Shown here: positions 1-64,000 of the stretch, piece by piece | Layout of the letters: the number at the start of each line of letters is the position of its first letter | Position numbering within the stretch: position 1 is the first letter of the stretch | Assembly (NCBI RefSeq): GCF_016907695.1 | Contig: NZ_JAFBCK010000001.1 | Location: 6,560,001-6,624,000, forward strand | Reading direction: 5' to 3' | Length of the DNA: 64,000 nucleotides | Origin: Actinokineospora baliensis | Lineage (GTDB): Bacteria; Actinomycetota; Actinomycetes; Mycobacteriales; Pseudonocardiaceae | Translations under genes and position numbers: made by a program | Notes under the pieces: model-generated | What the model saw: the letters and a program-made list of their open reading frames with translations, nothing else | Databases searched by the model: none | What the model was told of the DNA's origin: nothing

Positions 1-571
1 TGGCCAGGTCGTGCACGAGGCGGTGGACAGCGGCCAGGACGTCTTCGGCGGCTCCGGGGTCCAGGGCCGAGGTGGGTTCGTCGAGCACGAGGATCCGGGG
101 GTGCGCGGTCAGGGCCGCGCCGATCGCCACCCGTTGCTGCTGCCCGCCGGACAGCGACGCCAGCGGCCGGTCCCGGAGGTCGGCCAGCCCCAGCAGGTCG
201 ACCGTCTCCTCCACGCGCTTGCGCATGGTGGCGGCGGGGATCGCGAGTGACTCCATCGAGTAGGCGAGTTCCTCTTCAACGGTGTCGGTGACGAAACCCG
301 CGACGGGATCTTGGCCGACCATCCCGACCACGTCCGCCAACTCCCGCGGCGGGTTGGTGGCGGTGTCGCGCCCGTCAACGAGGACGCGGCCGGTGAGCGC
401 GCCACCGGTGAAGTGCGGAACGAGTCCGTTGACGGCACGCAGAAGGGTGGACTTGCCCGCGCCGGTACCGCCGACGATCAGGCACAGCTCCCCTTCTGGG
501 ATCTCCAGGTCGACATCGACCAGCACGGGCACATCCGCGTAGGCGATCGTCACGTGCTCGAATCGGATCAC
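1..571 (-). CDS. ECF transporter ATP-binding protein (C-terminus beyond window)
   Basis: ATPase that powers an energy-coupling-factor vitamin importer on the inner face of the membrane. About 190 residues are visible. They include a Walker A motif GGTGAGKST (residues 34-42), a Q-loop VGQDP (85-89), the ABC signature LSGGQQQR (140-147) and Walker B LVLDEP (161-166). The protein is cut by the left edge just after Walker B. The GTG start at 571 overlaps the stop of the T-component gene (GTGA) and has AGGAGG 7 bases upstream. It is the last visible gene of the riboswitch-led B12 operon. Whether it continues as a double ATPase, or is followed by an S-component gene, cannot be seen. Confidence 0.93.
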   Translation of the reverse strand, partial: MIRFEHVTIAYADVPVLVDVDLEIPEGELCLIVGGTGAGKSTLLRAVNGLVPHFTGGALTGRVLVDGRDTATNPPRELADVVGMVGQDPVAGFVTDTVEEELAYSMESLAIPAATMRKRVEETVDLLGLADLRDRPLASLSGGQQQRVAIGAALTAHPRILVLDEPTSALDPGAAEDVLAAVHRLVHDLA

Positions 572-1629
572 GAGCGCGCCTCCTGGCGTGTGAGAAGCAC
601 CGGCAGCAGGGCGGCCAAGACACCGATCACGGGCACCAGCGGTACCTCCGGCGCGGACAGTGGAACGGTGGACGGGATCAGCGAGAGATCCCCGAACGCC
701 TCCGCGAGCACTGCTGTCGCACCAGCGATCGCGCCGGAGGCAGCGATGAGAACTGACGGCACCGTCCACCGGTCGGGCCTATAGCGGGTGCGGCTCAGGC
801 GCCGGGAACCCAGCACCAATCCGGCACCAGCGAGCACGACTCCCACTAGGAGAACCGGTACACCTACGAACGCGGGAGCCTGCGCATCTAAGAGGCCGTA
901 AGCGCCTACGCAGAGACCTATAAGGCCGCCGAGTACGAGCACGGCTGTTGTCACGCGAGTCCGTTTCGGTAGGCCCGCGGTGCGGCCGTATCCGCGGGAG
1001 TCCATCGCAGCAGCGAGGTGCAGTGACCGGTCCAGCGCGTCTTCCAACACCGGCACGAGCAGAGTCCGCACCGCGTTGCGCCCACGGACAGCGTCACCGC
1101 GCAACGCTCTAGCCCGCCGCACCGCCCTAGCCGATACCGCGAGCTGCGGCGCCACGGTCAAAGCGACCACCACTGCCGCACTGACCTCATAGAGAGCGGC
1201 CGGGACCGACTTGAGCAGGCGGCGCGGATCAGCAAGCGCGTTGGCAGCGCCCACGCAGCAGAGAAGGGTGGCCAGCTGAAGTCCTTGGTAGAGGGCATAG
1301 AGGAGCCCCTCAGCGGTGACGGCGCCGCCCAGCCGGATCCCCTTGGCCCAATCCGGCAAGGGCACCTCGGGCAGCGTGAACAGCACTGTGGGTCCTGTGA
1401 TGCCTCCGACGAGGATGGAGAACACGAGGCGGATGGCGATGACGAGGAGCCCGAACTTCAGGAACATGCCGTACGCCGAAGACCAAGGCGCGTTCGACCG
1501 GCAGTGCACGGCGACAAACCCGGCGACCGCGAGGATCACCGCCAACAGGACCGGATTGGTGGTGCGGCTGGCCGCAACCGCCAATCCGAGCGCCCACAAC
1601 CACCAGGCGCCGGAGTGGGGTGGGCGCAC
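568..1629 (-). CDS. ECF transporter T-component (EcfT/CbiQ family)
   Basis: Membrane scaffold of an ECF importer, coupling the ATPases to a substrate-binding S-component. It is 353 aa, longer than the usual ~250-270 aa, with about seven hydrophobic segments. The coupling motif AMDSRGYG (about residues 208-215) is the conserved A-R-G helix that contacts the ATPase. The GTG start at 1629 shares one base with the stop of the preceding secreted-protein gene (TAGTG), and its own stop overlaps the ATPase start. Tight linkage to the cobalamin riboswitch and transcobalamin-like proteins implies a corrinoid substrate. That substrate is inferred from context, not from this sequence. Confidence 0.9.
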   Translation of the reverse strand: MRPPHSGAWWLWALGLAVAASRTTNPVLLAVILAVAGFVAVHCRSNAPWSSAYGMFLKFGLLVIAIRLVFSILVGGITGPTVLFTLPEVPLPDWAKGIRLGGAVTAEGLLYALYQGLQLATLLCCVGAANALADPRRLLKSVPAALYEVSAAVVVALTVAPQLAVSARAVRRARALRGDAVRGRNAVRTLLVPVLEDALDRSLHLAAAMDSRGYGRTAGLPKRTRVTTAVLVLGGLIGLCVGAYGLLDAQAPAFVGVPVLLVGVVLAGAGLVLGSRRLSRTRYRPDRWTVPSVLIAASGAIAGATAVLAEAFGDLSLIPSTVPLSAPEVPLVPVIGVLAALLPVLLTRQEARS

Positions 1630-2423
1630 TACTCGTCCTTGGCCCTGCGACGAGCGGTGACAGCGGCGATACCGGCGAGCAGAACAACAACAGCGCCTAC
1701 GACGATCAGGGTCATAGAACCACCACCTGCCTCCTTCTGAGCCGCGGCAGGCTCAGGTTGCGGCGGCGATGGCGTCGTAGTGGACTCATGTGCCGAACTC
1801 GTCGGCGCAACACCCGCTGTCGTAGTAGTTGGCTGCGCGGTCGTCGTTGGGACAAGCGAAGCCGCCGTAGTGGCTGTGGTCGGCGCAAGCGTTGTCGTGC
1901 GAGGCGGTGCCGCTGGTGGAGCGACAGTCGGCACAGGTGCGGGCTGCGGCGGAACTACCGGCGTGTTCGGCGCGGGTTTGGCAGGCGGCGCGACACCCGG
2001 CGCCTTGCCCGCACCGTAGGACCACCCTTCGACCGTGCCTGAGGCTGGATCGCGGTTGGCCGCACCGAAAGAACTGTAGTTCCACGAGCCACCACGGTCG
2101 GCGTGCCAGTAAGACCAGTAGGCGGTCGCCGGAGGCGTGTTGACACAGGCATCGATGTCCGGCCCCGGCCGGTTGTCGATACGGCAGACGAACCCGGGCT
2201 GTCGCGTCGGGAAGGTGTAGCCGAAACCCGCTTGGGCCAACGCGGTGAGCCCGCTGTTGGGGTCGCCGGGCGCGCAGCGGGTCTGAACGCCGCCACCCAG
2301 GGAACCGAAGTCGACGACCACGGTCACCCCGGTGCTCTCACACGCCGCCGCGTTCGCGGTCGGGGCACCGACCACGAGCGCGGCGGCCGCTAAGAGGCCC
2401 GTGAGGAGGAGCCGAACGATCAC
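1629..2423 (-). CDS. Membrane-anchored secreted protein with transcobalamin-C-like (DUF4430-like) domain
   Basis: Predicted extracytoplasmic protein of 264 aa. It has a signal peptide (about 1-26, ending TANAA), a globular domain (about 27-145) with TVVVDF near its start, GFVCRI, YWSYWH and GTVEGWSYG, a Pro/Thr-rich stalk (about 150-225), a membrane helix near the C-terminus and a positive tail ARRRAKDE. The domain is paralogous to the next gene upstream and resembles the beta domain of intrinsic factor/transcobalamin; this is a pattern match by eye. I prefer the GTG at 2423, which overlaps the upstream stop (GTGA) and leaves a compact signal peptide, over an ATG at 2462 that has its purine tract immediately against it. 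It has no LAXTG signal. Inferred role: B12 handover from the wall to the ECF importer. Confidence 0.82.
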   Translation of the reverse strand: MIVRLLLTGLLAAAALVVGAPTANAAACESTGVTVVVDFGSLGGGVQTRCAPGDPNSGLTALAQAGFGYTFPTRQPGFVCRIDNRPGPDIDACVNTPPATAYWSYWHADRGGSWNYSSFGAANRDPASGTVEGWSYGAGKAPGVAPPAKPAPNTPVVPPQPAPVPTVAPPAAPPRTTTLAPTTATTAASLVPTTTAQPTTTTAGVAPTSSAHESTTTPSPPQPEPAAAQKEAGGGSMTLIVVGAVVVLLAGIAAVTARRRAKDE

Positions 2424-2866
2424 GGTGCCTGCGTGGGTGCAGTGCCCGCGCCGAATGCCCATCCCTCCACGGTTCCGGGCGCGGGGTTGTAGCTACCCGC
2501 GCCGCTGCTGCTGTAAGACCACGTCCCACCCGGAGTCCCGTGCCAGTAAGACCAGTACGCCGAGACCGGCGCGCCGTTGCACGGGTTGGGCAGGGTGTTG
2601 ATACGGCAGATGAAGCCCGGCTGCCGGGGGACGAACGCGTAGCTGAAGCCCGCGCCGGTGAGCGCGGTGAGCCCCGACGTCGGGTCCCCGAGCGCGCAGG
2701 CGGTCTGGACGGAGCCGCCGAGCGCGGTGAAGTCGACCACGACGGTGACGCCCGAGGTACCGGAGCAGGCGGCGGCCTGGGCCGGGGAAGCTCCCCCGGC
2801 CAGGATGGCGGCAGCGGCGAGCCCGACAGCAGAGGCGGCGGCGGTACGACGAATAGCGGTCTTCAT
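2420..2866 (-). CDS. Small secreted transcobalamin-C-like (DUF4430-like) protein
   Basis: Secreted protein of 148 aa with a signal peptide (about 1-32, ending PAQAA) and one DUF4430-like domain. The landmarks match its downstream paralog in order: VTVVVDF, SGLTAL, GFICRI, YWSYWH, TWSYSS and GTVEGW. It stops exactly where the paralog continues into its Pro/Thr stalk, so it is a soluble version without an anchor. The ATG at 2866 has GGGGAG 5 bases upstream. It lies 10 bases after the alpha-barrel gene and overlaps the following gene. It is probably the soluble half of a two-domain corrinoid-binding pair, by analogy with the alpha and beta domains of transcobalamin. Confidence 0.82.
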   Translation of the reverse strand: MKTAIRRTAAASAVGLAAAAILAGGASPAQAAACSGTSGVTVVVDFTALGGSVQTACALGDPTSGLTALTGAGFSYAFVPRQPGFICRINTLPNPCNGAPVSAYWSYWHGTPGGTWSYSSSGAGSYNPAPGTVEGWAFGAGTAPTQAP

Positions 2867-2876
2867 GTTCTCCCCT

Positions 2877-4100
2877 TTAGCGCACGGACGGACGGCGGCG
2901 AGCGAGCACGACGAGCGCGCTACCGCTCAACAGCAACAGAACGCCGAGCCACGTAACAGAAGGACGGTAGGTGCCGGTCGCGGCGAGCGCGGGCGAGTTG
3001 CCACCCTGCGGAACCGGGTTGGTGCCGTTCCCGCCGGGGTTGACCACCGGGTCGATCGTGCTCGACGTCGTCGTGGTGGTGGTCGGGGTGGTGCAGTCCA
3101 CAGTGGGCAGGGCGTTGCTCGCGCCGACCGCGCTCACCTTGGCGTAGCTGATCCCCAGGATGCCGGGGATGGCCTGGCTGGTGGCGCGAACCGCGTTCTC
3201 GCCCTGGCCCGCCGCGTAGAAGATGGCGCCCCGCACGGCTTCCGCGGCGGCGCAGCCCTGCTGGAGCCCGGTCAGGAACGTGACGGCCTTGTCGGCCTCC
3301 GCGGTCTTGGCGCCCACGCGCAGGGCCTGCGCGGCCAACCCGGTGGAGTTGGCGTTGTCCACCGAGCCGGGCAGGTTCGCCTTGAACCCGCCCGCGGCGG
3401 ACTGCTTGCCCACCAGCCAGGTCACGCCCGCGTTCGCCGCGTCGGTGCTGCCCGCCGCGGCCAGCGCCTGCACCGCCATCGCCGTGGCATCCACATCGGA
3501 CACGCAGGCCTCGTCGAAGTCGATCGGGAACCCGCCGTCCTGGCAGGCCGTGCCCGCGAGGAACTCGACCGCCTTGGCCGGCGCGCCGCCCGCGCGGTGC
3601 GTCGCGAGGATGCCGAGCGCCTGGCTGAAGGCGTTCGACTGGTCCGGCTGGGCGGAAGCGTCGGTGAACCGGCCCGACGGCGCCTGCAGCTCGCCGAGCT
3701 CGGTGATCAGGTCGACCTCGCCGAAGGACTTCGGGTCGAGCCCGCGGGACTCGGCGACCAGCGCCAACTTCGCCAACGGGCCCGCGTACGACTCGGCGGC
3801 ACCGTCCCCCGCGTACTCCAGGACGTTGTCCGGTGTGGCCAGGAAGGCCGTCGCCTTGGCCGAGGCGTCGGTGGCGACACCGGCCGCGTCGAGGGCGAAC
3901 ACGACATCGGCGGTGAGACCGAAGTCGGGGAAGGTCGGGACGCTCTCGACGTGTTCACCGTTGATGAGCTGGCGGGCTAACCACCCGGCGGCGGTGTCAT
4001 CGGCCGTGGCGCCCGCCTGCGCGGCGGCGCCAACCGGGCTCGTGGCGAGCGCGACGGTGATGACACTGGCCAAGACTGCTGCTCTGGGGCCAAGGCCCAT
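2877..4100 (-). CDS. Wall-anchored alpha-barrel protein (prenyltransferase/squalene-oxidase-like repeats), likely cobalamin binding
   Basis: Secreted 407-aa protein. It has a signal peptide (about 1-28), then helical repeats of the prenyltransferase/squalene oxidase type (about 30-315; recurring patterns such as DATAMAVQAL and NSTGLAAQAL), a Thr-rich linker (about 325-345) and a C-terminal sorting signal LAATG (372-376) followed by a hydrophobic helix and RRRPSVR. LAXTG is the class E sortase motif, so the protein is probably linked to peptidoglycan. Intrinsic factor and transcobalamin use the same alpha/alpha-barrel fold for their alpha domain. I chose the ATG at 4100, with AGAGG 9 bases upstream. 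An in-frame extension to 4331 would run through the riboswitch. First gene of the operon. Confidence 0.85.
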   Translation of the reverse strand: MGLGPRAAVLASVITVALATSPVGAAAQAGATADDTAAGWLARQLINGEHVESVPTFPDFGLTADVVFALDAAGVATDASAKATAFLATPDNVLEYAGDGAAESYAGPLAKLALVAESRGLDPKSFGEVDLITELGELQAPSGRFTDASAQPDQSNAFSQALGILATHRAGGAPAKAVEFLAGTACQDGGFPIDFDEACVSDVDATAMAVQALAAAGSTDAANAGVTWLVGKQSAAGGFKANLPGSVDNANSTGLAAQALRVGAKTAEADKAVTFLTGLQQGCAAAEAVRGAIFYAAGQGENAVRATSQAIPGILGISYAKVSAVGASNALPTVDCTTPTTTTTTSSTIDPVVNPGGNGTNPVPQGGNSPALAATGTYRPSVTWLGVLLLLSGSALVVLARRRPSVR

Positions 4101-4108
4101 GTCCAACG

Positions 4109-4124
4109 CCTCTCGCACGAGAGG
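4109..4124 (-). promoter_or_regulatory. Hairpin overlapping the ribosome binding site (putative riboswitch expression platform)
   Basis: CCTCTCGTGCGAGAGG forms a 6-7 bp stem with a very short loop. Its 3' arm contains the only Shine-Dalgarno candidate (AGAGG) for the ATG at 4100. This is what a translational-control platform downstream of the cobalamin aptamer would look like. A second, longer inverted repeat (CCCGGGT...ACCCGGG, about 4129-4168) lies between aptamer and hairpin and could be the alternative pairing partner. Confidence 0.55.
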
Positions 4125-4198
4125 GCGCGGCGGATCCCGGGTACCGCGCGCGGCGGAGCACCCGGGCCCCGACCCGCGGTCCTCGACGGTTCGGAGCA

Positions 4199-4300
4199 CG
4201 CCGCGCCCCACAGGCGTTCGGGCTCGCCGCCACAAGGGCGGCCTACCGTTGCGGGCCAGCGCCGGCGTTCGACCGGACTTCCCCTGCGTGGGCGCGGCTG
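4199..4300 (-). promoter_or_regulatory. Cobalamin (B12) riboswitch
   Basis: On the minus strand the leader contains the B12-box landmarks in order: AGGGGAAGTCCGGT, GAACGCCGGCGCTG, GCCCGCAACGGTA, a variable hairpin GCCGCCCTTGTGGCGGC, then GAGCCCGAACGCCTG. The flanking strands CCGCGCCCAC...CAGG and CCTG...GGGCGCGG can close P1. It lies 98 bases upstream of the alpha-barrel gene and explains the operon's link to corrinoids: high cobalamin should repress uptake. It is a known riboswitch class; the match is by eye. Confidence 0.93.
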
Positions 4301-4561
4301 CTGTATCGCATCGGATCATGCCCAACGGCAACCAAACACCGCAAGATCAGCGCCGGGTAGCCGACATCACCCACCCGGACGGCCCAACGGCCGGATTTCC
4401 GGGCCCGGCCAACAAAAGCACCACAACCGGTGCCGGGGGCACGCCTGGCGGTCGACGACCGTTGGACAAATCGTGATCACACCGAGCCCGGCGCCTGCCC
4501 CGAACAGCCCAACCGGATCGGGGCCACTCGCAGCAGCCCGACCCGCCGCGCCCGCCCCGGT
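4301..4561. other. Intergenic region upstream of the B12 riboswitch
   Basis: No gene is supported here. It should hold the promoter of the B12 operon; a loose TTGCCG-N18-GATACA arrangement sits on the minus strand just before the aptamer, but it is weak. I see no clear terminator for the phosphatase gene whose stop is at 4562. Confidence 0.4.
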
Positions 4562-6109
4562 TCAGTCGCGGCGCAGGACCAGCAGGGCGATGTCGTCGTC
4601 CTTGTTCCGCCCGTAGGTGCCCAGCAGCCGCTCGCAGGTGGACTCCGGGTCCTCGTCCGCCCGCATCGAGGCGCGCAGGTGCTCCATGTCGGCGTCCAGG
4701 GCGGCGGTGCGGCGCTCGATCAGACCGTCGGTCATCAGCACGATCGTCGTCCCGGCTGGGAAATCGATCTCGGTCGCGGGCGGCCGCGGCGTCCGGACGC
4801 CGAGCAGTGCCCCCGGCAGACGGAGGTAGCGGGCACCGTCGGCGTCGATGACCAGCGGCGGGATGTGACCCGCGTTCGCGATAGAGGCTTTACCCGCCAG
4901 AGGATCCAGCAGCATCACGCACAACGTGGTCAGCCCCTCCGGGTGGAACCGGCGGAGCATGGCGTTGAGCCGATCAACGATAAGAGCAGGCGGGTGGCCC
5001 TCTATGGCGTACGCGCGCAGGGCGTGCCGCACCTCGCCCATGATGGTGGCGGCTTCGATCGAATGACCGGTCACATCGCCAATGGCCACCAGAATCTGGT
5101 CGCCCAACTCCGTCACTTCATAGAAGTCGCCACCGACTTGAGCGACCGTAGAGGCGGGGACGTAGCGCGCGGCCATGCGTATCCCACTGCGATGGGGTAG
5201 CCGGCTCGGCAACAGGCTTCGCTGCAGGGCCAGAGCGATGTCGTGTTCGTCCGTGAACGCCCGCAGCCCTTCAGCGGCGACCGCGGTCGTGAGTCCGATC
5301 TGGACCAGGAGATCGCGGTCCTCCTGCGCGACAACGGCCGACGCGGGCAACGCCACGCAGGTGACGGGGTGGTCAGAGCGGATGCGCGCCAAGACGACAC
5401 AGGTACGGCCATCGGGCAGCGTGCGCAGCGCGGACGTCGTGTCCTCCGGGAGGGCCTCATCGGCCAAGTCCCGCAGCGGGTGCGTGGTCGACAGCACCAC
5501 CGGCTCGGCCGTGCCCTCGGTGCTGCCCCACATCTCCCCGCCGTCGCGCAGTCGCACCAGGACTGTCGCCGCGCAGTCGAGGACGGCGGCGGCTCCCTGT
5601 GCGGCGGCGGTGACGAGAGCGGGGAAGGTGCGCGCGGCGTTGATCCCCAGGTTCACCGCGGTGAGCCTGCTCAGCCGGGCGGCCAACCGCTCCGCCGCGG
5701 CCCTGGCCCGGTAGTAGCGCAGCGCCGCCTTCACCGTGGCCAGCAACTCCCCCGGGTCGACCGGCTCGCTCAGGTACGCATCCGCGCCCCTGGTCAGGCC
5801 CGCGGCCCGGTCGCTCGCCTCGATCATGCTCGCCGAGACGTGCACCACCGGCAGCGCCGCGGTCGCCGGGTCGCTCTTGATCGCCTCGCACACCTCGAAC
5901 CCGCTCATGTCCGGCAGGTTCACGTCCAGGATCACCAGGTCGACCGGGGTGGACCGGACCGAGGCCAACGCGCCAGCCCCGGTGTCGGCCTCGATGACCT
6001 CGTGGCCGTTGCGGCGCAGCCAGCCACCGGTGATGTAGCGGCTGGCCTCGGTGTCGTCGACGACGAGGATGCGGGCCGGTGCGTCCTGGTCGTAGCCCGC
6101 CCCGGTCAC
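4562..6109 (-). CDS. Response regulator PP2C (SpoIIE-family) phosphatase with GAF-like middle domain
   Basis: Soluble 515-aa protein. The receiver domain (about 12-130) has ILVVDD and LVILDVNLPDMSG with the phospho-acceptor Asp. A GAF-like segment follows (about 145-285), then a SpoIIE/PP2C Ser/Thr phosphatase (about 300-515) with GGDFYEV, GDVTGHS, NAGHIPP and DDDIALLV metal-binding motifs. The usual Lys of receivers is Glu here (YLSEPVDP). It likely dephosphorylates a STAS antagonist when its receiver is phosphorylated, probably by the hybrid kinase encoded just upstream. The GTG start at 6109 overlaps that kinase's stop (GTGA). Last gene of the six-gene stressosome operon. Confidence 0.9.
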   Translation of the reverse strand: MTGAGYDQDAPARILVVDDTEASRYITGGWLRRNGHEVIEADTGAGALASVRSTPVDLVILDVNLPDMSGFEVCEAIKSDPATAALPVVHVSASMIEASDRAAGLTRGADAYLSEPVDPGELLATVKAALRYYRARAAAERLAARLSRLTAVNLGINAARTFPALVTAAAQGAAAVLDCAATVLVRLRDGGEMWGSTEGTAEPVVLSTTHPLRDLADEALPEDTTSALRTLPDGRTCVVLARIRSDHPVTCVALPASAVVAQEDRDLLVQIGLTTAVAAEGLRAFTDEHDIALALQRSLLPSRLPHRSGIRMAARYVPASTVAQVGGDFYEVTELGDQILVAIGDVTGHSIEAATIMGEVRHALRAYAIEGHPPALIVDRLNAMLRRFHPEGLTTLCVMLLDPLAGKASIANAGHIPPLVIDADGARYLRLPGALLGVRTPRPPATEIDFPAGTTIVLMTDGLIERRTAALDADMEHLRASMRADEDPESTCERLLGTYGRNKDDDIALLVLRRD

Positions 6110-7815
6110 CGCTCGTGGTCCGCGGCCATGGCCCTACGGATGCCGTCGCGCACCGACTCGGTGCTCAGCTGGGACGTGCGCAGCACCACGAGGCCGCTCT
6201 GGTCCCGGTACTCGGCCGACTCCAGGGCCAGCACGGGGGTGGCGGCCAGCTTCGGTTCCCGGCGCAGCCCGGCGAGGCAGTCCTCGGCGTGCGGGGCGGC
6301 CAGGTCGAGCACCAGCAGGTCCGGCGGCTCGGCGGTCGCCATCAGGACCGCGCCCGCCCCGTCGGCGGTCTGCCGCACGGAACCGACCAGCGGGTCCATC
6401 GCGGTGCTCAGCCGGGCGCGCAGCGTGTCGTCGGCGGTGACCAGGAGCACCGACCGGGGTCGGGCGGGGGCCTCGACCGCGTCCACAGGGAGTCGCACGG
6501 TGACAAGCGTGCCCTGACCAGGCGTGCTCCGCAGATCGAGTGACCCGCCGAGCACCTCGGCCACGCCGCGCGCGTACGGCAGGCCGAGCCCGGTGCCGAC
6601 CGCGCGGGCCTGCAGCGGGTTGGGCACCTGGTGGAACTCTTCGAAGACCTTGTCCAGGTGGTCGGCGGGGATGCCGATGCCGGTGTCGGCGACGGTGAAG
6701 GTCCACGTGTCGTCGTCGACGGCGGTGGTGACCCTGACCTCCCCGCGCTCGGTGAACTTGAGCCCGTTGGAGACGAGGTTGCGCAGGACGTGCATGAGCA
6801 GCATGTCGTCGGTGCGCAGTGGCGGCGCGGCGGGCGGCTCGTCGACCACCAACGCCACCTCCCCCGCCCGGGTGGCCGCGAGGAACCCGTCGCGGAGTTG
6901 GGCGAACAGCAGCCTGAGGTCGACGTCGCCGATGCGCGGCTCCAACCGGCCCGACTCGGCTTTCGCCACGTCCAGCAGGTCGTTGACCAGGGTGACCAAG
7001 CCGCCGCCAGAGGTGCTGATCAGCTCCAACTGCCTGCGCTGGTCGTCGGTGAGGGGATCGGCGCCAGGACCGAGGAGTAGCCGGGCCAGTCCGACGATCG
7101 AGTTGACCGGGGTGCGCACTTCATGGCTGACGTTGGACCAGAACCGGTTCTTGGCTTCGCTGGCCCTCTTGAGCTCGATGCTCTTCTGGTCCAGTTCCGC
7201 ATAGAGGGCCACAACACCGCGGTTGGTCTCGTCCAACTCCTCGGTCAACTCGCCATAGAGGGCCAGCACGCCGCGGTTGGTCTCCTCGAGCTCAGCGTTC
7301 AAGCGCAGCAGTTCTTCTTGCTTGCGTTCCAAGCTGTCGAGCGTAAGGAGCAGTTCCTCGTTCTGGGCTCGGAGTTCATCGGCAGCGTTGCCCGGTTGGA
7401 GGCTGCCCAGTTCTTCCCGCAGCCGAGCAGCGGACGCCTTGTCCGGGAACGCAGTGCTGGCCGACAACGCCTTACGCACAAGAACAGCGACGCCGCCCCG
7501 ATGTTCCTCGACCCGCACCTCGTCGAGCAACCGCTGCGCGGTCGACCACCCGGGCTCGGAAACCGGCGCGGTGGACAGTGCGGTTCGCAGCCGCACCGCG
7601 AGCGAGAGCGGCGGTCCTTCGTCGAGTTCGAACGTGACGGTGAGCGGGGCACGCCCGATGAGCAGCAACCGCCCGAGGTCACTCAGGGCCGTGGCCACGC
7701 GGATCTGGTCTTGCGCTTCCATGCCTATAGCGCGTGCGACCTCGCGTCCGCGCTGCCGCAGCAAGAACACGCCTTGCTCACCGGAAAGCGTTAGGGCCAG
7801 CAGTTCGGCGTTCAC
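6106..7815 (-). CDS. Hybrid sensor histidine kinase with RsbT-like N-terminal segment
   Basis: Soluble 569-aa kinase. Residues about 1-125 look like a degenerate RsbT/RsbW ATPase fold (VATALSDLGRLLL aligns with the N-box helix of RsbT but lacks Asn). A Glu/Leu-rich coiled coil follows (about 135-235), then HisKA with FWSNVSHEVRTPVNS, HATPase_c with LRNLVSNGLKF and TGIGIP, and a C-terminal receiver-like domain (about 455-565) with VLDLAAP but weak conservation elsewhere. No membrane segment is seen. The GTG start at 7815 overlaps the upstream stop. Its position between a stressosome and a receiver-phosphatase suggests it senses the state of the Rsb complex and phosphorylates the phosphatase next door; this is inference. 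Confidence 0.88.
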   Translation of the reverse strand: MNAELLALTLSGEQGVFLLRQRGREVARAIGMEAQDQIRVATALSDLGRLLLIGRAPLTVTFELDEGPPLSLAVRLRTALSTAPVSEPGWSTAQRLLDEVRVEEHRGGVAVLVRKALSASTAFPDKASAARLREELGSLQPGNAADELRAQNEELLLTLDSLERKQEELLRLNAELEETNRGVLALYGELTEELDETNRGVVALYAELDQKSIELKRASEAKNRFWSNVSHEVRTPVNSIVGLARLLLGPGADPLTDDQRRQLELISTSGGGLVTLVNDLLDVAKAESGRLEPRIGDVDLRLLFAQLRDGFLAATRAGEVALVVDEPPAAPPLRTDDMLLMHVLRNLVSNGLKFTERGEVRVTTAVDDDTWTFTVADTGIGIPADHLDKVFEEFHQVPNPLQARAVGTGLGLPYARGVAEVLGGSLDLRSTPGQGTLVTVRLPVDAVEAPARPRSVLLVTADDTLRARLSTAMDPLVGSVRQTADGAGAVLMATAEPPDLLVLDLAAPHAEDCLAGLRREPKLAATPVLALESAEYRDQSGLVVLRTSQLSTESVRDGIRRAMAADHER

Positions 7816-8843
7816 CGGCCACCCGCCCTGGCCACCACCACACTCGCGTCATCGCGACGCACCCCCGCCTCGCGCAAGAGGTCCAGGGCCATCACCAACG
7901 GCGACGCGCGCCAACGGTCGAGCGGGTCCGCCGTCCAGCGCTCGTTGAGCCCGTCCGAGTGCAGCACGACGACAGCGTCCTCGGGCAGCTCGTAGTCGAA
8001 CCGGCGGATGGAACGGGCCTGGTATCCCGCGATGCCGGGCAGGGACACCATCCCGCGCTTGCGTTCGGCCACAACGGTGCCCACGATGTTGCCCACCCCC
8101 GCGAACCGCACGAGAGCCGCCGCCGGGTCCAGCTCGGCGACGGCGACCGCGCCACCCCTGGTGCCGTTCATCCCGACGTGCAACCGGCGAACCATGTCCT
8201 CCGGGGTCGTCAGGTCACCGTCGAGGAACGTTCGCACGGCCGCCTGCGACGCCGAGGCCGCCAGCGGGCCGTGGCCGGAACCGTCGCACAGCATCAGGTG
8301 CAGCTTGTCGCCGTGCTCGCGGATGGCGTAGGCGTCGCCGCAGATCTCCTCACCGTCGATCGGCCGGGTCACCCCGGTCGCGATCTCCTCGACCGGGGCG
8401 GGGCGGTCACGCCGTGGTCGCGGGTCGAAGCGGGCGGTGAGGATGGTTCCCCGACCGACCGACGAGCGGACCGCGCAGTGGTCCGACAGGCGGGTGACCG
8501 CGCCGAGCCCGATCCCCAGCGTGCCCGTGGTGGAGTGCCCGTCGCGGAAGGCCAGCTCGGGGTCGACCATGCCCGGCCCCCGGTCGACCGCGGCGACCTC
8601 GACCTGGGCGGTGTCGCCGGTGCGCAGCGCCCTCAGCAGCAGCACACCCTGGTCGGCGTGCTTGGCCAGGTTGGTCGCCAGCTCGGTCACCACCAGCGCC
8701 ACCTCGGCGGCCCTGTCCGGCGGGAACGCGAGCCGCTCGGCCAGGCCGGTCACCGCGCGCCGCGCCGACCCGACCGCGCTGGTGTCCTCGACCGGCAGCC
8801 AGGCGACGTCCTCGGCGGTGGGCAGCGGATCCGCCCCGGTCAC
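7812..8843 (-). CDS. RsbT-like ATPase fused to SpoIIE/PP2C phosphatase
   Basis: 343-aa fusion. The N-terminal HATPase domain (about 20-135) has an N-box VVTELATNLAKHA, a G1 motif DRGPGM and a G2 motif LGIGLGAV. The C-terminal PP2C domain (about 150-343) has GDAYAIR, CDGSGHGPLA, GVGNIVG and VLHSDGL. Such proteins are found in rsbRST clusters and combine a switch kinase with an RsbX-like phosphatase that resets RsbR/RsbS. The GTG at 8843 was chosen because it overlaps the rsbT stop (GTGA) and because the conserved domain begins shortly after it. A much longer open frame upstream is only a shadow of rsbT and rsbS. Confidence 0.9.
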   Translation of the reverse strand: MTGADPLPTAEDVAWLPVEDTSAVGSARRAVTGLAERLAFPPDRAAEVALVVTELATNLAKHADQGVLLLRALRTGDTAQVEVAAVDRGPGMVDPELAFRDGHSTTGTLGIGLGAVTRLSDHCAVRSSVGRGTILTARFDPRPRRDRPAPVEEIATGVTRPIDGEEICGDAYAIREHGDKLHLMLCDGSGHGPLAASASQAAVRTFLDGDLTTPEDMVRRLHVGMNGTRGGAVAVAELDPAAALVRFAGVGNIVGTVVAERKRGMVSLPGIAGYQARSIRRFDYELPEDAVVVLHSDGLNERWTADPLDRWRASPLVMALDLLREAGVRRDDASVVVARAGGR

Positions 8844-9244
8844 CGCGACCACTTGACCACGGTCACCGTCGTGCCGCGACCCACCTCGCTGTCGAGCTCG
8901 AACTCGTCGACGAGCCTGCGCGCCCCGCTCAGCCCGAGCCCCATGCCCCGGCCGCTGGTCCAGCCGTCGGTCAGCGCGAGGGTCAGGTCGGGGATGCCGG
9001 GGCCCTCGTCCTGGAAGCTGGCCCGCACGCCCTGGCGCCTGCCCTCGCCGAGCAGCTCCACCACCGCCGACCCGCCACCGCCGTAGGTCAGCGTGTTGCG
9101 GGCCAGCTCGCTGGTCGCGGTGACCAGCTTGGTCTGGTCCACCAGCGACAACCTGGCCCGCTGCGCGAAGGACCGCACGACCTGGCGCACCCGGACCACG
9201 TCCTCGTCGGCGGCGATCGGGATGTCCTCGCGCGCCGCGGTCAC
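8840..9244 (-). CDS. rsbT: RsbT, stressosome switch kinase
   Basis: 134-aa Ser/Thr kinase of the GHKL fold that phosphorylates RsbR and RsbS and, once released, activates a downstream PP2C phosphatase. The N-box SELARNTLTYGG (45-56) keeps both Glu46 and Asn50. G1 is DEGPGIP and G2 is GRGMGLGLSGAR. The length matches the family (about 133 aa). The GTG start at 9244 overlaps the rsbS stop. Third gene of the operon. Confidence 0.95.
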   Translation of the reverse strand: MTAAREDIPIAADEDVVRVRQVVRSFAQRARLSLVDQTKLVTATSELARNTLTYGGGGSAVVELLGEGRRQGVRASFQDEGPGIPDLTLALTDGWTSGRGMGLGLSGARRLVDEFELDSEVGRGTTVTVVKWSR

Positions 9245-9618
9245 CTCGGCGCCCGCTCGCCCAGTTCGGCGAGGATCGCCAGGCCCTTCTCCAGGTCGAG
9301 GGCGGTGCGCACCTCACCGAGGGTGAGGCCCAGCTCCACCAGGGTGATGGCCACCGCGGGCCGCATGCCCACGACCACGGTGTGCGCGTCGAACAGCCGC
9401 GAGGTCGAGGCGATGGTGGCGAACATCCGGCCGATGAACGAGTCGACGATGTCCACGGCGGAGATGTCGAGGATGACGCCGTGCGCACCGGTCGCGGTGA
9501 TCTTCTCGGCCAGGTCCTCCTGCAGCGCGAGCACGTCGCGGTCCTGCAGGTCGACCTGGATGGAGGCGAGCAGGACGTCGCCGATCTTGAGGATGGGGAT
9601 GCGCTCCACCGCGCTCAC
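9241..9618 (-). CDS. rsbS: RsbS, stressosome STAS scaffold
   Basis: 125-aa single STAS-domain protein that forms the stressosome core with RsbR and holds RsbT inactive. It has ILKIGDVLLASIQ near the N-terminus and DISAVDIVDSFIGRMF, where Ser60 corresponds to the RsbT-phosphorylated Ser59 of Bacillus RsbS. The GTG at 9618 (reading VSAVERIPIL) gives the correct family length and overlaps the rsbR stop by four bases. The longer open frame in this frame overlaps rsbR and is not supported. Confidence 0.95.
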   Translation of the reverse strand: MSAVERIPILKIGDVLLASIQVDLQDRDVLALQEDLAEKITATGAHGVILDISAVDIVDSFIGRMFATIASTSRLFDAHTVVVGMRPAVAITLVELGLTLGEVRTALDLEKGLAILAELGERAPR

Positions 9619-10469
9619 CGGCTCCGCTGCGCGGCGACCACGTCCACGCCGGAGCGGCGCAGCGCGTGCCGCAGCGCGTCGGCCAGCGAGGCCTTGGTGG
9701 TGATGTCGCCGAACTCGATGCCCAGGCCGACGATGGTCTGCGCGATGTGCGGGCGGATGCCGGAGATGGTGCACTCCGCGCCCATCAGCCGCGCGGCCAT
9801 CACGGTCTTGAGCAGGTGCTGGGCGACCTGGGTGTCGACGGCGAGGACACCGGTGATGTCGATGATGGCGTGCGCGGCGCCGGTGCTGACCAGCGACTCG
9901 AGCAGCTTCTCCATCACGACCTGGGTGCGCGCGGAGTCCAGGGTGCCCACCAGCGGCACCGCGAGCACCCCGTCCCACAGCTTGACGACCGGGGTGGTCA
10001 GCTCGAGCAGCTGCTCGGCCTGCTCGTCGATGACCTCTTCGCGGGCCTTGGCGTAGGTCTCGAAGGTCCACAGCCCCAGGTCGTCGAGCAGCAGCGAGAA
10101 CGCGACGACGTCGCGCAGTCCGCCGTCGATCTCCTGGCGGTCGATCAACTCGAACAGGGCCTGCTTGAGCGCGAAGACGCCGATGGCGGTCTCGCTGGGG
10201 GTGAACCCGGCCCTGGCGCGGCGGCGGGACATGTCCGACAGCAGTGCCCTGGTCTCGGCGTAAGGGGCGGCCTGCGCGTCGCGGCTGCCGCTCTCCACTC
10301 CGGCGAGCACGGCGGTGAACAACTCGCTCAGTTCCCGCTCGAGTTCCGCGGTGCTCAACCGGCCCCGCAGCGGCGCGGCCACCAGCTCGACCCACCGGGC
10401 CGACAGCGCGGGTGCACCAGCTCGCAACAGCTCGGCGAGGTTGTCCGGACGGCCCGTCTCGATCGTCAT
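9615..10469 (-). CDS. rsbR: RsbR, stressosome sensor
   Basis: 284-aa protein with an N-terminal sensor domain (about 1-155, all-helical, globin-like by family) and a C-terminal STAS domain (about 165-275). The STAS domain carries DITGVLAVDTQVAQHL, where Thr213 matches Thr205 of Bacillus RsbRA, a target of RsbT. The ATG at 10469 has a strong AGGAGG 6 bases upstream. It is the promoter-proximal gene of a chain of six genes joined by GTGA overlaps down to 4562: sensor, scaffold, kinase, kinase/phosphatase, hybrid histidine kinase, receiver-phosphatase. Confidence 0.94.
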   Translation of the reverse strand: MTIETGRPDNLAELLRAGAPALSARWVELVAAPLRGRLSTAELERELSELFTAVLAGVESGSRDAQAAPYAETRALLSDMSRRRARAGFTPSETAIGVFALKQALFELIDRQEIDGGLRDVVAFSLLLDDLGLWTFETYAKAREEVIDEQAEQLLELTTPVVKLWDGVLAVPLVGTLDSARTQVVMEKLLESLVSTGAAHAIIDITGVLAVDTQVAQHLLKTVMAARLMGAECTISGIRPHIAQTIVGLGIEFGDITTKASLADALRHALRRSGVDVVAAQRSR

Positions 10470-10487
10470 CCTGCCTCCTAGTCGACC

Positions 10488-10513
10488 CGACCGGCGGAGC
10501 TTAGCGCCGGTCG
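10488..10513. promoter_or_regulatory. Stem-loop in the rsbR leader
   Basis: Perfect 9-bp inverted repeat CGACCGGCG / CGCCGGTCG with an 8-base loop, about 19 bases before the rsbR ATG. It could fold in the leader mRNA or be a protein-binding palindrome. No U-tract, so not an obvious terminator. Confidence 0.35.
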
Positions 10514-10641
10514 GTAGAGCTTCTTCACGTTCGGGCCGCGCCGGTCTCGGAGGAGCTGCGTGCTTGTCCGGACCCGCCGGGGCCACGAGCGGGCTGTGTG
10601 CTCAACCCCGACTCGGATACGGGGAGCAGCCTAACCCGAAC

Positions 10642-10667
10642 GTGTGACGGATCCCGGTACCGGGTAG
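10642..10667 (+). promoter_or_regulatory. Candidate SigB-type promoter (GTGT-N16-GGGTAG)
   Basis: The actinobacterial SigB-family consensus is GNNT-N14-16-GGGTAY. Here GTGT (10642-10645) and GGGTAG (10662-10667) are 16 bases apart; only the last base differs. The ATG at 10677 is 10 bases on, so the transcript would be nearly leaderless, which fits the lack of a Shine-Dalgarno. The spacer overlaps a CCCGGTACCGGG palindrome. Confidence 0.45.
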
Positions 10668-10676
10668 TCACCCCGC

Positions 10677-10997
10677 ATGGACCTCGACGGGCTGCGCGCC
10701 TTCTTGCTCGAACGCCTCACCGAAGACGAGCACCGGGCGGCTTCGGGGCGGGTCACCCAGCTCGACGAGGCCGAGCGGCTGGGCAGGCTGCGCGTGCTGC
10801 GCACCGACGACGGCCGCGGCCTGCTGCTGGCCGCTGGGCCCGTGGACACAGGTGAGCTGGTGCCATTCGCCGAGAAGGCGCCTCTTCTACGCGCGGAGAT
10901 CGTTGTGGCCGATTCGGACACACTGCGCCTCTTGGCCAGCGCCTATGACGCTCACCACGGGTGGCAGGAAGAGTGGCGGGCGAGCCCACCGGCGTAG
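10677..10997 (+). CDS. DUF6221-like small protein
   Basis: 106-aa acidic cytosolic protein, function unknown. It opens with a helical FLLERLTEDEHRA segment and ends DAHHGWQEEWR, the pattern of the actinobacterial DUF6221 family as I recognise it. It has no signal peptide or membrane segment. It is divergent from the stressosome operon and 9 bases before the oxidoreductase gene, so it is probably co-transcribed with that gene. No Shine-Dalgarno precedes the ATG; a stress-type promoter immediately upstream may produce a leaderless mRNA. Confidence 0.7.
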   Translation: MDLDGLRAFLLERLTEDEHRAASGRVTQLDEAERLGRLRVLRTDDGRGLLLAAGPVDTGELVPFAEKAPLLRAEIVVADSDTLRLLASAYDAHHGWQEEWRASPPA

Positions 10998-11006
10998 GTT
11001 GGGACG

Positions 11007-12584
11007 ATGACCGACGCTGTCGTGATCGGTAGTGGTCCGAACGGTTTGGTCGCGGCGAACATCCTGGCCGACGCGGGTTGGTCGGTGGTGGTTCTGGAGG
11101 CCGCCGCGCAACCGGGTGGGGCCGTGCGGACAGCCGAGCTGGTGGTTCCTGGGTTCAAACACGACCTCTACAGCGCTTTCCACCCCCTAGCGGCTGCCTC
11201 TCCCGTGCTGGCGAAGTTGAACCTGGGTTCTTTTGGGTTGCGCTGGCGACATGCACCCGGAGTGCTTGCTCATGTACTGCCGGATGACCGTGCCGTATTG
11301 CTGTCGCGTGACGTTGACCGCACTGCGGAGTCAGTGGGTTCCTTCGCCGCTGGCGATGCTGCTGCGTGGCGGGCCGAGTACTCCCGGTATCAAGATGTGC
11401 GAGATGACCTCTTGGGGGCACTGCTCACCCCCTTCCCCCCGGTGCGAGCCGGACTGGGGCTGTTGACGACCCTCGGAGTCGGTGAAGCGCTACGAGCCGC
11501 GCGGGTCGCGACTATGCCCGTCCGCAGGTATGGCGAAGAGCTCTTCGCGGGTGAGGGCGCACGGGTCTTGTTGGCGGGCAACGCGATGCACACCGACCTC
11601 GGCCCCAACCAGGCCGGGAGCGCGGTCTTCGGGTGGCTGCTGGCGATGCTCGGTCAAGACGTCGGTTTCCCGGTGCCGGAAGGTGGAGCCGGTTCGCTCA
11701 CCGCCGCGCTCGTACGACGCCTGGAGTCGCTCGGCGGAAGGGTGGAGTGCTCGCGGCGCGTGACACAGGTGTTGGTGGTCAAGGGAAAGGCCGTCGGCGT
11801 TGTCGCGGGTGGGGATCACATCCGCGCGCACAAGGCCGTCTTGGCCGATGTACCCGCACCCGCCTTGTACCGGGAGCTCCTCGACCCGGGCCTGCTCCCC
11901 CCGAGCCTCCGTTCCGACATCGCCAAGTTCGACTGGGACGACGCCACCATCAAGGTGGACTGGGCGCTGTCGAGCCCCATCCCTTGGCGCTCCGCCGAGG
12001 CCGCCGCGGCCGGGACCGTCCACTTGGGAGTCGACGCGGACGGCTTGGTCCAGGTCGACGCCGACCTGGGACGGGGTCGAGTGCCCGAGCACCCGTTCTT
12101 GCTCCTGGGCCAGATGACGACCGCGGACGCCACCCGCTCCCCCACCGGGACCGAGTCGGCCTGGCTCTACAGCCACGTCCCCCGCGGCGGCGATTGGCCC
12201 CGCGAACGCCTCGAGTCGTGGGCCGACGGCGTGGAGGCGATCGTCGCCAAGCACGCCCCGGGCTTCCAGGACCTCGTCCTGGGCCGGGTCGTCTCCGGCC
12301 CCGCCGACCTCCAGCGCACCAACCCCAGCGTCGTCGACGGCGCCACCAACTCCGGCACCGCGGGGATCCACCAGCAGCTGGTGTTCCGGCCCACCCCGGG
12401 TCTCGCCCGCGCGGACACCGTCGTCGAGCGCCTGTTCCTGGCCAGTGCGTCGGCCCACCCCGGCGGCGGGGTGCACGGCGCGGCCGGGGCGAACGCGGCG
12501 CGCGCGGCCCTGGCGAGCCAGTCCTGGTACGGGCCGGTGTACCGGTCGGGTATGCGCGGACTGCACCGGGCGATCCACCACTGA
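11007..12584 (+). CDS. FAD-dependent NAD(P)-binding oxidoreductase (CrtI/PYROXD2-like)
   Basis: 525-aa flavoprotein of the phytoene desaturase-like superfamily. The N-terminal Rossmann motif is VVIGSGPNGLVAANILADAG (4-23) with the acidic VVLEAA that ends beta-2 and the GGAVRT clamp. The C-terminal FAD-contacting segment has the family GGGVHGAAGANAARAAL pattern (about 495-511). Such proteins oxidise or isomerise polyenes or are of unknown substrate; there are no carotenoid genes nearby, so the substrate is unknown. The ATG at 11007 directly follows the DUF6221 gene. Confidence 0.88.
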   Translation: MTDAVVIGSGPNGLVAANILADAGWSVVVLEAAAQPGGAVRTAELVVPGFKHDLYSAFHPLAAASPVLAKLNLGSFGLRWRHAPGVLAHVLPDDRAVLLSRDVDRTAESVGSFAAGDAAAWRAEYSRYQDVRDDLLGALLTPFPPVRAGLGLLTTLGVGEALRAARVATMPVRRYGEELFAGEGARVLLAGNAMHTDLGPNQAGSAVFGWLLAMLGQDVGFPVPEGGAGSLTAALVRRLESLGGRVECSRRVTQVLVVKGKAVGVVAGGDHIRAHKAVLADVPAPALYRELLDPGLLPPSLRSDIAKFDWDDATIKVDWALSSPIPWRSAEAAAAGTVHLGVDADGLVQVDADLGRGRVPEHPFLLLGQMTTADATRSPTGTESAWLYSHVPRGGDWPRERLESWADGVEAIVAKHAPGFQDLVLGRVVSGPADLQRTNPSVVDGATNSGTAGIHQQLVFRPTPGLARADTVVERLFLASASAHPGGGVHGAAGANAARAALASQSWYGPVYRSGMRGLHRAIHH

Positions 12585-12596
12585 GACTCCCCGCGT

Positions 12597-12621
12597 CCAC
12601 ACGGGTCACCCGGTCGTGTGG
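12597..12621 (+). terminator. Hairpin terminator after oxidoreductase
   Basis: CCACACG / CGTGTGG arms flank an 11-base loop that itself contains GGGTCACCC. It sits 13 bases after the oxidoreductase stop. No T-run, as is common in high-G+C actinomycetes. Confidence 0.45.
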
Positions 12622-12695
12622 GGTGGCGGGCGTGAGCGGGGTGGGCGGGTCATCATCGGTGACCTGAGTTGCCCACCGAGTGCGAGGAGTAGCCG

Positions 12696-13607
12696 ATGGC
12701 CGTGTCCGATGTGGCCGCCGTCGACGTCGGGGCGGGGTTCTCCGACGCATGGCGGATGGTGATCACCTTTGTGCCGAGGCTGGTCGGGTTCGTGCTCGTC
12801 CTCGCGATCGGCTACGTGGTGGCGCGGGTCGTCGCCAAAGCCGTGGCGCGGGTGTTGGGGCGGGTCGGGTTCGAGCGGGTCGTGGAGCGCGGGGGCATCC
12901 GCCAGGTGCTAGCCCGGTCCCGGTTCGAGGCCTCCGACATCATCGCCAAGCTGGTGTACTACGCGATCCTGCTGGTGACGCTGCAGATCGCGTTCGCGGT
13001 GTGGGGGGCCAACCCGGTCTCGGCGCTGCTGAGCGACATCGTGGCGTGGCTGCCCAAGGCCGCGGTGGCGATGCTCATCGTGGTGGTCGCGGCGGCGATC
13101 GCGCGCGGTGCGCGGGACTTCATCACCGCGGTGCTCGGCGGGCTGTCCTACGGCCGCACCCTGGCCAACATCGCCTCGGTCTTCATCGTCGCGCTGGGGA
13201 TCATCGCCGCGCTGAACCAGATCGGGGTGGCGACCACGGTCACCATGCCGGTGCTGATCACGGTGCTGGCGACAGCGGGCGGCATCGCGATCGTCGGCGT
13301 CGGCGGTGGACTGGTCCGGCCGATGCAGCGGCGCTGGGAGGGCTGGCTGGACCGGGCCGAGCACGAGATCCCGAAGATGCGCGAGCACATGGAGGCCCAC
13401 CCGGTCACCAAGGAGCCCGCACACGCCGGTGCCCCGGCCCAGGCATGGGAGAACATGGACCCGCGCCAGTTCCCGCCGATGCCACCGCCCGCAGGCCCCT
13501 ACGGCGGACCGATGACGGGCACCGGCCAGATGCCCATGCCCCCGCAGCAGGGCTACCACCCCTACGGCCAGATCCCGCCGTACGGGCAGGCACCACCGAA
13601 TCGCTGA
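12696..13607 (+). CDS. MscS-like membrane protein with Pro/Gly-rich tail
   Basis: 303-aa integral membrane protein. It has four or five hydrophobic segments (about 23-45, 85-105, 120-140, 155-175, 185-205) of the conserved TM-helix type seen in small MscS-like proteins, including a Gly/Ala-rich last helix (TAGGIAIVGVGGGLV). A disordered Pro/Gly/Met-rich cytosolic tail follows (about 240-303). The MscS beta domain is not evident, so it may be a regulator or a minimal channel. The ATG at 12696 has a good GAGGAG 8 bases upstream. It is monocistronic, with a strong terminator after it. Confidence 0.75.
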   Translation: MAVSDVAAVDVGAGFSDAWRMVITFVPRLVGFVLVLAIGYVVARVVAKAVARVLGRVGFERVVERGGIRQVLARSRFEASDIIAKLVYYAILLVTLQIAFAVWGANPVSALLSDIVAWLPKAAVAMLIVVVAAAIARGARDFITAVLGGLSYGRTLANIASVFIVALGIIAALNQIGVATTVTMPVLITVLATAGGIAIVGVGGGLVRPMQRRWEGWLDRAEHEIPKMREHMEAHPVTKEPAHAGAPAQAWENMDPRQFPPMPPPAGPYGGPMTGTGQMPMPPQQGYHPYGQIPPYGQAPPNR

Positions 13608-13613
13608 GACTGC

Positions 13614-13657
13614 AACGCCACGAGGGCGCCATCCACAGATGGCGCCCTCGTGGCGTT
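13614..13657. terminator. Strong bidirectional terminator
   Basis: A perfect 20-bp stem (AACGCCACGAGGGCGCCATC and its complement) with a 4-base CACA loop, flanked by A and T residues at each end. It separates the convergent MscS-like and chemoreceptor genes. Confidence 0.9.
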
Positions 13658-13668
13658 TCTACAGACTC

Positions 13669-15267
13669 TTAGACGCGGAAGCGGGTCACCGCGCTGTTGA
13701 GCTCGCCCGCCATGGTGGCCAGGGAGTCGGCGGTCTCGCGGGACGCGCCGACCGTGTCGCTGGTCGAGGACGCGGCGTCGGCGACGTCGGTGACGGTCCT
13801 GGCGATGGCGTCGGCGCCCGCGGCGGCCTCGGAGACGCTGCGGCTCATCTCGCTGGTGGTCGCGGTCTGCTCCTCCACCGCCGAGGCGATGGTGTTCTGG
13901 TAGTCGCTGATGCGGTGGATGATCTGCGAGATCCGCTCGATCGCCCCGACCGCCGAGGACGTCTCGCCCTGGATGGTCTGCACCCGGGTCGCGATGTTCT
14001 CGGTGGCCTTGGCCGTCTCCTGCGCGAGGTCCTTGACCTCGCTGGCGACCACGGCGAAGCCCTTGCCCGCGTCACCGGCGCGGGCGGCCTCGATGGTGGC
14101 GTTGAGCGCCAGCAGGTTGGTCTGCTCGGCGATCGAGGTGATCACCTTGACGATGTTGCCGATCTCGGTGGACGACTCGCCCAGCTTGCCGACGATCTCG
14201 GTGGTCTCCTGCGCCGAGGCGACCGCGTCCGAGGCGACCCGGGCCGCGTCGGAGGCGTTGGAGGCGATCTCGCGGATCGAGGCGCCCATCTCCTCCGAGG
14301 CGGTGGCCAGGGTCTGCACGTGCAGCGACACGTCCTGGGCGGCCTGGCGGACCGCACCGGCGCGGTCGGCGGTCTGCGCGGCACCGTGGGCGAGGATGTC
14401 GCTGGCGGCGGCCATGTCGCGCGAGGACCCGGTCAGCGCGGCGGCGTTGGAGTTGATGGTGCGCACGGTGTCGAGCATGCTGTCGGTCGCCCGGTTGAGC
14501 GCGGAGGCCATCTGGCCGACCTCGTCGGTGCTGGACACGTCGGCGCGGCGGGTGAGGTCGCCGTCGGCGACGGCCTCCAGCACCGAGGTGACCCGGCGCA
14601 GCGGGCGGGTGACGGCGGCGGCGACCCGCCAGGCCAGCAGCAGCCCGAGCAGGAGGCCGAGGCCCGCGCCGCCGAGGATGAGCGCGTTGGTGCGGCTACC
14701 GGTGTCGGCGACGTCGGTGGCGGCGTTGGCGGCGGCGGTCGCCTGCGCGGTGGTGAGGGTCTCGAACTGCTTGTCGAGGGTGGTGGTCAGCTCGTCGGCC
14801 TTGTTGTAGCCGTCCCAGAAGGCGTCGAGGTTGTTGGTGTCGGCGGCGGGGAGGATCTCCTTGTCGCGGACGTCCAGGTACGACTTCCAGGTGTTCTGCA
14901 GGGCGGTGAGGGTGGCCGGGTCGGCGGTCTCGCCCGCGTAGGTCTTGAAGGAGGCCGCGATCTGCGCGTCGAGCTCCTGCATCGAGGCCTTGTTCTTCGG
15001 GCGCCACTCGGCGTCGGACATGTAGTAGTTGAGCATGAAGTTGCGGTCGGTGAGGATGTCGGCCCGGATCTTGGCCAGGGTCTGCGTGGCGTGCACACCG
15101 CGGTCGTAGACCGTGCGCGCGCCGTCGGTCAGCTGACCCGACCCGTTCAAGCTCAACACCACGACGGCGCCGAAGGCCACCAGGACCACCGCCACCGCAC
15201 TGAAGATCTTCGCGGCCACCGGGAGGTTGTTGAACCGTCCTAGCCCACCGCTACGCCCTGCCGCCAT
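13669..15267 (-). CDS. Methyl-accepting chemotaxis protein
   Basis: 532-aa transmembrane receptor. It has TM1 (about 18-42), a four-helix-bundle sensor (about 45-190) with the NFMLNYYMS segment typical of 4HB_MCP domains, TM2 (about 194-216), HAMP (about 217-270) and the MCP signalling coiled coil (about 290-520). The hairpin tip is near [20 protein letters not shown]. No CheR-tethering pentapeptide at the C-terminus and no che or flagellar genes nearby, so the partner may be a non-chemotaxis output. The start is ATG at 15267. Confidence 0.93.
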
Positions 15268-15383
15268 CAGCCGACCCTCCGTTGGTTGTTTCCCGGCGGG
15301 TAATCGGCCGCGGCGGCGCGGACCTGAGCGGCGCGCTCGGCGGTAGCGGACCCGGTGCGACTCGGTTGCGGGGCTGGACCCGG

Positions 15384-17246
<1,863 letters not shown>

Positions 17247-17347
17247 GGCAGCGATAGTACGGGCTCGACGGATTTCGCCACGGCTCGGTGCGGAGTGCCT
17301 GTGGACAACTACCCTGGCGCCATGATGACCAGCGGGCCGCTGAGCCG

Positions 17348-18316
17348 ATGAGCAACACCGAGACCGCGCCCGCGACGCTGTCGTGCACGCCGGATCCGGG
17401 CGGTCCCGACCTCGAGGTGCTGACCGCGCGCGAGGTGCCGCTCGGCGGACCGCGGGCGATGCGGGTCCGGCGCACGCTCCCGCAGCGGCACCGGTCGCTG
17501 ATCGGCGCCTGGTGCTTCGTCGACCACTACGGCCCCGACCGGGTCGCCGACGCGGGCGGGATGGACGTCGCGCCGCACCCGCACACCGGGTTGCAGACGG
17601 TGAGCTGGCTGTTCTCAGGGGAGATCGAGCACCGCGACAGCCTCGGCACGCACGAGTTCGTCCGGCCGGGAGAGGTCAACCTGATGACCGGCGGCGCCGG
17701 GATCTGCCACTCGGAGGTCTCCACCGCCGCCACCGAGGTCCTGCACGGCGTGCAGCTGTGGGTGGCGCTGCCCGACGAGCACCGCCACGCCCCGCGCGCG
17801 TTCGAGCACTACGCGCCGGAACCGGTGGAGCTGGAGAACGCGGTGGTCCGGGTGTTCCTCGGGTCGTTGGCGGGCAGCAAGTCCCCGGTTGTCACCTTCA
17901 CGCCGCTGCTGGGCGCGGAAGTGGTGGTAGCGCCTCGATCCAGGGTCACGCTGGAGGTGGACCCGGGCTTCGAGCACGGGGTTCTGCTCGACACCGGGCG
18001 CATCTGCGTGGCGCGGTCCCCGCTCGGCCCCTCGGACCTCGGCTACCTCGGGGTGGGGCGGACGGAGTTGGAGCTGACCAACCTCGGTGACGAACCGTCC
18101 CGGGTGCTGCTGCTCGGCGGTCCGCCGTTCGGTGAGCCGATCCTCATGTGGTGGAACTTCGTTGCCCGCACCCACGAGGAGATCGTCGCCTACCGCGAAG
18201 CCTGGCAGAACGAGTCCGAGCAGTTCGGCCGCGTGGCGGGTTTCACCGGGACCCCGGCGAGGTTGCCCGCTCCCCCGCTGCCGCCGGTGACCATCAAACC
18301 CCGGCGCAATCCCTAG
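17348..18316 (+). CDS. Pirin-family cupin
   Basis: 322-aa bicupin of the pirin family (possible quercetinase or redox-linked regulator). It has the metal-binding [12 protein letters not shown] pattern, EIEHRDSLG, and GGAGICHSE with the fourth ligand Glu. The C-terminal cupin ends [15 protein letters not shown], typical of pirin_C. The in-frame ATG at 17348 was chosen; no clear Shine-Dalgarno is seen for any candidate. The gene ends only 3 bases before the convergent ANTAR gene. Confidence 0.9.
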
Positions 18317-18319
18317 CCG

Positions 18320-19051
18320 TCACACCAGGTCCGGATCCGGCGCGGACAGCCGCAGCACTCGCACGGCGTCCTCGAACCGGTGCGTCCCGTGCGCTCCCAC
18401 CAGGGCCTCGGCCACGTCCCGCAACTTCCGGTTGGTCTCCTGCGAAGCCCCTGTCAGCGCGTCGAACGCCGCTTCGGGCCCGTAGCCGAAGTGGTGCATC
18501 AGCAACCCCTGCGCCTGCCCGATCGCCGTCCGCGTGGTCAGTGCCGTGCGGAGTTGCTCGACCAAGCGCGTGCTGTCCTCGTAGAGCGAGACGTTGTCGA
18601 AGACCACGCCCGCGTTCAAGGTCAGCAGCATGACCAGGTCGTAGGACAGGTCGTCGAAGGCGTTGGCGTCTTGGGAGAACAGGCTCAGCGCCGCCTGCCC
18701 GCGCTCGGCGGTCGGCACCGGCAGCGACAGGCAGCCGCGCCAGTCGGCCAGCAGCAGCTGGCTGGAGAACGTCGGCCACCGCTGGTCGACGGCGGCGTCG
18801 TCGAGGCGGCGGGGTTCGTGGTGGGTGAGGGTTTCGACGACCGGGCCCGGTTGGAGCAGGTCCACCGGGTGCGTCCCGACGGTCTCGAAGTCGCCGCGGT
18901 GCGTGCGGACGGTGAGGGTGGCGCGAGCGCAGCCGGGAACGGTGGCCGTGGCCCGGGCGGTGAAGCGGTCCAGGGCCGAGGTGATGTCGTCCCCGGCCAC
19001 CAGCCTGGTCATCTCGGCCAATTCCTGGGCCAGGGTGACCGCACCGCTCAC
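18320..19051 (-). CDS. GAF-ANTAR transcription antitermination regulator
   Basis: 243-aa soluble protein. It has a GAF sensor domain (about 20-165) and a C-terminal ANTAR RNA-binding domain (about 178-232), with RTAIGQAQGLLMHHFG as its conserved first two helices. ANTAR domains bind dual hairpins in leader RNAs to prevent termination. The GTG at 19051 overlaps the stop of the upstream gene (GTGA), so it belongs to a three-gene minus-strand operon with the unknown 155-aa protein and the MEDS protein. Confidence 0.9.
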   Translation of the reverse strand: MSGAVTLAQELAEMTRLVAGDDITSALDRFTARATATVPGCARATLTVRTHRGDFETVGTHPVDLLQPGPVVETLTHHEPRRLDDAAVDQRWPTFSSQLLLADWRGCLSLPVPTAERGQAALSLFSQDANAFDDLSYDLVMLLTLNAGVVFDNVSLYEDSTRLVEQLRTALTTRTAIGQAQGLLMHHFGYGPEAAFDALTGASQETNRKLRDVAEALVGAHGTHRFEDAVRVLRLSAPDPDLV

Positions 19052-19515
19052 GCCAGCCACCCGGGGGTCGGGGCGTCGTGCTGCTCGCACCACTCGATGG
19101 ACCCCACGGTCCACAGCAGGGCCAGCACCAGCACGTCGACCGGGTCGAACCTGGGGTCGTCCTGCATGGCCAGCGCCAGCTGCGATTCCAGGTCGTCCTG
19201 GTTGTCGTTGAGCCGCGCCAGCAGGGCCCTGACCAGCGCGCGCACCGGCGGGTCCAGGGTGTCGACGTCCACCTCGCCGCCGCTGTCGTCGCGCAGGTCG
19301 AGCACGAACGCCTTGTCGGGGCCGGACGACTCGGCCCGGCACAGCATCATGTCGGCGGTGGCGACCACCAGTTCGCGCAGCACGGCGACGAGGCGGTCGC
19401 GGTGGTCGTCGCCCGCGAGCACGTCGAGCGCGCCGGAACGGGTGCTCGGGTCGAGTTCGCCGCCTCTGGTGACGGCGACGAGCCTGCGGGCCACGCCGCG
19501 GGGATGCTCGGTCAT
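19048..19515 (-). CDS. Uncharacterised protein of ANTAR/MEDS operon
   Basis: 155-aa acidic cytosolic protein I do not recognise. It is mainly helical, with a LVRALLARLNDNQDDLESQL segment, a hydrophobic VDVLVLALLWTVG stretch and one WCEQHD motif. It has no signal peptide. The ATG at 19515 has AGGAGG 9 bases upstream and its stop overlaps the GAF-ANTAR start. Context between a MEDS anti-sigma-type protein and an ANTAR regulator suggests a signalling role, no more. Confidence 0.75.
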   Translation of the reverse strand: MTEHPRGVARRLVAVTRGGELDPSTRSGALDVLAGDDHRDRLVAVLRELVVATADMMLCRAESSGPDKAFVLDLRDDSGGEVDVDTLDPPVRALVRALLARLNDNQDDLESQLALAMQDDPRFDPVDVLVLALLWTVGSIEWCEQHDAPTPGWLA

Positions 19516-19579
19516 CTCCACTGCCTCCTGGTCGCGGTTCGAGCTGTCCTGCCGAGGACTTACCCGGTCCGCCCCGGGA

Positions 19580-20533
19580 TCAAGCGCCCGTCGACCGGGT
19601 GAAATGCGCCCGCACGACCGTGCCCTCCCCGGCGGAGTGGATGGTGACCAGGTCAGCGAGGGTCTGCACCAGCAACAACCCCCGACCGTGCGCCTGGTCG
19701 ACCGGGGCGGGGCGCAGACCGGCCAGCGGGTCGGCGAGCTTGCCGCCGTCGCGCACCTGGAACACCAGTTCCCCGTCGGCGGACCACACGCTGAGGGTGG
19801 CTTCGCCGCCGCCGTGCTCGATGCTGTTGGTGACCAGTTCGGTGACCACCAGCGCCGCGTCCCCGACCCGCTGGTCGGACAACCCGTGCGCGCGGGCCTT
19901 GGTCGACACCAGCGCTCTCGCCTTGCCCAACTCGTTGACGCCGACCAGCAGGCTCTCCGCGCGCGGCGGTTCGACCACCACCTCACCGAGGCCCGCGAGC
20001 GCGGCGTCGGGGGCGTAGTCGGCGCTGGTCCGGAAACCACCGCGGTCGAGCACGCCGGGGTGGGTCGCCAAAGCGTCCGCGACCACCGCGTCATCGAGGA
20101 CCGCCGCGTCGAACGGGCACAGCATCCGCAGCTCACGCCCGTCGAGCAGCCGGTTGGCCAGCGCCTCGTGCCGAAGGCAGGACGCGTACCGCGCCGACGA
20201 CCGCCGCGGCCACACCACCTCGGTGACCACCCTGGCGGAGCGGTCGAGCACCGGGTGCAGCACGGCGGGCACGATCCGGCCGGGGTTGCCACCGACCTGG
20301 GCCATGTCCAGCCACCGGACCTCGGCGGCGAAACCCTCGGCGGCGCACTCGTCGCGCAGCAAGGCCAGGTTCGCCGCGGGCGCGGCGACGACCACCGCGT
20401 CACCAGCGGCGACACCGTCGCGCACGAACGGCAGGACGCCAGCCAGGTACTCCACGGCACCGCGGTAGAGCAGGGCGGTGTGCGCGGCGCCGATGGCCAC
20501 GGGGCCCGCCCCCAGGCCCGTCACGCCATCCAC
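19580..20533 (-). CDS. MEDS-domain anti-sigma regulatory ATPase (RsbA-like)
   Basis: 317-aa protein with an N-terminal MEDS sensory domain (about 10-165; HTALLYRG, FVRDGVAAGDAVVV, VRWLDMAQVGGNPGRI) and a C-terminal GHKL ATPase (about 215-310). The ATPase has an N-box ALVVTELVTNSIEHGGG, VRDGGKLADPL and GRGLLLVQTLAD. This architecture is known from anti-sigma factor RsbA-family regulators. I chose the GTG at 20533, with AAGGGG upstream. The frame stays open to an ATG at 20620, but that extension is Arg-rich and lacks a ribosome site. First gene of the operon down to 18320. Confidence 0.85.
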   Translation of the reverse strand: MDGVTGLGAGPVAIGAAHTALLYRGAVEYLAGVLPFVRDGVAAGDAVVVAAPAANLALLRDECAAEGFAAEVRWLDMAQVGGNPGRIVPAVLHPVLDRSARVVTEVVWPRRSSARYASCLRHEALANRLLDGRELRMLCPFDAAVLDDAVVADALATHPGVLDRGGFRTSADYAPDAALAGLGEVVVEPPRAESLLVGVNELGKARALVSTKARAHGLSDQRVGDAALVVTELVTNSIEHGGGEATLSVWSADGELVFQVRDGGKLADPLAGLRPAPVDQAHGRGLLLVQTLADLVTIHSAGEGTVVRAHFTRSTGA

Positions 20534-20723
20534 CGTCGGGCCCCTTCCCACGTTCGTCACCACACGCGGGCGCCCTCGGGCACCGCGGTCGACCCGGTGG
20601 GTCAGTCTGGTGGTCATCAATCTACGCGTGCGCGGGACACCCGGCCCAACGCCCGAATCGCCGTCGGCGCGGCCGCCGGTCTGCGGCTACTGTCGTGGAC
20701 CGACACGGAGAAAGGGCGCGGGA

Positions 20724-23700
20724 GTGGTCGAGCGGGCGGGTGGGCTGCGCGAGCTGATGACCGCGGTGGACTGGGCCACCACGCCGCTGGGGCCGCGGGA
20801 CGGGTGGGACCCGCAACTGCGCGCGGTGGTGCGCACCATGTTGTCCTCGAGCCAGCAGATGGTGACCTTCTGGGGGCCGGACCGGGTCGCGCTCTACAAC
20901 GACGCCTACGCCCCGACGATCGGCGACAAGCACCCGCGCGCGCTGGGCCGACCGGCGCGGGAGAACTGGGGCGAGCTGTGGGAGGTGCTCGACCCGCTGC
21001 TGGAGCAGGTGACGCGCACCGGTGAGTCGTTCTGGGCCAAGGACCACCCGTTCCCCATCGCGCGGCGGGGTTTCCTGGAGCAGACCTACTTCGACCTGTC
21101 CTACGACCCGGTGCTCACCGACGCGGACGGGACCGTCGGCGGCGTGCTGTGCCTGGTGACCGAGACGACCGGGCGGGTGCTGGGCGAGCGGCGGATGCGG
21201 ACGCTGGGCGAGCTGGGCACGGCACTGGCCGGGGTGACCGACGTCGAGCGGATCAGTGAGGTCGCGGCGCGGGTGCTGGCGGGCAACCGCGAGGACCTGC
21301 CCGAGGTGTCGATCCTGGCGTTCGGCCACGACGACGGCGACCCGGTGCTGCGCGAGGTCGCCGAGACCGGTACCGCGGCCTGGCTGGCGCCGGAGCGGTT
21401 GGCGCTGCCGTTGTTGTGGGCCAGTTCCACCGCCGCGGTCATGGTGGTGCGGGTCAACCCGATGCTGGAGGTCGAAGGCGGATACCGGGATTTCCTGGAC
21501 CTGGTGGCGGCGACCACTTCAGCGGTGCTGACCCGCGCGGTGGCCCAGGAGCAGGAGCGGCTGCGGGCCAGGGCGCTGGCGGAGCTGGACCGGGCGCGCA
21601 CGGAGTTGTTCGCCAACATCAGCCACGAGTTGCGCACCCCGTTGACGTTGATCTCCGGACCGGCCGAGGACGCCTTGGCCGATGTGGACGACCCACCGCC
21701 GCCCCGGCAGCGCGACCGGCTGGAGCTGATCCGGCGCAACGCCGCCCGGTTGCGCCGGATGGTCGACAACATCCTCGACTTCACCCGCATCGAGAGCGGC
21801 GCGCTGCGGGCGGAGCGGGTCGGCACGGACCTGAGCGCGTTCACCAAGGCCATCGCCCGGTCCTTCGAGCCAGCGGTGGAGCGAGCCGGGTTGGAACTGC
21901 GGCTGGACTGCCCGCCGGTGTCGCGCGAGGTCTTCCTCGACCGGGAGATGTGGCAGCGGATCCTGCTGAACCTGCTGTCGAACGCGGTGAAGTACACCCT
22001 GTCCGGCCGCATCACCGTGGCGATCACCGCGACCCCCGAGCGGGTCGAGATCTCGGTGTCCGACACCGGGTTGGGCATCCCGGCAGACCAACTCCCGCTG
22101 GTGTTCCGCCGGTTCCACCGCGTGCGCGGCGCGGGCGGGCGCAGCCACGAGGGCACCGGGATCGGCTTGGCGCTGGTGCGGCAGCTGGTCACCCTGCACG
22201 ACGGTGCCATCACCGCCGACAGCACACCGGGCGAGGGCACGACCTTCACCGTCACCCTCCCCTACGGCACGGGTGCCCCCGGCACCGGCGCGCCACCTCC
22301 GGAGTCCACTGTGGACGACTACCTGGAGGAGGCGTACCGCTGGACCGAGCGCACCGGGGTCGAGCAGGACACCGCGACCCGGGTACCGGCGGGCCGGACC
22401 GCGGGCGCGACCGTGCTGGTGGTGGAGGACAACGCGGACCTGCGCGGGTTCCTCGCCCGGCTGCTCGGCGCGCACTGGTCGGTCGTCGTGGCGGCCTCCG
22501 GCGAGGAGGCGCTGGCCGCGATCGGCGACCAGCGGCCGGATCTGGTGCTCAGCGATGTCGCGATGCCCGGCATGGACGGGTTCGGACTGCTCGCCGCGCT
22601 GCGCGAAGACCCGGCGACCGAGCAGATCCCGGTCATCCTGCTCTCCGCCCGCGCCGGTGAGGAGGCCGCGATCGAGGGCCTGGCGGCAGGGGCGGACGAC
22701 TACCTGGTCAAACCGTTCTCCTCGCCGGAACTGCTCGCCAGGGTCCGCTCGACACTGGAACTGGCCAGGGTGCGCACCCAGCAGGCGGCGTGGCGGGCCG
22801 CGCTGGTCGACGCGCTCGACGACGGGTTCTTCACCGTCGACGCGGACGGCACGCTGCTGGAGATGAACGCCGCGTGCGGGACCATCCTCGGCTGGGGCGC
22901 CGAGGGGCTGCCCTACCGGCCGCCGTACCCGTGGTGGCCGACCGATCCCCGGCAGCGGGGAGACCGGGAACGGGTGCTCGCGCAGACGCTGTCCGGTGAG
23001 GGCGGCCGCTACGTGCAGCCCGCGCGCCGCCCCGACGGCCGCGAGATCTGGATCGCCTTGGCGTTGAGCCGGGTGCCCGCACCCGCGGGCGACGGCCGGA
23101 TCTACGTCGGCACGGTCCGGGAAGTCACCGAGGACGTGCGCGCCGCGGAACGGGACCAGGCACAGGCCGGGCTGGCCACCGCGCTCGCCAACGCGACCGG
23201 GGTGGGCCAGGTGATCGACGTGGCCAGCAGGATGGTGGGCTCCGCGTGGCAGGCCGGTCCCGCGGTGGTGGTCGAGTGGCCGGGAGATCCGTTCGGCGCG
23301 GGCGCGCCGGAGGTGCGCAGCGAGGGCGGAACGGCCTGGACGGCGCTGCCGGAGCCCGTGCGCTCGGCGCTCGAACGGGCGCGGCAGAGCAGGCTTGTGC
23401 AGGTGGTCACCGACGAGCGCGGTGCGGCCACCGGGATCGCGGGACCTTTGGACACCGCGGCACCACCGACCGCCGTGTGGCTGGCTTTCACCGAGCCGAG
23501 GCCGTTGACGGAGGTCGACCGGTACCTGTTCGGCGCGCTGTGCGGGCAACTCGGCGTGGCGTTGAGCCGGGCCCGCTCGTACGACACGCTGCGCACGGTC
23601 GCCGAGACGTTGCAGCGCTCCACGCTGGGCCCGACGAACCTGCCGGACGGGTTCGCCGTGCGCTACGAGCCCGCTGTCAGCCCGCTCGAGGTGGGTGGCG

Positions 23701-24302
23701 ACTGGTACGACGTGGTCACCCTCGACGAGCACCGGGTCGCCGTGGTGGTGGGCGACTGCGTGGGCCGGGGTTTGGCCGCGGCGTCGGTGATGGGCCAGTT
23801 GCGCAGTGCCTGCCGCGCCTTGCTACTGCGCGCGATCGGCCCTGCCGACATGCTCACCGCGTTGGACGACTTCGCCGACCTGCTGCCCGGCGCCGTGTGC
23901 ACGACCCTGTTCTGCGCGGTCATCGATGACCGCGGCGAGCTGATCTACAGCAGCGCGGGCCACCCGCCCGCGCTCATCGTCGACCCCAGCGGTGCGACGA
24001 CGGCGCTGGACAAGGGGACATCGGTGCCGTTGGCCGTGCCGAGCCCGACGCCGCGCACCCAGGCCCGCACCCGCATCACCCCCGGCAGCACACTCCTGCT
24101 CTACACCGACGGCCTGGTCGAACGGCGCGGGGAGTCACTGGACGACGGGATGGCGCGGGCCGAGCAGGCCCTGCGCGTCAACCGGGACCAGTCCCCCACC
24201 GACCTCGCCGACAAGCTCTTGGCGGAACTGCTGCCCACCGGCGGTCACGACGACGACGTGGCGGTGTTGCTCTACCGGCACCCCGGCGGGGAGAACGGGT
24301 GA
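20724..24302 (+). CDS. Giant hybrid histidine kinase / PP2C phosphatase
   Basis: 1192-aa soluble signalling protein. The order is PAS (about 25-155), linker (170-280), HisKA with NISHELRTPLTL (about 295-365), HATPase_c with LLNLLSNAVKY and TGLGIP (about 405-520), receiver with VLVVEDN, LVLSDVAMPGMDG and YLVKPFS (about 564-685), second PAS (about 690-800), GAF (about 805-955) and PP2C with EVGGDWYDV, GDCVGRG and HDDDVAVLLY (about 975-1190). It couples a phosphorelay directly to a partner-switch phosphatase. I chose the GTG at 20724, behind a purine-rich tract. It ends one base before the convergent STAS gene, its plausible substrate. Confidence 0.93.
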   Translation: MVERAGGLRELMTAVDWATTPLGPRDGWDPQLRAVVRTMLSSSQQMVTFWGPDRVALYNDAYAPTIGDKHPRALGRPARENWGELWEVLDPLLEQVTRTGESFWAKDHPFPIARRGFLEQTYFDLSYDPVLTDADGTVGGVLCLVTETTGRVLGERRMRTLGELGTALAGVTDVERISEVAARVLAGNREDLPEVSILAFGHDDGDPVLREVAETGTAAWLAPERLALPLLWASSTAAVMVVRVNPMLEVEGGYRDFLDLVAATTSAVLTRAVAQEQERLRARALAELDRARTELFANISHELRTPLTLISGPAEDALADVDDPPPPRQRDRLELIRRNAARLRRMVDNILDFTRIESGALRAERVGTDLSAFTKAIARSFEPAVERAGLELRLDCPPVSREVFLDREMWQRILLNLLSNAVKYTLSGRITVAITATPERVEISVSDTGLGIPADQLPLVFRRFHRVRGAGGRSHEGTGIGLALVRQLVTLHDGAITADSTPGEGTTFTVTLPYGTGAPGTGAPPPESTVDDYLEEAYRWTERTGVEQDTATRVPAGRTAGATVLVVEDNADLRGFLARLLGAHWSVVVAASGEEALAAIGDQRPDLVLSDVAMPGMDGFGLLAALREDPATEQIPVILLSARAGEEAAIEGLAAGADDYLVKPFSSPELLARVRSTLELARVRTQQAAWRAALVDALDDGFFTVDADGTLLEMNAACGTILGWGAEGLPYRPPYPWWPTDPRQRGDRERVLAQTLSGEGGRYVQPARRPDGREIWIALALSRVPAPAGDGRIYVGTVREVTEDVRAAERDQAQAGLATALANATGVGQVIDVASRMVGSAWQAGPAVVVEWPGDPFGAGAPEVRSEGGTAWTALPEPVRSALERARQSRLVQVVTDERGAATGIAGPLDTAAPPTAVWLAFTEPRPLTEVDRYLFGALCGQLGVALSRARSYDTLRTVAETLQRSTLGPTNLPDGFAVRYEPAVSPLEVGGDWYDVVTLDEHRVAVVVGDCVGRGLAAASVMGQLRSACRALLLRAIGPADMLTALDDFADLLPGAVCTTLFCAVIDDRGELIYSSAGHPPALIVDPSGATTALDKGTSVPLAVPSPTPRTQARTRITPGSTLLLYTDGLVERRGESLDDGMARAEQALRVNRDQSPTDLADKLLAELLPTGGHDDDVAVLLYRHPGGENG

Positions 24303-24659
24303 TCAGCCCGCGGCGAGGGCGTCGGCGACCGACCTGTGCACCTCGAGCACGTTGTCCAGCGAGCTGACCTGGATCGCGCGCAGCACGGCGCCGCCGTCGG
24401 TGAGGATCCGCAGTGGGCGTGCCGCGTCGCGGCAGCGGGTGTGGTACTCGACCAGCAGGGCCAGTCCCGCGGAGGCGAGGAACCCGACCTTGGTCAGGTC
24501 GAGCAGGACCGGGGTGTCGATCTCGCCCTTGGCGACCGCGGCTTCCAGGTGCTCGCGCAGCACCGGCGCGGTGCCCATGTCGATCTCGCCGCGGACGTGC
24601 AGCAGCACGGCGTCCTCGCGGTCGGCGAACTCGGCGGTCAGCAGGTCCGACGTACTCAT
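24303..24659 (-). CDS. STAS anti-sigma factor antagonist
   Basis: 118-aa single-domain STAS protein of the RsbV/SpoIIAA type. LLHVRGEIDMGTAPVLREHL and VLLDLTKVGFLASAGLALL carry the conserved Asp-Leu-x-x-Val-x-Phe-x-Ser core. The Ser in FLASAG is the expected site phosphorylated by an RsbW-type kinase and dephosphorylated by a PP2C. The ATG at 24659 has AAGGG 7 bases upstream, better than the in-frame ATG at 24683. It is convergent with the giant phosphatase and divergent from the RsbW-like gene. Confidence 0.92.
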   Translation of the reverse strand: MSTSDLLTAEFADREDAVLLHVRGEIDMGTAPVLREHLEAAVAKGEIDTPVLLDLTKVGFLASAGLALLVEYHTRCRDAARPLRILTDGGAVLRAIQVSSLDNVLEVHRSVADALAAG

Positions 24660-24826
24660 GGCAGCCCTTCCGGGTGTGGACACGGCAGTGGGACGGCTGG
24701 CTGCTCAACCGCCACGGCGGCCAGCCTAGTAGGTTCTGCTCCGCCGGATCGAGCCGTCCCAGGTCGAGCGGGAAGCCGAGCCCCGACCGGACGCGTCCGA
24801 CCGGCGTGCGACCCGAGGAGCAGCAG

Positions 24827-25225
24827 GTGAGCCAACCCAGCGGGGCCCCGGCGGCCGATGTCGAACTGCGGCTGCGCGCGGACCTGGCGAACCTGCCGAT
24901 CGTGCGCGCGGTGGCCGCGGCGGTGGCGATGGCGGCGGACTTCACCGTCGACGAGATCGCCGACCTGCGGCTGGCGGTGGACGAGGTGTGCTCGCAGCTG
25001 ATCGTGCTGGCCACGCCGGGGGCGGACCTGGACTGCCGGTTCACCCGGGAACCCGACGGGGTGTCCTTCGGCGCGAGCACCCGGTCGCACACGGGCACGG
25101 CCCCGGCCACCGACACCTTCGGCTGGCACGTGCTGCGCACGTTGGCGGACTCGGTGGAGACCGGGCTCGGCGAGGGCGTGCGGCCCCCGGTGCACATCAC
25201 CGTCCGCAAGGCGCGCGGGCGCTGA
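24827..25225 (+). CDS. RsbW/UsfX-like anti-sigma regulatory ATPase
   Basis: 132-aa GHKL protein close in pattern to Mycobacterium tuberculosis UsfX/RsbW, the anti-SigF factor. ADLRLAVDEVCSQL matches its N-box helix, with Gln where classical RsbW has Asn, and FGWHVLRTLAD matches its G2 region. It probably binds the SigB/SigF-family sigma factor encoded at 31369-32160 and is released by the neighbouring STAS protein. The GTG at 24827 has GAGGAG 7 bases upstream. It is unlinked to its likely sigma factor, unlike the usual usfX-sigF pair. Confidence 0.85.
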   Translation: MSQPSGAPAADVELRLRADLANLPIVRAVAAAVAMAADFTVDEIADLRLAVDEVCSQLIVLATPGADLDCRFTREPDGVSFGASTRSHTGTAPATDTFGWHVLRTLADSVETGLGEGVRPPVHITVRKARGR

Positions 25226-25281
25226 GCCCCGAGACGCTCGTCTCCCCCACCCGGCGCCGCGATGGTGGGAAGATCGACCGC

Positions 25282-26121
25282 GTGGGCACCCTCCTGGCGA
25301 TCAGCGACCTGCACATCTCCTACGCGGAGAACCGCGAGATCGTGCGCGACCTGCACCCCGAGTCCGCCGACGACTGGCTGATCGTCGCGGGCGACGTGGC
25401 CGAGCAGGTCGCCGACGTCGAGTGGGCGCTGGAGCTGCTCGCGGGCCGGTTCGCGAAGGTCGTCTGGACGCCGGGCAACCACGAGCTGTGGACGATGCCC
25501 GCCGACGCGGTGCAGGCCAGGGGCGTGGAGCGGTACCAGGCGTTCGTGGACACGTGCCGCCGGATCGGCGTGCTCAGCCCGGAGGACGAGTACCCACTGT
25601 GGGAGGGCGCGGACGGCCCGGTGCGGGTGGCGCCGCTGTTCCTCGGCTACGACTACACGTTCCGGCCGGAGGGCGCCGCGACCAAGGACGAGGCGCTCAA
25701 GATCGCGCACGCCAGCGGCGTCGTGTGCACCGACGAGTACTACCTGCACCCCGACCCGTACCCCAGCCGCGACGACTGGTGCCGGGCGCGGGTCGCCGAG
25801 ACCGAGGCCCGGCTGGCCGCCGCAGCGGACCCGGCGGCACCGTTCGTGCTGGTCAACCACTACCCGCTGGTGCGCGAACCGACCAGGGTGCTGCGCTACC
25901 CCGAGTTCGCCCAGTGGTGCGGCACCGAGCTGACCGCGGACTGGCACACCCGCTTCCCGACGGCGGTGATGGTCTACGGCCACCTGCACATCCCGCGGAT
26001 CACGCACTACGACGGGGTGCGCTTCCAGGAGGTGTCGCTGGGCTATCCGCGCGAGTGGCGCAGGCACGGGCACCCGCACGGGTTGCTCCGAAAGGTCCTG
26101 ACCGCGCACGAGCGCGTCTAG
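25282..26121 (+). CDS. Calcineurin-like metallophosphoesterase
   Basis: 279-aa cytosolic hydrolase. Metal-binding motifs appear in order: ISDLHISY (D-x-H), VAGDVAEQ (GD), TPGNHELW (GNHE), VNHYP and VYGHLHIP (GHxH). This is the full calcineurin-like phosphoesterase set. The substrate is unknown; in many actinomycetes this family member sits beside a phosphopantetheinyl transferase gene, but not here. The GTG at 25282 is the only reasonable start near the domain, with a GGTGGGAAG tract upstream. Confidence 0.9.
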   Translation: MGTLLAISDLHISYAENREIVRDLHPESADDWLIVAGDVAEQVADVEWALELLAGRFAKVVWTPGNHELWTMPADAVQARGVERYQAFVDTCRRIGVLSPEDEYPLWEGADGPVRVAPLFLGYDYTFRPEGAATKDEALKIAHASGVVCTDEYYLHPDPYPSRDDWCRARVAETEARLAAAADPAAPFVLVNHYPLVREPTRVLRYPEFAQWCGTELTADWHTRFPTAVMVYGHLHIPRITHYDGVRFQEVSLGYPREWRRHGHPHGLLRKVLTAHERV

Positions 26122-26347
26122 GGTCGAACGTTCCCAATTCCCTCAGTAGTCACCGCCCCTGACGTCGAAACGGGCCCTGACCTGCGGCTGAGCGCATTCT
26201 ATGTGGCCGGTATCACCCTGGGGTTATGCCTGGTTGGGATGAGTGTCGCCGGAATCGGTCACCCATATTGGTGAACGACAGTCGACGGCCGGGCAACCAG
26301 GCCAGGAAAAGGGCACTCCGGACGCCGACGGCGAAAGGTGGCTCGCC

Positions 26348-26824
26348 ATGACCGCGGCGGAATTGTCCGACCTGCGCGCGCTGGACGGGGGCGTCGACAC
26401 GGCGCCCGCGTTCGACGTGCCGGACTACCGGACGAGACTCGGGTGGCCGGTGGACGGGGACGCGGTCAACGCGTACCTCGACCTGGGCTCGGACCAGGTC
26501 GGTGGCCTGCGCATGCGCGCGGGCCTCGGTGCCGAGGTGCAGTGGTGGTTGCGCCTGCGGATGCTGGCGGGCCCGGTGCTCGCGGTGCCCGGCAAGCGGA
26601 CCGAGTGGACCTTCCTGACCCAGCCCATCCCCGACGAGCACCACCGCAGGCCGCTGCCGCCCGGTGTGGAGCCGGTCAGCGCGCGCGTGCTGGTCCCGAC
26701 CGCGCTCACCGACCGCTCCCTCGTGTTCTGGGCCACCGCCCCGGACGTCGAGCACCCCAGCCTCCCCCTGTTCACCTCCGTGGTCGGCGCCGTCCGAAGC
26801 GTCCTCTACGGGCATCGGTTCTGA
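26348..26824 (+). CDS. Uncharacterised actinobacterial protein
   Basis: 158-aa soluble protein I cannot assign. It has GWPVDGDAVNAYLDLG, LRLRMLAGPVLAVPG and WTFLTQP segments that remind me of short Pseudonocardiaceae proteins sometimes labelled primase-polymerase-like, but no catalytic acidic motif is visible. The ATG at 26348 follows AAGGTGG by 6 bases. It stands alone between the phosphoesterase and a terminator-like hairpin. Confidence 0.7.
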   Translation: MTAAELSDLRALDGGVDTAPAFDVPDYRTRLGWPVDGDAVNAYLDLGSDQVGGLRMRAGLGAEVQWWLRLRMLAGPVLAVPGKRTEWTFLTQPIPDEHHRRPLPPGVEPVSARVLVPTALTDRSLVFWATAPDVEHPSLPLFTSVVGAVRSVLYGHRF

Positions 26825-26899
26825 ACAACCCTGACCACCGGCGGGTGGCCGCGCACCCCCTGCGACGCGTGAGCGTCGCGCGGCGACCCGCCCACCTCC

Positions 26900-26947
26900 G
26901 CGCCGCGAAACCCGCACCGTCCCCTGCCGGTGTGGGTTTCGCGGCGC
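26900..26947 (+). terminator. Strong intrinsic terminator hairpin
   Basis: A 20-bp stem (GCGCCGCGAAACCCGCACCG with its complement, one G-U pair) and an 8-base loop, between the unknown gene and the helicase. It isolates the helicase-Nudix operon from upstream transcription. Confidence 0.85.
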
Positions 26948-27011
26948 GCTCCACCCCGGACAACACCCGCTCGACGCCGCCACCGGGGTGAACTGGCACG
27001 ATCGACACACC

Positions 27012-29510
27012 ATGACGCTCACCGCGCGGCTGCCCGCCTCCCCCGACCCGGACACCCTGTTCGACGCGTTCGCCTCCTGGGCGGCCGACCAGGGCCTGGC
27101 CCTGTACCCGGCCCAGGAGGAGGCGTTGATGGAGATCGTGTCCGGCGCCAACGTCATCCTCAGCACGCCGACCGGTTCGGGCAAGAGCCTGGTGGCGACG
27201 GGCGCGCACTTCACCGCCATGGCCCACGGCAAGCGCACCTTCTACACCGCGCCGATCAAGGCGCTGGTGTCGGAGAAGTTCTTCGCGCTGTGCGACACCT
27301 TCGGCGCCGAGAACGTCGGCATGATGACCGGCGACTCCAGCGTCAACGGCGGCGCGCCGATCATCTGCTGCACCGCGGAGATCCTGGCCAACATCGCGCT
27401 GCGCGACGGCGCGGACGCCGACGTCGGCCAGGTCGTGATGGACGAGTTCCACTTCTACGCCGAGCCCGACCGCGGCTGGGCGTGGCAGATCCCGCTGATC
27501 GAACTGCCCAAGGCGCAGTTCGTGCTGATGTCGGCGACCCTGGGCGACGTCACCCGGTTCAAGGACGACCTGACCAGGCGCACCGGCCGCGACACCGCGG
27601 TGGTCACCTCGGCGCAGCGGCCCGTCCCGCTGCTCTACACCTTCGGCATGACCCCGTTGACCGAGGCGCTGGAGGAGTTGCTCAGCACCAACCAGGCACC
27701 GGTGTACGTCGTGCACTTCACCCAGGCCGCGGCCCTGGAGCGGGCGCAGGCGCTGATGAGCATCAACGTGTGCACCCGCGAGGAGAAGGACCGGATCGCG
27801 GCGCTGATCGGCGACTTCCGGTTCTCCTCCGGGTTCGGCAAGACGCTCTCGCGGCTGGTGCGCCACGGCATAGGCGTGCACCACGCGGGCATGCTGCCCA
27901 AGTACCGCCGGTTGGTGGAGCGGCTGGCGCAAGCGGGCCTGATGAAGATCGTCTGCGGCACCGACACGCTGGGCGTGGGGATCAACGTGCCGATCCGCAC
28001 GGTCGTGTTCACGGCGCTGTCGAAGTACGACGGGGTGCGCACCCGGATCCTCAAGGCGCGCGAGTTCCACCAGATCGCGGGCCGGGCGGGCCGCGCGGGC
28101 TACGACACGCTGGGCACGGTGCTGGTGCAGGCGCCGGAGCACGTGATCGAGAACGAGAAGTCGCTGGCGAAGCTGGGCGACGACCCGAAGAAGCGGCGCA
28201 AGTTCGTCCGCAAGAAGCCGCCGGAGGGGATGGTGTCGTGGGGGCAGCCGACCTTCGAGCGGCTGCGCGACGCCGAGCCGGAGCCGCTGACCTCCAGCTT
28301 CCAGGTCAGCCACTCGATGCTGCTCAACGTGATCGGCCGCCCCGGTGACGCGTTCGCCGCGATGCGCCACCTGCTGGAGGACAACCACGAGGACCGGCCA
28401 GCGCAGCGCCGCCACATCCGCCGGGCGATCGCGATCTACCGCGGCCTGCTCGAGTCGGGCGTGGTGGAGAAGCTCGACGAGCCCGACGAGCAGGGCCGCC
28501 GGGTGCGCCTGACCGTCGACCTGCAGTTCGACTTCGCGCTCAACCAGCCGCTGTCGCCGTTCGCGCTGGCCGCCGTCGAACTGCTCGACCGGGAGTCGCC
28601 GTCCTACCCGCTGGACCTGCTGTCCATCGTCGAGTCCACTTTGGACGACCCGAGGCAGGTGCTCTCGGCGCAGGCGCACAAGGCGCGCGGCGAGGCGGTG
28701 CAGGCGATGAAGGCCGAGGGCATCGAGTACGACCAGCGGATGGAGCTGCTGGAGGCGGTCACCCACCCGAAGCCGCTGGCGGAGCTGCTCGGCCCGATGT
28801 TCGAGACCTACCGCCGCGGCCACCCGTGGGTCGGCGACCACCAGCTGTCGCCGAAGTCGGTCGTGCGCGACATGTACGAGCGGGCGATGACCTTCACCGA
28901 GTACGTGTCGTTCTACGCGTTGGCCCGCTCGGAGGGCTTGGTGCTGCGCTACCTCGCCGACGCTTTCCGCGCGGTCCGCCAGACCGTGCCGGACGAGGCC
29001 AAGACCGAAGAGGTGTCGGACCTGATCGAGTGGCTCGGCGAGGTCGTGCGCCAGGTCGACTCCAGCCTGATCGACGAGTGGGAGAAGCTCACCAACCCCA
29101 CCGACGGCGAGGAGGAACCGGTCGACAAGGCGCCGCCCGCGGTCACCACGAACCCGCGCGCGTTCCGGGTGCTCGTGCGCAACGCCCTGTTCCAGCGCGT
29201 CCAACTGGCCGCCCGCCGCGACTACACCGCCCTCGGCGCCCTGGACTCCGACAGCGGCTGGGACGCCGAAGCCTGGGCCGACGCCCTGGAGCCGTACTTC
29301 GACCTGCACAGCCGGATCGGCGTCGGCCCGGACGCCAGGGGCCCGGCGCTGCTGATCATCGAACAGGAACCGGAGCGCTGGCTGGTCCGCCAGATCTTCG
29401 AAGACCCCGCCGCCGACCACGACTGGGGCTTCACCGCCGAGATCGACCTCACCGCCTCCGACGAAGCGGGCACAGCGGTCGTCCACATCACCGCGGTCGG
29501 CGAGCTGTAG
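27012..29510 (+). CDS. Ski2/Mtr4-like DEAD/DEAH-box RNA helicase
   Basis: 832-aa helicase. Motif I is STPTGSGKSLVATG, motif II is VVMDEFHFYAEPDRGW (DEFH), motif III is MSATLGD, and motif VI is QIAGRAGRAGYDTLG. HHAGMLPKYRR is typical of Ski2-like enzymes. A long C-terminal region (about 430-832) matches the actinobacterial DUF3516-type helicases. I chose the ATG at 27012; an in-frame GTG at 26988 adds eight residues, and neither has a clear Shine-Dalgarno. It is followed after 11 bases by the Nudix-NYN gene, so both probably act in RNA turnover. Confidence 0.9.
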   Translation: MTLTARLPASPDPDTLFDAFASWAADQGLALYPAQEEALMEIVSGANVILSTPTGSGKSLVATGAHFTAMAHGKRTFYTAPIKALVSEKFFALCDTFGAENVGMMTGDSSVNGGAPIICCTAEILANIALRDGADADVGQVVMDEFHFYAEPDRGWAWQIPLIELPKAQFVLMSATLGDVTRFKDDLTRRTGRDTAVVTSAQRPVPLLYTFGMTPLTEALEELLSTNQAPVYVVHFTQAAALERAQALMSINVCTREEKDRIAALIGDFRFSSGFGKTLSRLVRHGIGVHHAGMLPKYRRLVERLAQAGLMKIVCGTDTLGVGINVPIRTVVFTALSKYDGVRTRILKAREFHQIAGRAGRAGYDTLGTVLVQAPEHVIENEKSLAKLGDDPKKRRKFVRKKPPEGMVSWGQPTFERLRDAEPEPLTSSFQVSHSMLLNVIGRPGDAFAAMRHLLEDNHEDRPAQRRHIRRAIAIYRGLLESGVVEKLDEPDEQGRRVRLTVDLQFDFALNQPLSPFALAAVELLDRESPSYPLDLLSIVESTLDDPRQVLSAQAHKARGEAVQAMKAEGIEYDQRMELLEAVTHPKPLAELLGPMFETYRRGHPWVGDHQLSPKSVVRDMYERAMTFTEYVSFYALARSEGLVLRYLADAFRAVRQTVPDEAKTEEVSDLIEWLGEVVRQVDSSLIDEWEKLTNPTDGEEEPVDKAPPAVTTNPRAFRVLVRNALFQRVQLAARRDYTALGALDSDSGWDAEAWADALEPYFDLHSRIGVGPDARGPALLIIEQEPERWLVRQIFEDPAADHDWGFTAEIDLTASDEAGTAVVHITAVGEL

Positions 29511-29521
29511 GGAGGAGCCAG

Positions 29522-30346
29522 ATGACCAGGGGCGATGGGGACCGGGTGGTCCTGTGCGGGCTCGGGCACGAGCACTGGGGGCACTACGGCGCGGCGGGGT
29601 TGTTGCCGGTGGCCGACGGGTACGTGCTGTTGCAGCAGCGGGGTGCGGGGACCAGCGGGAGCGGGACCTGGGGGATGTTCGGCGGTGCTCGCGACAGCCA
29701 CGAGGACACGGTGACCGCGGCGCTGCGCGAGGCGGGCGAGGAGAGCACGCTCGACCCGGAGCTCGTCGACCCGTTCGGGGTGGTGGTCGAGGACCACGGC
29801 GGGTGGACGTACGAGACGGTGATCGCGTGGGCCGATGAGCGGTTCGCGGTGGAGCCGGTGTCCGCGGAGACGGCGGGGGCGGCCTGGGTGCCGGTGGACG
29901 CGGTCACCGACCTGGAGCTGTTCGCGCCGTTCGCGGCCAACTGGACGCGGCTGCGGGAGTGCCTGGAACCACCGGTGCTGGTGGTGGACTGCGCCAACGT
30001 GATGGGGTCGCGGCCGGACGGCTGGTGGCGGGACCGGGCGGGGGCGGCCGCGCGGCTGCGGGACCGGTTGGCGGCCGCGGACGGTTTCCCCGGGTTGCCG
30101 CCGTTCGACGTCGCCTACCCGGAGATCGTGCTGGTGGTCGAGGGGCAGGCGAGGCGGACCGCGGCGGTGCCGGGGGTGGAGGTCGTCTCGGCGCAGCACA
30201 ACGGGGACGACAAGATCGTCGAGGTCGCGCGGGAGAACCCGGGGTGCGTGGTGGTCACCGCGGACCGGGAGCTGCGGGCGCGGTGCGTGGCCGTCGGCGC
30301 CCAGTACATCGGGCCGGGGTGGCTGCAGGACCTGTTGCCGGACTGA
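29522..30346 (+). CDS. Nudix hydrolase fused to NYN (YacP-like) nuclease domain
   Basis: 274-aa two-domain enzyme. The Nudix domain (about 20-145) has the box G-x5-E-x7-REAGEE (within GARDSHED and ALREAGEEST), lacking only the final Gly. The NYN/PIN-like domain (about 148-274) has VLVVDCANVMG (D-x-x-N-V), NGDDKIVEVA and VVTADREL, the acidic residues expected for a ribonuclease. A cap-removing or nucleotide-cleaning domain joined to an RNase, translated next to an RNA helicase, suggests coordinated RNA 5'-end processing and decay; this is inference. The ATG at 29522 has GGAGG 6 bases upstream. Confidence 0.88.
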   Translation: MTRGDGDRVVLCGLGHEHWGHYGAAGLLPVADGYVLLQQRGAGTSGSGTWGMFGGARDSHEDTVTAALREAGEESTLDPELVDPFGVVVEDHGGWTYETVIAWADERFAVEPVSAETAGAAWVPVDAVTDLELFAPFAANWTRLRECLEPPVLVVDCANVMGSRPDGWWRDRAGAAARLRDRLAAADGFPGLPPFDVAYPEIVLVVEGQARRTAAVPGVEVVSAQHNGDDKIVEVARENPGCVVVTADRELRARCVAVGAQYIGPGWLQDLLPD

Positions 30347-30374
30347 CCCACGTCCGTCCACACGGGACGGGAGC

Positions 30375-31307
30375 TCAGGAGGCCTTGGAACTGGAGGCCG
30401 CGGTGACGGCCTTCTCCAGTTCCTCGCGGGTCATCTTGGAGCGGCCCTTGATGTCCAGTTCCCTGGCGAGCTTGTCCAGGTCCGCCTTGCTGAGGGAGTC
30501 CAGGTCCGCCTCGGGTGCCCGGCGCTTCTTGCGGCCCTCGACGCTCTTGCTGAGGGCCTCGAACAGGTCGACCACCTTGGTGGGGGTGCTGGGCTCATCG
30601 CCCGCGACGACTTCGCGGCCCTCCTTCTTGTCCTCGATGAGCTGCTCCACGCGCCGGGTGTAGGTGTCGTGGTAGTCCTCGGGGTTCCACTGCTCGGTCA
30701 TCGAGTCGACCAGGCTGATGGCCATGTCGAGTTCCTTGCCGCGGGCGGGGGTGATCTCGGGGAGGGCCTTGAGCTCCTTGGCCGGGTCGCGCAGGTCTTC
30801 GGCGAACAGCAGGGTCGTGAGCACGAGCAGGTCGTCGTCGCCCGCGCGGACGGCGGTCAGGTATTCCTTGCCCCGCATGACGAAGGTGGCGATGCCCGCG
30901 CGGTTGGTCTTGCGCATGGCCTGCAGGAGCAGCCCGTAGGCCTTGGTGTACTCCTCCTTCGACGGCGCCAGCCAGTAGGTCTTCTGGAAGTGGATCGGGT
31001 CGATCTCCTCCAGGTCGACGAACGCGGAGATGTCGAGGGTGCGGGAGCGGCCGGGGGCGATCTGGTCGAGTTCCTCCGGCTCGACGATCACGTACTCCCC
31101 CGCCCCGACCTCGGCGCCCTTGACGATGTCGGCGAAGGCGACCTCCTCGCCGGTGCGCTCGTTGACCCGCTTGTAGCGGATCCGGTCGGTGGTGCCCCGC
31201 TCGAACTGCCGGAAGCTGATCGTGTGGTCGTCGGTGGCCGAGTAGAGGTCGACCGGCACCGTCACCAGCCCGAAGTTGATCGCCCCGTGCCAAATCGGTC
31301 GCGCCAC
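30375..31307 (-). CDS. ku: DNA end-binding protein Ku
   Basis: 310-aa homodimeric Ku for non-homologous end joining. It starts ARPIWHGAINFGLVTVPVDL, the signature of bacterial Ku. The ring-forming core covers about 1-245, followed by a Lys-rich linker and a C-terminal SAP/HeH-like helix pair (SKADLDKLARELDIKGRSKM, about 268-287). The GTG at 31307 has GGGAGG 6 bases upstream. No ligD is in the window. It lies 61 bases downstream of the SigB-type sigma gene on the same strand, so it may be stress-induced by read-through. Confidence 0.96.
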   Translation of the reverse strand: MARPIWHGAINFGLVTVPVDLYSATDDHTISFRQFERGTTDRIRYKRVNERTGEEVAFADIVKGAEVGAGEYVIVEPEELDQIAPGRSRTLDISAFVDLEEIDPIHFQKTYWLAPSKEEYTKAYGLLLQAMRKTNRAGIATFVMRGKEYLTAVRAGDDDLLVLTTLLFAEDLRDPAKELKALPEITPARGKELDMAISLVDSMTEQWNPEDYHDTYTRRVEQLIEDKKEGREVVAGDEPSTPTKVVDLFEALSKSVEGRKKRRAPEADLDSLSKADLDKLARELDIKGRSKMTREELEKAVTAASSSKAS

Positions 31308-31368
31308 GTCCGCCTCCCGCCGTGTCCTTGGCCTCCAGTGTGGACCAGGAACACCGGAAAAGTCCTGT

Positions 31369-32160
31369 TCAGCGCTCGTCGGTGACCAAGCCCGCACGCA
31401 GCGTCTCCAGCGTGCGGGTCAGCAGCCGGGACACGTGCATCTGCGAGACGCCGATCTTCTCCGCGATCTGGGTCTGGGTCATGTTCCGGAAGAAGCGCAG
31501 CATCAGGATCCGCCGCTCCCGCTCGGGCAGCCGCTCGATCAGCGGGCGCAGCGACTCGTGGTCCTCGATGCCCAGCAGCGCGGCGTCGTCCTCGCCGAGG
31601 GTGTCGGCGAGCGGGTCGGAGTCGGGGTCGCCGGAGGACAGCGCCTCGTCGAGCGACACCGACTGGTAGACCTGCCCCGCCTCCAGGCCTTCGTACACCT
31701 CTTCGCGGCTCATCCCCAGGTGGGTGGCGATCTCGCTGGGCGTCGGCGCCCGGCCCAGGCGCTGGGACAGCTCGTTGCCCGCCGCGGTGATGGTCAGGTG
31801 CAGTTCCTTGAGCCTGCGCGGCACCCGGACCGACCACGCGGTGTCGCGGAAGTAGCGGCGGACCTCGCCCATGATGGTCGGCACCGCGAAGGACAGGAAG
31901 TCGATGCCCCTGGTGGGGTCGAACCGGTCGACCGCATGGATCAGCCCGACGGTGGCCACCTGGGTCAGGTCGTCGCGGGCGACGCCGCGGTGGGCGAAGC
32001 GCATCGCGATGTGCTCCGCGAGCGCCAGGTGCCCGGTGACCAGCTTGTCGCGCACCGCTTCGCGCCGGTCGTCGCCCTCGGGCAGCTCGCCGAGCTCGGT
32101 GAACAGCGGCGCCAGGTGGCTGTACTCGTGCGTGGAACCGGTGGGGGTCTCCGCGCTCAC
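31369..32160 (-). CDS. SigB/SigF-family RNA polymerase sigma factor
   Basis: 263-aa group 3 sigma factor without region 1.1. Region 2 includes DDLTQVATVGLIHAVDRFDP and FAVPTIMGEVRRYFRD. Region 3 is LSQRLGRAPTPSEIATHLG. Region 4 has LPERERRILMLRFF and the helix-turn-helix TQTQIAEKIGVSQMHVSRLL. It matches the stress/differentiation SigB-SigF group controlled by RsbW-type anti-sigma factors. The GTG at 32160 has GGGAGG 5 bases upstream. A consensus-like SigB promoter about 270 bases upstream suggests autoregulation. It is the probable target of the anti-sigma and antagonist proteins encoded elsewhere in this window. Confidence 0.93.
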   Translation of the reverse strand: MSAETPTGSTHEYSHLAPLFTELGELPEGDDRREAVRDKLVTGHLALAEHIAMRFAHRGVARDDLTQVATVGLIHAVDRFDPTRGIDFLSFAVPTIMGEVRRYFRDTAWSVRVPRRLKELHLTITAAGNELSQRLGRAPTPSEIATHLGMSREEVYEGLEAGQVYQSVSLDEALSSGDPDSDPLADTLGEDDAALLGIEDHESLRPLIERLPERERRILMLRFFRNMTQTQIAEKIGVSQMHVSRLLTRTLETLRAGLVTDER

Positions 32161-32482
32161 CCGACCTCCCGCGTCCCGATCCGGGCGGGCGCACCGGCCC
32201 GCGCACCCGCGTGCGTCCTCGGTCGCCCACCCGATCCCGGTTTCACGCCACCGACACTAACCGCGCCCACCGGGCGCGCTCGCCACCCGGACCGGGTGGC
32301 CCCCGCCTGGACCCACCGACCGTGTCGCCACACCCGATCGGGTCCCACTGTCGGGGTGCTCACCAGCACGCCGACGCCGCTGCCCTCGCCGGTCATCGCC
32401 GCGAACTCCCCGTCATGTGCTCCACGTACCCACAAACGCGCACAAGGACACCTGCGCGTTCGGGTGGCCACCCGCGCCGGAC
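32161..32482. other. Intergenic region upstream of the sigma factor gene
   Basis: About 320 bases without a supported gene, lying between the ANTAR gene stop and the sigma factor start. Apart from the sigma-B-like promoter at 32426-32451 and the ribosome site beside the sigma gene, I see no further structure. Confidence 0.5.
32426..32451 (-). promoter_or_regulatory. Candidate SigB-type promoter (GTGT-N16-GGGTAC)
   Basis: On the minus strand GTGT (32451-32448) is followed after 16 bases by GGGTAC (32431-32426), a full match to GNNT-N14-16-GGGTAY. It points at the sigma factor gene and leaves a leader of about 260 bases. Autoregulation of sigB/sigF genes is well known in the group. Confidence 0.55.
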
Positions 32483-32956
32483 CTACGCGCGCGACCCGTC
32501 GGCGATCGGCCCCAGCACGTCGTAGGGCGGCACCCAGCCGCGTTCCACCAGCACCCGGTGCAGGTCGCGCACCGCCCGCTCCAGTTCGACCTGCCCGTCG
32601 CCCGCCTCGGCCAACGCGCGGGCCGCGGCCAGCAACTCGGCGTCGAACCGGTCGGGCTCACCCGCGTCGTCCTCCGGGTCGTCCACACCGATGTTGCGGC
32701 GCAGGTAGCTGTCCATCGGTTCGACCGACGGCTCGGCGAACATCCCCACCACCAGGTGCGCCACCCGGTGCAGCTTGGTGTTGTACTGCTGGGAAAGCCG
32801 CACCAGGGCGTCGAACGCCTCCTTGGGCGAGCACCGCCGCAGCACCACCAGCACGCCCATGGCCTGCTCGATGGTGGCCCTGGTGCGCAGCGCGCGCCGC
32901 AGACCGTCCAACTCGGACTGCAGCTGGGCCACCCGCGAACCCGGGTCCGGGCTCAC
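32483..32956 (-). CDS. ANTAR-domain protein
   Basis: 157-aa protein with an ANTAR RNA-binding domain near the N-terminus (about 17-72; RATIEQAMGVLVVLRR and ALVRLSQQYNTKLHRVA) preceded by a short coiled coil. An 80-residue C-terminal extension ends ERGWVPPYDVLGPIADGSRA. It has no GAF or REC domain, so its signal input is unclear. I chose the GTG at 32956 behind GGGGGGCAGCC; in-frame GTGs at 33025 and 33031 are alternatives that would add 23-25 residues. It is upstream of the sigma factor gene on the same strand. Confidence 0.82.
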   Translation of the reverse strand: MSPDPGSRVAQLQSELDGLRRALRTRATIEQAMGVLVVLRRCSPKEAFDALVRLSQQYNTKLHRVAHLVVGMFAEPSVEPMDSYLRRNIGVDDPEDDAGEPDRFDAELLAAARALAEAGDGQVELERAVRDLHRVLVERGWVPPYDVLGPIADGSRA

Positions 32957-33373
32957 CGGCTGCCCCCCGCTCGCTCCTGCGGTCTTCGCACCGCGGTGCC
33001 CATGACGGTCTTCCTCCCGGTCCACGTCCACTCGGTCGATCCCCGGCGTCGGTGGGGGTCGACGCACGGGGTCGCGTCGGGCGGGGGTACGAGCGGGCAG
33101 CGACCACCGCCGGTGACGGGCGGGGTCGGGCAGCACGCAGCCCCTCGCTCAACGCGAGTGCCGGGGCGGCGATCGAGCGACCCGCTCTCGGGGTGGGCCC
33201 GGGTGTCGCCCCCCGGCGTGCTGCGGCTGCTTGCTCAACCGCTACCGGAGCACTCTAAAGATCACGCCGAAGCGGGCACAAGGCGGGTCGGCTGTCGTCC
33301 GGCAGGCGGACCGGGCCACCCCTACGGTGGGTACGCGAGCCGCACGACAAGGTGACACGGAAAGGAGCCAGAC
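32957..33373. other. Divergent intergenic region
   Basis: About 415 bases between the ANTAR gene (minus) and the HesB-like gene (plus), with no convincing coding sequence. A GGGTAC hexamer at 33329-33334 could be a SigB-type -10 for the HesB-like gene, but no GNNT lies at the right distance. I see nothing else. Confidence 0.4.
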
Positions 33374-33685
33374 ATGCTGGCGGTGACAGAAGCGGCGGCG
33401 GACGCCATCAACGCGCTGACGGCGCAGGACGGCATCCCGGACAGCGGTGGGCTGCGGTTCACCCTGGTGACCCCGGAGGTGGAGGGCACGCCGCTGGCGG
33501 TGGCGCTGGCCCAGGAGCCCGCCGAGGGCGATCAGGTGGTGACGGCGGCGACCGGGGCGCACGTGTTCCTGGAGCCGGGCGCGGCGGAACTGTTGTCCGA
33601 CAAGGTGCTCGACGTGCAGGCCGACGCCCAGGGGCAGCTCAACTTCGCGGTGCTGCACCAGGGCCAGGGCGGGCAACCGGTCTGA
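33374..33685 (+). CDS. Cysteine-free HesB/IscA-like protein
   Basis: 103-aa protein whose start (MLAVTEAAADAINAL) and end follow the HesB/IscA fold (A-type Fe-S carrier). It contains no cysteine at all, so the three ligands used by IscA/ErpA for Fe-S binding are absent. Such HesB-annotated proteins occur in actinobacteria with unknown function; iron-sulfur transfer by the usual mechanism is excluded. The ATG at 33374 has AAAGGAG 7 bases upstream. Monocistronic, divergent from the ANTAR gene. Confidence 0.75.
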   Translation: MLAVTEAAADAINALTAQDGIPDSGGLRFTLVTPEVEGTPLAVALAQEPAEGDQVVTAATGAHVFLEPGAAELLSDKVLDVQADAQGQLNFAVLHQGQGGQPV

Positions 33686-33712
33686 GCGGGACTGTGATCT
33701 GCGCTATCGGGT

Positions 33713-33737
33713 GATTGAAAGCACCCCACCCGGGTAG
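33713..33737 (+). promoter_or_regulatory. Possible SigB-type promoter (GATT-N15-GGGTAG)
   Basis: GATT (33713-33716) and GGGTAG (33732-33737) are 15 bases apart, 36 bases before the ATG at 33773. The last base of the -10 deviates from consensus, as in the promoter before the DUF6221 gene. Confidence 0.33.
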
Positions 33738-33772
33738 TCCCGAAAGGGGCGGATCGGACTCGGGAGGCAGGG

Positions 33773-34378
33773 ATGGCACGAGGCAGCCGGTTGACGATGC
33801 TCGCGGCGGCGCGGGCGCCACTGTGGCGCGGGCTGGACTACGGCCCGGCGGTGGTGGTGCTGAGCCCGTCGGCGACGCGTCCGGCCGAGTTGCCCGATGC
33901 CTGGAGACCGCTGGAGCAGGCGTACCAGATCGCGTGGTGCGCGGTGCCGCCGCAGGCCGGTGGCGCGGGCTCCCTGGAGCGGGTCGAGGACGTGCTGGAA
34001 ACCCTCGCCGACCGCACCACCCGGACCCAGGTCGTGGCGCACACCGCGCTGCTGGAGGTGGCCTGCCTGGTCGTGGCCGAGTTCCCGGAGATCGTGCGCG
34101 GACTCGTGCTCGTGGGCCACGACCGCGCGGTGGCGCCGACCGGGGTACCCACCACCCGGGTGCCGGTTCTGGGTGATCCCGTCGGGCCGGGCGCGCTGTC
34201 GCGGCGTGATCCTGTAGGGCCGGGCGCGCTGTCGCGGCCTGACGTGGTCGCCGAGGTGGCCGAGGCGCTGGCCGCCCGCGAGCGCCACGTCCGGTTGCTC
34301 TCGGCGCGGCCGCTGCCGATCTCGGTGACGGGTGTCACCGGTGTGGACACCGTGGGTGGCGTCGCCGTCGGGGGCTGA
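33773..34378 (+). CDS. Alpha/beta-hydrolase-like protein, probably catalytically degenerate
   Basis: 201-aa protein with beta-strand/helix periodicity like an alpha/beta hydrolase ([39 protein letters not shown]), but no G-x-S-x-G nucleophile elbow: the corresponding segment reads VVAHTALLE. It contains a tandem in-frame duplication, [10 protein letters not shown] repeated twice (about residues 134-155). The ATG at 33773 has GGGAGG 6 bases upstream. Function unknown. It lies 47 bases before the lpdA gene on the same strand. Confidence 0.68.
34173..34238 (+). repeat. Two-copy 33-bp tandem repeat inside a CDS
   Basis: Copies at 34173-34205 and 34206-34238 are identical except for two bases and keep frame (11 codons each). 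This suggests a recent in-frame duplication in the hydrolase-like gene. Confidence 0.9.
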
Positions 34379-34425
34379 ACCCCGCGCGCGGCGCCGCCCG
34401 CGCGCGGGCGAATATCGTGAGCCCC

Positions 34426-35826
<1,401 letters not shown>

Positions 35827-35832
35827 TGGCCC

Positions 35833-35863
35833 GGCCCGGGGCGGGTACCACCCGCTCCGGGCC
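35833..35863 (+). terminator. Intrinsic terminator of lpdA
   Basis: A 14-bp stem GGCCCGGGGCGGGT / ACCCGCTCCGGGCC (one G-U pair) with a 3-base loop, 6 bases after the lpdA stop. Confidence 0.8.
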
Positions 35864-36011
35864 GACCTCCGGGGCGCACCGGGGAACTGACCACGCAGGG
35901 GTGAAAACGTCCACCTGTCCGGATGGGACGGCCGGTGTGGACGGTCGGGAGCGGGTGAGGCTGGGTACCTCCACCGGGAACAACCCAGACGCCCTTCGAG
36001 AGGTGAGTTGG

Positions 36012-36482
36012 ATGTTGAACCAGCGCCGCGCCCTGTCGGCCCTGCTCGCCGTGGTCACCGCGGGCACGCTCGTCACGACCGCCCAGCCAGCGCAGGCGGC
36101 TCCGCAGCCGGGCCTGAGCGCGGCCTACAGCGCGCGGATCGCGGCGGTCGGTAGCAGGTGGGCATTGGTGTTCACCGTGACCAACGCCGATGCCCCGCTC
36201 GTGGTCGCGTTCTCGTTCGGCGTGTCGCTGCCGAACGGCGTCACCAGCCCGGCCGCGGCGACCAGCACGTGCGCGGCGACGACCGTGCAGGTCACCTCAC
36301 CGGGCGACTACAGCATCTCCGGCGCGCTGACCGGGGCGACACCGTGCACCATCACCGTGCCGGTGACCTCGGCCGCCGAAGGCAACTACGCGACCTGCGC
36401 CGACGACATCACCGGCCTGACGGGCCTGACCGCGCCGCTGCGGTGCGCGTCGATCGCCTTCGTCGCACCGTACGCGTCGTGA
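36012..36482 (+). CDS. Small secreted protein
   Basis: 156-aa exported protein of unknown function. The signal peptide (about 1-31) ends TAQPAQAA and the mature domain is beta-rich (VFTVTNADAPLVVAFSFGV, GDYSISGALTG) with four Cys that could form two disulfides (STCAAT, TPCTIT, ATCADD, LRCASI). Alternating polar and hydrophobic strands suggest an immunoglobulin-like or DUF11-like sandwich. The ATG at 36012 has GAGAGGTGAG upstream. It ends 4 bases before the convergent 55-aa gene. Confidence 0.82.
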   Translation: MLNQRRALSALLAVVTAGTLVTTAQPAQAAPQPGLSAAYSARIAAVGSRWALVFTVTNADAPLVVAFSFGVSLPNGVTSPAAATSTCAATTVQVTSPGDYSISGALTGATPCTITVPVTSAAEGNYATCADDITGLTGLTAPLRCASIAFVAPYAS

Positions 36483-36486
36483 CGGG

Positions 36487-36654
36487 TCAGCCCTCGGCGC
36501 GGTCGCGGACCTCGTAGGCGAGGTCGGCGTAGTCGGGGGCGGGCTCGGTCTCCTTCAGCGCGACCAGGTCCTCCGGGGCCACCCTGGCGGGCAGTTCACC
36601 GAACCGGACGTGGCGCAGGAAGGCGAACTCCTCTTCGGTGAACCGCTCGGTCAT
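36487..36654 (-). CDS. Small conserved-looking hypothetical protein (55 aa)
   Basis: A 55-aa acidic open frame (MTERFTEEEFAFLRHVRFGE at the start, DLAYEVRDRAEG at the end) with normal high-G+C codon use: third positions are almost all G or C. It is soluble and helical, with no recognised domain. It starts at an ATG at 36654 and ends just before the convergent secreted-protein gene. Short enough to be missed by length cut-offs, yet its codon pattern supports it as a gene. Confidence 0.65.
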   Translation of the reverse strand: MTERFTEEEFAFLRHVRFGELPARVAPEDLVALKETEPAPDYADLAYEVRDRAEG

Positions 36655-36771
36655 GGCGCCATTATGCCGCTCGGTGTCCGGCTATGACTCCGTCCGCGTG
36701 CACCGAACTCCGTTCGGCCCAGGCGCGCAATTGCAAACGCAGGCGCGGATGGCGGTGCGTCGGATCTGGAT

Positions 36772-36789
36772 CGGATTCGGGTGAATCCG
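36772..36789. promoter_or_regulatory. Perfect inverted repeat
   Basis: CGGATTC-GGGT-GAATCCG, 7-bp arms, about 100 bases upstream of the choice-of-anchor-like gene. The local sequence is less G+C-rich than the surroundings. Candidate regulator site. Confidence 0.35.
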
Positions 36790-36892
36790 CACGGCGTTCG
36801 GCTGGAACGTGCGCTGTACGGCTGCCGCTCCGGCATCCGGCGGACGATGATCCTCGTGGCCCAACTCCGGGCCTGACATCGAGGAGTCAGCA

Positions 36893-37585
36893 ATGCGCAG
36901 TGTCTCCCGACGCTGGATGATGCCTGCCGCGCTCGCCCTGGTGAGCGTGGTCGCGGTGGGGACGGCCCAACCCGCAGCGGCCGCGCCCCCCGCCTACTAC
37001 GGATCCGCCACCGCCACCGGTGCCGAGGCCACGGTGGTCCCGCTGCTGTTCCCGCCCCTGCCGCCCACGGCGCGGGCCAACGTCAACACCACCAACGTGA
37101 CCCCGACGACCCAGACCACCGGCCTGCCGAACCTGACCACCCCGGTCCTGGGCAGCCTGGGCGCGATCAACACCTCGGCCTCGCTGACCGACACCGCCAC
37201 CACCCGCACCGCTGCGGGCACGGCGGGCATCAGCGACGTGTCCCTGGTCAACGCCCTCGGTTCGCCGGTGGTCGCGGCCGACTCGATCAGCTCCTCGGCG
37301 ACCGCCTCGATCAGCCAGGGCTCCACGACGGTCGTGCGGACCGGCACCGTCAGCGTGCAGAACCTGACCGTCGCGGGCCAGACCTTCAACGGCGCGCTGC
37401 CGTCCCAGACGATCCCGATCAGCGCAGGCCCCATCTCGGTGACCGTCTACCTCAACCAGCAGGTCGTCACGGCCAACGAGATCGTCGTCATCCCCGTGCG
37501 CGTGGTCTCGACCGCGCCGCTGGTGGGGGTGGTCGCCGACGTGCGGATCGGCGAGACCCGGGCGCGCCTGAGCGCCACCCCGTAG
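36893..37585 (+). CDS. Secreted Ala/Thr/Ser-rich protein (choice-of-anchor P-like)
   Basis: 230-aa exported protein. The signal peptide (about 1-31) ends QPAAAA. The mature region (about 35-230) is Thr/Ser/Val-rich with no Cys, and has GTAGISDVSLVNALGSPVVA and ISSSATASISQG segments seen in choice-of-anchor P family proteins. There is no LPXTG or LAXTG motif and no membrane helix, so it is probably released or loosely wall-bound. The ATG at 36893 has GAGGAG 7 bases upstream. Monocistronic, with a terminator downstream. Confidence 0.8.
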   Translation: MRSVSRRWMMPAALALVSVVAVGTAQPAAAAPPAYYGSATATGAEATVVPLLFPPLPPTARANVNTTNVTPTTQTTGLPNLTTPVLGSLGAINTSASLTDTATTRTAAGTAGISDVSLVNALGSPVVAADSISSSATASISQGSTTVVRTGTVSVQNLTVAGQTFNGALPSQTIPISAGPISVTVYLNQQVVTANEIVVIPVRVVSTAPLVGVVADVRIGETRARLSATP

Positions 37586-37624
37586 TGCTCCCCCGCTGTG
37601 CCGACCTGCGGACGGCGCAGTGAG

Positions 37625-37660
37625 AACGGCCCCGCGAGCGCCTTTGCCCGCGGGGCCGTT
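37625..37660. terminator. Bidirectional terminator
   Basis: Perfect 12-bp arms AACGGCCCCGCG / CGCGGGGCCGTT around a 12-base loop, between the convergent secreted-protein and gltD genes. Confidence 0.85.
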
Positions 37661-37673
37661 GTCCTGGGGCCGG

Positions 37674-43635
<5,962 letters not shown>

Positions 43636-43795
43636 GACTAGCGGCCCTCCCAGTGCTCTGGATGCGCGCACACGGGCGTGCTTCGCGAGCGGCTGGGCGG
43701 GCACGGGTGCGCGGCACCAGCCGCGCGTTGGGCCCGGTGCCGCGCCTCGAAACGGTGCGGCGTCGTTGCTGTGGTGCCCGGGCTCGGGCGGTGGG

Positions 43796-43811
43796 CGCAC
43801 TTCATCGTGCG
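43796..43811. promoter_or_regulatory. Inverted repeat copy 1 (CGCAC-N6-GTGCG)
   Basis: CGCAC-TTCATC-GTGCG, about 160 bases upstream of gltB. A second copy with the same arms lies 93 bases further upstream. Shared arms in a leader region suggest paired protein-binding sites. Confidence 0.4.
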
Positions 43812-43888
43812 GAATGTGTGGCGGCGCTGGGCGCCGCGGCGGTCCGGCGCTGTCGCCAGTGGCAGCGCGGGACCGAGAGGGGTGGCAG

Positions 43889-43904
43889 CGCACCTCGTCG
43901 TGCG
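43889..43904. promoter_or_regulatory. Inverted repeat copy 2 (CGCAC-N6-GTGCG)
   Basis: CGCAC-CTCGTC-GTGCG, identical arms and similar spacer to copy 1, about 255 bases upstream of gltB. Confidence 0.4.
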
Positions 43905-44040
43905 GCCGGTCGTGGGTTCTCGGTCGTTTCTCCGGTGCGGAGTCGACCGTCACCCACGCGTGGTGCATTCCCGGGGTCATCCGGGGGTTCTCATGACAAT
44001 AGTGTGAACTCGGCGTATCCGGGATAGGCCAAGCGGACCT

Positions 44041-44056
44041 CGTGGTGAACACCACG
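44041..44056. promoter_or_regulatory. Palindrome CGTGGTGAACACCACG
   Basis: Perfect 7-bp arms with a 2-base centre, about 130 bases before the fxsA-like gene. It has the form of a dimeric regulator operator; the regulator is unknown. Confidence 0.4.
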
Positions 44057-44188
44057 TGGTCTTGACCGGGTCAGCGGGCTCGACACGCGCGCTGACCTGG
44101 GCGGACGCGGCTCGGGAGCATTCCGGGCCGGTGGTGCGTTAAGAGGGTTATCCAGTGAAATACCCCGCCCGGTCGAGGAGTCGCCGCC

Positions 44189-44617
44189 GTGCCCGTCCTG
44201 TTGATCGTCCTGCTGGCAGTGGCCGCCGAGATCACCGTGATGGTCTCGGTCGGCAGCCTCATCGGCGTGCTGCCGACCATCGGTCTGCTCATCGCCGCCA
44301 CCGTGCTCGGTGGTGTCCTGCTGCGCCGGGAGGGCACCCGCACCCTCGCCGCCCTGCGCGAGGCGGTGTTCCTGCGCCGCACCCCCGAGCGCGAGGTCGT
44401 CGACGGCATGCTCATCGCCGGGGCGGGCGTGCTGGTGGTGCTGCCCGGGTTCATCAGCGACGTGCTGGCCCTGCTGTTGCTGCTGCCGCCGACCAGGGCG
44501 CTGCTGCGCAACCGGATCATCCGCCGCGCGGAGCGGTCGCGGTCGGTGATCGTGGTGGACTCGGTGGTCGTCGACCCGGAGCCGCCGACTGTGATCCAGG
44601 GCACCGTGGAGCGCTGA
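44189..44617 (+). CDS. FxsA-family membrane protein
   Basis: 142-aa integral membrane protein with about three hydrophobic segments (2-25, 28-45, 72-100), a charged loop (RREGTRTLAALREAVF) and the FxsA hallmark LPGFISDVLALLLLLPPTR. FxsA-type proteins are conserved small membrane proteins; Escherichia coli FxsA relieves F exclusion of phage T7, and the role in actinomycetes is unknown. The GTG at 44189 has GAGGAG 8 bases upstream. Confidence 0.9.
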   Translation: MPVLLIVLLAVAAEITVMVSVGSLIGVLPTIGLLIAATVLGGVLLRREGTRTLAALREAVFLRRTPEREVVDGMLIAGAGVLVVLPGFISDVLALLLLLPPTRALLRNRIIRRAERSRSVIVVDSVVVDPEPPTVIQGTVER

Positions 44618-44722
44618 GCACCGCCGGAGTCGTCGGAGGTTTAGACCAATCCTTCACCCTATGAGGTGATCCCCTTGCCGGCTGGCGCGAGGTGGGTGCC
44701 GGCAACGACCAGGATCGGCCCC

Positions 44723-45262
44723 ATGCGATTCCTCCTGAGCACGGCCACCGCCTTGGTCCTGACGACCGCCGCCGTGACCCCCGCCGCCGCCACCGGCCAC
44801 GGCGTCTTCGAAACCTGGCGCGACGGCGCCAAGGCGGTCACCTACGACACGCAGAAGGTCCCCGTCGGCGCCCGCGTGGCGGTCGTGCCGATCGCCTCCG
44901 GCCGCAAGACCAGCGTGGTGCTGTGGGTGCACGGCCTGCTCCCCTACCGCCACTACGGCGCCCACGTCCACGTCAAACCGTGCGGCCCCACCCCCGCCGA
45001 CGCCGGACCCCACTTCCAGGACGTCCCCGACCCCGTCCAACCGTCCGTGGACCCCGCCTACGCCAACCCCCGCAACGAAATCTGGCTCGACTTCGCCACC
45101 GACGGCAAGGGCTCCGCCATAGCCGTCGCCAACGTCCTCTGGCGCTTCGGCCCCCGCCCCGCCGCCGCCGTGGTGATCCACAACGAACACACCCACACCG
45201 CCCCCGGCGAAGCAGGCACAGCAGGCCCCCGCTTGGCCTGCGTCAACACCCGCTTCCCCTAA
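44723..45262 (+). CDS. Secreted Cu-Zn superoxide dismutase-like protein
   Basis: 179-aa exported protein with a signal peptide (about 1-23, ending PAAATG). The SOD_Cu-like beta-barrel has copper-ligand-like histidines GAHVHVKPC, the zinc-loop GPHFQ, WLDFATDGKGSA (zinc Asp region) and VIHNEHT (fourth copper His), with the disulfide Cys pair in VKPC and LACVN. The electrostatic loop is short, so dismutase activity is plausible but not certain. The ATG at 44723 lacks a strong Shine-Dalgarno. Confidence 0.82.
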   Translation: MRFLLSTATALVLTTAAVTPAAATGHGVFETWRDGAKAVTYDTQKVPVGARVAVVPIASGRKTSVVLWVHGLLPYRHYGAHVHVKPCGPTPADAGPHFQDVPDPVQPSVDPAYANPRNEIWLDFATDGKGSAIAVANVLWRFGPRPAAAVVIHNEHTHTAPGEAGTAGPRLACVNTRFP

Positions 45263-45393
45263 CCCCGGATGACGGAGCGAGTCAACCCCGCCAGCCCAAC
45301 CACCGCTCCCAGAAACCGCTGGTGCCAAGCCAGCCCACCGACCCAGCCCCGCCAGCCCGGCCACCGCTCCTCGGAGGCCGCCCGCATGCTCTG

Positions 45394-45539
45394 CTCGATG
45401 GGGTGGACCTGTTTTGTGTGGGGGAGCGACACCCGTAGCCTGACCGGCGGCTGGCTGGGCCGTCCCTTTGGCCCCCAGCTTTTCAGGCCCAGCACGGGTG
45501 TCGCAGGGGCCCAGCACAAAACAGGTCCACCCCATCGAG
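45394..45539. repeat. Long palindrome copy A
   Basis: Terminal arms CTCGATGGGGTGGACCTGTT... and its complement pair perfectly for 25 bp; the stem then resumes with GCGACACCCGT / ACGGGTGTCGC around a central ~60-base region. A-T-rich TTTTGTGT and its complement lie inside each arm. Confidence 0.85.
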
Positions 45540-45711
45540 CCCACCGCACCACCACGGCCACCGCTCCCAGAAGCAACCCACCCAACCCAGCCCACCGAGC
45601 CAACCCCGCCAGCCCAACCACTGGACACTCGGAGCTTCGGTGCCATCCCAGCCGCCCTACCCCGACGCCAGAAGCAACCACTGGACACTCGGAAGTCGCT
45701 GGTGCCAACTG

Positions 45712-45855
45712 CTCGATGAGGTGGACCTGTTTTGTGTGGGGAAGCGGCAGTCGTAGCGTTCCTGCGCGGACAGGGCCACGCTCTTCGGCCCCAGCTTTGC
45801 GGTCCTGCCACGGCTGTCGTAGGGGCCCCACGCAAAACAGGTCCACCACATCGAG
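45712..45855. repeat. Long palindrome copy B
   Basis: Same design as copy A: arms CTCGATGAGGTGGACCTGTT... and complement, one mismatch in the outer stem, with an inner GGCAGTCGTAG / CTGTCGTAGGG region diverged from copy A. It lies about 50 bases beyond the sdaA stop, so it could also end sdaA transcription. Confidence 0.85.
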
Positions 45856-45902
45856 CCTGCACTCAAATCGCGACCGGGCCCGATGCCGAAGGCGAGGCGA
45901 CC

Positions 45903-47279
45903 TCAGCACTCGATGACGTTGAGCGCCAACCCGCCCCGCGCCGTCTCCTTGTACTTCGTGTGCATGTCCGCGCCCGTCTCCCGCATCGTCTTGATGACCT
46001 TGTCCAGGTGCACCACATGCGTTCCATCACCGCGCAACGCCATCCGCGAAGCGTTGATCGCCTTCGTCGACCCGACAGCGTTGCGCTCGATGCACGGGAT
46101 CTGCACCAGACCACCCACCGGGTCGCAGGTCAGGCCCAGGTGGTGTTCCAGGCCGATCTCGGCGGCGTTCTCCACCTGCGCGACCGTCCCGCCCAGGACC
46201 GCGGTGAGGCCCGCAGCGGCCATGGCGCAGGCGGAGCCCACTTCGCCCTGGCAGCCCACTTCGGCGCCGGAGATGGAGCCGGTTTCCTTGAGCACCACGC
46301 CGATCGCGGCGGCGGTGAGCAGGAAGTCGATCACGCCGTTGTCGTTGGCGGCGGAGAGGAAGCGGGTGTAGTAGTGCAGGACGGCGGGGATGATGCCCGC
46401 GGCGCCGTTGGTGGGGGCGGTGACGACCCGGCCGCCGGAGGCGTTCTCCTCGTTGACGGCCAGGGCGAACAGGCTCACCCAGTCCATGACGTAGAGCGGG
46501 TCGCCTTCGCCGCTCTCGGAGACGAGCTTGTCGTGCAGGGCCTTGGCGCGGCGCGGGACCTTGAGGCCGCCGGGCAGCACACCGTCCTGCTCGCAGCCGC
46601 GGGTGACGCAGTCCTGCATGACCTGCCAGATGTGCATCAGGCCTGCGCGAACCTCGTCCTCGGTGCGCCACACCAGCTCGTTGGCCATCATGACCTGGGC
46701 GATGGACTTGCCGGTGACCTCGCAGTGGGTCAGCAGGTCGGCCGCGGTGCGGAACGGGTACGGGACCGGCGTGGTGTCCGCGGAGATGACCGGGCCGTCG
46801 GCCGCGGACTCGTCGAGGACGAAACCGCCGCCCACGGAGTAGTAGGTGCGGCTGGCCAGTTCGCCGCCGTCGGCGTCCCAGGCGGCGAAGGTCATGCCGT
46901 TGGGGTGCAGCGGCAGGGACTTGCGCCGGTGCATGACGAGGTCGTCGTCTTCGGCGAAGGGGATCTCGTGGGTGCCCAGCAGGCGGATGCGGCCGGACTC
47001 GCGGATCGCGGCCACCCGGCCGGGCACCGACTCGGTGTCGACCTCCTCCGGGCGCTCGCCCTCCAGGCCGAGCAGCACGGCCTTGTCGCTGCCGTGGCCG
47101 TGGCCGGTGGCCCCCAGCGAGCCGAACAGCTCCGCGCGGACCCTGGCCACCCCGGGCAGCTGCCCGGCTTCGCGCAAGCCCTCGACGAACATCACCGCGG
47201 CCCGCATCGGGCCGACGGTGTGCGAGCTCGACGGGCCAATGCCCACGCTGAACATGTCGAAGACGCTGACCGCCACCAC
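45903..47279 (-). CDS. sdaA: L-serine ammonia-lyase (iron-sulfur)
   Basis: 458-aa single-chain L-serine dehydratase that converts serine to pyruvate and ammonia. The beta-domain motif [17 protein letters not shown] is near the N-terminus. The alpha domain has [47 protein letters not shown] and ERNA, with the 4Fe-4S cysteines and a C-terminal Cys. GTG at 47279 or the adjacent GTG at 47276; AAGGAGG fits the second better. Last gene of the glycine-riboswitch operon, separated from glyA by a strong hairpin. Confidence 0.96.
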
Positions 47280-47296
47280 TAACCTCCTTGTTCGGC

Positions 47297-47331
47297 CCCG
47301 GGGTCGCGCCGGGTCTCGGCGCGACCCCGGG
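47297..47331 (-). terminator. Hairpin between glyA and sdaA
   Basis: Perfect 15-bp stem CCCGGGGTCGCGCCG / CGGCGCGACCCCGGG with a 5-base loop, immediately upstream of the sdaA ribosome site. It may attenuate sdaA relative to glyA or stabilise the 3' end of the upstream message. Confidence 0.7.
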
Positions 47332-47342
47332 ACGGGCGATCC

Positions 47343-48623
47343 CTAGCCCAGCTCCGGGTAGAGCGGGCGGCGGCGCACCAGGGTGGCCACGCGCTCGCGC
47401 AGCTCGGCCCCGGTCGCCTCGTCGAGCTGCGGCCGCAGCGCGACCGCGATCACGTCGGCGACCTCGGCGAAGTCCTCGGCGTCGAAGCCGCGGGTGGCCA
47501 GCGCCGGGGTGCCGATGCGCAGCCCCGAGGTGACCATCGGCGGCCGCGGGTCGAACGGGACCGCGTTGCGGTTGACCGTGATCCCGATCGAGTGCAGCCG
47601 GTCCTCGGCCTGCTGGCCGTCGAGCTCGGACTCGACCAGGTCGACCAGCACCAGGTGCACGTCGGTGCCGCCGCTGAGCACCTTGACGCCCGCCGCGGCG
47701 CAGTCGGCCGCGGTGAGGCGGTCGGCCAGGATCCGCGCGCCCTCGAGCACCCGGCGCTGCCGCTCGGCGAACTCCTCGGTCGCGGCGACCTTGAACGCCA
47801 CCGCCTTGGCGGCGATCACGTGCTCGAGCGGGCCGCCCTGCTGGCCGGGGAACACCGCCGAGTTGACCTTCTTGGCCAGCTCCTTGGTGCACAGCACCAC
47901 CCCGCCGCGCGGACCGCCGAGGGTCTTGTGCGTGGTGGTGGTGACCAGCTGCGCGTGCGGCACCGGGTTCGGGTGCAGCCCGGCGGCGACCAGACCGGCG
48001 AAGTGCGCCATGTCGACCATGAGCAGCGCGCCGACCGAGTCGGCGATGCGGCGGAACTCGGCGAAGTCGAGGTGCCGCGGGTAGGCCGACCAGCCTGCCA
48101 CGATCAGCTTCGGGTTGTGCTCCTTGGCCAGCCGCTCGACCTCGCCCATGTCGACGCGGCCGGTCTCGCGGTCGCTGTGGTAGGCGACCACGTTGTAGAG
48201 CTTGCCGGAGAAGTTGATCTTCATCCCGTGCGTCAGGTGCCCGCCGTGCGCCAGGTCCAGGCCGAGGATCGTGTCGCCGGGCTTGAGCACGGCGAACATC
48301 GCCGCGGCGTTGGCCGAGGCGCCCGAGTGCGGCTGGACGTTGGCGTGCTCGGCGCCGAAGAGCGCCTTGACCCGGTCGATGGCCAGCTGCTCGACCACGT
48401 CGACGTGCTCGCAGCCGCCGTAGTAGCGCTTGCCGGGGTAGCCCTCGGCGTACTTGTTGGTCAGCACCGAGCCCTGCGCCTCGAGCACGCCCACCGGGGC
48501 GAAGTTCTCCGAGGCGATCATCTCCAGGGTCGACTGCTGGCGGTGCAGCTCGTCGGCGACCGCGGCGGCGATCTCCGGGTCGACCTCGGCCAGGTGCTGG
48601 TTGAACGTGGGTGTGCCCGCCAT
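47343..48623 (-). CDS. glyA: Serine hydroxymethyltransferase
   Basis: 426-aa PLP enzyme interconverting serine and glycine with tetrahydrofolate. Landmarks are [42 protein letters not shown] and [14 protein letters not shown], with the PLP Lys at 233. Full family length. The ATG at 48623 shares one base with the gcvH stop. It joins the 5,10-methylene-THF and glycine from the cleavage system to serine, the substrate of the next gene. Confidence 0.97.
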
Positions 48624-49000
48624 CAGCCCTCCTTGGTGTGCTCGGCGTACGCGGCGGCGGTGAGCAGCTCCGGCTCGCCGTCGACGCGGAAGCGGAAGAG
48701 CCAGCCGTCGCCGAACGGGTCGGTGTTGACCAGCTCGGGGGTGTCCACGACCGCCTCGTTGATCTCCACGACCACCCCGTCGCCCGGGGCGAACAGGTCG
48801 GAGACGGACTTGGTCGACTCGATCTCCCCGCACGCCTCGCCGGTGGTCAGGGTGGCGCCCACCTCGGGCAGCTGCACGTACACCACGTCACCGAGGGCGT
48901 CGGCGGCGTACTTGGTGACGCCGACGGTGGCCGAGGCCGGATCGGCGAGGTCGACCCACTCGTGGTCGGTGGTGTAGCCGAGGTTCTCCGGGTTGCTCAT
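48623..49000 (-). CDS. gcvH: Glycine cleavage system H protein
   Basis: 125-aa lipoyl carrier protein. It has [26 protein letters not shown], and [14 protein letters not shown] with lipoyl Lys64. Usual length. The ATG at 49000 is 20 bases after gcvT. The P protein gene (gcvP) is not in this window. Confidence 0.97.
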
Positions 49001-49020
49001 GGGTTCTCGATCTCCTGGGT

Positions 49021-50121
49021 TCAGGCTTGACGCTGGTAGAAGGGCAGCTTGACGACCTCGACCGGCGCGCCGGTGCCGCGGATGTCCACGGTGAGCGCGG
49101 TACCCGGCTCGCTGACCGCGACCGGCACGTAGGCCATCGCGATCGGGTGGCCGAGCGTCGGCGAGAGCGCGCCGCTGGTGACCGTACCGACCTGGGCGCC
49201 GTCCCCGTCGAGCACGGCGTACCCGTGTCGGGGGGCGCGCTTGCCGGACCCGATCAGCCCCACCAGCACCTTGGTCTCGACGTCGGCGTCGCGGCGGCGC
49301 TCCAGCGCCTCCTTGCCGACGAACCCGCCGGGCTTGTCGAACTTCACGACCCGGCCGAGACCGGCGTCGAACGGGGTGAACGAGGCGCTGAGCTCGTTGC
49401 CGTAGAGCGGCATCCCGGCCTCCAGCCGCAGCGTGTCGCGGCAGGCGAGCCCGGCGGGCAGCAGGCCGTGCTCCTGGCCCACCTCGGTGAGCAGCCGCCA
49501 CACCTCGGGGGCCTTGGCACCGTCCACATAGACCTCGAAGCCGTCCTCGCCGGTGTAGCCGGTGCGGGCGAGCAGGATGTCGATGCCCGCGATGGCCGAC
49601 GGGACGCTGGCGTAGTAGGCGAGCGCGTCGAGGTCGGCGTCGGTCACCGAGCCGATGATCGCCGTCGAGGTGGGGCCCTGGACGGCGATCAGCGCCAGCG
49701 AGGCGGAGCGGTCGTCGACCTCGACGGCGAACCCGTCGGCGCGCTCGCGCAGCGCGGCGGCCACGGTCGCGGCGTTGGAGGCGTTGGCGACGACCATGTA
49801 CTTGTCGGCGGCCAGCCGGTAGACGACCAGGTCGTCGAGGACACCGCCCTCGTCGTCGCAGATCATCGTGTAGCGGGCCTTGCCCGGCTTCACCGCCGAG
49901 AGCTTGCCGACCAGGGCGAAGTCCAGCGCCTGGGCCGCCTCGGGGCCGGTCAGCTCGATCTCGCCCATGTGGCTGAGGTCGAACAGGCCCGACGCGGTGC
50001 GGACCGCCTTGTGCTCAGCCAGCTCGCTGCCGTAGCGCAGGGGCATCGACCAGCCCGCGAAGTCGGTGAACGAGGCACTCAGGGCCTCATGCACCGCGTG
50101 CAGCGGGGAGGGTGTGCTCAT
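49021..50121 (-). CDS. gcvT: Glycine cleavage system aminomethyltransferase (T protein)
   Basis: 366-aa T protein transferring the aminomethyl carbon to tetrahydrofolate. It has FAGWSMPLRYG near the N-terminus, LFDLSHMGEIELTG, ARTGYTGEDGFEVYV and the catalytic Asp region GLACRDTLRLEAGMPLYG. The ATG at 50121 has AAGGAG 11 bases upstream. The in-frame extension to 50379 runs through the riboswitch and is not coding. First gene of the operon. Confidence 0.97.
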   Translation of the reverse strand: MSTPSPLHAVHEALSASFTDFAGWSMPLRYGSELAEHKAVRTASGLFDLSHMGEIELTGPEAAQALDFALVGKLSAVKPGKARYTMICDDEGGVLDDLVVYRLAADKYMVVANASNAATVAAALRERADGFAVEVDDRSASLALIAVQGPTSTAIIGSVTDADLDALAYYASVPSAIAGIDILLARTGYTGEDGFEVYVDGAKAPEVWRLLTEVGQEHGLLPAGLACRDTLRLEAGMPLYGNELSASFTPFDAGLGRVVKFDKPGGFVGKEALERRRDADVETKVLVGLIGSGKRAPRHGYAVLDGDGAQVGTVTSGALSPTLGHPIAMAYVPVAVSEPGTALTVDIRGTGAPVEVVKLPFYQRQA

Positions 50122-50327
50122 GGAAGTCGGTTCTCCTTCGGCGCGCCGGGAACAGTGCTGTCCGCAGCGTGGCACGCCGGGCGCGCGTGGTGCAGCGCGA
50201 CCGGTCGAGCTGTGGATGAGTGTGATGGTTGTGGACAACCCGTGGGCTGTTCGCTGTATTGGGTGCGGGGGACGAGGGTCATGGGAGCTCCTGGGCAGCG
50301 CGCCGGGTGGACGATCCCGGCGCTGGA

Positions 50328-50507
50328 ACTCCCCCTCTGTCATGGCACCTGAGAGCTTCGCCGCGAACGCGGCTTGCACCGTGGGTGAGGCGCCGAGATC
50401 GCGCCTGCTTTCCAGAGTGGCCTGGTGGGAACGGTAGCTTTACCTGAGAGATTGACGGGGAGTTTGCTCCTTCGGTGCCTCGACCAAGGTCGAGGGCTCT
50501 CCCGGTC
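50328..50507 (-). promoter_or_regulatory. Tandem glycine riboswitch
   Basis: On the minus strand aptamer 1 has GGGAGAGCC, GCACCGAAGGAGCAAA and ATCTCTCAGGT; the linker and aptamer 2 follow with CTCTGGAAAGC, GGTGCAAGCC and GCTCTCAGGTGCCATG-ACAGAGG. These are the conserved boxes of both aptamers of the gcvT-type glycine riboswitch. It lies about 205 bases before gcvT. Known members usually turn glycine catabolism on. Confidence 0.93.
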
Positions 50508-50545
50508 CCACTCGTGCGGCCCGATATGTGGTTGTGGTCGCGAGA

Positions 50546-51277
50546 CTAGTCGAGGCGGAACCCGAAAGGAAGTTCGAGCCGGTGCTGGGCCAGCAGGGCG
50601 GCGTCGGCGAGCAGGTCGCGGGTGCGGCCGTCGGCCACGATCACACCGTCATCGATGAGCACCGCGCGCGGGCACAGCTGCGCGGCGTAGGGCAGGTCGT
50701 GGGTGACCATGAGCATCGTGCGGCCCAGGCTGAGCAGCACCTCGGCGAGTTCGCGGCGGGCCCGCGGTTCCAGGTTGGCCGAGGGTTCGTCGAGCACGAG
50801 GATGTCCGGGTCGCAGGCCAGCACGGTGGCCAGCGCCACCCGGCGGCGTTGCCCGCCGGACAGGTGCATGGGTGAGCGCTCGGCGTGCTCGGCCATGCCG
50901 ACGTCGTCGAGGGCGCGCTTGACCCGGGCGTCGAGTTCGGCCCCGCGCAACCCGAAGTTCGCGGGGCCGAAAGCGACGTCTTCACCGACCGTGGGCATGA
51001 ACAGCTGGTCGTCTGGATCCTGAAAGACGATGCCGACCCGGCGGCGGACCTCTTTCGCATTCTGTTTATTGACCGGCAGTCCGGCGACCTCGACCTTGCC
51101 CTGTCCGGTCAGCACGCCATTGAGGTGCAGCACCAAGGTGGTCTTGCCGGCGCCGTTGGGGCCCAGGACCGCGACCCTCTCCCCCGGCTCCACCCGGAGG
51201 TTCACGCCGAAGAGGGCTTGGTGGCCGTCGGGGTAGGCGTAGGCGAGGCGTTCGACCAAGAGCGCGGGCGGTGTCAC
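50546..51277 (-). CDS. cbiO: Cobalt ECF transporter ATPase CbiO
   Basis: 243-aa ABC ATPase of a metal ECF importer. Walker A is GPNGAGKTT (39-47), Q-loop is VFQDPDDQLF, the signature is LSGGQRRR, and Walker B is ILVLDEPSANLEP. The GTG at 51277 overlaps the cbiQ stop (GTGA) and gives the family length; the open frame extends upstream only through cbiQ. Last gene of a four-gene operon with cbiM, a PDGLE protein and cbiQ. Confidence 0.93.
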   Translation of the reverse strand: MTPPALLVERLAYAYPDGHQALFGVNLRVEPGERVAVLGPNGAGKTTLVLHLNGVLTGQGKVEVAGLPVNKQNAKEVRRRVGIVFQDPDDQLFMPTVGEDVAFGPANFGLRGAELDARVKRALDDVGMAEHAERSPMHLSGGQRRRVALATVLACDPDILVLDEPSANLEPRARRELAEVLLSLGRTMLMVTHDLPYAAQLCPRAVLIDDGVIVADGRTRDLLADAALLAQHRLELPFGFRLD

Positions 51278-52026
51278 AGGGCCATGCCTAGCACGACGGC
51301 GGCCAGAGCCGTCGGCATGAGTCCCACGAGCCATGCCGTGCGCCCAGCGGGCCGTCCCTGGTCGGGCATGGAGCCGTTCCAGCCGCGCGACACCATGGCG
51401 AGGTGCACGCGCTCCCCGCGCTCGTAACTACGGATGAACAAGGTGCCGATGCCGCGCGCTGTCGCCCCCACCTGCCACAGGAAGCGGGGATCGTGGCCCC
51501 GGCAGATGCGCGCGATCCGCATGCGACGGGCTTCGGCGGCGATGACGTCCAAGTAGCGCAACATAAGAGTGGCGATGGTGACGACCATCTTCGGTACCCG
51601 CAGCCGCTGCAGACCGACGATCAGCTCCCCCGGCATCGTGGTGGCAGCCAGCGTAAGAGAGATCAGAACGCCGAGGGTTCCCTTGACGAGGATGTTCCAG
51701 CCGGACAGTAGGCCGTGCTCGGACAGCGTTAGGCCCAACACGTAGACCGTAGGACCACCTGCGACGAACGGAAACACGAGCGCGAGAACCACGAAAGGCA
51801 ACTCGATCAGTGCGCGCTTGGCCAGCCACCCGGGTGGGATCCGCGCGAACACCCAAACTCCGGCCAAGAGGGCCAAGTAGAGCCCGAACGCCCAGAATCT
51901 GTCCCTAGGAGTCGTGACGACACACAACGCCCCCGCAACCGCCGCGACCATCTTGACCTGCGGTGGAAGTCGGTGCACCGGTGAGTCACCAGGCCGGTAC
52001 AGCGGGTGCGAGTGCCCCCCGCTCAC
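51274..52026 (-). CDS. cbiQ: Cobalt ECF transporter T-component CbiQ
   Basis: 250-aa membrane protein with about five hydrophobic helices and the coupling motifs RMRIARICRG and HLAMVSRGW (A-x-x-x-R-G). The N-terminus SGGHSHPLYRPGDSPVHRLPP is typical of CbiQ. The GTG start at 52026 overlaps the PDGLE gene stop. It couples CbiO hydrolysis to CbiM. Confidence 0.93.
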   Translation of the reverse strand: MSGGHSHPLYRPGDSPVHRLPPQVKMVAAVAGALCVVTTPRDRFWAFGLYLALLAGVWVFARIPPGWLAKRALIELPFVVLALVFPFVAGGPTVYVLGLTLSEHGLLSGWNILVKGTLGVLISLTLAATTMPGELIVGLQRLRVPKMVVTIATLMLRYLDVIAAEARRMRIARICRGHDPRFLWQVGATARGIGTLFIRSYERGERVHLAMVSRGWNGSMPDQGRPAGRTAWLVGLMPTALAAVVLGMAL

Positions 52027-52370
52027 TTGGTGGGGCGCCTGCGCAGCACCCAGAACAGCCCACCGGCGACAACAACGGTCAGCACGACGCCGATCACACC
52101 CGCCAGTCCGGTGGTGCCTTCACCACCGTCGACGGCGTAGTCAGCCAGCGGGCTCCCCGCGAGCTGGTGGTCCTTTGCGTTCTGCGCGATGCAGCTGCCC
52201 TGCAACTGCTCGCCCTCCGCGGTCTCCACGACCTCGCAGCCCTTGAGTGTGGCGTGGTCGAGCCCGTCCGGGTTCGAATCGGCCAGGTAGGACACAGCGC
52301 CCGCCAGGACGAGGGCCACGAGGAGGAACCCGAGCAGGAACGACAGGTTGCGGGTCTTCGTGCTCGTCAT
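52023..52370 (-). CDS. PDGLE-domain protein (CbiN-like subunit)
   Basis: 115-aa membrane protein with two helices (about 10-29 and 88-108) and the hallmark SNPDGLDHATL in the extracytoplasmic loop. PDGLE proteins replace CbiN/NikN in metal ECF transporters and are needed for loading of the M subunit. ATG at 52370, with ATGA overlap to cbiM. Confidence 0.92.
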   Translation of the reverse strand: MTSTKTRNLSFLLGFLLVALVLAGAVSYLADSNPDGLDHATLKGCEVVETAEGEQLQGSCIAQNAKDHQLAGSPLADYAVDGGEGTTGLAGVIGVVLTVVVAGGLFWVLRRRPTK

Positions 52371-53065
52371 GCCGAGGTCCCTTCACGCACTTCCAGGGGG
52401 CGGCTGGTGCCGCGCAGCAGGTACACCAGGTCCGGCCGGACGGCGGCGACCGCGCCCACGGTGAGCGCGGTGATGACGCCCTCGCCGATGCCGATGAGGC
52501 AGTGCACGCCCACCACCGTCGCGGTGACCCCACCGAGGCTGAACGCCGGGTCTCCCCCGATGGCGAACTCGAGCACGAAGCCGAGCGAGGCGATCACGGT
52601 GTTCAGCAACGCCGCGACGAACGCGACGACGACCAGCCCGACCTTGCCGCTGGTGAACCGCTTGAGCAGGGTCGCGACCGCGAACCCGGCGGCCGTGCCG
52701 ATCAGGGCCATGTTGGTGATGTTCGCGCCCAGCGCGGTCACCCCGCCGTCGGCGAACACCAGCGCCTGCACCACCAGCACGATCGACACGCACAGCGCCC
52801 CGACCCACGGTCCAACCAGGATCGCCGCCAGCGCACCGCCGAGCAGGTGCCCGGAGACCCCGGGCAGCACCGGGAAGTTCAGCATCTGCGTCGCGAAGAC
52901 GAACGCGGCCACCAACCCGGCCAACGGCGCGGTCCGGTCGTCGAGGTCGTTGCGCGCCCGCGCCGCCGCGACCGCCAACCCGACCACGGCGACCCCGACG
53001 AACAACAGCGAGGTCGTCGTGTTGAGCAACCCGTCACTCATGTGCATGGCGACCGAACGGGTCAT
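52367..53065 (-). CDS. cbiM: Cobalt ECF transporter S-component CbiM
   Basis: 232-aa substrate-binding membrane protein with about six to seven helices. The metal-binding N-terminus is MHMSDGLLN, where Met-His-x-x-Asp-Gly ligates Co2+ in the family. Further on are PGVSGHLLGGALAAILVGPW and ALVFADGGVTALGAN. The start is uncertain: the ribosome site (GGAGG, 7 bases spacing) supports ATG at 53065, giving MTRSVA before the metal motif. The mechanism favours ATG at 53047, which places His at position 2. Confidence 0.92.
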   Translation of the reverse strand: MTRSVAMHMSDGLLNTTTSLLFVGVAVVGLAVAAARARNDLDDRTAPLAGLVAAFVFATQMLNFPVLPGVSGHLLGGALAAILVGPWVGALCVSIVLVVQALVFADGGVTALGANITNMALIGTAAGFAVATLLKRFTSGKVGLVVVAFVAALLNTVIASLGFVLEFAIGGDPAFSLGGVTATVVGVHCLIGIGEGVITALTVGAVAAVRPDLVYLLRGTSRPLEVREGTSA

Positions 53066-53137
53066 CAGCGCACCTCCGGGACATCGGGCCAGCGGGGACT
53101 GGAGCGGATCGAGCCTAATAGCGAGCGGGACGCTACC

Positions 53138-53150
53138 GCCAGGTCCTGGC
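53138..53150. promoter_or_regulatory. Palindrome GCCAGGTCCTGGC upstream of cbiM
   Basis: Perfect 6-bp arms around one base, 73 bases before the cbiM start at 53065. No cobalamin riboswitch fits in this short leader, so a metal-responsive repressor site is a candidate. Confidence 0.35.
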
Positions 53151-53161
53151 AACAACCCTCT

Positions 53162-54181
53162 TCATGCGGTTGTGACGTCGGCTACCCCGCCCGCGACCTC
53201 GGTGACCTCGGCGGGCACCCCGCGGGAGAAGGAAGCGTCCCGCCAGGTGGACGTGTGCCGGAAGGACGCGTCGCGGAAGCGGGCCTCGTCCTGGAAGGTG
53301 ACTTCGTTGAAGTTGGCGTGCCCGCCGAACTCCGCGCCCTGGAACCACGCCTGACCGGTGAAGGTGGTGCCGCGGAACCAGGCGTAGCCGTCGAACCGCG
53401 TCCCGCTGAAGTTGGCCCGGTACTGGAAGCTCGCCATGGCGAAGGTCGAGGAGCGGATCCGGCAGCGGGACAGGTCGAAGTCGATCAGCACGGCGCCGGT
53501 GAGGCCGAGGTCCATGTCCGGCCAGAACTCCGCGAGCTCGGGGCGCAGGTGCAGCAGCAGGATCCGCTGCACCGCGCGCCGGACCTCCCGCTCCTGCAGC
53601 CGCGAGCGGTGCTCGGGCAGGGCCGCCGGGTCGGCCGGGGTGGTGTCCTCGGGCGGGTCGAACGGCATCCGCAGGTACGCGCAGTAGACGTTGACCACGG
53701 TCTGGCGGTGGCCGGGGTTGTCCTGGGCGAGCCGTTCCAGCGCGTACAGCCCGGCCATGCGCACCGGCGCCTTGTCGGAGCCGAGCTGGTCGGCGGCCTT
53801 GGTGTAGAGGTCGGTGATCCGCCGCTCGACGCCGTCCTTCTCGGTGATCGCCGCCATCCGGTCCTGGTGCGCCTTGGCGTCGGCGGCCACGTCGCGCTGG
53901 TGGGCCAGCGCCCGTTCGCGGTTGTCGAGGTCCTGCTCGGTGGTCCGCTGCCTGCGCCACGACAGGTACAGCGCGAAGACGCCGCCACCACCGATGCCGA
54001 TGCTCAGCCCGATCCGCAGGGCCTCGAACCGGGCGGTGACCAGCTTCTCGCCGGTGAGGCCGCTGGTCGCGGGCCACCACAGCAGCCCGACGGCCAGCAC
54101 CGTGAGCGCGACGATGCCCACCGCGACCAGGGCGATGGCCTTGCCGGAGATCGGCTTGGCCCGGGGCTCGGGGGAGTTCAC
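53162..54181 (-). CDS. Membrane pentapeptide-repeat protein
   Basis: 339-aa protein. Two N-terminal membrane helices (about 15-38, 55-76) precede a cytosolic linker with a coiled coil (about 80-125), a helical region and C-terminal pentapeptide repeats (about 230-325; units such as ANFSG, AWFRG, AWFQG, ANFNE, ARFRD). The family forms right-handed beta helices with varied roles. The GTG at 54181 is 13 bases after the alcohol dehydrogenase gene, so the two may be one operon. Function unknown. Confidence 0.83.
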   Translation of the reverse strand: MNSPEPRAKPISGKAIALVAVGIVALTVLAVGLLWWPATSGLTGEKLVTARFEALRIGLSIGIGGGGVFALYLSWRRQRTTEQDLDNRERALAHQRDVAADAKAHQDRMAAITEKDGVERRITDLYTKAADQLGSDKAPVRMAGLYALERLAQDNPGHRQTVVNVYCAYLRMPFDPPEDTTPADPAALPEHRSRLQEREVRRAVQRILLLHLRPELAEFWPDMDLGLTGAVLIDFDLSRCRIRSSTFAMASFQYRANFSGTRFDGYAWFRGTTFTGQAWFQGAEFGGHANFNEVTFQDEARFRDASFRHTSTWRDASFSRGVPAEVTEVAGGVADVTTA

Positions 54182-54194
54182 CGCCGCTGCCCGG

Positions 54195-55274
54195 TCACGG
54201 GCGGACGAGCGTGCGGCCGCCCCGGCCCGCGCGCATGTCGGCGAAGGCGGTCTCGATCCCGTCCAGCCCGACCTCGGCGGTCACCAGCCCGGCGACGTCG
54301 AGCTGGCCCGCGGCGACCAGGTCGAGCAGGCGGGGGATGTCGACGTCCGGGTCGGCGGAGCCGAAGAGGCAGCCGGTGAGGGTGCGGCCGAAGAAGTAGA
54401 GCTCGAGGGCGCTGAACTCCACGATCGCTTTGGCGGAGCCAACTCCCACCACCACGACGTGCCCACCGCGGCGGGACGAGGCCCACGCCGTGCGGATGGA
54501 GGCCGGGACCCCCGCGCACTCGAAGGCGACGTCCGCGCCCCGCCCGTCAGTCAACTTCCGGACCGTCTTGGCGGTGGTGTCGTCTGCGAGGACGAAGTCG
54601 GTAGCGCCGTGTGCGCGCGCCAGAACTTCCTTCTCCGGCTGCACATCAACGGCGACGATAGGCCCGGCACCCGCGATCCGCGCCGCCTGCAACACCGAAA
54701 GCCCTACGCCACCGAGCCCCACTACGACAACCGACTGCCCGGCCTTCACTTGCGCGGTGTTGAACACGGCGCCCGCACCGGTAAGGACCGCGCAACCCAG
54801 AACCGCCGCCTGCTCGAAGGGAACGTCGGTCGGGATCTTCACAACCGCGCGCTCGCCGACAATCGTCTCCTCGGCGAAAGCCCCCGTGCCGAGCCCCGGG
54901 TACAGAGGCGTCCCATCGGGCAACGCGGCATGCGGAACCCCCGCAGCGTCAGCCGCCCGCTCACACAAGTACGGCTCCCCCTCAAGGCAAAACCAACACT
55001 CCCGACACGGCGGCGCCCAGTTGAGGACCACGTGATCCCCCGGCCCCACCCGCGTCACACCCGCCCCGACCGAAACGACTACGCCAGCCCCCTCGTGGCC
55101 TAGCACCGCGGGGACAGGTTGCCTAAGAGTCCCGTTCGCCAGCGAGAGATCCGAGTGGCACACACCCGCCGCCACCACCCGCACCCGAACCTGCCCCGGC
55201 CCAGGCTCCGGCAGCTGGATGTCCCCAACCACCAACAGCTCGCCCTGCCCCCGCAGCACCGCGGCCCTGACCAT
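54195..55274 (-). CDS. Zinc-dependent alcohol dehydrogenase
   Basis: 359-aa MDR-family dehydrogenase of the class III-like group. Catalytic zinc ligands lie in AGVCHSDL and GHEGAG. The structural zinc cysteines are CRECWFCLEGEPYLC. The NAD site is GLGGVGLSVLQAARIAGA followed by VAVDV (Asp selects NAD). The substrate is unknown. It lies 46 bases after an acyl-CoA dehydrogenase gene, so an alcohol or aldehyde produced in acyl chain degradation is possible. Confidence 0.93.
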   Translation of the reverse strand: MVRAAVLRGQGELLVVGDIQLPEPGPGQVRVRVVAAGVCHSDLSLANGTLRQPVPAVLGHEGAGVVVSVGAGVTRVGPGDHVVLNWAPPCRECWFCLEGEPYLCERAADAAGVPHAALPDGTPLYPGLGTGAFAEETIVGERAVVKIPTDVPFEQAAVLGCAVLTGAGAVFNTAQVKAGQSVVVVGLGGVGLSVLQAARIAGAGPIVAVDVQPEKEVLARAHGATDFVLADDTTAKTVRKLTDGRGADVAFECAGVPASIRTAWASSRRGGHVVVVGVGSAKAIVEFSALELYFFGRTLTGCLFGSADPDVDIPRLLDLVAAGQLDVAGLVTAEVGLDGIETAFADMRAGRGGRTLVRP

Positions 55275-55320
55275 GCGTCTCCCTCAGCCGAGCATTCGTC
55301 CCCGGGGGAGACTACGTCGA

Positions 55321-56472
55321 TCAGACGAAGGCGTTGATGCCGGTCAGGGCGCGGCCGATGAGGAGCTTCTGGACCTGGCTCGTGCCCTCGTAGAGCGTCA
55401 TGACGCGGGAGTCGCGGAGGGTTTTGGCGGCGGGGTACTCCTCCAGGTAGCCGTAGCCGCCGAAGACCTGGATGGCGAGGTTGGCGGCGTTGACGGCGTT
55501 CTCGCTGGCGAAGAGCTTGGCCATGGAGGCCGCCGTGCCGAAGGGTTGGCCGCGGTCGACGAGGTCGGCCACCCGCCAGACCAGCAGGCGGGCGGCGTCG
55601 GTGTTGACGGCCATGTCGGAGAGCATTTCCTGGACGAGTTGGTAGCTCGCGATGGGTTTGCCGAACTGCAGCCGTTCCTTGGCGTACTTCACGCTCGCCT
55701 GCAGGGCGCTGTTGGCCAGGCCGACGCACCCGGCCGCGACCGACATGCGGCCCTTGTCCAATGCGGACATCGCCACCTTGAACCCGGCGCCCTCGTCACC
55801 CAGCCGCGCGGACGACGGGACGCGGACGCCGTCGAGCACCAGTTCCCCGGTCGACTGGCCGCGCAGGCCCAGTTTGCCCTTGATCTCCCGGTGCTGGAAC
55901 CCGGGTGTGGCCGTGGGGACCAGGAACGCGCTGATGCCCTTGGGGCCGGGGCCACCGGTGCGGGCGAACACGAGCGCGAGGTCGGCCCAGGTGCCGTTGG
56001 TGATGAACATCTTCGAGCCGGTGATGACGTAGTCGTCGCCGTCGCGCGCGGCGCGGGTGGCGAGGTTGGCCGCGTCGGAGCCGGTGTCGGGTTCGGTGAG
56101 GCCGAAGCAGGCCAGGGACTCCCCGGAGGCGATGCGCGGCAGCCAGTGCGACTTCTGCTCGTGCGTGCCGTACGCCGCGATCGACTTGCCGACCAGGCCG
56201 AGGGAGACCGAGACGATGCCGCGGATGGCCGAGTCGCCGCGGCCGAGTTCCTCCATCATCAGGCAGTACGACAGGTGGTCGCCGCCGGAACCGCCGTACT
56301 CCTCGGGCAGGGTCAGGCCGAGGAAGCCGACGTCGCCGAGCTTGCCGACGATCGCGCGGTCGACCTGCTCGCGCCGGTCCCACTCGGCGGCGTTGGGCAC
56401 CACCTCGCGGTCGATGAACGCCCTGGCCAGGTCCCACAGGGCCTGCTGCTCATCGCTGAGGGCCAGATCCAC
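55321..56472 (-). CDS. Acyl-CoA dehydrogenase
   Basis: 383-aa flavoenzyme. It has GLTEPDTGSDAANLATRA, MFITNGTWADLALVFA, the FAD-binding QVFGGYGYLEEYP and YEGTSQVQKLLIGRAL with the catalytic Glu. The GTG at 56472 follows GGGAG by 6 bases; a TTG at 56496 is a weaker alternative. It is divergent from the TetR gene across an 84-base region holding a palindrome, so it is probably repressed by that regulator. Confidence 0.95.
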   Translation of the reverse strand: MDLALSDEQQALWDLARAFIDREVVPNAAEWDRREQVDRAIVGKLGDVGFLGLTLPEEYGGSGGDHLSYCLMMEELGRGDSAIRGIVSVSLGLVGKSIAAYGTHEQKSHWLPRIASGESLACFGLTEPDTGSDAANLATRAARDGDDYVITGSKMFITNGTWADLALVFARTGGPGPKGISAFLVPTATPGFQHREIKGKLGLRGQSTGELVLDGVRVPSSARLGDEGAGFKVAMSALDKGRMSVAAGCVGLANSALQASVKYAKERLQFGKPIASYQLVQEMLSDMAVNTDAARLLVWRVADLVDRGQPFGTAASMAKLFASENAVNAANLAIQVFGGYGYLEEYPAAKTLRDSRVMTLYEGTSQVQKLLIGRALTGINAFV

Positions 56473-56490
56473 GCCGGTCTCCCGTCCATA

Positions 56491-56509
56491 AACCAAACGG
56501 TGTTAGGTT
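56491..56509. promoter_or_regulatory. Putative TetR operator
   Basis: AACCAAACGGTGTTAGGTT, a 19-bp near-perfect palindrome (AACC-A-AAC-GGT-GTT-A-GGTT), lies between the divergent acyl-CoA dehydrogenase and TetR genes, 19 bases before the GTG of the former. Typical size and placement for a TetR dimer site controlling both genes. Confidence 0.65.
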
Positions 56510-56556
56510 CGCTCAGGATAGGATCGGCACCCCGTCCCAGGCAACCAGGTGGACCC

Positions 56557-57192
56557 ATGCCCCGCCCGCGCACCCCGCTGCTGGACCGGCCGCGCATCCG
56601 CGCCGCCGCGCTGGCCGCGGTCGACCGCGACGGCCTCGCCGGGCTGTCCATGCGCAGGCTGGCCACCGACCTCGGCGTGCAGGCGCCGTCGCTGTACTCG
56701 CACTACCGCACCAAGGACGACCTGCTGCAGGACGTCGCCGAGGACATCATGTCCACTGTGGACACCTCAGGGTTCGCCGACGGCTGGGTCGCTGGCGTGC
56801 GCGGCTGGGCCCGGTCCTACCGCGCCGCGCTGGCCGCGCACCCGAACCTGGTCCCGGTGCTGGCCGCGGGCCCCGCGCGCAGGCCGACCGCGCTGCTGCG
56901 GGCCGACGCGGTGCACGGCGGATTGGTCGGCGCGGGCTGGCCGCCCCGGCACGCGACCATGATCGGCGCGTCCACCAAGTACCTGGTCCTCGGCGCGGCG
57001 ATGAGCTCGTTCTCCCGCGGGTTCGAGGACGACGTGCAGGTCTACGTCGACCGGTACCCGCACCTGGACCAGGCGCACCGGCTGCGCGAGCACGCCGACG
57101 AGATCGACGCCGACAGCTTCGAACTGGCGCTGGACGCCTTCATCCACGGTCTGACCGCGCTGCACGCCCGGGTGGCACGAGACCGTCCTTAG
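56557..57192 (+). CDS. TetR-family regulator
   Basis: 211-aa repressor. The N-terminal helix-turn-helix has LDRPRIRAAALAAVDRDGL, MRRLATDLGVQAPSLYSHY and TKDDLLQDVA; the ligand domain covers about 75-205 and matches TetR_C-type actinobacterial regulators. The ATG at 56557 has AGGTGG 6 bases upstream. The ligand is likely an acyl-CoA or related effector by context. Its last 53 bases overlap the 3' end of the convergent LysR gene. Confidence 0.92.
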   Translation: MPRPRTPLLDRPRIRAAALAAVDRDGLAGLSMRRLATDLGVQAPSLYSHYRTKDDLLQDVAEDIMSTVDTSGFADGWVAGVRGWARSYRAALAAHPNLVPVLAAGPARRPTALLRADAVHGGLVGAGWPPRHATMIGASTKYLVLGAAMSSFSRGFEDDVQVYVDRYPHLDQAHRLREHADEIDADSFELALDAFIHGLTALHARVARDRP

Positions 57193-58042
57193 CCGCCTCG
57201 AACACCGCCAGCGCGGTCGCCGACAGCGCAGGTGACTCCAGCGCCCACTGCTGCCAGAACAGCGGCACGTCGACCCACTGCTTGCCCAGCAGCACCAACT
57301 CCCCCGCCGCCAACCGGGCCCGTGCCTGGCTCGTCGGCGCCAACCCCCACCCCATGCCCGCCGCGATCGCCTCCAGGTACGCCTCCGAGGAGGGCACGTG
57401 GTGGCGCTGCGTACCGGCTGGCGCCTTGGTCACCGCGCGGGCGAAGCGGTCCTGCAGCTCGTCGCGCCGGTCGAACACCACCACCGGCGCCGCGCCGATC
57501 CGCTGCCGCCACTGCCCGTCCAGCCACTTCGCGACGAACCCGGGCGCGGCCACCGGCAGGTACCGCATCAGCCCGAGCGGCCGCACCGAGCACCCCGGCA
57601 CCGGCTCCGGCGATGAGGTGACCGCCGCCATCACCAGGCCCTCCCGCAGCAGCGCCGCGGTGTGCGACTCGTCCTCCCGGTGCAGGTCGAAGCACACGTC
57701 CGGCACCCGGGTCAGCGCGGGCAGGAACCAGGTGGCCAGCGAGTCGGCGTTCACCGCGATCGGCAACCGGACCGACTCCCCCGGCTCGCCGAGCCCGGCC
57801 CGCAGGTCCAGGTCGAGCTGCGCGAGCTGGCGGGCGAAGCGCACCACCTGGGTACCGGACTCGGTGGGGCGCACCGGTTTCGTGCGCAGCAGCAGCACCC
57901 GGCCGGTGCGCTGCTCCAACGCCTTCACCCGTTGGCTCACCGCCGACGGCGTCACGTTGAGCGCGGCCGCGGCGGCGTCGAAGGTCCCGTGCTCGACGAC
58001 GGCGAGCAGCGTGCGGACCTGGTCGAGCGGGAGGTCACCCAT
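57140..58042 (-). CDS. LysR-family regulator (ArgP/LysG type)
   Basis: 300-aa activator. The N-terminal winged helix has LDQVRTLLAVVEHGTFDAAA and LNVTPSAVSQRVKALEQRTG; the effector domain follows. Position and sequence match LysG/ArgP, which activates a divergent LysE/ArgO exporter in response to lysine or arginine. The ATG at 58042 gives a start two residues before the conserved LDQVRTLL. Its 3' end overlaps the TetR gene by 53 bases on the opposite strand. Confidence 0.93.
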   Translation of the reverse strand: MGDLPLDQVRTLLAVVEHGTFDAAAAALNVTPSAVSQRVKALEQRTGRVLLLRTKPVRPTESGTQVVRFARQLAQLDLDLRAGLGEPGESVRLPIAVNADSLATWFLPALTRVPDVCFDLHREDESHTAALLREGLVMAAVTSSPEPVPGCSVRPLGLMRYLPVAAPGFVAKWLDGQWRQRIGAAPVVVFDRRDELQDRFARAVTKAPAGTQRHHVPSSEAYLEAIAAGMGWGLAPTSQARARLAAGELVLLGKQWVDVPLFWQQWALESPALSATALAVFEAAKDGLVPPGRAARSDRG

Positions 58043-58050
58043 CACGATCG

Positions 58051-58074
58051 CTAAAGATACGTAAGAACCTTTAG
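58051..58074. promoter_or_regulatory. Putative LysG/ArgP binding region
   Basis: CTAAAG-N12-CTTTAG in the 69-base gap between the divergent regulator and exporter genes. It is A+T-rich for this genome. LysR proteins bind such interrupted dyads (T-N11-A core). Confidence 0.55.
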
Positions 58075-58111
58075 CTGGTGTCAACCCCGACCCCGGTCAT
58101 ACGGTCCGCGC

Positions 58112-58714
58112 ATGGGAATCGCGGTTCTCGCCGGTTTCGGCACTGGCCTGTCGTTGATCGTCGCCATCGGCGCGCAGAACGCCTTCGTCCTGCGCCAGGG
58201 CATCCTGCGGCAGTCGGTGCTCCCGGTCGTCGCCATCTGCGCCCTGTCCGACCTGGTGCTGATCGGCCTGGGCGTCGGCGGGATGGGCGCGCTGGTGGCC
58301 CAGTACCCGACGACGCTCACCGTGGTGGCCGTGGTCGGCGGGCTCTTCCTCCTCGCCTACGGCCTCCTGGCCGCCAAGCGCGCGGTGCACCCGTCGACCC
58401 TCTCGGCAGTCGGCGGCGGCACGGGGTCGACCCGCGCGGCGGTGCTGACCTGCCTCGGCCTCACCTGGCTCAACCCGCACGTCTACCTCGACACCGTGGT
58501 GCTGCTGGGCACCATCGCCGCCGCGCACGGCAGCGCGCGCTGGGAGTTCGCGGTCGGCGCCGCGGTGGCCAGCGTGTGCTGGTTCGCGGGCCTGGGTTTC
58601 GGGGCGCGGCTGCTCACCCCGGTGTTCGCGAAGGCGGCGTCGTGGCGGGTGCTGGACGCGGTGATCGCGGCCACGATGACCGCGCTCGGGGTGTCGCTGC
58701 TGGTGGGGGCGTGA
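58112..58714 (+). CDS. LysE/ArgO-type basic amino acid exporter
   Basis: 200-aa inner-membrane exporter with six hydrophobic segments. The family motif GAQNAFVLRQGILRQSV is near residues 21-37, then TCLGLTWLNPHVYLDTVVLLG. It exports lysine or arginine when the divergent LysR regulator senses excess. The ATG at 58112 is the expected start. Confidence 0.94.
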   Translation: MGIAVLAGFGTGLSLIVAIGAQNAFVLRQGILRQSVLPVVAICALSDLVLIGLGVGGMGALVAQYPTTLTVVAVVGGLFLLAYGLLAAKRAVHPSTLSAVGGGTGSTRAAVLTCLGLTWLNPHVYLDTVVLLGTIAAAHGSARWEFAVGAAVASVCWFAGLGFGARLLTPVFAKAASWRVLDAVIAATMTALGVSLLVGA

Positions 58715-58732
58715 GGTCCACGCCCCCACCGG

Positions 58733-59338
58733 CTAGCCGACGCCCGCGCCGTGCAGGGCCACCCACCGGCGCATCGCGTACTCGACCATGGTGATCAGCG
58801 TGCTCTTCACCGACTGCCGGTCCCGCGCGTCGCACGGGACGATCGGCACCTCCTGCCCGATCGCCAACGCGTCCCTGACCTGGTCGATGCTGTGCCCGAG
58901 CACCCCGTCGAAGCAGTTCAGGCCGATCACGTAGGGCAGGTTGCGCTCCTCGAAGAAGTCGATCGGGGAGAACGAGTCGGCCAGCCTGCGGGTGTCGGCG
59001 AGCACCACCGCGCCGATCGCGCCGCGCACCAGGTCGTCCCACATGAACCAGAACCGCTGCTGACCGGGGGTGCCGAACAGGTACAGCACCAGGTCCGAGT
59101 CCAGCGAGACGCGGCCGAAGTCCATGGCGACGGTGGTGGTGGCCTTGTTCGGCGTGGCGGCGGTGTCGTCGATGCCCGCGCTGGCGCTGGTCATCACCGC
59201 CTCGGTGGTCAGCGGCATGATCTCCGAGACCGAGCCGACGAAGGTCGTCTTGCCCGCGCCGAACCCGCCTGCCACCACGATCTTGACCGAGGTCAGCCCG
59301 CCGCCCGGTGCAGGGGCGTCATAGCCTGCGGAGTCCAC
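58733..59338 (-). CDS. cvnD: Conservon GTPase (CvnD)
   Basis: 201-aa small Ras-like GTPase of actinomycete conservons. P-loop GGFGAGKTT (about 24-32), LYLFGTPGQQRFWFMWDD (G3 region, with GTPGQ in place of DxxGQ) and a GLNCFDG segment in place of the usual NKxD. It sits at the membrane with the CvnA kinase and the roadblock CvnB. Its start overlaps the cvnC end by 20 bases. Confidence 0.94.
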   Translation of the reverse strand: MDSAGYDAPAPGGGLTSVKIVVAGGFGAGKTTFVGSVSEIMPLTTEAVMTSASAGIDDTAATPNKATTTVAMDFGRVSLDSDLVLYLFGTPGQQRFWFMWDDLVRGAIGAVVLADTRRLADSFSPIDFFEERNLPYVIGLNCFDGVLGHSIDQVRDALAIGQEVPIVPCDARDRQSVKSTLITMVEYAMRRWVALHGAGVG

Positions 59339-59903
59339 TCAACACCCTTTCCATCAGCACCAGGTGCGCCTTGTTGGCGCCGCCGGTCGCGGTCTTGTGC
59401 ACGGCGACCAGACCCAGTTGGGCCATGTCGCCCAGCAGGACCTTGGCGACCCCGAGCGGCACCCCGAGCAGGGTGGCCACCTCGGCGACCGACCGCGGGT
59501 CGTGGCAGAGCGCGCCGATCGCGCGGTGCTCGGACTCGGCGAAGGCCGAGGCGTCCCCGGCCCGTTCGCTGGTGGACACCATGGTCTCCACGCGCAGTTC
59601 GAAGTTGGACTTGGTGCGGCCCCTGGTCCAGGCGTAGGGCCGGACGATGGCGGCGTCCTCGTCGGCGGCGAACACCTCCACCGACCCCACCTGCTCGACC
59701 GCGGCGGGTGCCTGGTCGACCTGCTCGGCCGCTTCACCGGCCGGCCAGTCCGGTTCCGCGGACCGCTCCGGCGGCGCCGGTTCGTCCACTTCGGACTTGC
59801 GGCGCCTGCGCGCCCGGCCGCCGCCGAGGGTCAGGTTCGCCATCACGTCGGCGAAGGTCTGCTCGGGTTCCGGGGCGCCGCCCCGGTTGACGCTCGCGCT
59901 CAT
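59319..59903 (-). CDS. cvnC: Conservon DUF742 protein (CvnC)
   Basis: 194-aa protein. A charged, disordered N-terminal half (about 1-85, Arg-rich GGGRARRRRKSE) precedes a DUF742 winged-helix domain (about 85-194), with VRPYAWTRGRT, LRVETMVSTSER, and VAEVATLLGVPLGVAKVLLGD. CvnC is the third member of the CvnABCD signalling complex. The ATG at 59903 follows cvnB by 7 bases. Confidence 0.93.
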   Translation of the reverse strand: MSASVNRGGAPEPEQTFADVMANLTLGGGRARRRRKSEVDEPAPPERSAEPDWPAGEAAEQVDQAPAAVEQVGSVEVFAADEDAAIVRPYAWTRGRTKSNFELRVETMVSTSERAGDASAFAESEHRAIGALCHDPRSVAEVATLLGVPLGVAKVLLGDMAQLGLVAVHKTATGGANKAHLVLMERVLSGLRRL

Positions 59904-59910
59904 GCTGTGC

Positions 59911-60351
59911 TCATGCGGGCTGCCCCACCATCCTCCCGGCGGTCCCCTGCAGGGCCGCGCGCAGTTCCGGGGTCAGAATCTGGCCCACCCGGTCCACCAG
60001 CAGCGTCATCTCGTACGCCACTTGTCCGATGTCGCAGGTCGGGGCCGCGAGGATCGCTAAACACGACCCGTCGCTGATGGCCATCAGCAGCATGATGCCG
60101 CGCTCCATCTCGACCACGGTCTCCTTGACCGCGCCTGCCTCGAAGCAGCGCGCCGCGCCCTGGGTGAGGCTGACCAGTCCGGAGGCGACCGCCGCGAGCT
60201 GGTCGGCCCGGTCGGTTGGCAGGCGCGCGGAGGAGGTGAGCAGCAGCCCGTCTGCGGACACCACCACGGCGTGCGCCACGCCGGACACCCGCTCGGCGAA
60301 GTCGTTGACCAACCACCCGAACTGGTTTGGTTTGGACTGCGTGGACGTCAT
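59911..60351 (-). CDS. cvnB: Conservon roadblock/LC7 protein (CvnB)
   Basis: 146-aa roadblock-domain protein, the GTPase-regulating partner of CvnD. It has FGWLVNDFAERVSGVAHAVV, SADGLLLTSSARL and VVEMERGIMLLMAISDGSCL, all standard for CvnB. The ATG at 60351 lies 63 bases after cvnA. Confidence 0.95.
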   Translation of the reverse strand: MTSTQSKPNQFGWLVNDFAERVSGVAHAVVVSADGLLLTSSARLPTDRADQLAAVASGLVSLTQGAARCFEAGAVKETVVEMERGIMLLMAISDGSCLAILAAPTCDIGQVAYEMTLLVDRVGQILTPELRAALQGTAGRMVGQPA

Positions 60352-60414
60352 CGTGCTCCATTTCCCGTCGGTGACGGCGGCTGCATCGGTTCGGTTGACT
60401 GCGTGCGAGCTGGC

Positions 60415-63400
60415 TCAGGCATCCCCGCCTTCTTTCTCGGTGTCCCCGTCGTGGTCCGGGTTGTGCTCCGGGTGCTGCGGGTGCCGCTGCGCGATGCTGC
60501 TGCGGCCGCGGCCGATCCCGCGCTGCAGGCTGCCCAGCCGCGAGCGCAGCGCCTCCGCGTCGCGCTCGACCGGGACGGGGGCCGCCGCGGGCGAGTCGGC
60601 GCCGAGGCTGCCGGGCAACAGCCGTTCGCGCGGGGTGCGCTTGGGCAACCCGCCCTCGGGTTGGGGTTCGTTGCCCGCCTGGGTGAGCGCCTCCGCCGCT
60701 TCCCAGCCCGCGTCCTGCGCGAAGCGCCACCGGGCGCCGCGCAGGTCGAGTCCCTGCGGTGCCTCGGCTTCCGGTGAGGCGTGCGCGGGGGCGTGGTGTG
60801 CGCCCCTGGCGCGGTGGATGCCGCGCTGGTAGTTCGACAGCCGCTCGCGCATGTCCTCGGGGTCGCGGCTGTGGCCGGGTCCGCGCCGGGTGGCGCGGCG
60901 GCCGGGCTGGTCGACGCCGCCGGGCACCAGGTTCCGGCGCGGGGTGCGCCGGGGCAGGCCGGAGTTGGTGAAGTCCTCCGGCTCGGCGGCGGTGACCGCG
61001 CGAGCGGTGTGGAAGCCCCGGTCGGCGGCGAAGTCCCAGTCCGGCACCTGGGTGGCGTCGGCGGCGGTGGAGTTCGGGTCGTCGGTGACCGCGCGGAACC
61101 ACGCGGAGACCATCTCGTCGAAGATCGGCGTGGTCTCGTGCAGCGCGGCGGCGGGTGGCGGCTCCGCCGCGGGCGGGCTCTGGTGCACCAGCGTGGTGTC
61201 CCACCAGGTGCTGTCGCCGGGCTCCGGGTCCGGTTCGACCGGCGCGGCCGGGTCGGTGCCGGGGGTGAACTGCTCGGGCAACGCCGTCGGGCTGAACAGC
61301 GCCTGGGTCTGCTCGACCTCGGGGACCTCCGGCGGGACCGCGCCCCTCGGCGAGCGGCGCGGCAGCGGGACCCCGTCGCCGTTGGGGGTCGGCGGGGGGA
61401 TCGGCGGCGCCTCGGGCAGTTCGGCCCCGTCGCCGCCGGGCACCCGGGTGGGGTCCCACTTGGGCTTGCCGTTGGCGAGCCTGCGGGCCAGACCCGCGGT
61501 GAACCCGCTGGGCTGCCCGTTCGACCCGTTGGCCCCGTTCGACCCGTTCGACCCGTTGGACCCGTTGGACCCGTTCGACCCGTTGGACCCGTTCGCGCCG
61601 TTGGCGTGGCCGTTGCTGTGCCCGTTGGCACCGTTGGACCCGCCGGTGACCGGCGTGCGCCGCGCGGCGGGACCGCGGGGCGCCTCCTGGCCGATGTCAC
61701 CCGCGACGAGGTCGGCGGGCACGGAGATCACCGCCCGGATCCCGGTGGGTGTCCCCGGCCGCAGCCGCACCTCGACGCTGAGCCGGGCGGCGAGCCTGCC
61801 GACCACGAACAGCCCCATCCGGCGGGAGGTGGAGGCGTCCACGGTGCGGCTGTCGGCGAGGCGGGTGTTGGCGTCGGCCAGTTCCTGCTCGCTCAGGCCG
61901 ATACCGCGGTCGACGACCTCGATGCGCACGGCGCCGGTGTCGGTGACGTGGCTGGTGATCGTGACCTGGGTGGCGGGCGCGGAGAACGCGGTCGCGTTGT
62001 CGAGCAGTTCCGCGGTGAGCCGGACGAGGTCGCCGACCGCGTAGCCGACCACGAGCACCGCGGCGGGCGGGGCGATCACCACCCGCTGGTACTGCTCGAT
62101 CTCCGAGACCGAGGCGCGCAGCAGGTCGCTGAGCTGGGTGGGCTGCTGCGCCCGCCTGGCCAGGTCGCTGCCGGAGAGCACCATGAGGTTCTCGTTGTTG
62201 CGGCGCATCCGGGTGGCGAGGTGGTCGAGCTGGAACAGCGTGGCCAGCTGGTCGGCGTCCTCCTCGTCGCGCTCGAGCCGCTCCAGCAGCTGCAGCTGGC
62301 GCTGGACCAGCCCCTGGCTGCGGCGGGAGAGGTTGACGAAGACGTTGCTGTAGTTGGCCCGCAGCCCGGCCTGTTCGGTGGCCAGCCGCAGCGCCTGCTG
62401 GTGCACCGCGTCGAACGCCCTGGCCACCTGGCCGACCTCGTCGTCTGGCAGCACGGCGACCGGTTCGACCACCGGTTCCACCACGTCGTTGCCGTCGCGG
62501 ATGCGGGCGACCGCGGCGGGCAGCCGGTTGGTCGCGACCTCCAGCGCGCCCCGGCGCAGCAGTGCGAGCGAGCCGAGCAGCTGCCTGCCGATCACGATCA
62601 TCACGGCCGCCGCGGCGACCAGGGCGAGGATCAGCACGACCGCGGCCAGTCCCGCCGCGTCGCTGGCCTCGTCCTGCAGCGCCGAGGACCGCTCCTTGAT
62701 CTCGGTGCCGAGCAGGGCGCTCACGGCGGTGATCCGCTCGGAGACCTGCTCGGACGCGGCGTTCCAGTCCACCGAGGTGATCGGCAGCGGCACGTTGACC
62801 GAGGCGCTGCCGTCGGTGCCGTCACCGACGGCCAGGCGCAGCAACTCCGTCCTGGTGCGCACTTCCGGCGCGTCGTGCAGGGCGTCGTAGCCCGCCTGCT
62901 GGCGCAGGGTCGCGATGGAGCGGAAGTCGGCGGTGCGCTCGGCGAGCCGGGATTGGGACGCGCGCAGGCTGTCCAGGTCGGCGGCGTTGAGGCCGCCCCT
63001 GGCGATGCCGATCGCGACCAGTCCCTGCTGGTAGTAGACCTCTTCCTTCGCCGCTTCCAAGTCGTGCAACGCGGAAGCGGTGTTGGCCAGCCCGGGGTCG
63101 GCGACCTCGCCCGTAGTGGCGCGGTCGAAGTCCAACAGCGCGCGGATCACCTGGGTGTAGCCGCCGAGCGCGGTACCGCTGTCGACCGCACCCGCGCCTA
63201 CTGGGCGCCGCAACGCCGTGAGCGTGTCGAACGCAGAGCGCACATCGCGCAACCGCGCACGGGTGACCTCGGTGTCGAAGGTCGCCTTGCCGATCGCGCG
63301 GTACATCTCTTCGCGCGCGTAGTCGGCGCTTTGCCGCTCTCCCGCCAGTTCCGCGGCGATGTCGCGGGAGCCGGTGGTGAGCAGCACCGCGGCCTTGGTG

Positions 63401-63792
63401 CGCTCGCGCTGCAACCAGGTGAGCGCCTTGCGCAGGCTGTCGTTGACCGCGACGAGCTTGTCCACGCGCTGGTAGGACTCCGCGCGCTCGACCTGGCCGC
63501 TGATGCGCAGCACGCCGAGCACGACCGCGAACAGCACCGGGACCAGGATGACGGCGGCGAGCTTGACCGGGATGTTCCAGTCCCGCCACTGGGTCAGGGT
63601 GGCCATCGCGGACCGGCCGGCTTCCCCACCGGCGGTCGCTGGCCCGCTGCGCCTGGCGGTGTCGCGGTCGGCGCCGGTGTCGAGGTCGACGTGCGCCGCG
63701 CGCTCCGCCTCGCGCACGCCGAAGGCGCCCGCTGGACCGGCCTTGACGGCGGTGCTGCCGGAGGTGCCGTCGGACGACACGACGCGGCTCAC
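60415..63792 (-). CDS. cvnA: Conservon sensor kinase CvnA (nitrate/nitrite-sensing-like) with repetitive tail
   Basis: 1125-aa membrane sensor. It has TM1 (about 77-97), a long extracytoplasmic NIT-type helical domain (about 100-385), TM2 (about 388-410), HAMP (about 405-490), a dimerisation helix and an HATPase_c-like domain (about 590-700) with LTAELLDNATAFSAP and VDRGIGLSEQEL. The last ~400 residues are disordered, with an NGS/NGA-rich tract and two copies of a GLP-R/K-RTPR motif. I chose the GTG at 63792, with GGAGG 8 bases upstream; ATG at about 63606 (MATLTQWRDW) is an alternative. Confidence 0.9.
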   Translation of the reverse strand: MSRVVSSDGTSGSTAVKAGPAGAFGVREAERAAHVDLDTGADRDTARRSGPATAGGEAGRSAMATLTQWRDWNIPVKLAAVILVPVLFAVVLGVLRISGQVERAESYQRVDKLVAVNDSLRKALTWLQRERTKAAVLLTTGSRDIAAELAGERQSADYAREEMYRAIGKATFDTEVTRARLRDVRSAFDTLTALRRPVGAGAVDSGTALGGYTQVIRALLDFDRATTGEVADPGLANTASALHDLEAAKEEVYYQQGLVAIGIARGGLNAADLDSLRASQSRLAERTADFRSIATLRQQAGYDALHDAPEVRTRTELLRLAVGDGTDGSASVNVPLPITSVDWNAASEQVSERITAVSALLGTEIKERSSALQDEASDAAGLAAVVLILALVAAAAVMIVIGRQLLGSLALLRRGALEVATNRLPAAVARIRDGNDVVEPVVEPVAVLPDDEVGQVARAFDAVHQQALRLATEQAGLRANYSNVFVNLSRRSQGLVQRQLQLLERLERDEEDADQLATLFQLDHLATRMRRNNENLMVLSGSDLARRAQQPTQLSDLLRASVSEIEQYQRVVIAPPAAVLVVGYAVGDLVRLTAELLDNATAFSAPATQVTITSHVTDTGAVRIEVVDRGIGLSEQELADANTRLADSRTVDASTSRRMGLFVVGRLAARLSVEVRLRPGTPTGIRAVISVPADLVAGDIGQEAPRGPAARRTPVTGGSNGANGHSNGHANGANGSNGSNGSNGSNGSNGSNGANGSNGQPSGFTAGLARRLANGKPKWDPTRVPGGDGAELPEAPPIPPPTPNGDGVPLPRRSPRGAVPPEVPEVEQTQALFSPTALPEQFTPGTDPAAPVEPDPEPGDSTWWDTTLVHQSPPAAEPPPAAALHETTPIFDEMVSAWFRAVTDDPNSTAADATQVPDWDFAADRGFHTARAVTAAEPEDFTNSGLPRRTPRRNLVPGGVDQPGRRATRRGPGHSRDPEDMRERLSNYQRGIHRARGAHHAPAHASPEAEAPQGLDLRGARWRFAQDAGWEAAEALTQAGNEPQPEGGLPKRTPRERLLPGSLGADSPAAAPVPVERDAEALRSRLGSLQRGIGRGRSSIAQRHPQHPEHNPDHDGDTEKEGGDA
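60560..61010 (-). repeat. Duplicated ~105-residue C-terminal module in CvnA
   Basis: Two copies of the pattern: a GLPRRTPRRNLVPG or GLPKRTPRERLLPG motif, preceded by an acidic AA-rich helix (ADRGFHTARAV / AQDAGWEAAEAL) and followed by an LRSRLGSLQRGIGRGR or MRERLSNYQRGIHRAR motif. The copies are about 320 nt apart. Confidence 0.75.
61514..61645 (-). repeat. Asn-Gly-Ser/Ala codon repeats in CvnA
   Basis: A tract of degenerate 9-base units encoding NGS/NGA triplets (GANGSNGSNGSNG type), making a flexible linker. It looks like microsatellite expansion in the coding frame. Confidence 0.85.
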
Positions 63793-64000
63793 TCGCGGGC
63801 CTCCGTGCCTGCCCGTTGCCGGTCTAGGAGTAACACCCTCACCGCGTCGATCTCCCTTCGACGACGAATTCCCATGACACCGCCCGCGGCGCGCGACGAC
63901 CCGACAGCGATGGCCCGACAGCGGAGCGCCGATTCCCCGCACCGCTCGATGACCCTTCCGACATCGGCGCGAGTTCGGCGAGAACTTGAGTGCCGATGCT
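63793..64000. other. Region upstream of cvnA
   Basis: About 208 bases to the right edge hold the cvnA leader. I see no further gene and no clear promoter hexamers. Confidence 0.4.

What the first reader, a model, noticed from the sequence alone, without database searches (positions are those of the whole stretch)
1..4300. Riboswitch-controlled intrinsic-factor-like B12 capture system with split alpha and beta domains
Seen: a cobalamin riboswitch, then a secreted alpha-barrel repeat protein with a wall-sorting LAATG signal, a soluble and a membrane-tethered DUF4430-like protein, then ECF T and ATPase genes. Established: vertebrate intrinsic factor and transcobalamin have an alpha/alpha-barrel alpha domain and a DUF4430-like beta domain that clamp B12 between them. 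Inference: this operon encodes the same two halves as separate proteins at three locations (wall, free, membrane), passing B12 from peptidoglycan to an ECF importer. I know of no characterised Gram-positive system of this layout.
Basis: partly seen in the sequence, partly recalled or inferred. Interest (0 to 1): 0.78.

Follow-up and report, generated by a model that had tools for sequence, protein, structure and literature searches.

The report
Bacterial two-part vitamin B12 catcher
A soil bacterium carries a gene set, probably controlled by vitamin B12, for exported proteins resembling the two halves of the human B12 carriers, made as separate proteins on the cell wall, on the membrane and free, next to a membrane pump that probably imports the vitamin; binding has not been tested.

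The parts
4192..4323 (-). Cobalamin riboswitch leader (Rfam-matched core 4213-4283)
   Evidence: RF00174 21.6 bits, E 0.0024 / genome-wide 0.0063, below gathering; extent from model R1, which was built with this sequence included; 12 of 15 relatives above gathering upstream of alpha; covariation over 43 switches aligned to R1
2877..4100 (-). Alpha protein, 407 aa: predicted exported alpha-toroid (intrinsic-factor alpha-domain-like), LAATG wall-sorting tail
   Evidence: SQHop_cyclase_C E 2.6e-4, Cobalamin_bind E 0.0059, both below cut-off; NCBIfam SCO2321_fam 108 bits, cut-off 300; profile vs PDB squalene-hopene cyclases; ends and hydropathy
2420..2866 (-). Beta protein 1, 148 aa: predicted exported, soluble, transcobalamin beta-domain fold
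   Evidence: AlphaFold2 pLDDT 92.2; top PDB matches transcobalamin, intrinsic factor, haptocorrin beta domains; no C-terminal hydrophobic stretch
1629..2462 (-). Beta protein 2: same domain, Pro/Thr-rich linker, C-terminal membrane anchor (possible true start GTG 2423, overlapping the stop of beta 1; read by eye)
   Evidence: 65% identical to beta 1 in A1; C-terminal KD 2.8; sequence
568..1629 (-). EcfT (CbiQ family)
   Evidence: PF02361 E 2.4e-9
1..571 (-). 5' part of the fused two-domain ECF ATPase (EcfAA'), continuing left of the window to L001:5970; GTGA overlap with EcfT
   Evidence: PF00005, sequence; rest of the operon outside the window: S-component L001:5973-5185 and soluble second alpha protein L001:5188-4175

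Best explanation
This is a riboswitch-controlled corrinoid scavenging operon. Two kinds of exported binding halves, an alpha toroid and a beta-grasp domain of the kind found in transcobalamin and intrinsic factor, clamp B12 (or a close corrinoid) between them in trans. One alpha is tied to the wall and one is free; one beta is free and one is tied to the membrane. The loaded membrane beta hands the corrinoid to a dedicated ECF importer (EcfS, EcfT, fused EcfAA') encoded in the same operon. When B12 inside the cell is plentiful, the riboswitch turns the operon down. Shown here by computation: operon, beta fold, alpha superfamily, anchor signals, switch, conservation. Inferred: ligand, joint clamping, handover, direction of regulation.
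Against: No corrinoid binding or transport is shown. PF14478 and PF01122 are not reached at cut-off, and the one intermediate beta sequence scanned also has no Pfam match at E<=1. Direct beta-DUF4430 profile comparison is weak: prob 1.7-8.3; 4 of 200 shuffles reach the full score of 17.5, none the like-for-like score of 19.9. The S-component is below the PF12822 cut-off and has no PDB relative by sequence, so no link to the characterised B12 S-component CbrT was found. The host also carries several de novo B12 genes, whereas the 2007 survey found that bacteria with such domains usually lack key ones. The window's switch is below Rfam's cut-off and its leader does not fold unusually well alone. 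The alpha fold was not modelled.
Confidence: 0.75

Rival explanations
1. The system captures and imports corrinoid precursors or other cobamides (cobinamide, cobyrate, pseudo-B12), or even cobalt, rather than complete B12; the riboswitch only reports need for corrinoid.
For: The host has genes matching CobF, CobU and CobS a few kilobases away, which could help complete a salvaged precursor. CbiQ/CbiO-type modules are classically cobalt importers (recalled). L. delbrueckii ECF-CbrT takes both Cbl and Cbi (PMC5997447, passages).
Against: The S-component's only Pfam match at E<=0.1 is PF12822, not a CbiM family. A beta domain of the transcobalamin fold seems unneeded for a bare metal ion (inference).
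Confidence: 0.17
2. Alpha and beta proteins each bind the ligand or the envelope on their own and act one after the other; they never close on one ligand together.
For: They are separate chains with different anchors; no complex was modelled.
Against: Beta-alpha-alpha in one frame exists in 6 loci. The cut halves of intrinsic factor still bind tightly together with cobalamin (PMC6257451, passage). Alpha accompanies beta in 76 of 80 loci found by beta.
Confidence: 0.2
3. The alpha protein is an enzyme of the terpene-cyclase or prenyltransferase kind and is unrelated to corrinoid binding.
For: Best profile matches in the PDB are squalene-hopene cyclases and their relatives.
Against: The catalytic DxDD motif (recalled as that of class II cyclases) is present in 1 of 67 members. 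The window's proteins have export-like N-termini, and many alpha relatives have wall-sorting tails. They sit behind a B12 switch.
Confidence: 0.03

Closest known systems
Mammalian transcobalamin / intrinsic factor / haptocorrin
   Different: One chain, alpha then beta; here separate chains with separate anchors, or beta-alpha-alpha in some relatives; uptake by receptor endocytosis rather than an ECF pump
Bacterial transcobalamin-like SLBB proteins with CbiO/CbiQ (Burroughs et al. 2007, PMC1796856)
   Same: Exported TC-like domains, alpha-toroid fusions, Gram-positive anchors, paralogous pairs, CbiQ/CbiO neighbours, predicted B12 scavenging
   Different: That clade was placed mainly in low-GC Gram-positives and planctomycetes, and the word riboswitch does not occur. 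The present families are too divergent for PF14478, are split, and occur here in a host that also has B12 synthesis genes
NCBIfam SCO2321 and SCO2322 families
   Same: 67 of 67 alpha members (E<=1e-5) and 97 of 103 beta members (E<=0.001) match these models
   Different: The models are named after locus tags without a function, and the window's proteins score below their cut-offs
ECF-CbrT of Lactobacillus delbrueckii (PMC5997447)
   Same: ECF importer for B12
   Different: CbrT shares one ECF module with other S-components (passages); our S-component profile finds no PDB chain
acI-lineage ECF module preceded by cobalamin riboswitches (PMC5301498)
   Same: Actinobacterial ECF module proposed as B12 transporter from its riboswitches
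   Different: The passages seen name no intrinsic-factor-like proteins

Membership tests
Transcobalamin/intrinsic-factor beta domain (TC-like SLBB, DUF4430) | Beta-domain fold | tested here: met
Transcobalamin/intrinsic-factor beta domain (TC-like SLBB, DUF4430) | Match to PF14478 above its cut-off | tested here: not met
   No hit for either beta protein at E<=1 nor in the genome at E<=0.001
Transcobalamin/intrinsic-factor beta domain (TC-like SLBB, DUF4430) | Sequence-profile homology to DUF4430 | tested here: met
   Only through intermediates: prob 99.6 (intermediates chosen by the beta profile), then like-for-like score 31.6 vs shuffle maximum 19.1. Direct comparison weak: 17.5, reached by 4 of 200 shuffles; like-for-like 19.9, reached by none, maximum 19.2
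Transcobalamin/intrinsic-factor beta domain (TC-like SLBB, DUF4430) | Beta-hairpin insert after the helix | tested here: inconclusive
   DSSP shows helix 34-40 then strands 45-48 and 51-58; topology not superposed strand by strand
Transcobalamin/intrinsic-factor beta domain (TC-like SLBB, DUF4430) | Cobalamin binding | not testable with these tools
   needs protein
Transcobalamin/intrinsic-factor alpha domain (PF01122) | Alpha/alpha toroid superfamily | tested here: met
   By sequence profile: Prenyltrans 47 of 67, SQHop_cyclase_C 42 of 67 members; PDB profile hits to E 2.9e-39; no structure modelled
Transcobalamin/intrinsic-factor alpha domain (PF01122) | Match to PF01122 above its cut-off | tested here: not met
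   window protein 16.1 bits vs 25; 5 of 67 members at E<=0.01
ECF transporter with dedicated module | T, A, A' and S encoded together | tested here: met
   in relatives EcfT in 67, EcfAA in 65, EcfS in 60 of 80 loci, a number of them on short contigs
ECF transporter with dedicated module | S-component above the PF12822 cut-off | tested here: not met
   27.0 vs 30.7 bits, E 5.1e-6
CbrT (characterised B12 S-component) | Sequence relation to a solved S-component | tested here: inconclusive
   profile A7 finds no PDB chain at E<=10
Cobalamin riboswitch RF00174 | Gathering score of the window copy | tested here: not met
   21.6 vs 31.5 bits
Cobalamin riboswitch RF00174 | Conserved core and co-varying helices in the switches at this position | tested here: met
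   32 invariant columns over 14 switches, the window's being one. 96.1% of cells paired, 138 double changes vs 46.9, on an alignment fitted to model R1. Hits over gathering upstream of alpha in 12 of 15 relatives
Class II terpene cyclase | DxDD motif (recalled) | tested here: not met
   1 of 67 members

The most novel reading that the evidence does not exclude
B12 acts as a molecular glue across the Gram-positive envelope: a wall-tied alpha and a membrane-tied beta close on one corrinoid and so carry it from wall to importer, while the free alpha and free beta act as a secreted two-piece corrinophore, the B12 counterpart of a haemophore. The animal B12 carriers would then be a one-chain version of a bacterial two-part design.
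Probability: 0.3. Interest if true: 0.82.

Novelty: new variant of a known kind. Interest (0 to 1): 0.63.

Why it matters
It gives a testable function to two actinobacterial protein families that NCBIfam names only by locus tag, and to a strongly conserved ECF S-component. It extends the bacterial relatives of the mammalian B12 carriers to a divergent, split form, in which the two-halves-around-one-ligand idea can be tested genetically. It also suggests that likely B12 producers, not only auxotrophs, compete for extracellular corrinoids.

Tried and rejected
Direct profile comparison of the beta family with DUF4430 was not convincing: score 17.5, reached by 4 of 200 column shuffles. With the same columns as the shuffles the score is 19.9, just above their maximum of 19.2; with DUF4430 as query it is 22.2, prob 8.3. 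It became convincing only through 20 intermediates; one of them scanned with Pfam gave no match at E<=1. A single-sequence structure prediction of beta was a planning mistake that used one of two jobs and gave pLDDT 38. The second job went to beta with 103 sequences, so alpha was never modelled. Searching the PDB by sequence with the alpha profiles listed squalene cyclases, prenyltransferases and complement domains. Transcobalamin was not among the rows shown (in full; one search shows 60 of 97), which excludes nothing. The beta profile found only nanobody/Fab chance hits in the PDB by sequence. One search was a query out of frame and is ignored; one search repeats it in frame. Folding the window switch alone was not decisive (z -1.40, 15 of 200 shuffles as good). 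A riboswitch alignment without the window was made but no model was built from it, because a close relative was in it. Residue-by-residue mapping onto the cobalamin contacts of transcobalamin was dropped because no aligned carrier sequence was obtained.

In the switch tally I entered 111 hits of 24 bits or more from the 125 matches and left out the window's own hit and the 13 weaker ones. Of the 7 loci without a switch, in 6 the first alpha or beta hit begins within about 310 bases of the locus start, so a switch could have been cut off; L060 is a true exception. Papers looked at in passages that gave nothing for or against this system: PMC4350170, PMC2667541, PMC11107200, PMC12713380, PMC3766115, PMC8123684.
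Full report
OPERON. The window lies in one contig of 7.68 Mb. On the minus strand, from window 4323 downwards, come a leader with a cobalamin riboswitch, alpha407, beta148, beta277, EcfT and the start of a fused ECF ATPase. Left of the window (L001) the same strand continues with the rest of the ATPase (two ABC domains), a 262-aa S-component (PF12822, E 5.1e-6, below cut-off) and a 337-aa second alpha protein. Read by eye, four of the six junctions overlap as GTGA or ATGA, as in one translationally coupled operon. A CobF gene lies about 3.2 kb beyond the last gene, and CobU and CobS just beyond that. In the whole genome the alpha profile finds only these two strong members, plus weak matches to one other protein, and the beta profile only these two.

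RIBOSWITCH. Rfam's cobalamin model gives 21.6 bits at 4283-4213, E 0.0024 in 701 bases and 0.0063 genome-wide, below the gathering score of 31.5. Upstream of alpha in relatives, of 15 loci L003-L017 scanned, 11 carry RF00174 and one AdoCbl-II above gathering; L009, L015 and L016 carry none. Over 14 switches, the window's being one, 32 columns are invariant. Over 43 switches, taken from 40 sources at E<=1e-15 and aligned to model R1, 96.1% of paired cells are standard pairs, with 138 doubly changed cells against 46.9 in shuffles and at most 24 in slid versions; that alignment leans towards the model. Folded alone, the leader is not exceptional. The six switches of this genome that score above gathering lie beside genes matching NrdA, MetE, CobN and (divergently, below cut-off) CobG, a cobaltochelatase followed by CobB, and two aldehyde dehydrogenases, which looks like a normal B12 regulon.

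ALPHA. The 407-aa protein matches toroid models weakly on its own, including the animal family Cobalamin_bind at E 0.0059 over residues 118-271. Of 67 members of A6 (the window protein, its paralogue and relatives), 47 match Prenyltrans, 42 SQHop_cyclase_C and 5 Cobalamin_bind at E<=0.01. All 67 match NCBIfam SCO2321_fam at E<=1e-5; the window protein is below that model's cut-off. The class II cyclase motif DxDD (recalled) is present in 1 of 67, while D204 is kept in 64, Q233 in 67 and N251 in 64. The fold itself was not modelled.

CONSERVATION. A scan of species genomes with the beta alignment confirmed 360 relatives and kept the best 80, nearly all Actinomycetota by title (exception: L111): Actinokineospora, Saccharothrix, Lentzea, Streptomyces, Kitasatospora, Micromonospora, Catellatospora, Nitriliruptoraceae and others. 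Of these 80 loci, 76 hold alpha, 80 beta, 67 EcfT, 65 EcfAA, 60 EcfS and 58 all five. 73 have a switch within 700 nt upstream of an alpha or beta hit on the same strand, and 103 of the 111 switch hits entered are so placed. In an even draw from the phylum, 50 of 296 genomes have a beta-profile match, some of them short and weak. Of 120 same-family genomes, 29 match alpha407, two of them only through its C-terminal part. Distant relatives L158, L178, L179 and L180 keep switch, alpha and beta in order, with switches above gathering; two of them are small genomes of 1.3-1.4 Mb. The 18-row S-component alignment has 72% mean column identity and no PDB relative by sequence.

ANCHORS AND FUSIONS. Alpha407 ends with LAATG, a hydrophobic stretch and RRR; beta277 with a hydrophobic stretch and no such motif; beta148 and alpha337 have neither. 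All four have a hydrophobic N-terminus. In the survey, of 117 alpha hits with a complete C-end (118 in all) 74 have a hydrophobic tail, and 60 of those carry an L[AP]x[TS]G-like motif. Of 125 such beta hits (129 in all) 69 have a hydrophobic tail and 5 of those the motif. 27 of 80 loci have all four kinds (several hits can belong to one protein). So wall-tied alpha and membrane-tied beta is a recurrent pattern. Six loci (L062, L066, L077, L085, L086, L112; Streptomyces, Kitasatospora and Dactylosporangium by title) have beta-alpha-alpha in one open frame. The one read through, L085 (Streptomyces sp. CB02056), follows its own switch and ends LASTG + hydrophobic stretch + RRR. These fusions are the best sequence evidence that alpha and beta work together.

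MECHANISM. Precedent from the literature: separately expressed transcobalamin alpha and beta co-elute only when cyanocobalamin is present (PMC5599065, section 5), and the two cut fragments of intrinsic factor still bind tightly together with the vitamin (PMC6257451, passage). A split pair joined by its ligand is therefore plausible. I infer that B12 is trapped between an alpha and a beta half at the wall or in the medium, reaches the membrane-tied beta, and is passed to EcfS for ATP-driven import, with the riboswitch closing the loop. Neither ligand nor handover was tested.

PRIOR ART. Burroughs et al. 2007 (PMC1796856; abstract, passages and section 7 part 1) described bacterial transcobalamin-like domains, their alpha-toroid fusions, anchors, paralogous pairs and CbiO/CbiQ neighbours, and predicted B12 scavenging; they place the clade mainly in low-GC Gram-positives and planctomycetes. 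The acI genome paper (PMC5301498, passages) proposed an ECF module behind cobalamin riboswitches as a B12 transporter in actinobacteria without a B12 pathway. I found no description of the SCO2321/SCO2322 families as B12 proteins, nor of a split intrinsic-factor-like system, in the listings of searches of an open-access library (some listings capped at 15-20 rows) or in the passages read. Subscription papers, including the original ECF and B12-regulon surveys, are not covered.

VERDICT. Real, conserved and functionally coherent; a new, split actinobacterial variant of the bacterial transcobalamin-like scavenging systems predicted in 2007.

Noticed in passing
window 50327-50514 (-): Tandem glycine riboswitch (61.7 and 45.8 bits) ahead of an ORF (49021-50379 -) that by eye reads like the glycine-cleavage T protein; ordinary.
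   Followed up: partly
L152 (G000:C1:4608600-4620700): Two cobalamin riboswitches stand ahead of aldehyde dehydrogenase genes, one matching methylmalonate-semialdehyde dehydrogenase followed by an acyl-CoA dehydrogenase: possible B12 control of branched-chain catabolism that feeds methylmalonyl-CoA.
   Followed up: partly
L158 (G159:C203:1-7000): A canonical DUF4430 match and a SCO2322-like beta domain lie about 1.3 kb apart downstream of one cobalamin riboswitch: a possible evolutionary bridge.
   Followed up: partly
L073, L074, L079, L080, L083, L087, L095, L100, L106: Divergent pairs of cobalamin riboswitches, one ahead of each of two alpha genes pointing apart.
   Followed up: partly
L062, L066, L077, L085, L086 (minus strand beside the fusion gene): A further partial switch hit of 44-55 bits points away from the fusion gene, with no alpha or beta hit within 700 nt downstream; targets not identified.
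   Followed up: no
L111: Contig titled Rhodobacteraceae MAG carries the actinobacterial-type beta domain; perhaps a binning error.
   Followed up: no
L001:945-4041: A LysR-type regulator, an M64-type peptidase and a protein with a weak HTH match sit between the operon and the cobF/cobU/cobS genes.
   Followed up: no
window 4562-9488: By eye, ORFs here look like a response-regulator/serine-phosphatase and histidine-kinase signalling cluster beside the operon; no family search made.
   Followed up: no
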